This document shows, piece after piece, positions 1-32,680 of a stretch of 32,680 bases of DNA. The stretch is from contig JAHECW010000045.1 of the NCBI GenBank assembly GCA_024641545.1, positions 1 through 32,680 of the forward strand. Direction: 5' to 3'. Each line of letters starts with the position of its first letter. Positions within the stretch are counted from its first letter, which is position 1. The DNA comes from Acidobacteriota bacterium. Its GTDB lineage: Bacteria > Acidobacteriota > Thermoanaerobaculia > Thermoanaerobaculales > Sulfomarinibacteraceae. The notes under the pieces are model-generated. The model had not been told where the DNA came from and made no database searches. It saw only the letters and a list, made by a program, of their open reading frames with translations. Both the position numbers and the translations under genes were made by a program.

Positions 1-441
1 AACGGCGGCGGCAATCTGGTCGAGGCCCTGACCACCTTCCTCAGCGGTGAGGTGTACTTTACCGCGATCCCCCGGGGGCGGGTCGTGGGTAGTGAACCGT
101 CGGGGCGTTGGACCAAGCCTTCAATTGTCGTAATGAACGAGGGCAACTACTCGGACGCCCACTGTTTCCCCGCGGCCTACACCGCGCTCGGCATCGGTGA
201 GACCGTCGGCATGCAGGTGCCGGGCACCTGCACCTCGGTGTGGTGGGAGACTCTGCAGGATTCGACGCTTCATTTCGGGATCCCGGAGGTCGGCTACCTC
301 GACACCCACGGCGAAATCACCGAGAACAACCACCTCGATCCCGACCACGTGGTCGACAACGACCCGGCTGAAGAATCCGGCGGGCGCGATCAGCAGCTGG
401 AAAAAGCGGTGGAGGTTCTGCTCGCCGAGCTCGACGGGTGA
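1..441 (+). CDS. Tricorn-type protease, C-terminal fragment (5' end outside window)
   Basis: This is the last 146 residues of a reading frame already open at base 1. It matches the C-terminal serine-protease core of tricorn-type peptidases (S41-related): a glycine-rich NGGGN start, then NEGNYSDAHCF with the presumed nucleophilic Ser at fragment residue 51, then GIGETVGMQVPGTCTSVWWE, GIPEVGYLD, and the family ending GRDQQLEKAVEVLL. Tricorn proteases degrade peptides in large assemblies; bacterial versions of this size are often exported, but the N-terminus is not visible here, so its location is unknown. The apparent GTG start at 52 is internal to the domain and should not be used. The gene converges with the kinase-like reading frame on the other strand, which overlaps it antisense. 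The family call is very likely; the substrate is unknown. Confidence 0.9.
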   Translation, partial: NGGGNLVEALTTFLSGEVYFTAIPRGRVVGSEPSGRWTKPSIVVMNEGNYSDAHCFPAAYTALGIGETVGMQVPGTCTSVWWETLQDSTLHFGIPEVGYLDTHGEITENNHLDPDHVVDNDPAEESGGRDQQLEKAVEVLLAELDG

Positions 442-1461
442 CACGGGGTCGGCCTGCGCGCGAGACCCGCGCACCACGACGGGCTCGTGTTGAGGTGCGG
501 GCGTCCCGCCCGCGGGGAGTCGCTGAGGTTCGAATTCGGAAGCAGAGCCGCCCTCCGGGCTGCGGCCCCAGGAGCCGAGGTCGTAGAGGATCCTCTCCTC
601 ACCATGCTTCTTGATTCGTTTGTTGAAATGTTTGACCAGCCTTGCTTTTCGGAGAAAGAGCTTGGTCAGTTCGGCGGACGTGAGGTAGCGCCCGAGGCGC
701 TCGCTGATCGTCTCGTCGTCGGTTGTCACCAGGGCGTTCCAGAGTTGCCTCTCGCAAAGATCGAGGTGATCGAGGTCGAAGAGAACCGCGGTCTCCCGGA
801 AAGCCCGGGTGTGGTCGATGAGCCAGAGATTCCAGTTCTTGTCGATGAGGAGGTTGCCCTGGTTACGATCGGTGTTGGCGATGAGGGCGTCGAAGACCCA
901 CATGATGGCCTTTTGCTTCCACCATTTTGACTTGTTGGGCGGTTTGAGACGACCCTCCTCCAGCATGATGTCTTCGGGGGTCATCGCCTCCATCCAGATT
1001 TGAACCGTGCCGCGGGCCCCGCCGACGTTTCGCTCGACGGTCGGTGGGACCCGGCCGATGCCGAGGATTTCGCTGAGCTCATAGGCTGCGGCCTCGAAGA
1101 TCCGGGAGTCCCGGTAGGTGACGACCATTCTCTTCGAGCCGGTTTCTTCCTGCTCGGTGACCTCGATGAGCCGCAGAACCGCGCCGAATCGAACACCCTC
1201 GAACTCGAGCAGGAGCTTGATGTTCTTGGCGATTCCCCGGCTCATCTGTTTACGCTCGACGACTTCCGCGGTGCGAAGAGCTTCGAGGATCGTCGCCTTG
1301 TCCTGGAAGGGGAGGGGATTGCCCGCGCTGTCGAGATAGACGTATCCGGTGGGGTAGAGGCTGGATTGAGCCGAGGCCGGGCTCGCCAACACGACCCCGA
1401 CCACAACCAGAGCCAGACCGCCGGCACGGCGGGAAAGGCGCCGGAGATGCGCTGATTTCAT
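121..1461 (-). CDS. Exported PI3/4-kinase-like protein; reading frame extended past its probable natural end
   Basis: The 446-codon frame begins with a signal peptide (basic residues, a hydrophobic stretch at about 15-28, ASPASA-Q). Residues about 75-160 look like a kinase N-lobe (AAAYELSEILGIGRVPPTVER). Residues 196-220 read NTDRNQGNLLID then LWLIDHTRAF, closely resembling the catalytic loop and metal-binding Asp of PI3/PI4-kinase and HipA-like folds (D198, N203, D216). Substrate and activity are unknown; by signal peptide it would act outside the cytoplasm. The conserved part ends near residue 295 (about position 577). The remaining 150 or so residues are low-complexity readthrough across the 495-513 palindrome and antisense to the tricorn gene, so the true protein is probably about 300 residues with a lost or missed stop. 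No Shine-Dalgarno sequence precedes the ATG. Confidence 0.65.
   Translation of the reverse strand: MKSAHLRRLSRRAGGLALVVVGVVLASPASAQSSLYPTGYVYLDSAGNPLPFQDKATILEALRTAEVVERKQMSRGIAKNIKLLLEFEGVRFGAVLRLIEVTEQEETGSKRMVVTYRDSRIFEAAAYELSEILGIGRVPPTVERNVGGARGTVQIWMEAMTPEDIMLEEGRLKPPNKSKWWKQKAIMWVFDALIANTDRNQGNLLIDKNWNLWLIDHTRAFRETAVLFDLDHLDLCERQLWNALVTTDDETISERLGRYLTSAELTKLFLRKARLVKHFNKRIKKHGEERILYDLGSWGRSPEGGSASEFEPQRLPAGGTPAPQHEPVVVRGSRAQADPVSPVELGEQNLHRFFQLLIAPAGFFSRVVVDHVVGIEVVVLGDFAVGVEVADLRDPEMKRRILQSLPPHRGAGARHLHADGLTDAERGVGRGETVGVRVVALVHYDN
495..513. repeat. 19-bp GC-rich palindromic repeat, copy 1
   Basis: GTGCGGGCGTCCCGCCCGC contains a 7-bp inverted repeat (GCGGGCG / CGCCCGC) around a 3-nt loop. 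The identical 19 bases occur at 10406-10424, also beside a gene end and also followed by an AGGAAG- or GGGGAG-like purine run. It resembles REP-type extragenic palindromes. It has no T tract, so it is not a classical terminator. Confidence 0.6.
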
Positions 1462-1469
1462 TGTCTCAA

Positions 1470-1499
1470 AATATCAGAAAATCCGCGCTGGAGGTGCAA
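1470..1499 (-). promoter_or_regulatory. Candidate promoter of the kinase-like gene, nearly leaderless
   Basis: On the minus strand, TTGCAC (1499-1494) and GATATT (1475-1470) are separated by 18 nt. The -10 box ends 8 nt before the ATG at 1461, so the transcript would start at or next to the start codon. This fits the lack of a ribosome binding site. Read by eye only. Confidence 0.4.
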
Positions 1500-1537
1500 C
1501 CGACGGGAGGAAGATCCTCATCCCCGGGCCGACCCCG

Positions 1538-2299
1538 TCAGTACCAGTCGAGAAAGCGGACGTCGATTTCGGGGTTCGCTGCCACCGCTTTCTTGAACTC
1601 TTCGAGATCGCTCATCCCGCCCTCGCCGCGATAGTGGTAGGGGTAGACGATTTTCGGCGCGAACGCGAGCACCGCATCGGCCGCGCGTGCGACGGTCATC
1701 GTGTAGGGCAGGTTCATGCAGACAAAGGCCGCGTCGATGTTCTCAAGCGCCCGCATCTCGGGGATGTCCTCGGTGTCGCCGGCGATGTAGATCCGTTTCC
1801 CGCCGATGGTGACGACATACCCGTTATCCCTGTCTTTCGGGTGGAAGTTTCGGCGTTCTTCGCTGAGGTTGTAGGCGGGGATCGCCTCGATCGTGATCCC
1901 TCCCCAGTCGAAGGACTCACCGTTGGCGAGAATGTGCAACCGGCCGGGAACGCTCTTGCCGAGCTTCTCGGCCACCGTCGTGGGCGCGATGACCACGGTC
2001 TCGGCGGTGCTGATCGTCTGGACGGTCTCGACGCTGGTGTGGTCGCCGTGGATATGCGTGATGAGGATGAGATCCGGTGGTTTGAAGTCGCCGAAGACAT
2101 CGGCGCCTCCGACCGGGTCGACGTAGATCGCCTTGCCGCCGCAGGTCATGACGAAGGTGGCGTGGTTGATGGGGAAGAAGGTCAACTCACCATCGTCGGT
2201 CGCGATCATGTCGGTGGCCAGGTCGGCGGTTGCTCCCGCCGCAGTGAGAACGACGACGGTCGCGGTCAAGATCACGGTGGCGAGCTTCTGAAGTTGCAT
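1538..2299 (-). CDS. Exported metallo-beta-lactamase-fold hydrolase (UlaG/COG2220-like)
   Basis: The 253-residue protein has an N-terminal signal peptide (hydrophobic to about residue 22, then GATA-DL). The metal-binding motif THIHGDH (H82, H84, D86, H87) is followed by GDT at about residue 174 and by YPYHYRG near the C-terminus, the arrangement of the UlaG-like branch of MBL-fold hydrolases. That branch includes lactonases and phosphoesterases; the substrate here cannot be read from sequence. The start at 2299 is chosen because AGGAGG lies five bases upstream and the signal peptide begins there; an upstream in-frame start at 2362 would overlap the preceding gene. It follows the threonine synthase gene by 53 bp on the same strand, so co-transcription is likely, although no functional link is evident. 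Confidence 0.85.
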   Translation of the reverse strand: MQLQKLATVILTATVVVLTAAGATADLATDMIATDDGELTFFPINHATFVMTCGGKAIYVDPVGGADVFGDFKPPDLILITHIHGDHTSVETVQTISTAETVVIAPTTVAEKLGKSVPGRLHILANGESFDWGGITIEAIPAYNLSEERRNFHPKDRDNGYVVTIGGKRIYIAGDTEDIPEMRALENIDAAFVCMNLPYTMTVARAADAVLAFAPKIVYPYHYRGEGGMSDLEEFKKAVAANPEIDVRFLDWY

Positions 2300-2352
2300 C
2301 GTTGCCTCCTTTTCGGGTGGTCGTCTTCTGACAACGAGGGTAACCCGACGTT

Positions 2353-3588
2353 TTACTCCCACCCGGGGACGCGGCGTTGACCCAGTGGGATGAAGTGCCC
2401 GGCGGTGAGCAGAAGCAGGACCCGCTCACCGGGGGAGATGGTGCCGGCATCGACGAGACGGTGGAGCGCGGCGACCACCGCGGCGCTCTCGAAACTCGCG
2501 GCGATCCCGATCCGGCCGCAGTCGGAGAATCTCGCCAGGATCTCCTCGTCGCCGACGGCCACCGCCGTGCCGCCGGAGTCTCTGATGGTGCTCAGAATGC
2601 CGTGGCCCATGATGGCGCCGGGGACATCGAGACCATCGGCGATGGTGCCCCTGGACACCACCGGCCGGACTTCGGTGAGACCCGCCTCGAAGGACTCGAC
2701 GACCGGGGCGCAGTTCTTCCCCTGGACAACGACCATCCGCGGCAGGCGGTGGCTCTTGGGGTCGATGAGGCCGAGGCCGATCAGCTCCTGCATCGCCTTC
2801 CAGATTCCGACCAGACCGGTGCCGCCGCCGGTGGGGTAGAGAATCCAGTCCGGGAGGTTGTCGGCGCCGAGGTCGTGGAAGATCTCGAGCCCCATGGTCT
2901 TCTTGCCCTCGAGGCGGCCCGGTTCGAAAAAGGTGGACATGTCGACATACGCCCCCGAGGCGAGCTCGGCGGCCACGTCGTCGCGCATCTTCTTGCCCGC
3001 GGCGGCGATGTTGGAGCCGTGAAAACGGACCTCGGCGCCGAAGTACCGGGCTTCGCGGTGGTAGAGCCCGTCTTCGTATCCTTCGGGCATGTAGACCAGG
3101 CAGCCGGGGAGGCCGAGCCGGGCCGAGAACAGACTCGCCGCGACGCCGGCGTTACCTTGGGTCGGCAGGCAGAATCGCTGCGCGCCGCAGGCGCGCCCGA
3201 AGGCCACCCCGGCGGCAAGGCCACGGTCCTTGAAGCTGCCCGAGGGGTTGGTCCCTTCGTTCTTGGCCAGAACCGTGACGCCGAGGCGCCTGCTCCAGGA
3301 TTCGATCTCGACCGTTGCGGTGAGCCCGACATCGGCTGCAAAGGACCGGCGGGGGCCGATGACCGGCAACAGATCGGAGAAGGACCACATCCCCTGTGAT
3401 CGCCGAGGTTGTCCGAGCTCGACCCGATCGAGGTCGTACTCGACGACGACGGGCTTCCCCGGCGGCGGACAACAGGAGCACAGGCCGATGGGTTTGTCGA
3501 ATCCGCGCGTTTCGATTTCTCTTCCGCTCATCGAGCACACCAGGCGTTTAATCTTCGGATTGATCCGCAGGCCCGCGTTGTTCATCAT
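2353..3588 (-). CDS. thrC: Threonine synthase-like PLP enzyme
   Basis: The 411-residue protein has fold-type II PLP-enzyme features. The probable Schiff-base lysine is K120 in NPSGSFKDRG, an Asn-containing QGNAG loop follows at about 165, and the glycine-rich phosphate-binding loop TGGGTG lies near residue 273. The N-terminus carries clustered cysteines (C18, C37, C39, C40), as in threonine synthases with a small metal-binding N-terminal segment. Threonine synthase converts O-phospho-L-homoserine and water to threonine and phosphate in the cytoplasm. No hom or thrB gene lies nearby, so a related threonine synthase-like activity such as a diaminopropionate or cysteate synthase-type reaction cannot be excluded. 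AGGAGG is placed correctly upstream of two adjacent ATG codons at 3588 and 3585. Confidence 0.82.
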   Translation of the reverse strand: MMNNAGLRINPKIKRLVCSMSGREIETRGFDKPIGLCSCCPPPGKPVVVEYDLDRVELGQPRRSQGMWSFSDLLPVIGPRRSFAADVGLTATVEIESWSRRLGVTVLAKNEGTNPSGSFKDRGLAAGVAFGRACGAQRFCLPTQGNAGVAASLFSARLGLPGCLVYMPEGYEDGLYHREARYFGAEVRFHGSNIAAAGKKMRDDVAAELASGAYVDMSTFFEPGRLEGKKTMGLEIFHDLGADNLPDWILYPTGGGTGLVGIWKAMQELIGLGLIDPKSHRLPRMVVVQGKNCAPVVESFEAGLTEVRPVVSRGTIADGLDVPGAIMGHGILSTIRDSGGTAVAVGDEEILARFSDCGRIGIAASFESAAVVAALHRLVDAGTISPGERVLLLLTAGHFIPLGQRRVPGWE

Positions 3589-3902
3589 CGCTCCTCCTGC
3601 AGAGCATTATCGCCGAACCGTCGAGAACTCCCAGGCGCCCGGTTCTGGGGTGCGGTGCCGCAGACGGAAGTGCGGGTGGAGACGGGCCCGACTGAGGCGC
3701 TCGATGGGCTCTCGGTCGGAGGCCGACTACTATGCGGCGGTCGGGTTCGGCTGGTGCGGCCCTCTGGGCGGCCGACAACTCCGGCCGGCGGTTTTCGTAT
3801 TTATCAGGGATCCGGCGGGCCGCCGCAGGGTCCGGGGGTCGCTCGGCGGGATCGGTTAGGGTGGATGGAGCCGGATACCGGGTCGGCACAAAGGGGTGAG
3901 AG
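3589..3902. promoter_or_regulatory. Divergent intergenic region with a candidate promoter for the downstream plus-strand gene
   Basis: This 314-bp GC-rich gap separates two divergent genes. On the plus strand TAGGGT (3857-3862) could be a -10 box, giving a leader of about 34 nt. A ribosome binding site (AAGGGGTG) ends 5 nt before the ATG at 3903. I see no small gene, terminator or convincing repeat in the rest. Confidence 0.35.
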
Positions 3903-5060
3903 ATGTTCAGGAGATCGGTCATCGTCATGGCGGCAACCGCGGTCCTGTCGATGGGCGGGTCGCTCTCCGTGTGGGCGCAATCAACCCCCTCCGCGGAGGA
4001 GTTGCTCGGGGGCAGGCTCCTCGGCGCCGCCGGTGAAACCACCCCGGCTGTCGATCATCGGGAGGTCCTCGCCCTCAGCGATGAGATGCAGCGGTTTCTG
4101 AGCGAGTACGTCAATCCCGGGGCCACCGATGTCTTCAAGCTGCAGCAGTTGATCGATGCGATCATGGACGCGACCACCTTCGGACTCGAGTACGACGAGA
4201 ATACCCGCACCGCCGCCGAGACCTTCCGCCTCCGACTGGGCAACTGTCTTTCCTTCTCCGCCATGTTCGTAGCCCTGGCGCGCGGTGTCGGATTGAACGC
4301 GGAGTTTCAGGAGGTGGACATCCCGCCTGATTGGTCGATGAGGAAGGATGTCTTCGTGCTCAACCGGCACGTCAACGTCAGCATTTCTCTGGGAGCCGCG
4401 GGAACCCACGTCGTCGACTTCAACATCAGCGACTTCAAGAGCACCTACGAGATCGACATGATCTCCGACAAACGCGCCATCGGGTATTTCTACAACAACC
4501 TGGGCGTCGAACGGATGCAGGACGGCGACATCTCCGGAGCGGTGGCGAACTTCCGTCGAGCCGTCGTCGACACCGACCGGAGCTTCTCACCGGCGTGGAC
4601 GAACCTCGGTACCCTGTATCGGAAATTCGGTTACCACGCGTACGCCGAGGCGGCCTACAAACAGGCGCTCAAGGCCGACAAGATGGACGTGGTGGCCATG
4701 AGCAATCTGGTCAGCCTGTACGAGAAGATGGACGATCCGGAAAAGGCCGAGATCTATCAGAAGAGGGTTGATGAGCACCGGATGAGGAACCCGTACTTCC
4801 GCTTCAGCCTCGCCCGCGAGGCCTTCTTTGATCGTGACTACGAAGCCGCCATCAAGCACCTCAAGGTCGCCATCAGGGAGCACAAGAACGACGACGAGTT
4901 CTACTTTCTCCTGGGTCAGTGCTATCTCATGAGTGGGGATGAGAAGGAGGCGCGCCGGTGGACCGTCAAGGCCGAGGAGGTTGCGGCGACGGACGAGGCG
5001 CGAAAGCGGTACTCGACCAAGATCGAGACCTTGATGGCCGCATCGCAGAAGGTGGATTGA
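3903..5060 (+). CDS. Exported transglutaminase-like protein with TPR repeats
   Basis: The 385-residue protein starts with a signal peptide ending near VWAQ (residue 26). Residues about 80-180 look like a transglutaminase-like papain fold: Cys115 in RLGNCLSFSAMFVALAR, His156 in NRHVNV and Asp172 in HVVDFN form the expected Cys-His-Asp triad. From about residue 195 come TPR-like helical pairs (YFYNNLGVERMQDGDISGAV, then AWTNLGTLYRKFG, FYFLLGQCYLMSGD). Bacterial proteins of this layout are usually uncharacterised exported proteins; the triad suggests a protease or amide-processing activity, with the TPRs for partner binding. The start is supported by AAGGGGTG upstream and by the signal peptide. 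The next gene encodes another exported TPR protein. Confidence 0.8.
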   Translation: MFRRSVIVMAATAVLSMGGSLSVWAQSTPSAEELLGGRLLGAAGETTPAVDHREVLALSDEMQRFLSEYVNPGATDVFKLQQLIDAIMDATTFGLEYDENTRTAAETFRLRLGNCLSFSAMFVALARGVGLNAEFQEVDIPPDWSMRKDVFVLNRHVNVSISLGAAGTHVVDFNISDFKSTYEIDMISDKRAIGYFYNNLGVERMQDGDISGAVANFRRAVVDTDRSFSPAWTNLGTLYRKFGYHAYAEAAYKQALKADKMDVVAMSNLVSLYEKMDDPEKAEIYQKRVDEHRMRNPYFRFSLAREAFFDRDYEAAIKHLKVAIREHKNDDEFYFLLGQCYLMSGDEKEARRWTVKAEEVAATDEARKRYSTKIETLMAASQKVD

Positions 5061-5100
5061 GGACAGTGCTCCCTCCGGTCGCTGTGAGGAGGAAAGAGGG

Positions 5101-5262
5101 TTAGACGTGAGGAGTCAGGAGTTAGGAGTTAGAGGTTAGACGTGAGGAGTTAGGAGCGAGGAGAAATCCTCATTTCCCCACAGCGAGCGGAGCGAGCGCT
5201 CACTCCTAACCAGCGAGCGAAGCGAGCGCTGACCTCCTCACCCTCTCACCTTCTCACCGTTG
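5101..5262. repeat. Purine/pyrimidine-rich intergenic repeat, family copy 1
   Basis: Purine-rich units based on GTGAGGAGTTAGGAG occur several times. They are followed by two copies of a core CAGCGAGCG-(G/A)-AGCGAGCGCT, each followed by a pyrimidine-rich segment complementary to the purine units (CACTCCTAAC, CCTCCTCACC). The whole can fold as a long imperfect hairpin. Related sequence is at 21413-21484 and 31618-31728; the 20-base core CAGCGAGCGAAGCGAGCGCT recurs there in reverse complement. No coding capacity is seen. Confidence 0.7.
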
Positions 5263-5326
5263 AGCCTTCCCGTCGTCCGATGTCAAAAACCTGTATTTAT
5301 CGCGAAATCGCGCCCGCGGGCCGCGC

Positions 5327-5332
5327 TATACT
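5327..5332 (+). promoter_or_regulatory. Candidate -10 box (TATACT) for the carboxypeptidase-regulatory/TPR gene
   Basis: TATACT matches the sigma-70 -10 consensus at five of six positions and lies about 110 nt upstream of the start at 5446. I see no good -35 at the expected spacing, so this is weak. Confidence 0.3.
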
Positions 5333-5445
5333 GCGCCCGAGACGACCGCTTCTCGCGACCCGATCGGGGTTCGGGATGGTGGCTTCGACAAGGGCGGGGA
5401 TGATGGAGACCATCGCCCGCCGATACCCAAGGAGAGGTGTTCACG

Positions 5446-6711
5446 ATGCTGACCAAGAAATCCGCCCTGATTTGTTCCCTGATTCTGATGCTCATGGCCG
5501 CCGGAATGGCAGATGCCGCTTACAAGGGCAGGCTCATCGGCGTCATTGTCGATCCGGACGGCAAGCCCATCGAAGGCGTGACGGTGATGGCGACATCGGA
5601 TGATCTGCCTGCCTTCAACGAAACCAGAGTCACCGACAAGAAGGGTGTCTTCAAGATCGACTTCGATGAGATCAACGTCACCTACAAGTATCAGTTCTCC
5701 AGAAACGGTTACATCACCCTTCTCACCGAGCAGGTGTGGACCAAGGACGGTTCGGCACGGCATTACTTCACCCTGACTCCGGGAGAGTCCGTGGTCGGTG
5801 CCATCGGCGAAGCAGTGGTGGTCGCCTCCTCGGCGGCCGCGGTGGCGTATCAAGAGGCGGTCGCCGCGTTTGAAGCCAAAGACTATGTGACGGCCGAGGC
5901 CAAGCTCGAGGAGACGCTGGAGGACGAACCCGAACTCCGCCAGGCCTGGACAGCCCTCAGTGTGGTCGAACTCGAGCAGGAGCACTACGCTGAATCGGCT
6001 GCGGCCGCCGAAACAGCCATCGAGCTCGGATCGACCGACATGGCCGTTTTCCGGACCCGGTGGGAGGCCTATCGGCTGGCCGGCGATGAAGCCAAGACCG
6101 CCGAGGCGCAGGCCGATCTGGAGAGATTCGGCCAACTCGCCGAAGAGGCGAAGAGAATCTACAACGAAGGTGTCGCGCTGCTGAAGACCGGCGACAAGGA
6201 GGGTGCGTTCGTCAAGTTCGAGCAGGCCCTCGACGCCGATCCGAACCTCGAGCCGGCCCTCTTTGCTGCCGCGACCACGGGTCTCGAAACCGGCAGGCCA
6301 GCCGTAACCGCCGACGCCGCCAAGAGGATTCTGGTCAACAATCCGGGCAATCAGGACGCGCTTCGCCTGAGCTACAACGCGGCGCTGGAGCTCCAGGACG
6401 ACGAGATGCTCATCGACGCCCTCGTGGGTCTCGCTCCGGTCGAACCCGAGGCCGCAAAAAAGAACCTCTGGGTTCTCGCCATGGCGGCGTACAACGCCAA
6501 CGACAACGAGAAGAGCAAGGATCGGTTCGCCAAGGTTCTTCAGGTGGATCCGAACAACGCTCAGGCCCACTACCTCCTGGGACTCGTGTACCTGGGTGAG
6601 GGGGCCAACGACGAGACCCGGGAGCACCTCGGGCGGTTCCTCGCCCTCGCCCCCGACGACCCCGATGCAGCGTCGGCTCGGGAGATTCTCGCGTATCTCG
6701 GCGACAGCTGA
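5446..6711 (+). CDS. Exported protein with carboxypeptidase-regulatory-like domain and TPR repeats
   Basis: The 421-residue protein has a signal peptide (ICSLILMLMAAGMADA). A carboxypeptidase-regulatory-like beta-sandwich follows at about residues 27-105 (GVIVDPDGKPIEGVTVMA, then a KGVFKIDF strand). From about residue 140 to the end are at least six TPR-type helical pairs, including AYQEAVAAFEAKDYVTAEAKL, YNEGVALLKTGDKEGAF and AHYLLGLVYLGEGAN. Such proteins act as periplasmic or surface scaffolds; no catalytic residues are evident. The ATG at 5446 is preferred over the GTG at 5437 because AAGGAG (5429-5434) is 11 nt from the ATG but only 2 nt from the GTG. The neighbouring genes also encode exported proteins, and the next gene downstream is a TonB-dependent receptor under its own promoter. 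Confidence 0.8.
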   Translation: MLTKKSALICSLILMLMAAGMADAAYKGRLIGVIVDPDGKPIEGVTVMATSDDLPAFNETRVTDKKGVFKIDFDEINVTYKYQFSRNGYITLLTEQVWTKDGSARHYFTLTPGESVVGAIGEAVVVASSAAAVAYQEAVAAFEAKDYVTAEAKLEETLEDEPELRQAWTALSVVELEQEHYAESAAAAETAIELGSTDMAVFRTRWEAYRLAGDEAKTAEAQADLERFGQLAEEAKRIYNEGVALLKTGDKEGAFVKFEQALDADPNLEPALFAAATTGLETGRPAVTADAAKRILVNNPGNQDALRLSYNAALELQDDEMLIDALVGLAPVEPEAAKKNLWVLAMAAYNANDNEKSKDRFAKVLQVDPNNAQAHYLLGLVYLGEGANDETREHLGRFLALAPDDPDAASAREILAYLGDS

Positions 6712-6757
6712 TCGGCGACTCGACGAGACAGCATCTCAGTGAAATCCTAGGTGTCTG

Positions 6758-6794
6758 GTACGGATTTCCGGGCGATCTGTTCGGAAATCCGTAC
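6758..6794. repeat. 13-bp perfect inverted repeat with 11-nt loop upstream of the TonB receptor
   Basis: The arms (6758-6770 and 6782-6794) are perfect complements built on GTACGGATTTCCG. No T tract follows, so a terminator is unlikely. It lies about 46 bp after the preceding gene and about 230-265 bp before the sigma-54 promoter. That distance suits an enhancer-binding-protein site, although a structured 3' end of the upstream mRNA is equally possible. Confidence 0.55.
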
Positions 6795-6898
6795 GGCAGG
6801 CCGGGCAGCGGTCCTGGGACCGATTTCTGAACTGCGCACTCGGTCCTCCAGACTCTCTTCTCCGTCGGTCTCCGCTGGTTTTTTCCGTGTCCTGAAAA

Positions 6899-6914
6899 TG
6901 TGAGATAAGTCACT
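6899..6914. promoter_or_regulatory. CRP-type binding site
   Basis: TGTGA-GATAAG-TCACT matches the CRP consensus TGTGA-N6-TCACA at nine of the ten defined bases. It is flanked by AAAA on the left and TTTT on the right, as in the ideal site. Its centre is about 118 bp upstream of the sigma-54 -24 element. The Crp/Fnr protein encoded at 21485-22156 keeps the residues that contact TGTGA. The motif is seen directly; occupancy is inferred. Confidence 0.6.
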
Positions 6915-6983
6915 TTTTCGGATGCACTTAGAGGCTGGATCGAACGCTGACAGGGAAGGCCGGACCGAAGATCCGTTGTAAAA

Positions 6984-7016
6984 CCCCGGCATCGTCGTGA
7001 CGATGCCGGGGTTTTT
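6984..7016 (+). terminator. Rho-independent terminator, strong and potentially bidirectional
   Basis: The 13-bp perfect stem (6984-6996 with 6999-7011, built on CCCCGGCATCGTC) has a nominal 2-nt loop, a TTTTT tract after it and AAAA before it. It lies 272 bp after the nearest upstream gene and ends only 8 bp before the sigma-54 promoter. It could end the upstream mRNA or a short unannotated RNA, and it insulates the receptor promoter. Confidence 0.85.
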
Positions 7017-7023
7017 ACATACA

Positions 7024-7039
7024 TGGCACGGTGTTTGCA
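7024..7039 (+). promoter_or_regulatory. Sigma-54 (-24/-12) promoter of the TonB-dependent receptor gene
   Basis: TGGCAC-GGTGT-TTGCA is a full match to the -24/-12 consensus, with the invariant GG (7025-7026) and GC (7037-7038) exactly 10 nt apart. Transcription would begin near 7050, giving a leader of about 206 nt before the ATG at 7256. Sigma-54 promoters need an enhancer-binding ATPase; none is encoded in this window. Confidence 0.75.
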
Positions 7040-7049
7040 ATTCTTTTCA

Positions 7050-7255
7050 TGTCTATATGTATAGCTGCGCATTCCGATCACCGAAACGCGATGAAAATCG
7101 ACGGGAAGGCCGCGCACGGGGCCTCTCTGTTTTGGGTGGTCCGATCCAGATCAACAGTGTATTTCATTCCATTCGGGAACCACGGTGTAGGAGGACCGCG
7201 GAACCCACATCAGTTCTTCCAACGCGTAATTGAAACCACTAGGAGGAGGAAGTTT
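7050..7255 (+). other. Long 5' leader of the TonB-dependent receptor mRNA
   Basis: About 206 nt separate the predicted sigma-54 start site from the ATG. The receptor frame is open through the leader, but translation starts at 7256, where AGGAGGAGGA (7241-7250) precedes a clean signal peptide. I looked for cobalamin, TPP and cyclic-di-GMP riboswitch signatures and found none that were convincing. It may hold a structured control element. Confidence 0.4.
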
Positions 7256-10200
7256 ATGTTTGATAGGAAATTGAGTTTTCGTCTGGCGATTCTGATCGGC
7301 CTCGTGGCTGTCGGACTTGCCGCCCTGCCCGTCATGGCGCAGGAATCCGAAACCGATCCGCTCACCGACGAGATGATCGAGCAGGCGATGGAACGCTCGT
7401 TCGAGGGCGAAGTCACCGTCACCGGTTCGCTGATTCCGCGCGCCGACCTCACCGCGCTGAGCCCCGTGACCGTCATGGAGGTTCCGCAGGAGCTGACTTA
7501 TTCCGGTACGGTCCGCATTGAGGACCTCGTGAAGACCATGCCGCAGGCGTTTGCCGGGCAGAACTCGACGGTCGCCAACGGCGCTTCGGGTACAGCCACC
7601 ATCTCCCTGCGTCAGCTCGGAACCGTCCGCACCCTCGTGCTGATCAACGGCCGCCGGATGCCCCCGGGCAACGGCGACGGTTTTTCGTACGCCCCTGACC
7701 TCAACGTCATCCCCGCGCCGCTCATCAAGCGCGTGGACGTTCTGACCGGCGGCGCGTCGACGACCTACGGTTCCGACGCCATGGCCGGCGTGGTCAACTT
7801 CGTCATGGACACCGATTTCGAAGGCGTCCGCGGCGGTGTGCAGTACGCCGGGTACAACCACGACAACAACAACAAGCTCGCCCAGCAGATCAACACCGAT
7901 GCCGGCTTCGACGTGCCGACCGGCTCGACCTGGGACGGCGAATCGATCAACGCCAACATCGCCCTCGGTGGCAAGTTCGCCGACGGCAAGGGCCACGCGG
8001 CGGTCTACCTCGACTACCGCAAGCTCGACGAGCTCACCAAGGGCTCGCGTGACTATCTGAACTGCTCGGTCGCCGCTGGTGACGACGGTCCGTTCTGCGG
8101 TGGTTCCGGGACCACCCCGATCGGGCGTTTCTACGCGTTCAACGCCGACGGCACGCGCAACGGCGACTTCGTCATGCACACGCCTGCGGATGGTGGCGAT
8201 GGCCGCTCCTTCCGGCCGCGCGCGGGCGACGTCTTCAACTACGGCCCCTACAACCACATCCAGCGTCCCGACGTGAAGTGGAACGCCGGCGCCTTCGCCA
8301 ACTACGAGATCAACAAGCACTTCGACGTGTACATGGAAGTCATGTACATGAACAACAACACCGATGCGCAGATCGCGCCGTCGGGCAACTTCAACGTCTA
8401 CGCCAATATCAACTGCGACAACCCGATGCTCTCCGACCAGCAGAGGGATACCATCTGCGGCCCCGGCACCGGCTACGGTCCCACCGACCTCGCCAACGTC
8501 TGGATCTTCCGGCGCAACGTCGAGGGAGAACCGCGGTCCAACGAAATCGGCCACAGCAACATCCGCATGCTGGGTGGCGTCCGTGGTGAGATCAGCGACG
8601 AGTGGAACTACGATTTCTACTACATGCACGGTCAGAACAACCAGTACGACTCGTACAACAACGACATGAACGTCAACCGCATCGGCTACGCCCTCGATAT
8701 TATCGAGGATCCCGACACCGGTGAGTGGGTCTGCCGCTCCGGCGACGCCGGCTGCGTGCCCTGGAACATCTTCAACAACCAGGGTACCGGGGAAGTGTAC
8801 GACGACTACCATGACGGCGTGACCCAGGAAGCCATCGACTACATGTCCACCGTGGCCGTGCAGTACGCGGTGACCTCGATCGATGTCTTCAACCTCACCT
8901 TCACCTCGGACTGGGAGAACTACGGAATCGCCCTCCCGTCCGCCAGCGAAGGCGTCCAGTTTGCCGGCGGCGTCGAGTACCGCGAAGAGTACTTGAAGAA
9001 CACCCCTGACGAGGTCTATCGCAACGCGGACGCCGCCGGATTCGGCGGCGCGACCGAGCAGATCATCGGTGGCCTCAACGTCAAGGAAGCCTTCCTCGAG
9101 CTCCTCGTTCCTCTCGTCCAGGACGTCAAGGGCGCCCAGGACCTCTCCCTCGAGCTCGGCTATCGCTATTCTGACTACAGCACCTCCGGCGGCGTGAGCA
9201 GCTACAAGGCGCAGGCGAGTTACGCCCCGACCCAGAGCTGGCGCATCCGCGGCGGCTACAACCGCGCCGTTCGCGCGGCGAACATCTCCGAGCTCTTCCG
9301 GGTGCAGGGCTACAACCTGAGCGGTTCGACGGACATCTGCTCCGGCGACAACCCGACGGCCACTGCAGCGCAGTGCGCCAACACCGGTGTCTCCGCGGCT
9401 CAGTACGGGAACATCGCGCCCAACCCGGCCGGCCAGTACAACACCCTCGAGGGTGGCAACCCCAACCTCGACCCCGAAACGGCCGACACCCTTACCGCCG
9501 GTCTGGTGTGGACCCCGCAGTCGATCCGCGGTCTGTCCATCACCCTCGACTACTACAACATCGACATCACCGAGGCCATCGGCTCGCTCGGCGCCGACGA
9601 CATCATCCAGCAGTGCGCCAACACCGGTGACCCGACTCTCTGCTCACTCATCCATCGCGACGCAGCCGGTACGCTGTGGGCGACCACGGCGGGCTACACC
9701 GACACCGCCAACAACAATATCGGCCAGATCCAGGCCGAAGGCGTTGACCTCAACTTCAACTACCTCCTCGGTCTCGGCAACTCCGGTTACCTGGCCATGG
9801 ACCTCATGGGCAGCTACGTGCTCAAGAATGAGTTCACCAACCCGTTGGTGAGCTACGACTGCGCCGGTTACTTCGGCTTCCAGTGCGGACAGCCGAACCC
9901 CGACTGGCGTCATCGCTTCCGGGCCACCTGGGAGACCAACTTCCGCCTGAACCTTTCGCTGGCCTGGCGCTATGTCGGCGAGGTCAAGAACGACGACTTC
10001 AGTTCCGACACTGACATCGGCAACCCGGGCAACTGGGACCTCTGGCGGGTCAACAACATCGACAAGATCAACGCGTTCAACTACTTCGACCTTGCGGCTT
10101 CGTACACCCTCCGCAACGGTCTCAAGTTCACCCTCGGTATCAACAACGTCCTCGACGAAGAGCCGCCGCTTGCGCCGGATCACGCCGATGACAACGGCAT

Positions 10201-10267
10201 CAACATGTACGGTATCTACGATCCCGTTGGTCGCTACGTCTTCGGTAGCGTTCAGTTCAACTTCTAA
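7256..10267 (+). CDS. TonB-dependent outer-membrane receptor
   Basis: The 1003-residue protein has a signal peptide (hydrophobic 9-28, ending VMAQ). A plug domain at about 55-190 includes EVTVTGSLIPR, TISLRQLGTVRTLVLINGRR and the hallmark VLTGGASTTYGSDAMAGVVNF. A long beta-barrel follows, ending with the outer-membrane signature (YVFGSVQFNF, terminal Phe). The late conserved segment NYFDLAASYTLRNGLKFTLGINNVLDEEPP is typical. It imports a large substrate across the outer membrane using TonB-ExbBD energy. The plug style resembles receptors for carbohydrates or peptides rather than classical siderophore receptors, but the substrate cannot be read from sequence. The gene is preceded by sigma-54 and CRP-type motifs and followed by its own terminator, so it appears monocistronic. 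Confidence 0.93.
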   Translation: MFDRKLSFRLAILIGLVAVGLAALPVMAQESETDPLTDEMIEQAMERSFEGEVTVTGSLIPRADLTALSPVTVMEVPQELTYSGTVRIEDLVKTMPQAFAGQNSTVANGASGTATISLRQLGTVRTLVLINGRRMPPGNGDGFSYAPDLNVIPAPLIKRVDVLTGGASTTYGSDAMAGVVNFVMDTDFEGVRGGVQYAGYNHDNNNKLAQQINTDAGFDVPTGSTWDGESINANIALGGKFADGKGHAAVYLDYRKLDELTKGSRDYLNCSVAAGDDGPFCGGSGTTPIGRFYAFNADGTRNGDFVMHTPADGGDGRSFRPRAGDVFNYGPYNHIQRPDVKWNAGAFANYEINKHFDVYMEVMYMNNNTDAQIAPSGNFNVYANINCDNPMLSDQQRDTICGPGTGYGPTDLANVWIFRRNVEGEPRSNEIGHSNIRMLGGVRGEISDEWNYDFYYMHGQNNQYDSYNNDMNVNRIGYALDIIEDPDTGEWVCRSGDAGCVPWNIFNNQGTGEVYDDYHDGVTQEAIDYMSTVAVQYAVTSIDVFNLTFTSDWENYGIALPSASEGVQFAGGVEYREEYLKNTPDEVYRNADAAGFGGATEQIIGGLNVKEAFLELLVPLVQDVKGAQDLSLELGYRYSDYSTSGGVSSYKAQASYAPTQSWRIRGGYNRAVRAANISELFRVQGYNLSGSTDICSGDNPTATAAQCANTGVSAAQYGNIAPNPAGQYNTLEGGNPNLDPETADTLTAGLVWTPQSIRGLSITLDYYNIDITEAIGSLGADDIIQQCANTGDPTLCSLIHRDAAGTLWATTAGYTDTANNNIGQIQAEGVDLNFNYLLGLGNSGYLAMDLMGSYVLKNEFTNPLVSYDCAGYFGFQCGQPNPDWRHRFRATWETNFRLNLSLAWRYVGEVKNDDFSSDTDIGNPGNWDLWRVNNIDKINAFNYFDLAASYTLRNGLKFTLGINNVLDEEPPLAPDHADDNGINMYGIYDPVGRYVFGSVQFNF

Positions 10268-10289
10268 TCCACTTCACTTCGGTGATCTT

Positions 10290-10316
10290 GGCGGCCCTTC
10301 GGGGCCGCCATTTTTT
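10290..10316 (+). terminator. Rho-independent terminator of the TonB receptor gene
   Basis: GGCGGCCC-TTCG-GGGCCGCC forms an 8-bp stem with a stable TTCG tetraloop and is followed by A and TTTTTT. It lies 22 bp after the receptor stop codon. Confidence 0.9.
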
Positions 10317-10405
10317 GTCCGCTTGCTTGCAAGGGCTGTCGTGGCCGCTGCCGCGGCCCCGGTCACGGTTTCCCCGAGCCCTGGCCTTCCGGTTGGCCCA
10401 TTGTG

Positions 10406-10424
10406 GTGCGGGCGTCCCGCCCGC
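10406..10424. repeat. 19-bp GC-rich palindromic repeat, copy 2
   Basis: Identical to bases 495-513. It lies in the gene-free stretch 10317-10804, about 90 bp after the receptor terminator. Confidence 0.6.
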
Positions 10425-10496
10425 AGGAAGCGTTGATGTTTACCACCATCGTGGACTGACGCCGCCTCGGTAGACGCCTTTCTCAGCTCCGGCCTT

Positions 10497-10575
10497 CTGG
10501 GACGCCTTAGGCGTCCCAGCGTCGCACGGGCAGCGCGGCCGATGGAGCTGCGGGTAGGTGTGACCGCGCTGCCCG
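10497..10575. repeat. Two consecutive inverted repeats in a gene-free region
   Basis: The first is CTGGGACGCC-TTA-GGCGTCCCAG (10497-10519), a perfect 10-bp stem. The second has 12-bp arms CGGGCAGCGCGG (10527-10538) and CCGCGCTGCCCG (10564-10575) around 25 nt. Neither has a T tract. The surrounding 10317-10804 stretch has no credible gene; open frames there are GC-driven. Confidence 0.5.
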
Positions 10576-10727
10576 CGCGAGCGGCGGCCTCATAGCGGGC
10601 GGGGAGAGATCCACCGGAGCGCTTTGCCGCGAGGGTTGCCCGGCGTCGGAATTGTGCTCGGGGCTCCGCGTCGCCGGATGGGTGGAGGTAACGCACAATG
10701 CCGCGCCCGGCACGCCCCGGTGGAGGT

Positions 10728-10797
10728 CGGCCGCTGCCCCGGTCACTGTCGCTGCCCCCCTGTGCCGGCCGCTGTCCCGGCCCGGCCGCTGCACCAG
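10728..10797. repeat. Three degenerate direct copies of CGGCCGCTGYC
   Basis: Units begin at 10728, 10766 and 10783 (CGGCCGCTGCCCCGG, CGGCCGCTGTCCCGG, CGGCCGCTGCACCAG). A related GGCCGCTGCC is near 10342. They sit just past the stop codon of the DUF3313-like gene on the opposite strand. Function is unknown. Confidence 0.4.
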
Positions 10798-10804
10798 CGG
10801 TGGC

Positions 10805-11509
10805 CTATTTTTTGGCGGCGGTTTTTGCCGCCTTGTCGAGCTCGCGGCGCAGGGTCATCGCCTGATCCTGGGCCCACAGCTCGACGTAGTTCCAGACGGT
10901 TGCCGAGTTGGTCGGCGCCTGGTTGACGGCGTTCATGGCCGAGGGCGGTTGAATATACCGTCGATCGGCGGTGCGCGCCTGGATGACACCGGTGTCGGCA
11001 TCGATGAGCTCGAAGACGAAGGTGGCTTCACCCATGGAAGAGAGGTGCACATTGGCCTGCCGACCGACGCCCGGAGGGACACTGGAAACGATGTCGAGCA
11101 CGGCGGCGCGAAGCAGGAGGGTGCCGGGACCGATGGTGTCGACGATCTCGAACTGTTTACTCCGGCCGAGTTCCTTGATTACGACGTCGATGACGAGCTT
11201 TTTGAACTTCTCCTGGTCCTCCTCTGGGACGGCGAAGTAGCCCTGGTCGCCGCGCATCATGGCGGTGGTGGTGCGGTTGACGTTGTTCTCACCGACGTCA
11301 CGAAATTGGAAGACCGAGTTCCACAGATAGAGCGTGTCGTACTTCGAAAAATCGGCCTCGGGGTTCAACCACAGGTTCTGGAACTGGCTGCTCTTCTGCT
11401 TCACAAGGTCGTCAGCGCCAACGACGTCTTTGGGATCGGCATCATTCTGGGCGAGTGCGACACCCGCAACGAGAAGCGCAGCGACGGTGACAAACAGGGT
11501 TGTTTTCAT
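10805..11509 (-). CDS. Exported DUF3313-like protein
   Basis: The 234-residue protein has a signal peptide (TLFVTVAALLVAGVALAQ). The body follows the DUF3313 pattern: a segment NLWLNPEADFSKYDTLYLWN, a helical region EKFKKLVIDVVIKELGRSKQFEIVDTIGPGTLLLRAAVLDI, and a strand-rich segment GEATFVFELIDADTGVIQART. Members are exported, often lipoproteins, with no established function; this one has no lipobox Cys, so it should be periplasmic. The start at 11509 is supported by the signal peptide and by GAGGAA upstream; longer in-frame starts lack both. It converges with nothing and is followed by a repeat-rich, gene-free stretch. The family assignment is by motif resemblance and is moderately secure. 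Confidence 0.65.
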   Translation of the reverse strand: MKTTLFVTVAALLVAGVALAQNDADPKDVVGADDLVKQKSSQFQNLWLNPEADFSKYDTLYLWNSVFQFRDVGENNVNRTTTAMMRGDQGYFAVPEEDQEKFKKLVIDVVIKELGRSKQFEIVDTIGPGTLLLRAAVLDIVSSVPPGVGRQANVHLSSMGEATFVFELIDADTGVIQARTADRRYIQPPSAMNAVNQAPTNSATVWNYVELWAQDQAMTLRRELDKAAKTAAKK

Positions 11510-11674
11510 TGTGTTTCCTCCAATCCTTGCATGGTCATGTTGTGCAACACGATCGGACGCCTGCTCGTTCCTGAATGTCCGGTCTTTTACAGACATTGAC
11601 ATGGCCGACGGGGCCGTGAAACCAGGTTCTCGGCGGTGCCGCGTCAAACCGGGATCAGAGCAAACAACGTGCCA

Positions 11675-12604
11675 TTATCGGTGGGCGGGTCTCCGGTCGA
11701 TCGTGGAGGGTCGGTGTCCGCGGTGAACGACGAGCAGGACTCCGCAGAGGACACACCCGGCGCCGGTGAGGGTCGACACCGTCACCGGTTCTCCGGCGAA
11801 GGCCCAGCCGAGAAAGAGCGCGATAGCGGGAGTGACGTAGGCAATGAGCGCCATTCGGTGGGCGGGAGCGAAACGGAGGAGCCAAAAAAAGAGGCTGAAG
11901 GTGATGACGGTTCCGACAACCGCCAGGTAGGCGACGCTGGCGATGGCCGGCGCGGTCCAGTTCGCGGGTACGTCGCGCTCGAGGGCGAAGGCCGCCGCCA
12001 GGAGCAAGGCCGCGCCGAACAGCATCCCGTTGCGGTTGAGGAGGGTTGAATTCACGCCGCCTCCGTGGCGTTTGACGAGAGTGGTGCCGACGACTACCGC
12101 GATGGGACTGAGAAACAGCAGGAGCGCAGTGGGAATGCCGTCGGGCCCGAAACCCCTGAGGTCGGTCCGAAAAAGGAGAACCAGGCCGGCGAGGCCGAGC
12201 GCGAATCCGAGCCACTGGTTCGACCGGAGCTGCTCCTGATCGAGGAAGAAGTGGCCGGCGAGGGCCTGCAGCATGGGGTAGACCCCGAAGAGCAGGCTCA
12301 CCAGACCGGACGGGAGAACGGTCTCTGCGTGGTACACGATGCCGTAGGACATGGCGAAACTCGTCGTGCCCTGGACGATCCAAAGCCAGACGGGGGGAGC
12401 GCCGCCGCCCTCTCGTTTCTTGAGCACGGCGGCGACGCCGATCATGATCAAAGCCGCGAGAGCGAAGCGGGCGCCGGCGGAGGTAAAGGGCGGCAGGTCG
12501 CGGAGTCCACCCTTGATGACGACCCAGGTGCTGCCCCAGATGAGACAGAGCACAGCGATCAGCCCGCGAACGACGGCCGGTGATGGTGTGGTGGTGTTGC
12601 TCAA
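11675..12604 (-). CDS. EamA-family (DMT) inner-membrane transporter
   Basis: The 309-residue protein has about ten transmembrane helices in two repeats of the EamA type. The hallmark IWGSTWVVIKGGL is at residues 22-34, followed by PPFTSAGARFALAAL, and the second repeat ends VTPAIALFLGWAFAGEPVT. DMT exporters move amino acids, metabolites or drugs out of the cytoplasm; the substrate here is unknown. The start codon appears to be TTG at 12604, with GGAGGG at suitable distance upstream. TAGACT about 20 nt further upstream could be a -10 box. The gene follows the lysine-ketoglutarate reductase-like gene by 89 bp on the same strand, so a link to lysine or amino-acid export is possible but unproven. 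Confidence 0.88.
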   Translation of the reverse strand: MSNTTTPSPAVVRGLIAVLCLIWGSTWVVIKGGLRDLPPFTSAGARFALAALIMIGVAAVLKKREGGGAPPVWLWIVQGTTSFAMSYGIVYHAETVLPSGLVSLLFGVYPMLQALAGHFFLDQEQLRSNQWLGFALGLAGLVLLFRTDLRGFGPDGIPTALLLFLSPIAVVVGTTLVKRHGGGVNSTLLNRNGMLFGAALLLAAAFALERDVPANWTAPAIASVAYLAVVGTVITFSLFFWLLRFAPAHRMALIAYVTPAIALFLGWAFAGEPVTVSTLTGAGCVLCGVLLVVHRGHRPSTIDRRPAHR

Positions 12605-12693
12605 CGGGACCGCCCTCCAACGCGAGTCTAACTCACGTCAACCGGGAAGTGCGTGCTGTGAGTCCTGCCGAATTTCCGCCGTCGGTCCGCGCC

Positions 12694-14007
12694 TCAACGG
12701 CCCCGAAGAAAGTCTGCAAGGTACGCGAAATCCGGAGTCAACTCGCCCTGGTGAACGATCACGGCGCGGGCGATTTCCGACGGAAGGTCGAGGGCGTCGA
12801 AGGGCCGGCTGAAATCGGCGCGAGCGAGGGCCGGGAGCGTCGGCGCGAGCGCTTTGGCGAATTCCCCCGATGCCTCTAGGGGGAGTTCGGCGGGAAGAAT
12901 GTCCACCGCGAGAACCGCCGGACCGTTGCCGTTGCAACCGGAAGTGGTTTCACCCGTCGCCACGTCGTAGACATAGACCGGATCTCCGGGTTCGGTGCAC
13001 CTGGTCGTGCACTGAATCGCGCCGCCGACATCGCAGCCGAGGTCGCCGATGACCTTGAGACGGGGAGTGCTCGCTCCTTGGTAGATCGCCCGGATCTCGT
13101 CGATGGTGGCGAGTCGCGGATAGCGTTCATCCCAGTAGTTGCAGTTCATGAGGACCGTGAGCTGGGGAAGGTGCCGGGCGAAGTCGGAACGGTATCTTTC
13201 CGGGTTGGCGTAGTAGTCCTGGAGGTCGAAGGCGTTCGTCGATTCGCGCGGGGCGACGATGTGCTCTTCTTTGAAGGTGACCTGGTAGATGCAGTTCGGC
13301 GATGGTTTGGCGTGAGTCGCCTTGAGGTCGGCGGGCTTGATTTCACGGGTCGGCAATTCGGCGAGAATCTCCCGCGCCCCTTTTGCGACGTTGCCGTAAC
13401 CTGCGATGCCGATCACGAGGGGAGGGATGCCATCGGGAAGACCGTGGCTGGCGATTTGGTCGCCGACCGAGCGGATGGCGGCTTTGGCTGCATCCAGGTG
13501 ATCGTAGTGGTGGGTCGGCTGGAGCTCGGCCAGGGGAGTTCGCAGACCCTCGCCGGCAAGCCGCTGACCGAGGACCCAGAGGCTGTCGACCATCCCGGCG
13601 AGACCGGCGAATCGGCCGAAGAAAACGAGCCGACGGCCGTCGTCATCGGCGATCTTCTCGTAGTCGATCAAGGTGCATTCGAGCTCCATCAATCGTTTGA
13701 GCATGGGCATGTTATAGGGCTGGCCCTTGATGACATGCGAGAAGAAGAGATAGACCGCCTTGGGTTTGATCAGATCGGGAGGAATTTCCTTCACTCCGAG
13801 CACGATGTTGGCGTCATCCAACGACGTGGTCACGGTGGCTCCGGCCCGGGTGTATTCCGCATCCGGGAAGATCCGCCTGGCCGAAGGCTGGATGAGGACC
13901 TCGATGTCGGCGGAGGAGACGAGGCGGCGGGCAAGTTCGGGTGTGATGGGACAGCGGCGCTCCCAGGAGCTCTTGGTTTCTCGACGGACGCCGATGGATG
14001 GCCTCAT
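12694..14007 (-). CDS. Lysine-ketoglutarate reductase (saccharopine-forming)-like protein
   Basis: The 437-residue protein begins RPSIGVRRETKSSWERRCP, the alanine-dehydrogenase/PNT-type N-terminal domain as found in eukaryotic alpha-aminoadipic semialdehyde synthase. Further matches to its LKR half are VLIQPSARRIF, FFSHVIKGQPYNMPML, LIDYEKIADDDGRRLVFFG and RFAGLAGMVDSLWVLGQRL. A nucleotide-binding GYGNVAKG follows at 203-210. LKR condenses lysine with 2-oxoglutarate using NADPH to give saccharopine. No separate saccharopine dehydrogenase partner is present in the window. The start at 14007 is set by GGAGGTG directly upstream; a longer frame to 14157 overlaps the divergent gene. An EamA transporter gene follows. 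The family call is strong; the exact reaction is inferred. Confidence 0.78.
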   Translation of the reverse strand: MRPSIGVRRETKSSWERRCPITPELARRLVSSADIEVLIQPSARRIFPDAEYTRAGATVTTSLDDANIVLGVKEIPPDLIKPKAVYLFFSHVIKGQPYNMPMLKRLMELECTLIDYEKIADDDGRRLVFFGRFAGLAGMVDSLWVLGQRLAGEGLRTPLAELQPTHHYDHLDAAKAAIRSVGDQIASHGLPDGIPPLVIGIAGYGNVAKGAREILAELPTREIKPADLKATHAKPSPNCIYQVTFKEEHIVAPRESTNAFDLQDYYANPERYRSDFARHLPQLTVLMNCNYWDERYPRLATIDEIRAIYQGASTPRLKVIGDLGCDVGGAIQCTTRCTEPGDPVYVYDVATGETTSGCNGNGPAVLAVDILPAELPLEASGEFAKALAPTLPALARADFSRPFDALDLPSEIARAVIVHQGELTPDFAYLADFLRGR

Positions 14008-14025
14008 TCGCACCTCCGGGCCGCG

Positions 14026-14054
14026 AGGGTACCGCTTGCGAAGCCTTCCGGCAA
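14026..14054 (-). promoter_or_regulatory. Promoter of the lysine-ketoglutarate reductase-like gene
   Basis: On the minus strand TTGCCG (14054-14049) and TACCCT (14031-14026) are separated by 17 nt. The predicted start is near 14019, just ahead of the ribosome binding site. Confidence 0.5.
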
Positions 14055-14060
14055 GGGGGA

Positions 14061-14089
14061 TCGACAACGAGCGCAAACACCGATAGGGT
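14061..14089 (+). promoter_or_regulatory. Promoter of the DUF3568-like lipoprotein gene, leaderless
   Basis: TCGACA (14061-14066, five of six to consensus) and TAGGGT (14084-14089) are exactly 17 nt apart. The -10 box ends 7 nt before the ATG at 14097, so transcription should start at the start codon. No ribosome binding site is present. Confidence 0.55.
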
Positions 14090-14096
14090 GTTCGCC

Positions 14097-14489
14097 ATGA
14101 GATGGAAGATACCCTTGGCGGCACTGAGCATTCTGGCGTTGATGTGGGGCTGTGCATCGACGGTCGATCCCGGAGAAGAGGGGTCGGGGACCTACACCTG
14201 GCAGCGGCGCGAGCTGCACGGCGATTTTGCCGGGCCGCTGCTGGAGGTGGCGGCCGCCGCGGAGCGGGCGTTCGAGGATCTGCGGTTGGTGGGAGTCGAT
14301 CAGACGGTGGACGGTCTCAAGGGCAGGGTGACCGCGCGCATGGCGGATGGCACCTCGGTCAGGATCAAGCTCAAGGCGACGGACTTCGAGACCACCAGGT
14401 TCAACATCAAGATCGGCGCATTCGGTGACAAGGCCATGTCACAGCAGGTCGCTCGCTATATTGCCCGAGAGGTCGCCGAGAAGAAATAG
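14097..14489 (+). CDS. Small DUF3568-like lipoprotein
   Basis: The 130-residue protein begins with a hydrophobic signal and MWGC at about residues 16-19, an acceptable though unusual lipobox. The mature part follows the DUF3568 pattern: TYTWQRRELHGDFAGPLLEV, AAERAFEDLRL, LKGRVTARMADGTSVRIKLK and a C-terminal FNIKIGAFGDKAMSQQVAR. Members are small envelope lipoproteins of unknown function. The ATG at 14097 is chosen because the signal peptide begins there and a well-spaced promoter ends 7 nt upstream; a longer in-frame start at 13998 lies inside the divergent gene. It converges with the next lipoprotein gene. Confidence 0.75.
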   Translation: MRWKIPLAALSILALMWGCASTVDPGEEGSGTYTWQRRELHGDFAGPLLEVAAAAERAFEDLRLVGVDQTVDGLKGRVTARMADGTSVRIKLKATDFETTRFNIKIGAFGDKAMSQQVARYIAREVAEKK

Positions 14490-14538
14490 AGCCCAGGGTG
14501 CGAGGGCGCAACGACGCTGCGATTGCGGGTGGTCCGGG

Positions 14539-15102
14539 CTAGTCAAGCCCTTCGACCGTCGCCAGAACCTCGATGAGCTGAGTGACGCGCTCGTTCGAGT
14601 CCGTCCCCGCCGGGTAGCGATAGGTGATGGTCATGATCCGGTCGGCGTAGGGGTGGAGGGCGAAGATCGTGGTTTCCTCGATCTCGGTTCCGTCCAGGAG
14701 ATACCGCCCGCGCGAGCAGTAGGTGGTGCCGAGCTGAGAGATCAGCTCCTGCGCACCCCGAGAGTCGCCGTCTTCCCGGCCTTCGATGAAGAGCTGGTGG
14801 GCCTTGACTTCGGCCGGGAGGTTCTGGCCTGCTTCCGGGGGTTTGTTGGCGAAGCTGATTTCACCCAAGGAGGCGGCATCGGCGGGTCTGAGAATGAGTT
14901 GGTCTCCGTCATTCGTCAAGGTCGTGAACCCGGCGGGTACTCCGGCAAGTCGAAGCCGGAGCTCCGTGTTTTCGACCACCATCGGCGCCGGCGTTTCGAC
15001 CTCCGGCCCCGGGTTCCGGTTGCACGATCCGAGCAACAGCCACGCCGTGATGGCGGAGATCATGACGAGGATGAGCGCGGCACGACGGTGCGGGTTGTTC
15101 AA
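14539..15102 (-). CDS. Lipoprotein of unknown function
   Basis: The 187-residue protein has a signal peptide with a clear lipobox (LLLGSC, Cys about residue 27). I do not recognise the family. The mature part has a Pro/Glu-rich linker (GPEVETPAPMVVE) and then a domain of alternating strands and helices (LRLAGVPAGFTTLTNDGDQ, HQLFIEGREDGDSRGAQELI, FALHPYADRIMTITYRYPAG), perhaps an alpha/beta sandwich. The apparent start is TTG at 15102 with AAGG upstream. It lies 10 bp after the zinc-ribbon gene on the same strand, so the two are probably co-transcribed. Confidence 0.75.
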   Translation of the reverse strand: MNNPHRRAALILVMISAITAWLLLGSCNRNPGPEVETPAPMVVENTELRLRLAGVPAGFTTLTNDGDQLILRPADAASLGEISFANKPPEAGQNLPAEVKAHQLFIEGREDGDSRGAQELISQLGTTYCSRGRYLLDGTEIEETTIFALHPYADRIMTITYRYPAGTDSNERVTQLIEVLATVEGLD

Positions 15103-15112
15103 GTTTTCGACC

Positions 15113-16072
15113 TTATGACGAGATGATCGGCGTGATCTTGTGCCTCTTCAAATCGATGGTGTGATCGGTGGCGCAGTGCATGCACCTTCCGCGAATCGCG
15201 CCTTTATCGTTGCGGAAGTCGAGGTCGCGGGCGGCGCACGCGCCGCAGAAGTAGGACCGGGCAAATGCCCAATCCATGATCGTCTCCTTGTTCGTCGCCG
15301 CGGCCGCATCGAGCTGCCAGGTGAGCGAGTTGACGTTCTTGTTGTTGAACACGATCGGCATGTGGAAGTGGAGAACGATTCTGGTGTGACCCTTCTTCAC
15401 CACGAGACCGCCACCGAAATCGACGTCCTTGATGACCTCATAGGGGAGATAGACGAACACGCCGTCCATGAGCCCGAGCATCTGCCGGGAAGTCATGAGA
15501 ATGGGGCCCTCGGCGGCCTTGAGGAGAAGGAACGGGATCTCCTCCTGCGTCAAGGCGCCGCGAAACGCCTCGATATCGGACTCGGCGATGGGTCGTGATT
15601 CGAGGATCTGCTTGGCCCGTTCGTCCCATTCCTGCCGAATCTGCTCGGCCCGCTGCTGCGCCTCCTCGAGAGCCTGGTCGTTCCGTATCCTCCGGAGATC
15701 GTCCTTCTCCATCTTGGAGAACACCACGCCGCAACGGGAGCACTCGTCCATTCCGGCCTTTTGGACGAATCCGCAGGACGGGCACTGGGTCATCCCCCCG
15801 CCCATGGTTTCGCTGACCGAACGGGCAACCTCTTCCCTCGGTCGGACCTCGATTACGGCGCCGGCATCGCCGAGTGCGGAGACGATCAACTGCGCCTGGT
15901 CGAGGGGAAGGCTGTCGAAGATCGTGAAACCGACCTTCGACAGTACCTTTTGGCAGTCCGCGGTGGACCGGCCGGTGAGCCGCTCCATGGCGAGCACCAT
16001 TCGTGCGCGGCCCGCGCTGGACGCGTCCTTCAGACCAAGAAAAGCGATGTCGTACGAATAGGGTGTTTCCAT
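15113..16072 (-). CDS. Zinc-ribbon protein with L7/L12-like N-terminal domain
   Basis: The 319-residue protein has no signal peptide. Residues about 25-77 (RMVLAMERLTGRSTADCQKV to LGDAGAVIEVRP) resemble the C-terminal fold of ribosomal protein L7/L12. A zinc ribbon follows (C97-x2-C100, C111-x2-C114), then a charged helical segment. A middle domain includes PYEVIKDVDFGGGLVVKKGH, and a second Cys pair set follows (C276-x2-C279, C297-x2-C300). No enzyme motif is evident; it may bind nucleic acid or protein. ATG at 16072 is chosen over GTG at 16084 because GAGG is 6 nt upstream. The start region is divergent from the EnvC-like gene. Function is unknown. Confidence 0.75.
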   Translation of the reverse strand: METPYSYDIAFLGLKDASSAGRARMVLAMERLTGRSTADCQKVLSKVGFTIFDSLPLDQAQLIVSALGDAGAVIEVRPREEVARSVSETMGGGMTQCPSCGFVQKAGMDECSRCGVVFSKMEKDDLRRIRNDQALEEAQQRAEQIRQEWDERAKQILESRPIAESDIEAFRGALTQEEIPFLLLKAAEGPILMTSRQMLGLMDGVFVYLPYEVIKDVDFGGGLVVKKGHTRIVLHFHMPIVFNNKNVNSLTWQLDAAAATNKETIMDWAFARSYFCGACAARDLDFRNDKGAIRGRCMHCATDHTIDLKRHKITPIISS

Positions 16073-16094
16073 CCTTGACCTCACCGATCGCGGA

Positions 16095-16118
16095 CGGTCG
16101 GTGGGGTTGCACCGACCG
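16095..16118. repeat. 9-bp perfect inverted repeat between divergent genes
   Basis: CGGTCGGTG and CACCGACCG surround a 6-nt loop in the 187-bp gap between the zinc-ribbon and EnvC-like genes. It begins 22 bp from the zinc-ribbon start codon, a suitable place for an operator. There is no T tract. Confidence 0.4.
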
Positions 16119-16245
16119 CCGGACGAAGTGTTCCGGTCCAGTTTAGCCCGTTCCGGGCCGAAAACACCGTTTTTGCGGGTTCGACCTCGCCCCAGCCCGG
16201 TCGTGGGGGGCGATCGTCGGCGCCGCGCCGGGGGAACCGAGACGC

Positions 16246-16251
16246 TACAAT
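16246..16251 (+). promoter_or_regulatory. Candidate -10 box (TACAAT) of the EnvC-like gene
   Basis: TACAAT ends 8 nt before the ATG at 16260, where no ribosome binding site is found. This fits a leaderless or near-leaderless transcript. No convincing -35 is seen. Confidence 0.4.
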
Positions 16252-16259
16252 GAGCGCCG

Positions 16260-17414
16260 ATGAGACCGACGCCGACCGTTATTACTGCGCTGGTGCTGGT
16301 GGCGGCGGCGACCGCCTTCGGCCAGGAGCCCGCCGCGACCGACCAGCTTGTCGTGATTCGAAACCGAATCGGGAGTCTGGAACAGCGCCTGTCCGCGCTC
16401 GACGCCGAGAACCGGGGTCGGATCGAGGAGCGGGAACGGCTGACCTCGGAGCTCGAACTTGCAGAGGCGAAGGTCCGCGAGATCGAGCTTGTCCTTCAAC
16501 GCAGTCATGAAGAAGCTCAGGAAGTGGCGGGAACGGCGGCGAAGATCGCAACCGACCTCGAGCACCACCGGAAACTTCTCCGTGGCCATGTCGAGATCAT
16601 GGCGCTCCTCGGCAGGCCGGGAACCATGCAGCTGTTCTACGACGGGGCGCGAGGCGGCGATCTCGAGGGCGCCGTCAGCACGGTCGCCGTCTTGACCAGT
16701 GGCCAGCTTCGGTTGGTCGAGGAATACGGGGAACTCCACCGCCGGCGGAGCGAACGGCTCGCTGAGTTGAGTCGGATTTTGGAGCGGGCGCGAGAAGAGG
16801 CTGTGATGCTGGCGGCGCGGCGGGCAACGCTCGAAGAGGTGCGAAAGACCGTCGATCTCGAGATTCGCCGGTTGTCGAAATCGGCCCGGAGCGCCGAAAG
16901 CGAGCTCGAAGAGCTGCGTCAGCGCGAGCAGGCGCTCGAGCGGTTGCTCGAAACTCTCGGCGATCGTCGCCGTTTCACGGGCAAAGACGATATCCGCACG
17001 TTTCGCGGGGCGCTGCCGTGGCCCGTGCCGGGCCGGATCGTCCAGGGCTTCGGGAAGCACTACCTTCCCAGGTACTCGACCTATACGGTCTGCAACGGTC
17101 TCCGGTTTGCTTCGCCGAGCGGCGCCGAAGTGACCGCGATTTTTCCCGGAGAGGTGGCATACGCAAGGTTCTTCAAGGGTTATGGGAATATGGTCGTGAT
17201 CGACCACGGTCAGAATGTCTATTCGTTGGTAGCCGGTCTTGCTACAATTCACGTGCGGGTCAACCAGCGCGTGGACATGGGTTTACGGCTCGGTTTGGCG
17301 TCGCCGCCGACAGATGATGGCAATACCTACCTCGAGATACGGGTGGGGAAGAAACCACAGGATCCCCGGCGTTGGTTACAGTTGAGATCGGACATGAGTG
17401 ATTCCGGTGGTTGA
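16260..17414 (+). CDS. envC: EnvC-like murein hydrolase activator (coiled coil plus degenerate LytM domain)
   Basis: The 384-residue protein has a signal peptide (VITALVLVAAATAFGQ). Long coiled-coil segments follow (about 28-110 and 150-240, rich in Glu/Arg/Leu heptads), then a C-terminal M23/LytM fold from about residue 250. In that fold the usual metal ligands are missing: the H-x3-D site reads CNGLRFASPSG (278-288) and the HxH site reads YSLVAGL. E. coli EnvC also lacks these ligands and activates cell-division amidases instead of cutting peptidoglycan, so this protein is likely a non-catalytic amidase activator in the periplasm. The order EnvC, S41-like, YibQ is the familiar neighbourhood of this family. 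The symbol is given by domain layout and context. Confidence 0.8.
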   Translation: MRPTPTVITALVLVAAATAFGQEPAATDQLVVIRNRIGSLEQRLSALDAENRGRIEERERLTSELELAEAKVREIELVLQRSHEEAQEVAGTAAKIATDLEHHRKLLRGHVEIMALLGRPGTMQLFYDGARGGDLEGAVSTVAVLTSGQLRLVEEYGELHRRRSERLAELSRILERAREEAVMLAARRATLEEVRKTVDLEIRRLSKSARSAESELEELRQREQALERLLETLGDRRRFTGKDDIRTFRGALPWPVPGRIVQGFGKHYLPRYSTYTVCNGLRFASPSGAEVTAIFPGEVAYARFFKGYGNMVVIDHGQNVYSLVAGLATIHVRVNQRVDMGLRLGLASPPTDDGNTYLEIRVGKKPQDPRRWLQLRSDMSDSGG

Positions 17415-17564
17415 GGGGTGGTGTAAACCGGCGTGCGGGAGGAGCGATCGGCTCCCCGGCGACGAACCGCAGCGGCTTTTTCAGATCGTCCGGAACACGG
17501 CGGGATGGTTCCAGACGCCGGTGCGAACCCTCCGGTGCGGGCCCGAGAGAGGAGTCTCCTTCAG

Positions 17565-18692
17565 ATGAAGCGCTTTCGAATCGCGCTGCTCGTGACGTCG
17601 GTAGGTGTGATGGTGTTCTTTGCCGGTTTGCTGACCGCCGGATTGACCTCGAAAGAGAGTCTGTTCCAGGCGCTCGGAAATCTCGCCGAGGTTGTTCATC
17701 TGGTCGAGTCCGAGTATGTCGACGAACTCGATTCGGATGTGCTCGCTCTCTCCCTCGATGCGGGGATTCTGGAATCGGTCGATCCATGGGCGGCCGTGGT
17801 GACCGATGATCAGATCGAGCGCTACGGCGAGGTGTTTTCCAGCCCGCCGGCGTACGGCCTCGGGCTCTCTCTTCGTCTCGGGTCCGCCGCGGTCAGGGTC
17901 GTTTTTCCGGGCTCTCCTGCCGCCGCGTCGGGGCTGGTCACCTGGGAAGTGATCGAAAAGATCGACGGAGTCTATACCCGCGGTCGACCGCTGTGGCAGA
18001 TCGCTCTCGAGCTCTCCCAGCGTGAGGAGCGCGGCGAGACGGTCAATCTCACGGTGATGGACCGGCAGGTCGCCGAGCGCCGTGATGTCGTCCTGGGGCC
18101 TGCCGAATGGGTGCCGACCCACGCGCGGGCGGAAGAGATCGGCGACGTCCGGGTCCTGACGATCGAGAGCCTGACCAGCGGATCGGCGTCGGCGGTCAAA
18201 AAGCTGGTCGATGAAGGCGCTCCGATGATCCTCGATCTGCGGGGCCTCGTGTGGGGTCTCGAAGACCAGGCCGTCGCGGTCGCGGATCTGTTCGTCGGCG
18301 AGGGTACACTTGCCGCGTGGAAGGGACGCGAGGCGGGAAGCGCGACCATCGCAGCAACCGCTGACTCGTCCATGAGCCTGCCTTTGGTCTTGATCAACGG
18401 TGAAACTGAAGGTGCAGGCGAGATTCTGGCCGCCGCCCTGCAACGATCGGGCGCGGTGCTGCTCGGACAGTCAACCATGGGCCACGCACCCCACATGAAG
18501 GTCGTGCGCCGCGGTGATCTGAATCTCTGGATTCCCGTGGGACGGTGGCTCGGGCCCGACGACGAGCCGCTGCATGGGACCGGGCTCACACCCGCCGAGG
18601 ATGTCGAGCCGGCCGAGGAAGACGAGGAGGGGGATCCGATTCTCGAACGCGCCCTCGAAAAGCTCCGGCCTGCTCTCGCCGAGGCCGCCTGA
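17565..18692 (+). CDS. S41-family (CtpA-like) protein with both catalytic residues replaced
   Basis: The 375-residue protein has an N-terminal signal anchor (IALLVTSVGVMVFFAGLLTA). A PDZ domain lies at about 95-178 (VFPGSPAAASGL, EKIDGVYTRG), and the S41 core is at about 190-350. In carboxy-terminal processing proteases the nucleophile is the middle Ser of SASASE and the base is Lys of TFGKG. Here these segments read TEGAGE (281-286, Gly283 at the Ser site) and STMGHAP (His307 at the Lys site), so the canonical Ser/Lys dyad is absent. It is probably a scaffold or binding protein. The start at 17565 is supported by GAGAGGAG and the signal anchor; the frame is open upstream to 17433. It follows the envC-like gene and is 3 bp before the next gene. 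Confidence 0.82.
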   Translation: MKRFRIALLVTSVGVMVFFAGLLTAGLTSKESLFQALGNLAEVVHLVESEYVDELDSDVLALSLDAGILESVDPWAAVVTDDQIERYGEVFSSPPAYGLGLSLRLGSAAVRVVFPGSPAAASGLVTWEVIEKIDGVYTRGRPLWQIALELSQREERGETVNLTVMDRQVAERRDVVLGPAEWVPTHARAEEIGDVRVLTIESLTSGSASAVKKLVDEGAPMILDLRGLVWGLEDQAVAVADLFVGEGTLAAWKGREAGSATIAATADSSMSLPLVLINGETEGAGEILAAALQRSGAVLLGQSTMGHAPHMKVVRRGDLNLWIPVGRWLGPDDEPLHGTGLTPAEDVEPAEEDEEGDPILERALEKLRPALAEAA

Positions 18693-18695
18693 GTC

Positions 18696-19895
18696 ATGCC
18701 GGCCGCCGGCGGCAGGAAGAAGGCGACCCGGAAGCGCGCATCCAAGGCGACCGGATGGTCGTCGAAGGCGATCTGGATCGCAACCGCGGTTGTCGTGCTG
18801 AGCCTGGTTCTCTGGTGGGTGGTCCGACCGGGTCAGCCGCCGCCGGCCTCCCTGTCCCAAGGGCTCGAAGAGACGCTCCGTTCCACCGCCCTCGGCCACG
18901 GGGTGACGCCGGCGGGACTCGAGATCGATACGAAGATCCGGAAGATCGAAGGCACTTTTGTCCGCACCTGGAGGCTCCGGTTCCCAAACCCCGCCGCTCG
19001 TGAGGAGTTCATCGCCGAGGTCTCGATCCTCGGCGATCGGGATGGCATCACGGTGTCAGAGCCGGTTGTCGAGGTCGGGCGGGTAATCGGCCTGCGGATC
19101 GATCACGGCATCGAGGCGTTCGATCTCGAGCTGGAGCTCCAACGACAGGGACAGGCCTACTCGAGCCCCGAGATCATCGCGGTTCCGACGCAACCGCAGC
19201 CGACCGCGACGCCGCGGCCGGCCCCGCCGGAGGGCGCCCGGGGGCGTTTGGCGATCCTGCTCGACGACGCCGGTCAGCGCATGGAGCTCGTCGCCGCCGC
19301 CGCCGGGCTTCCACCCGAGATCGGTGTCGCTGTTCTTCCGTTTCTGCCGTACTCCACTCAGACCGCGGTCGAGATGCACGACGCCGGGCACGAAGTCTGG
19401 CTCCATCTTCCGATGGAGGCTGTAGGTGACAGCGACCCGGGCCCCGGCGCCTTGATGGTGGGCATGGCCGGCCAGGAGCTTCGCGATGGCGTCTTCATGG
19501 CGATCAACAATGTTCCTCACGTCGTCGGGGTCAACAACCACATGGGCTCGAAGGCCACCGCCAATCTGAGGATGATGACCTCGATTATGCAGGATTTGGC
19601 TTCCATGGATCTCGCTTTCCTCGATTCGCGAACGACGGTCGATACGGTGGCCGAGGAAGCGGCCCGGGCGCAAGGCGTCAAGACCGGCAGACGGCACGTC
19701 TTTCTCGACAACGAACGCACCGACGACGCGATTCGAAGCCAACTCGACGAGGCGGTCTATCGCGCCCGCATGGAGGGCGAGATCATCGCCATCGGGCACC
19801 TCAACGAAACCACCATCGCGGTGCTGGCCGAGGAGATCCCAGGTCTCGCAGCACGGGGAGTGGTGCTTGTACGGCCGACCGCCCTCCTGAGGTGA
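18696..19895 (+). CDS. YibQ-type divergent polysaccharide deacetylase
   Basis: The 399-residue protein has a basic N-terminus, one transmembrane segment (about 25-43), a roughly 140-residue linker region with a Pro-rich stretch (PTQPQPTATPRPAPP) and a divergent polysaccharide deacetylase domain from about residue 183. The domain shows the family marks RLAILLDDAG (D190, D191), WLHLPMEA (H237) and GVNNHMGSKAT (H282). The COG2861/YibQ family sits beside envC in many bacteria and is thought to act on envelope glycans, but its activity is not established. It starts 3 bp after the S41-like stop, so the two are translationally linked. The N-terminal anchor puts the domain in the periplasm. Confidence 0.85.
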   Translation: MPAAGGRKKATRKRASKATGWSSKAIWIATAVVVLSLVLWWVVRPGQPPPASLSQGLEETLRSTALGHGVTPAGLEIDTKIRKIEGTFVRTWRLRFPNPAAREEFIAEVSILGDRDGITVSEPVVEVGRVIGLRIDHGIEAFDLELELQRQGQAYSSPEIIAVPTQPQPTATPRPAPPEGARGRLAILLDDAGQRMELVAAAAGLPPEIGVAVLPFLPYSTQTAVEMHDAGHEVWLHLPMEAVGDSDPGPGALMVGMAGQELRDGVFMAINNVPHVVGVNNHMGSKATANLRMMTSIMQDLASMDLAFLDSRTTVDTVAEEAARAQGVKTGRRHVFLDNERTDDAIRSQLDEAVYRARMEGEIIAIGHLNETTIAVLAEEIPGLAARGVVLVRPTALLR

Positions 19896-19982
19896 TCTCG
19901 AGTGATCCGCGTCAGAGCGAATGCGCCGCGGCGGCCGGTGCGGCTCCTGCTCCGCAGGCCCGGCCCAAGAAGGCGGGGGTTG

Positions 19983-19988
19983 TACAAT
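19983..19988 (+). promoter_or_regulatory. Candidate internal -10 box upstream of cysS
   Basis: TACAAT lies 20 nt before the cysS start, so cysS may have its own promoter as well as readthrough from the envelope cluster. No clear -35 is seen. Confidence 0.3.
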
Positions 19989-20008
19989 CCCGAGTCCGGA
20001 GGATACGA

Positions 20009-21412
20009 ATGGCTTCGAAGCTGCGCCTTTACAACACACTGAACCGCCGACTCGAGGACTTCGAGCCGATCGAGCCGGGACATGCTCGGATCTATACCTG
20101 CGGTCCGACGATCTATGACTATCCACATATCGGGAACTATCGGACCTTCCTTTTCGAGGACATTCTTCGCCGCACCCTGAGAGTCCTCGGATTCGAGGTC
20201 ACCCAGGTTCAGAACCTGACCGATGTCGACGACCGCACGATCCAGCGGGCGAACGAAAACGGGATCTCCCTCCGCGAGTTCACGGATCCCTTCGCGAAGG
20301 CGTTTTTCGAAGATCTGGAGACCCTCCGGGTCGAGCCGGCCGAACACTATCCGCGCGCGACCGAGTACGTACCCGAGATGGTGGAGATCATCAAGCGTCT
20401 GGAGGCAGAGGGCCACACCTACCGGTCGGAAGGATCGATCTACTACCGCATCAGCACCTTCCCCGCGTACGGCAAGCTCTCCGGGATCAAACCCGAGAAG
20501 AATCTCGCCGGGGCGCGGATCGATGTCGATGACTACGAGAAGGACGATGCGCGGGACTTCGTGCTCTGGAAGGCGCCGAAAGAAGGCGAACCGGTCTGGG
20601 AGACCGACCTCGGGCCCGGTCGACCGGGTTGGCATATCGAGTGCTCGGCAATGGCGATGGCGCTTCTCGGCGAGACGTTCGACATTCACTGCGGCGGGGT
20701 CGACAACATCTTCCCGCACCACGAGAACGAGATCGCTCAGTCGGAAGGCGCCACCGGATGCGGGTTCGCGCGCTACTGGCTCCACGCGGAGCACCTCGTC
20801 GTCGAGGGCGAGAAGATGGCGAAGCGGGTGGGCAACTTTTTCACCCTGCGGGATTTGATCGACAAGGGGTTCGACCCGTTGGTGGTGCGCTATCTGCTGA
20901 TCTCGGTGCCGTACCGCCAGCGATTGAACTTCACCTTTGACGGTCTGCACGCGGCGGAACAGGCTATCGATCGGATCGCCAATACCCTGCGGCGGCTTGA
21001 AAACACCCCGCCCGTCGCCGGCGACGGGGACCTCGCCCAGGCGGATATCGATGCGTTCGATGAAGATTTCCGCGCGGCGCTCGGCGATGACCTCAACACC
21101 GCGCGCGCCCTCGCCGCGCTCCACAACCTGTTGCGGGTGGTCAACACGGCTCTCGACGGCGGTGGGATCGGTCAGGCCGGGAGGCAGGCGTTGGACGGTG
21201 CGTTCGCCGGGGCCGACTCGGTACTGGCGATCTTCCCCAAGGGCAAGTCCGACGCGGGAGCCGATGCAGAGATCGACGCACTCATCGAGGAGCGTGCGGC
21301 CGCACGAGGAAACAGGGACTTTGCCCGGGCCGACGCCATCCGCGACGAGCTCGCAGCGCAGGGCATCTCTCTGGAAGATACGCCCCACGGCACGGTGTGG
21401 CATCGAGAATGA
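20009..21412 (+). CDS. cysS: Cysteinyl-tRNA synthetase
   Basis: The 467-residue protein is a class I aminoacyl-tRNA synthetase that charges tRNA-Cys with cysteine in the cytoplasm. The zinc ligand C31 is in YTCGPT, the HIGH motif reads HIGN (40-43), further zinc ligands are in GWHIECSAM and NIFPHHENEIAQSE, and the KMSKS motif reads KMAKR (269-273). The C-terminal tRNA-binding helical region ends normally, and the length is typical. The ATG at 20009 is chosen over upstream in-frame starts because GGAGG lies about seven bases upstream and the family sequence begins there. It follows the YibQ-type gene by 113 bp. Confidence 0.97.
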   Translation: MASKLRLYNTLNRRLEDFEPIEPGHARIYTCGPTIYDYPHIGNYRTFLFEDILRRTLRVLGFEVTQVQNLTDVDDRTIQRANENGISLREFTDPFAKAFFEDLETLRVEPAEHYPRATEYVPEMVEIIKRLEAEGHTYRSEGSIYYRISTFPAYGKLSGIKPEKNLAGARIDVDDYEKDDARDFVLWKAPKEGEPVWETDLGPGRPGWHIECSAMAMALLGETFDIHCGGVDNIFPHHENEIAQSEGATGCGFARYWLHAEHLVVEGEKMAKRVGNFFTLRDLIDKGFDPLVVRYLLISVPYRQRLNFTFDGLHAAEQAIDRIANTLRRLENTPPVAGDGDLAQADIDAFDEDFRAALGDDLNTARALAALHNLLRVVNTALDGGGIGQAGRQALDGAFAGADSVLAIFPKGKSDAGADAEIDALIEERAAARGNRDFARADAIRDELAAQGISLEDTPHGTVWHRE

Positions 21413-21484
21413 GTAGGAAGGTGAGAGAGTGAGGAAGTTAGAAGGTTAGAAAGTGAGCGCTGACCTTCTCACTTCCGCGAGAAC
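21413..21484. repeat. Purine/pyrimidine-rich intergenic repeat, family copy 2
   Basis: AGGAAGGTGAGAGAGTGAGG and related purine runs are followed by GTGAGCGCTGACC and then a complementary CTTCTCACTTCC. The same words occur in the 5101-5262 and 31618-31728 repeats, but without the AGCGAGCG core. It fills the whole gap between the convergent cysS and crp genes and could act as a transcription barrier. Confidence 0.6.
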
Positions 21485-22156
21485 CTACTCCAGGAGGTTC
21501 TCGCGAATATAGGTGAACTTGCCCTTGTTCACCAGACCGAATCCCTCCTCGAACTCGTTGATGAGTCGAGAGACGGTTTCCCTGCTGGTACCGATCGAGT
21601 GGGCGATATCCGAGTGGGTCGGTCGCCGCACCACCACCCAACCGTTGCCGAGGCGTTGGCCGTGGTCGCGGGCAAGATCGAGGAGGTAGCGGGCAAGCCG
21701 CCCCGCAACGTCCATATACGCCAGCGACTCCATCTTCGCGTTGGCGCGCCGGAGCCGGCGGGAGAGAATCGCCATCAACCGGAGCGAGATCCGCGGGTTC
21801 GAATCCAAGAGACGCTGAAAGTCGGCCCGATTGATCACCAGCACCTCGACCGCGCTCAGAGTTACGACCGAGGCCGATCGAGGAGCGGATTCGAGCAGCG
21901 CCATCTCGCCGAAAACCTGGCCGGCGCCGAGAACGGTGAGGATGAACTCCTTGCCGTCCGATGAGGTGATGACGACCTTGACCCGACCGCTTGCCACCAC
22001 GAAGACCGCGTCGGCGGGATCGCCGGCGTGAAAGATGGTGGTGTCCTTGGCGAGCTTCTTGACCTGGGCGAGGGCCGTGAGATCGTCGAGCTCATCTTCG
22101 TGCATCTCGCCGAAGAGTTCGACACTCGCGAGGAGCGCACGGATGCGATCGCTCAT
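21485..22156 (-). CDS. Crp/Fnr-family transcription regulator
   Basis: The 223-residue protein has an N-terminal cyclic-nucleotide-binding fold whose phosphate-binding cassette reads FGEMALLESAPRSAS (G83, E84, R93, S94). That pattern is expected for cAMP binding. No cysteine cluster for an FNR-type iron-sulfur centre is seen. The C-terminal winged helix has the recognition helix TSRETVSRLINEF: R192, E193 and R197 align with the CRP residues that read the TGTGA half-site. A near-consensus site is found at 6899-6914. The start at 22156 is chosen because its ATG overlaps the stop of the preceding gene (ATGA) and GGGAG lies upstream; longer in-frame starts run into that gene. No adenylate cyclase gene is visible here. 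Confidence 0.88.
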   Translation of the reverse strand: MSDRIRALLASVELFGEMHEDELDDLTALAQVKKLAKDTTIFHAGDPADAVFVVASGRVKVVITSSDGKEFILTVLGAGQVFGEMALLESAPRSASVVTLSAVEVLVINRADFQRLLDSNPRISLRLMAILSRRLRRANAKMESLAYMDVAGRLARYLLDLARDHGQRLGNGWVVVRRPTHSDIAHSIGTSRETVSRLINEFEEGFGLVNKGKFTYIRENLLE

Positions 22157-23385
22157 GGACTTGCTCCCGACGTCGGATCGAGTACCGCGTTGACGACTGC
22201 TCCGCCGCTTGCCGGCGGCGGTATGGAAATACAACCAGAGCCTAGCACGTCCGAATCGGTGCACCACCTTGGAGCGGAAAGACCGAGCAACGACCTGGAT
22301 TTCTGGACGGCCTGGCGAACGGTGCCGAGGTCGGCCTCGGCGTTCGGGTAGAAGAGGTGTCCGCGCCGATCGGCGCTCATGATGCCGAGTCGGACGACCG
22401 TGATGATCTCTCGTTGACCCGCATGATCGACGATGTCGGACATCACCGGAACGGCGCCGCCGGGCATGGTCTCCAATCGAGGCAGAACCGATACCAGTAC
22501 GACCGCGAGGTCACCGCGGGTGAGATTGACGGCTGCCATGGCCCTTCGAGCATATTCCGGGAGGAGGGTCATGCGCCAACGTGTCTGGGCTCGATCCAGG
22601 GCCTCGCCGCGTCCGGGAAAGTCGTCGGGCAGCGAGGAGTAGCTCTCCATGGCGGATTGCCAGTCGCCGCGGCGTTCACCGATCTGGCCCTGCAGGAGCA
22701 CGGCCTCGGGCAGTGCCGATAGATCGGAGATGGTGGCCTCGGCTTCGTCGAGTTGGCCGTCGGAAAAGTAGATTCTCGCCTCGAGGAGGGCGGCGTCGCT
22801 GCGTTGCGGATCGAGCGCCCTGGCGGCCTCGAGTTCGATCATTGCAGCGCCGGTGTCGCTGGTCGCAAGGAGCTTTTCGGCGTTTGTGATTCGATCATCG
22901 ATCCACCGCCGCTCGAGGTCGGCGGCGCGTCCGCCCCACGGCGGTTCGGGCCACAGGCGGGCGCCGCGTCGAGCTGCGTCGAGGGCCGAGGCCTCGTTGC
23001 CGGCGTTCTCGGCCGCGACCGACAAGGTCATCCACGCCGCGGCGTAGGCGGGGAGCTCCCGGCAGAAGGCGGCGAGTTCGCCGACGGTGTCGGTCTCCCC
23101 CTTGACGATGCGGATCTGATATTTCAGCAACCGGGTGGGAGCGACATCAGGGGCGCGTTCCGCCCGCTTCAGGCTCTCGATCGGGTCGCCGGCGACGAGT
23201 TCCCGCCATCCCCGTTCGATCTTCTTCGCCTGGGACCTCTTGACGTCGGGAACTCCGGGACCGGCAAGCGGCGACGGAAAACCATGCCCGCTTCCGGCCT
23301 CGACCGACGGGTTCAAAAGGACCGCCGCGAAAAGCGCCCCAAGAGCGATCACGATCAACACCGAGGGTCGATGTGCGGTCGTCAT
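22153..23385 (-). CDS. Exported TPR-like protein with S-layer-homology-like C-terminus
   Basis: The 410-residue protein has a signal peptide or anchor (SVLIVIALGALFAAVLL). A helical TPR-like region spans about 60-280 (WMTLSVAAENAGNEASALDA, IELEAARALDPQRSDAALLEARIYFSDGQLDEAE). From about residue 290 a segment reads LTRGDLAVVLVSVLPRL, then IVDHAGQREIITVVRLGIM and LFYPNAEADLGTVRQAV, the spacing and residues of an SLH-like domain. It may therefore bind the cell wall, but this is a resemblance only. The ATG at 23385 is the start that places the hydrophobic segment at the N-terminus; an alternative ATG at 23460 would overlap hfq. The stop overlaps the crp start (ATGA), so both are translated together. 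Confidence 0.7.
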   Translation of the reverse strand: MTTAHRPSVLIVIALGALFAAVLLNPSVEAGSGHGFPSPLAGPGVPDVKRSQAKKIERGWRELVAGDPIESLKRAERAPDVAPTRLLKYQIRIVKGETDTVGELAAFCRELPAYAAAWMTLSVAAENAGNEASALDAARRGARLWPEPPWGGRAADLERRWIDDRITNAEKLLATSDTGAAMIELEAARALDPQRSDAALLEARIYFSDGQLDEAEATISDLSALPEAVLLQGQIGERRGDWQSAMESYSSLPDDFPGRGEALDRAQTRWRMTLLPEYARRAMAAVNLTRGDLAVVLVSVLPRLETMPGGAVPVMSDIVDHAGQREIITVVRLGIMSADRRGHLFYPNAEADLGTVRQAVQKSRSLLGLSAPRWCTDSDVLGSGCISIPPPASGGAVVNAVLDPTSGASP

Positions 23386-23440
23386 TGCGCCGTATCCGCC
23401 TTCATCGTGATCGGCCGCCGGATGCGAATCGCCGCGGCCG

Positions 23441-23704
23441 TCAATCGCCGGCGTTTTCATCCTGCAGCGGGGCGTTTGGATAACCCCCGACCCCGACAGG
23501 GGAGACGCTCGCCACGGCGTGCTTGTAGACCAGTTGTTCCTGACCGTGGTTCTCGAGAACGACGGCATAGCGATCGAACCGCTTGAGAACTCCGGTCAGG
23601 CGCTTGCCGCTGATCAGGTAGACGTGAACCGTGCGCGATTCCTTGCGAAGCTGATAGAAAAACGGATCTTGGATGTTGATTGAACTGCTCGCGGGTTTGC
23701 TCAT
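23441..23704 (-). CDS. hfq: RNA chaperone Hfq
   Basis: The 87-residue protein is an Sm-fold RNA chaperone. The Sm1 region runs INIQDPFFYQLRKESRTVHV and continues through GKRLTGVLKRFDRYAVVLEN; the Sm2 signature YKHAVASV matches YKHAIS of the family. The short tail NAPLQDENAGD is acidic. Hfq hexamers pair small RNAs with mRNAs. The start at 23704 overlaps the miaA stop (ATGA), the conserved miaA-hfq order seen in many bacteria. The frame is also open upstream to 23737, but those residues are miaA sequence in another frame. This makes small-RNA control likely in this organism. Confidence 0.95.
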   Translation of the reverse strand: MSKPASSSINIQDPFFYQLRKESRTVHVYLISGKRLTGVLKRFDRYAVVLENHGQEQLVYKHAVASVSPVGVGGYPNAPLQDENAGD

Positions 23705-24660
23705 GTCTGCCTTCTTCCCCTGAACTCTTCCGACCACAGGCGAACCGCCAACTCCGTCCCGCCGGCTTCAGCGGGTGGGAGCCATCGCAGCGTGCCCTCC
23801 GTCAGACTCCGCAGCCATGTCAATTGGCGTTTTGCGAGTTTTCGACTCGCCGCCTTCGTATTGTGGATGGCCGATTCCAAGTCGATGAACCCGTTGAGGT
23901 GCTCGACCAGTTGGCGATAACCAATCGCCTTGAGGGCGTGCGCGTCGTGTGCCACTCCTGAGGCGAGAATCTGCCGGACCTCCTCCCTCAATCCCGACGC
24001 AAACATGATGTCTACGCGAGTTTCGATTTTAGCATAAAGCTCGGCCCTCGGGCGCTCGGGCGCGATCATGCACGCGTCGAACTCGCGAGTTCGACGGTGC
24101 TCCGACCAGTGCTCTGAAATCGGCCTCTCGGTCGCCTCGAAGACCTCGAGCGCCCGGAGGATGCGCTGCCGATCCCCCGACCCGATCTTCGCCGCCGCAA
24201 CCGGATCGATCTCCAGCAGCCGGCTGAAGGTGGCGGCGGGATCACGATCCCATTCGGCGGCGAGCCGGGCGACGACATCCGGATCCCGGGGCGGGGACGG
24301 AAAGAGCCCGAGGAGGAGGGCGCGGATCCAGAAATGGGTCCCGCCCACGACGATTGGAGTGAGGCCCCGGCTCCGGATTTCCTCGATCGCCGCGGTGGCG
24401 GCCTGGGCGAAAGCACCGGCCGAGAAGACCTCTGTCGGATCAGCGATGTCGATGAGGTGGTGGCGAACCCGCCGCCGCGCCTCGGCATCGGGTTTGTCGG
24501 TGCCGATGTCGAGGCCGCGGTAGACCGCAAAGGCATCGGCCGAAATGATCTCAGCGCCGAGCGCCTCGGCGATCTCGAGCCCGAGCCGGCTCTTGCCCGA
24601 AGCCGTCGGTCCGACAACGAGAAGGAGGGGCTCACGGTGATCCGATGTTGCGGATTCCAT
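23701..24660 (-). CDS. miaA: tRNA dimethylallyltransferase
   Basis: The 319-residue protein adds a dimethylallyl group to A37 of tRNAs that read UNN codons. The P-loop GPTASGKS is at 17-24, then come AEIISADAFAVYRGLDIGTDKP, the HHLIDI motif, and VVGGTHFWIRALL (substrate-binding GGT). The C-terminal part has KAIGYRQL and TRAASRKLAKRQLTWLR-like features (here KAASRKLAKRQLTWLR). The substitution DAFAVYRGLDIGTDKP for the usual DSMQVYRGMDIGTAKP is mild. The start is the ATG at 24660; a GTG lies one codon earlier. No good ribosome binding site is seen. The stop overlaps the hfq start by 4 nt. A large AT-rich inverted repeat sits immediately upstream. Confidence 0.95.
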   Translation of the reverse strand: MESATSDHREPLLLVVGPTASGKSRLGLEIAEALGAEIISADAFAVYRGLDIGTDKPDAEARRRVRHHLIDIADPTEVFSAGAFAQAATAAIEEIRSRGLTPIVVGGTHFWIRALLLGLFPSPPRDPDVVARLAAEWDRDPAATFSRLLEIDPVAAAKIGSGDRQRILRALEVFEATERPISEHWSEHRRTREFDACMIAPERPRAELYAKIETRVDIMFASGLREEVRQILASGVAHDAHALKAIGYRQLVEHLNGFIDLESAIHNTKAASRKLAKRQLTWLRSLTEGTLRWLPPAEAGGTELAVRLWSEEFRGRRQT

Positions 24661-24690
24661 CACAGGTGAAGGATACGTGAGCCGTGCGAC

Positions 24691-24801
24691 GAATAATGAA
24701 TTATGAGTTATGAATTATGAATTGCCATCGCGAGGCCCTAAGGGATATCTGCGATGGTGCGATGTCATTCATAATTCATAATTCAAAATTCATAATTATT
24801 T
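24691..24801. repeat. AT-rich long inverted repeat (MITE-like)
   Basis: Outer arms are built from tandem TTATGAATTATGAATT (24691-24724) and its complement ATTCATAATTCATAATT (24767-24801). Inside are inner arms CCATCGC (24725-24731) and GCGATGG (24751-24757) around 19 nt. The element is far more AT-rich than its surroundings and lies between comEC and miaA; its right arm provides the comEC stop codon (TAA). Confidence 0.7.
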
Positions 24802-27072
24802 TGACACCTGCGGGTACAGCGTCCACTCGCCGTCGTCCCACCTTGCGCCGCAGCGCCCGTCCCGGATCGGCATCCGGTACTCGATGCCGCGCCGGTCGAG
24901 ACGTTCGATGACGTCGGGGTGGGGGTGATGGTGGAGGTTCTCGGGGCCGGCGGGGACGAGGGCCAGTCGAGCCCCGGCGGCATCGAGAAAGGCCGGCGTC
25001 GCGGAGTAACGGCTGCCGTGGTGCGGGATGACGACCACCGGGCAATCGAGGTCGGTTGAAGCGACGAGACGGTGTTCGGTGGCACGGCCGATGTCGGCGG
25101 TCAGGAGGATCGGCCCTCCGGCCGTCCTCAGGCGAGCGACGATCGAGCGTTCGTTTTCTGCCGACGGGGCAGCGGCGGCCGGCGGCCAGAGAATTTCGAG
25201 CGCCATCGGGCCGAGGTCGAGACGCGAACCGCGAACCACCGGGATGATGCGGACCCCCCGCCGGCGTGCGGCGCGCAGGAGCGGCACGGCCTCCGGGCAG
25301 GATCGCAACCAGACCGGGACGACGAGCGTGTCCACGGCTGTCGTCTCGAGAATGGCGACCAGGCCGGCGATGTGATCTTCGTCGCCGTGAGACGCGATGA
25401 CCGCATCCAACCGGCGAACGCGAGCCGGGGCCAGGAGTTGTGCGGCCTCGCGCCGTCTCCCGCCTCCATCCATCATCAGGTTCCTGCCGTCGAAACTGAT
25501 CCGAAGCGCGAGGCCGCTGGAGACCGGGAGGAGTTCCACGATCTTGGACGGCGGGGGTGGAATCACCAGCCACCAAGCGATGAAGGCCGTGATGGTGCTG
25601 GTGTAGGCGAGCGCTCCGATCCTTGCGCTTCGGCCCGGGAGGAGCGAGACGAGGCCGAAGGCCACGACGCACGCGAGCAGGACCGCAGGGATCGCAGGAG
25701 GGACCAGTTCGGCGGACCGACCGGGTGCGCCTGCGAACCACAGCGCCCGGCTGCCGAGATCGACAAGATCGAGCAACCAGGCGGCTGCGGAAGCGAAGAC
25801 CGGCGCCGCCGCGGTCGCCGCCACCGAAGCCAGTACAACCGGCGCGAGCAACCAGGGAACCAGGAGATTCGATGCGGCGGCGCCCGGGATGGCAGCCCCG
25901 AAGTGGTGCGCGACGAGGGGTGCCGCGGCGAGTTGAGCCACGATCGGCACGGCGATGGCTGCGGCCAGCCAACGGGGGAGCGGGATCGCGGCGGTCAAGG
26001 GCGGCGCCCAGCGGACCAGGGCCGCGGTCAGAACCACCGTGAGTTGGAAGGAGACCTCCGCGACGAGGGATGGGTCCGTGATGAGAAGCAGCAGGGCGGC
26101 GAGCAGCACCGCCGCCATCGGTACGACGGCCCGGCCGAGAAGACCGGCGCCGACAAAGATCGAACCCATGAGAGCCGCCCGGACCGCCGATGGCGATGCC
26201 CCTGCGAGGAGGGCGTAGGCGGGGAGGAGCGCGAGGATCACGATCCTGGTGGTGGTCGGGGAGGCGCCGCCGATGGCGAGCAGCAACCAGGCCATCCCCG
26301 CCACGAGACCGACGTGCAGACCGCTGACCGCGAGGACGTGGGCAAGTCCTGATCGCCTCCAGCCTTCGCGCCGCAGCGGCGCGAGGAGGTCTCGGCGACC
26401 GAGCGAGAGCGCCGCCGCGAGCTCGGCCGCGCGGATTCGATCGACATCGGTTCGGGCAGCTGCCAGCAGCTCATCGGAAAGGCGTCCGCGGAGCGCCGGC
26501 AGCGGGTGGACCTCGGTGGTTGCCTGGATCAGACTGCGGGAGTTCGTGACCAGGAGGGGCGATCGCGGCGAGCCGCGGATCGAGACCAACCCGCGGACGA
26601 TGTCGCCCGGTTGTGGAAGATCTCCGGGGTTGACGGTGCCGCGGACCTCGAGACGACAGCGGCGGAGCTTCGGTATCGACCGATGATCGTGGCCCGATTC
26701 CAAGACTCTGATCCGGGTCTGCCATCCCCACCGCCCCTCGGTCCAGCCTTCGGTGACGAGAATTCGGGCGCGGATCCAGACCGGATCCTCTCGATCGATG
26801 AGATCGGCGAGATCGTGCCGGTTGCCGGCGTCGTGGAGACCGTGGGCTCCGACCACGGTGAATCCGACCACGAGCCAGAGCGCGAGGGGCGCGTCGCGGC
26901 CGCGGTGGGCCGCGAACGCAAAGAGGGACGCACCGACGATGAACAACGGCAGGGGAATCCACGCGGGACCGGTCTGAGGCAAGGCCAGGGCGAGCCCGCT
27001 GGCAGCGGCGGCGCCCAGGGTCATGCCCCACAGGGGTTTGAGTGCGCGGGATTCGCCGGTTTCCCCGCTCAC
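24796..27072 (-). CDS. comEC: ComEC/Rec2 competence DNA channel
   Basis: The 758-residue protein has the three parts of full-length ComEC: two N-terminal transmembrane segments with an OB-like periplasmic region (about 15-215, LEVRGTVNPGDLPQPGD), a Competence domain with many transmembrane helices (about 240-490; LAHVLAVSGLHVGLVAGMAW is the hallmark), and a C-terminal metallo-beta-lactamase domain (SHGDEDHIAGL, then IPHHGSRYSATP). It moves single-stranded DNA across the inner membrane; the MBL domain is thought to degrade the other strand. The start is GTG at 27072, which overlaps the stop of the upstream methyltransferase gene (GTGA) and has GGAG 5 nt before it; the longer frame to 27234 is antisense-like sequence within that gene. 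Confidence 0.93.
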   Translation of the reverse strand: MSGETGESRALKPLWGMTLGAAAASGLALALPQTGPAWIPLPLFIVGASLFAFAAHRGRDAPLALWLVVGFTVVGAHGLHDAGNRHDLADLIDREDPVWIRARILVTEGWTEGRWGWQTRIRVLESGHDHRSIPKLRRCRLEVRGTVNPGDLPQPGDIVRGLVSIRGSPRSPLLVTNSRSLIQATTEVHPLPALRGRLSDELLAAARTDVDRIRAAELAAALSLGRRDLLAPLRREGWRRSGLAHVLAVSGLHVGLVAGMAWLLLAIGGASPTTTRIVILALLPAYALLAGASPSAVRAALMGSIFVGAGLLGRAVVPMAAVLLAALLLLITDPSLVAEVSFQLTVVLTAALVRWAPPLTAAIPLPRWLAAAIAVPIVAQLAAAPLVAHHFGAAIPGAAASNLLVPWLLAPVVLASVAATAAAPVFASAAAWLLDLVDLGSRALWFAGAPGRSAELVPPAIPAVLLACVVAFGLVSLLPGRSARIGALAYTSTITAFIAWWLVIPPPPSKIVELLPVSSGLALRISFDGRNLMMDGGGRRREAAQLLAPARVRRLDAVIASHGDEDHIAGLVAILETTAVDTLVVPVWLRSCPEAVPLLRAARRRGVRIIPVVRGSRLDLGPMALEILWPPAAAAPSAENERSIVARLRTAGGPILLTADIGRATEHRLVASTDLDCPVVVIPHHGSRYSATPAFLDAAGARLALVPAGPENLHHHPHPDVIERLDRRGIEYRMPIRDGRCGARWDDGEWTLYPQVSK

Positions 27073-28349
27073 CCGGACTCCAGCACGGCGAGAATCTCGA
27101 CATGGTGGGTGAAGGGGAAGAGATCGATCAGCTCGAGGTGTCCGAGGACGTATCCGTGGTCGATGAGGTCGGCGGCGTCGCGGCTCCAGGTTGCGGGATC
27201 GCACCCGAGCATCAGAATTCGACGTGGTCGCCACGCCGCGAGGCGCCGGCGGAGGTTCGGCGTCATCCCGGTTCGGGGTGGATCGGTGATGGCGATCGCG
27301 TCCGGCGGCAGATCACCGTTGTCTTCCAGGAAAGCCTCGGCCGAGCCGGCCGCCACCCGCGCGCCGGGCAGGTTGACCTGCGCGGCGGTTGCAGCCGGTT
27401 GGTGGGGTTCGACCACGGTGAGGTCGTCGCGACCGGCCCAACCGGCTGCGGCGGCCAGGAAGCCGACGCCGCCGTGAAGATCCACTACGGGTTCGTCGCC
27501 GGGACCGACCAGGCCGGCGACCCGTTCGAAGAGCCACGGCACGAGGTGGCGGTTGCCCTGAAAGAAGGAGCCGATGGGGACATCGAGCCGAATGGGGAGA
27601 TCCATGGCGACCTTCTCCCGGCCCCATCCCGGGAGGATTCGGCCTGCCTTCGTGAGTCGGTGAAACCCACCCACGCCCGGGCATTCCGCAGCCCGAGGCA
27701 GACAGCGATCGGGGATCGACTTCGGTCCACCCCGCGCCGGAAGAAGGGCTGCTACCGTGGCGTCGCTTCCCTCGAGAACCTCAAGATCGACGGGCATCGA
27801 ACAGTGTTTGGTAAGGCTCTCCGTGAGCGCTGCCAACCCGTCTGCGAGGGTGGGGGAGATGATGCTGCAGTGGATGATCGGGCTCACCTTCCAGCTTCGG
27901 GGTCCGTAGAAGCCGAGAATACGGCTGACCGGGTCCCAGTGGAGACGACTTCGAAGCCGGTAGCCTGCCGGCGAGTCGGTGATCGCTGCGCCGCGAATCC
28001 GATCCGCGATTGCCGGGAATCGCCCTGCAGCCTCCGCCGCGACCGTGATCTTGAGGATCGCGCCGAGACGCGGGTCGACCTGGGGCCAGTCGCACCCGCC
28101 GCAACCGTCGGCGTGGGGGCACGGGTGTTTCAGACGCGCGGGGTGGGGGTCGTCCAGAACCTCGACGACCTCCGCCTCGATGATTCGGGCGCGCCGTCGG
28201 GTAACCGCAACCCGCAGCCGTTCCCCGGGCAGTCCGCCTCGGATCATCCACGTGGCGCCGTCGGCATGGGCCAGCGCGCGCCCGCCGCCGATGAGCTTGA
28301 CGGCACGAACCTCGGTCGTGGCCGCGGCGCCGCGATCCGGGGTGTTCAC
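27069..28349 (-). CDS. TrmA/RlmD-family RNA uracil-5-methyltransferase
   Basis: The 426-residue protein has an N-terminal TRAM-like domain (EVRAVKLIGGGRALA to GLPGERLRVAV), an iron-sulfur site (HPCPHADGCGGCDWPQ) and a C-terminal SAM methyltransferase domain: SFFQGN, DLHGGVGFLA (normally DLYCGVG, so the Cys is His here), TDPPRTGM and GCDPATWSRDAADL with the catalytic Cys kept. These enzymes methylate a uridine at C5 in rRNA or tRNA; which one cannot be told from sequence, so no symbol is given. GTG at 28349 is chosen because the TRAM domain follows directly and it overlaps the stop of a 10-codon mini-ORF (GTGA). GTG at 28352 is also possible. The long upstream extension lies in the preceding gene and is not real. 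Confidence 0.83.
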   Translation of the reverse strand: MNTPDRGAAATTEVRAVKLIGGGRALAHADGATWMIRGGLPGERLRVAVTRRRARIIEAEVVEVLDDPHPARLKHPCPHADGCGGCDWPQVDPRLGAILKITVAAEAAGRFPAIADRIRGAAITDSPAGYRLRSRLHWDPVSRILGFYGPRSWKVSPIIHCSIISPTLADGLAALTESLTKHCSMPVDLEVLEGSDATVAALLPARGGPKSIPDRCLPRAAECPGVGGFHRLTKAGRILPGWGREKVAMDLPIRLDVPIGSFFQGNRHLVPWLFERVAGLVGPGDEPVVDLHGGVGFLAAAAGWAGRDDLTVVEPHQPAATAAQVNLPGARVAAGSAEAFLEDNGDLPPDAIAITDPPRTGMTPNLRRRLAAWRPRRILMLGCDPATWSRDAADLIDHGYVLGHLELIDLFPFTHHVEILAVLESG

Positions 28350-28378
28350 CACTGTGCACCCGAGGAGATCCGCTTCAT
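28346..28378 (-). CDS. 10-codon mini-ORF linking two genes
   Basis: ATG at 28378 overlaps the stop of the upstream gene (ATGA) and has GGAGG about 8 nt before it, the best ribosome binding site in this junction. It encodes MKRISSGAQW and ends with TGA at 28346-28348, overlapping the GTG start of the methyltransferase gene. It may be a coupling leader peptide, or the relic of a start shifted by a frameshift. Confidence 0.4.
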   Translation of the reverse strand: MKRISSGAQW

Positions 28379-29046
28379 CGCCCGACCTCCAACCGGGGCA
28401 GCTCGAGCAGTAGTCGTATTTCCCGGTCGCGCAACGCCTTCGCGCTCCTTCGCCGAGCCTCGTCGGTGGCCGAGGCGCCGGCCACGGCCTGCTCGATGCG
28501 CGCCTCGATTGTCCGCTGCTCGTTTTGCGGGATGGCGGCCCAGCACTCGTGAAGCATCTCGGACTCGAGGCCGAAGAGGTGTTCGTCCAGCATTTCAAGC
28601 GGGAGCTCGTCGCCGGCCGCCTCGACCCGGGTGGCGATTCGAGCCAGAACTTCGGCGACCGGCGGCCGTGTCCGCCGCTGCGAATCGGCGGCTTCGGTCA
28701 GCGCGGCGACCAGCGAACCGCAGTCTCCGGAGGTCTCCGTTGGCGCGGTCCCGGATGGGTTTTCGGATTGACCGGCACGCATCTCGGCCAGCCGCTTTGC
28801 GTTCCGCTTGACCGCATGACGGCAGTAGGAAAGGCTGACGACAGGGTCTCCATCGTCGCGTTCGCGGTTCTGCGCGAAGACTTCGGTGAGCCCGGACGCG
28901 ACGGCCGCCAGGGGGACTCCCTCGCGCCACCACGACCGGAGGAGTTGAAAATCGCGGGGAGACAGGACATGGGGCGCTCCCCGAAGGGAGGCAAAGAGAT
29001 CCTCGACGCTTCGGTAGTAGCTGAGCTCCCGGCCATCACCATCCAT
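28375..29046 (-). CDS. Conserved-looking hypothetical protein, possibly leaderless
   Basis: The 223-residue protein is largely helical and soluble, with no signal peptide or recognisable enzyme motif. Residues 8-50 (LSYYRSVEDLFASLRGAPHV and LSPRDFQLLRSWWREGVPL) look like a short helix-turn-helix-style unit, followed by a VVSLSYCRHAVKR segment and a charged C-terminal helical region (EARIEQAVAGASATDEARRR). I do not know the function. The ATG at 29046 is preferred because a TACACT -10 box ends 6 nt upstream and no ribosome binding site is present; longer frames overlap the divergent gene. It appears to head a minus-strand operon with the methyltransferase and comEC, so a role in RNA modification or DNA uptake is possible but unsupported. 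Confidence 0.65.
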   Translation of the reverse strand: MDGDGRELSYYRSVEDLFASLRGAPHVLSPRDFQLLRSWWREGVPLAAVASGLTEVFAQNRERDDGDPVVSLSYCRHAVKRNAKRLAEMRAGQSENPSGTAPTETSGDCGSLVAALTEAADSQRRTRPPVAEVLARIATRVEAAGDELPLEMLDEHLFGLESEMLHECWAAIPQNEQRTIEARIEQAVAGASATDEARRRSAKALRDREIRLLLELPRLEVGR

Positions 29047-29052
29047 CGGGTC

Positions 29053-29084
29053 AGTGTAACCCCACCCCACGAAAGGGTTACAAT
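29053..29084. promoter_or_regulatory. Back-to-back divergent promoter built on one dyad
   Basis: The dyad TGTAACCC (29055-29062) and GGGTTACA (29075-29082) is separated by 12 nt. Its arms contain outward-facing -10 boxes: GGGTTACACT on the minus strand (TACACT, 29058-29053) and GGGTTACAAT on the plus strand (TACAAT, 29079-29084). No strong -35 boxes are seen. The dyad itself could also be an operator. Confidence 0.5.
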
Positions 29085-29095
29085 ACGAAGACAGA

Positions 29096-29224
29096 ATGTG
29101 GACGATCCCGATGGATCCGTACTTTCCAGGCGAGACGCCGGGCCCGGCGCGACCCACCACCGTGGGCGGCGTGGTCGATGGTGTGAGGCCTGTTCCTCCC
29201 GTAGCGTCGGTCGCCACACACTGA
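29096..29224 (+). CDS. 42-codon small ORF upstream of the SUMF1 gene
   Basis: ATG at 29096 opens a proline- and valine-rich 42-residue frame (begins MWTIPMDPYFPGE, ends VPPVASVATH). Its stop overlaps the next start codon as TGATG. The -10 box TACAAT ends 11 nt upstream, so the RNA would begin near the ATG. The downstream gene lacks a ribosome binding site, so coupled translation is plausible. No homology is recognised. Confidence 0.4.
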   Translation: MWTIPMDPYFPGETPGPARPTTVGGVVDGVRPVPPVASVATH

Positions 29225-31617
29225 TGCGGCCGGTTGTTCTGCTCGTCGTCGTGATTGTGGGAGCGGTGGCGCCGATGGCTCACGCCGGGCCCTGGAGTCA
29301 GCTGCCGGACGCCATCGACCGGTTGGTGGAACGTCCCGGCGACGAGGACGCCGAGCGGGTGCTTCGATTGGCCGAGGCTTCGATCCTTCGCGAGGCCCAG
29401 CAGGGTCGAGTGGTCGTCACCCGAGCGCTCTTCGACACCTACGCCTCTCTGGTGCCTCACCTGCCCGATGGGATCGCCCGCCTGTCCTCAGTCGAGCGGA
29501 GGATCGCCGACCAGCTCCTCCAGGTCGGGGATCAAGCGAGATCGACCGATCTCCTGCGCGCGTCCTCGTTGTGGGCGCTTGCCGCCGAGCTCGACCCCGA
29601 CTCGGATGCCGTTGCCCGGTTGCGTACGGTCCTGATTCCGCCCGCCGACGCCAGGGAGGGACAGCTGTGGAGAGCGCCGTTGGACGGGGCGAGGCTGGTC
29701 TTCCACCCCGCCATGGAAGTTCGGATCGGCTGTACGATCGACGACGGCGCCTGTCTCAACAATGAACTCGCCACTCGTCAGGTGGAGGTGCCGGCGCTTT
29801 GGGTCGAGGCTCATGAGGTGACCAACCGCCAATACCGGCTGTGCGTGGTTGCCGGCGGCTGCAGCCCGCCCGAGGATCCTGAAGCCTTCAATGATCTGAA
29901 TCGCGTCGATCATCCGGTGGTCGGCGTCAGCTGGCGGCAGGCGAGGGCCTATGCGCGGTGGGCGGGCCGACGCCTTCCCTCGGAGGCCGAGTGGGAGCGC
30001 GCGGCCCGCGGTGAAGTCGGCAACATGAGATTCCCATGGGGCAACGGTCGCCGCCGGGAGCTCGCCAACCTCTGGCTGGAACCGCGGAGCGCCATCACCG
30101 GTGGGACCCGACCCGTCGGCAGCTTTCCGTCCATGGGTTGGGGAACGGTCGACATGGCGGGAAACGTCTGGGAGTGGTGTCAGGACCGGTACCTACCACG
30201 GCTGTCGGATTCTCCCAATGACGGATTCCCCGCCCGACAGGGATGGGGGCGGGTGGTTCGGGGCGGGTCCTGGCGTCGCGCGATCGACATGGCGCGGGTC
30301 TCGACCCGATCGTGGTTCGATGCCGAGTATCACGCCGACGATCTCGGATTCCGATGCGTGGCGGATCACGCCCGGGAGGCCTCCGCTGAAGAGCTGGTCC
30401 GTGGGGCGCAGCTGGCTTTCCCCATCGATGTCGCGTCCGGGCGGGAGTTCGACGGCTCGGATCTCGAAGCCGAAGACCGCCGCTTTCTCGAGCGGCGAAC
30501 CATCACCCTGTTCGTGATCGAAGATCGGATGGAGGATGCCCTGATTCCGGCGGCCCGCAGGCTGAGCAGCGACCCCGGCGACCCGGTTGCCGGAGATTTC
30601 TTCACCCGGTTCGAGACCGAGCTCCTCGGTCAGGCGAGCGGGAGCGGCATCGCGGATGTCGGGACGCGGCTTGCCGAATATCGATCGGTAGCGATGGAGA
30701 GCCCGCGGCTCGCCGGTCGATTCGCTTCGTTCCAGCAAGAGCTGCTGGTCGTGCTGCGCCGGGCGGTGACCGACAACGAGCGGCGCGGCGACCGGGAGAC
30801 GGCTCAGACGGCGGCGCAACTCGGTCTGACGATCGCTCCGAAGGACGCGGCCTTCGCGGCGGCGGCCAGTCGGCTCACCCGCAAGACCGGAACCACGAGA
30901 GTGTGGCCGGGAGACGGAAAGGGGATGGTGTGGGTCGGGGGGCGCCGTTCGCACATCGGGGCCAGCCCCGGCGATCTCGGGGCCGGCAGCAACGAGCAAC
31001 CGGAACACGAGGTCACGCTCGAGGGCTTCTGGATCGATCGGACCGAAGTTACCAACGACGAGTACCGGAGCTGCGTCCAGGCCGGCGCCTGCACGCCGCC
31101 GCAACGCACCGAGGTTTTCGACAGCCCCAGTCTCGGCAATCACCCCGTGCTGTGGGTCGACTGGTACCAGGCGAAGGAGTACGCCGCATGGGCCGGCAAG
31201 CGGCTCCCCACCGAGGTCGAATGGGAGGTTGCGGCACGGAGTGGTTCGGCAACCGCGTTTCCCTGGGGTGCGAGTTGGGTTCCGGGCGCGGCGAACGCCA
31301 TCGGAGTCTACCGGGGCGATGTCTGGGGCGGAACCGCTCCGGTGGCGAGCTTCGAACCCAACCGGTGGGGTCTCTACGATCTTATCGGCAATGCCTCGGA
31401 GTGGACCGAGGATGTCTACAACGAGACCTACCAGGGTGCGCCGAAGGACGGGAGCGCCTGGTATCAGGAAACCGGTCTCGCAGGTGAACGAAGGCGGGTG
31501 GTGCGCGGCGGGGGTTACGACGACCCGCCGCCGAGGCAGTCGGTGACCAAGCGCAGCGGCAGGCGGGCCGACAACCTCGGCCGCTCGGTCGGCTTCAGGT
31601 GCGTTGCGGATGAGTGA
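29224..31617 (+). CDS. Exported protein with two SUMF1/FGE-like domains
   Basis: The 797-residue protein has a signal peptide (PVVLLVVVIVGAVAPMAHA). A helical region covers about 20-150, a first SUMF1 domain about 155-381 (ALWVEAHEVTNRQYRLCVVAGG, RLPSEAEWERAAR, VDMAGNVWEWCQDRY, RVVRGGSWRRA, GFRCVADH), a helical linker about 385-555 and a second SUMF1 domain 560-797 (WIDRTEVTNDEYRSCVQAG, RLPTEVEWEVAAR, LYDLIGNASEWTEDVY, RRVVRGGGYDD). The first domain lacks the usual MGS-type entry strand and reads VRIGCTIDDG. SUMF1 domains include formylglycine-generating enzymes, but many bacterial ones are non-catalytic or ligand-binding; no sulfatase gene is nearby, so activity is uncertain. The ATG at 29224 starts the signal peptide. 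Confidence 0.85.
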   Translation: MRPVVLLVVVIVGAVAPMAHAGPWSQLPDAIDRLVERPGDEDAERVLRLAEASILREAQQGRVVVTRALFDTYASLVPHLPDGIARLSSVERRIADQLLQVGDQARSTDLLRASSLWALAAELDPDSDAVARLRTVLIPPADAREGQLWRAPLDGARLVFHPAMEVRIGCTIDDGACLNNELATRQVEVPALWVEAHEVTNRQYRLCVVAGGCSPPEDPEAFNDLNRVDHPVVGVSWRQARAYARWAGRRLPSEAEWERAARGEVGNMRFPWGNGRRRELANLWLEPRSAITGGTRPVGSFPSMGWGTVDMAGNVWEWCQDRYLPRLSDSPNDGFPARQGWGRVVRGGSWRRAIDMARVSTRSWFDAEYHADDLGFRCVADHAREASAEELVRGAQLAFPIDVASGREFDGSDLEAEDRRFLERRTITLFVIEDRMEDALIPAARRLSSDPGDPVAGDFFTRFETELLGQASGSGIADVGTRLAEYRSVAMESPRLAGRFASFQQELLVVLRRAVTDNERRGDRETAQTAAQLGLTIAPKDAAFAAAASRLTRKTGTTRVWPGDGKGMVWVGGRRSHIGASPGDLGAGSNEQPEHEVTLEGFWIDRTEVTNDEYRSCVQAGACTPPQRTEVFDSPSLGNHPVLWVDWYQAKEYAAWAGKRLPTEVEWEVAARSGSATAFPWGASWVPGAANAIGVYRGDVWGGTAPVASFEPNRWGLYDLIGNASEWTEDVYNETYQGAPKDGSAWYQETGLAGERRRVVRGGGYDDPPPRQSVTKRSGRRADNLGRSVGFRCVADE

Positions 31618-31728
31618 GGGGTGAGAAAGTCAGAAAGTGAGCGCTCGCTTCGCTCGCTGTGAGGAGGAGAGGGGAGCAGGAGGTCCTCACTCCTCACTTC
31701 AAACTCCTTGCCTTCTGGCCTCCGCCTC
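31618..31728. repeat. Purine/pyrimidine-rich intergenic repeat, family copy 3
   Basis: GTGAGAAAGTCAGAAAGTGA is followed by the core AGCGCTCGCTTCGCTCGCTG, the exact reverse complement of a 20-base core in copy 1, then GTGAGGAGGAGAGG and a complementary TCCTCACTCCTCACTTC. It fills the gap between the convergent SUMF1 and permease genes. Confidence 0.65.
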
Positions 31729-32680
31729 CTACAACTCCCGCAGAGCGGTCGCCACCGGCATCCTCGCGGCTCTCACGGCCGGGAGCAGACCCCCGATCAG
31801 CCCCATCAACGCGGCGAAACCGAGTCCCCAGAGCATCAGCGACGGGGTCACCTTGAAGGCGAACGCCAGATGCGAGAACGTCTGCCAGTTCATGGTGCCG
31901 GCGGTGAAGCCGTTGAGCGGGAGCACGGCGAGACAACCGAGAACCCCGCCGACCAGAGCGATGAGAACCGACTCGGCGACAAACGAGACCACCACGCTCG
32001 TGCCGCCGAAACCGAGGGCGCGCAAGGTGGCGATTTCTCTCGCCCGCGCAGCAACCGCCGAGTACATGGTGTTGAGTGCGCCGAAAACCGCGCCGATAGC
32101 CATGACCGAGGCGACGAGGAACCCCAGCACGCGAATGAGTGTGCTGACCATCTGGGACTGTTTGGCGTAATAGGCCTGTTCCCCGGTGATGTCCACCGTC
32201 ATCCTGGGGTCGGAGGTGAGGGTGTCCTTCAGGGAGGTGAAATCCCCCCGCGAGTCGAGTCGGGCGGTCACCGACTGGTAGACGTTCTCCGAACGGCCGA
32301 AGGTCCGGCTGAGCAGCTTCGAATCGCACCAGAGCTCGGAGTCGAAGGCGCTGCCGCCGCTGTCGAAGATGCCGACGACCCGCCAGTCCTGACCGCCCAT
32401 CTCTACGGTCTCGCCGAGGCCGAATCCTCGATACGTGATCACGGCGTTCTTGCCGACCACGAGTTCGGTGAGACCCGGCTGGAAGAAACGTCCCTCCTTG
32501 ATACGGACCGTCGGACGAACCTCGAGGACCCGTTGATCGAGGCCGCGAATTTGAACGTTGGCATCGGTGCCGGTGGTCATCAACGGAAAGGCGCCGATGA
32601 CCACGACCTCCGGGCTGAGGAGGGGTGTGCCGTCGGCGGAGCGGGCGATCTCCGGGGCGTCGCCGATGATCCGGACCTGG
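31729..32680 (-). CDS. FtsX/MacB-type ABC transporter permease (N-terminal part outside window)
   Basis: The frame is open to the window edge, so the 5' end is missing; the GTG at 32604 is internal. The visible 316 residues comprise part of a MacB-like periplasmic core (PTVRIKEGRFFQPGLTELVV, WRVVGIFDSGGSAFDSELWC) and a C-terminal FtsX domain with about three transmembrane helices (LGFLVASVMAIGAVFGALNT, ESVLIALVGGVLGCLAVLPL, LWGLGFAALMGLIGGLLPA) and the family signature AAREIATLRALGF-like AARAREIATLRALGFGG, ending PVATALREL. These permeases pair with an ATPase and often an RND-type adaptor for lipoprotein, peptide or drug export; the partner genes are not in view. Confidence 0.9.
   Translation of the reverse strand, partial: QVRIIGDAPEIARSADGTPLLSPEVVVIGAFPLMTTGTDANVQIRGLDQRVLEVRPTVRIKEGRFFQPGLTELVVGKNAVITYRGFGLGETVEMGGQDWRVVGIFDSGGSAFDSELWCDSKLLSRTFGRSENVYQSVTARLDSRGDFTSLKDTLTSDPRMTVDITGEQAYYAKQSQMVSTLIRVLGFLVASVMAIGAVFGALNTMYSAVAARAREIATLRALGFGGTSVVVSFVAESVLIALVGGVLGCLAVLPLNGFTAGTMNWQTFSHLAFAFKVTPSLMLWGLGFAALMGLIGGLLPAVRAARMPVATALREL

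Follow-up and report, generated by a model that had tools for sequence, protein, structure and literature searches.

The window, that is, the whole stretch of 32,680 nt that was analysed, carries at positions 7256–10267 of the forward strand a gene for a TonB-dependent receptor (TBDR) of 1003 aa, which shares with other receptors of this type the Plug and β-barrel domains (PF07715 and PF00593). Two further genes of the same strand precede it, encoding a transglutaminase-like protein with TPR repeats (3903–5060) and a CarboxypepD_reg protein with TPR repeats (5437–6711), while a gene for an exported DUF3313 protein (PF11769) is convergent with the receptor gene (10805–11509, reverse strand). 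This order of genes is shared with the congener G002 (transglutaminase/TPR, CarboxypepD_reg/TPR, receptor, convergent DUF3313 and an alanine-dehydrogenase-like gene), and DUF3313 adjoins the receptor module in genome G036 as well. The receptor and the two TPR genes, sometimes with DUF3313, were found as a conserved module across Thermoanaerobaculales (3903–11509 in the window; loci L087, L091, L095 and L096). Homologues of the receptor occur in sphingomonads and other Alphaproteobacteria with about 38–44% identity, and in Kordiimonas with 52%. No NCBIfam model passed its cut-off for the receptor, and the assignment of a cargo from structure or family was discarded, as only weak and generic TBDR matches were obtained.

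The sequence TGGCACGGTGTTTGCA at 7024–7039 of the forward strand is an exact match to the sigma-54 consensus TGGCAC-N5-TTGCW, with the GG at 7025–7026 and the GC at 7037–7038 separated by N10, as the earlier note had read it. This −24/−12 element lies 216 nt upstream of the receptor ATG, and the transcription start predicted from the standard sigma-54 geometry, 12 nt past the GC of the −12 element, would be near position 7050. A scan of the window allowing up to one mismatch returned two matches, both of them exact, compared with 0.45 expected in shuffled sequences, and no sigma-70-like promoter was found between 6600 and 7400. The −24 element is adjoined on its upstream side by a predicted intrinsic terminator (6977–7019, forward strand), whose hairpin arms CCCCGGCATCGTC and GACGATGCCGGGG (6984–7011) form a stem of 13 bp followed by T5, the stem and T-run spanning 6984–7016. 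Its folding energy of −30.8 kcal/mol (z −7.1 against shuffles) agrees with the insulating terminator that had been proposed directly before the promoter; visual inspection of the syntenic orthologue revealed none there. In the stretch separating the TPR gene from the terminator, two other elements were observed. One is a CRP-type site, TGTGA-GATAAG-TCACT, at 6899–6914, and a Crp-family regulator is encoded elsewhere in the window (21485–22156, reverse strand), with a recognition helix reading RETVSR. The other is a perfect 12-bp inverted repeat, TACGGATTTCCG/CGGAAATCCGTA, at 6759–6793, about 50 nt past the TPR gene (fold z −6.1), and the orthologous region of G002 likewise contains a repeat, whose arms are changed.

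The second exact element of the window, TGGCACGTTGTTTGCT (11659–11674, reverse strand), was overlooked by the earlier note and is intergenic, 5′ of the DUF3313 gene. At the orthologous position, the congener G001 has the near-perfect site CGGCACAGGTCTTGCA, with one mismatch, at −170 compared with −165 in the window, whereas no such site was present before DUF3313 in G002. For the two TPR genes, sigma-54 control was considered and rejected, as neither showed a convincing, conserved site: none was found for the CarboxypepD_reg/TPR gene, and no site scoring 10 or more was found in 3588–3903 for the window copy of the transglutaminase/TPR gene.

The machinery that such promoters need was sought in the genome, which belongs to Thermoanaerobaculales (Acidobacteriota). 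An intact rpoN was found (PF04552, E 9e-66, in an open frame of 580 codons), in which the N-terminal region and the RpoN box were present on inspection. The activator domain Sigma54_activat (PF00158) gave 27 hits, of which 22 had E values below 1e-20. The genome has about 22 activator loci, and a GAFTGA or GSFTGA loop is present in at least 12. A total of 16 exact sigma-54 sites were found in the 5.38-Mb genome, compared with seven for the reversed motif. When genes were called from codon usage, with the window as training set, each of the 16 exact sites fell outside genes, while four of the seven controls fell inside them (Fisher P-value of 0.004), and a start codon on the same strand appeared 11–216 nt downstream at 14 of the 15 exact sites with resolvable surroundings. 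Moreover, 207 motif matches were counted in 20 relatives against 64 control matches. Judged by its sequence features, this genome-wide pattern is that of real sigma-54 promoters. Dyads were present in the upstream regions of the four promoters compared, but no putative enhancer dyad was shared among them. On another contig (C270; L016/L017), two genes, one encoding a sensor kinase and the other located immediately 3′ of an NtrC-type activator gene, each lie behind an exact sigma-54 site, an arrangement that looks like a self-contained two-component circuit.

Conservation of the element was assessed at orthologous receptors. The syntenic TBDR of G002 has a perfect site, TGGCACATGCTTTGCA, in the same intergenic region but with a different spacer, at −282 compared with −232 in the window, and an Acidobacteriota homologue of 51% identity has TGGCCCGCTTCTTGCT at −267. 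The expected conservation of the −24/−12 element was thus found in full at the syntenic locus, while it was weaker or absent in many distant homologues. In the sister family, six receptor loci showed a GG-N10-GC element that aligns but is weaker ([AGT]GGC...TTGC), preceded in several of them by a GACAT-N9-ATGTC-like dyad, and no good sigma-54 site was found for the family-level homologues G001:C276, G016 and G022. Sites scoring 12 or more, on a weight matrix that gives relative scores only, appeared in 8 of 22 Acidobacteriota loci and in 3 of about 62 proteobacterial homologues scanned over 600 bp upstream (P-value of 0.0007, the related sequences not being independent). Proteobacterial receptor homologues show no conserved sigma-54 site over this length. 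As G002 lacks the site before DUF3313 and several family-level TBDRs have no good one, sigma-54 regulation of this receptor class is patchy beyond the genus. An element TTGGACA..AATTCGGAATGTC was also aligned about 55–75 nt upstream of GG-N10-GC in sister-family receptors (L096, L097, L034, L084, L082 and L091), and is a candidate activator site.

These data bear on whether TGGCACGGTGTTTGCA could be a chance consensus match in intergenic DNA, the receptor being read from a housekeeping promoter that was not recognized. The seven reversed-motif sites indicate that some exact matches do arise by chance, but the exact sites across the genome are all intergenic and oriented as promoters would be, the element is kept at the syntenic locus despite an altered spacer, a second perfect site lies 4.6 kb away on the next gene of the module, and the region 6600–7400 yielded no sigma-70-like alternative. 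A chance match is accordingly regarded as highly improbable. The predicted sigma-54 promoter of the receptor gene, which had been proposed from the motif, is well supported by rpoN, the activators, the syntenic conservation and the genome-wide distribution of sites.

The leader expected from a start at 7050 is 206 nt long (7050–7255). The figure of about 206 nt, previously given as the distance to the ribosome binding site, is in fact how far the ATG (7256) lies from +1, as the Shine-Dalgarno sequence AGGAGGAGG (7241–7249) begins about 191 nt from +1. It had also been suggested that this leader adds control at the RNA level, so that the promoter would be combined with an RNA switch acting on translation, e.g. 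via a small hairpin with the loop GTAGGAGG (7180–7201). The loop octamer is identical in the hairpin of the syntenic orthologue in G002, with one two-sided stem change between the two sequences compared, hairpins with a GGAGG loop occur in the leaders of two further receptor copies of the genome (C254 and C251, see below), and the leader exceeds those of most other genes with a predicted sigma-54 promoter (11–149 nt at 12 of 14 sites). However, it folded no better than shuffled sequences (z +0.34), its similarity to the orthologous leader was within the range of shuffles, and Rfam gave no match to it or across the 14 loci searched. A riboswitch was rejected after the Rfam search, folding and alignment, and control of the GGAGG loop by CsrA was rejected because CsrA was absent from the 40 genomes searched. 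Upstream peptide ORFs, seen by eye in both orthologous leaders, were unlike each other and were judged to be due to chance in a GC-rich leader. RNA-level control is thus not supported and seems unlikely, the shared hairpin, known from two sequences only, being a lead rather than evidence.

The genome also encodes at least two further copies of the receptor, with protein identities of 82% (C254) and 87% (C251, a contig-end fragment), and no sigma-54 site was found upstream of either of them. The description of a single outer-membrane receptor under sigma-54 control therefore did not hold, given these close paralogues at loci without the site and the perfect site of the nearby DUF3313 gene. Instead, a block GATGTAATCTCAAAA, also given as GATGTAATCTCAARA-(N)-CATTTTGCA, was found upstream of C254, C251 and G002:C25 (L092, L085 and L078) and nowhere else in the five genomes searched; it is perhaps the promoter or operator of the receptor copies that are not under sigma-54.

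Different parts of these loci gave different groupings. By its flanking genes, C251 goes with G002:C25, and C110, the locus of the window, with G002:C59. In contrast, the protein tree pairs copies within each genome, C110 with C254 and G002:C59 with G002:C25. Among the nucleotide sites with a 2–2 split, the mature part favoured the within-genome grouping over the syntenic one by 230 to 21, while the signal-peptide part, taken as alignment columns 1–60, which cover the signal peptide and the beginning of the mature protein, favoured the syntenic grouping by 15 to 4; windowed identities were computed as well. The pattern that characterizes gene conversion (concerted evolution), in which the body groups by genome and the flanks by locus, is thus seen in the sequences of two genomes.

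Independent recent duplications in each genome, rather than conversion between old loci, would also account for the protein tree taken by itself. Against this, the pairing given by the flanking genes (C110 with C59, C251 with C25) is matched by both the signal-peptide codons and the C254/C25 leader block. Because flanks, signal-peptide codons and leader block share it, the receptor loci are older than the split of the two species, and independent duplication is held to be improbable. For the two metagenome-derived assemblies compared, the simplest account is that gene conversion acts on the mature part across loci whose promoters differ, as the homogenised receptor bodies together with locus-specific promoters and signal peptides point to conversion under two different promoters.

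Altogether, the element at 7024–7039 is very probably a working sigma-54 promoter of one receptor copy whose body appears to be gene-converted, so that one uptake function would have two regulatory inputs. According to this model, RNA polymerase bearing RpoN would bind 7024–7039 as a closed complex, and transcription would start near 7050 only once an AAA+ enhancer-binding protein bound upstream hydrolyses ATP on its signal, a gating that follows from the general biology of sigma-54. As the terminator would block read-through from the TPR gene, the receptor copy of the window is expected to be off when the activator is not engaged, while the convergent DUF3313 gene would be driven by its own sigma-54 promoter. 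Other loci would provide the same receptor without the sigma-54 element, and conversion would keep the mature receptor alike within the genome but leave each locus its own promoter and signal peptide. Extended to Thermoanaerobaculales, we lean towards a more general reading, in which one TonB receptor is placed under two regimes, conversion unifying its mature part and each locus having its own signal peptide and its own promoter, either sigma-54 with an activator or of another type.

To our knowledge, sigma-54 targets outside Proteobacteria and the model phyla have rarely been documented, and the 16 predicted sites provide a ready target list for an uncultured order. The locus is moreover a clean case in which homogenisation fixes the sequence of the receptor while its control differs between copies. 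Compared with known RpoN promoters, the site of the window shares the exact core and spacing of the −24/−12 consensus, it is likewise intergenic and correctly oriented, and the genome has both rpoN and enhancer-binding proteins. Control of the bacterial exterior has been described as a theme of sigma-54 regulation (Francke et al. 2011, PMC3162934), one with which the receptor and several other predicted targets that look exported or membrane-bound would agree; the main text of that work mentions neither TonB nor Acidobacteria. The literature searched yielded no paper that connects sigma-54 with TonB receptors and Acidobacteria, apart from passing mentions. As for the receptor copies, the closest parallel considered is that of the tuf genes, duplicates that are kept alike by gene conversion. 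Here, the receptor body appears to be likewise homogenised within the genome and the flanks not, but the copies are further marked by a differing upstream region, with or without the sigma-54 element, and by a differing signal peptide.
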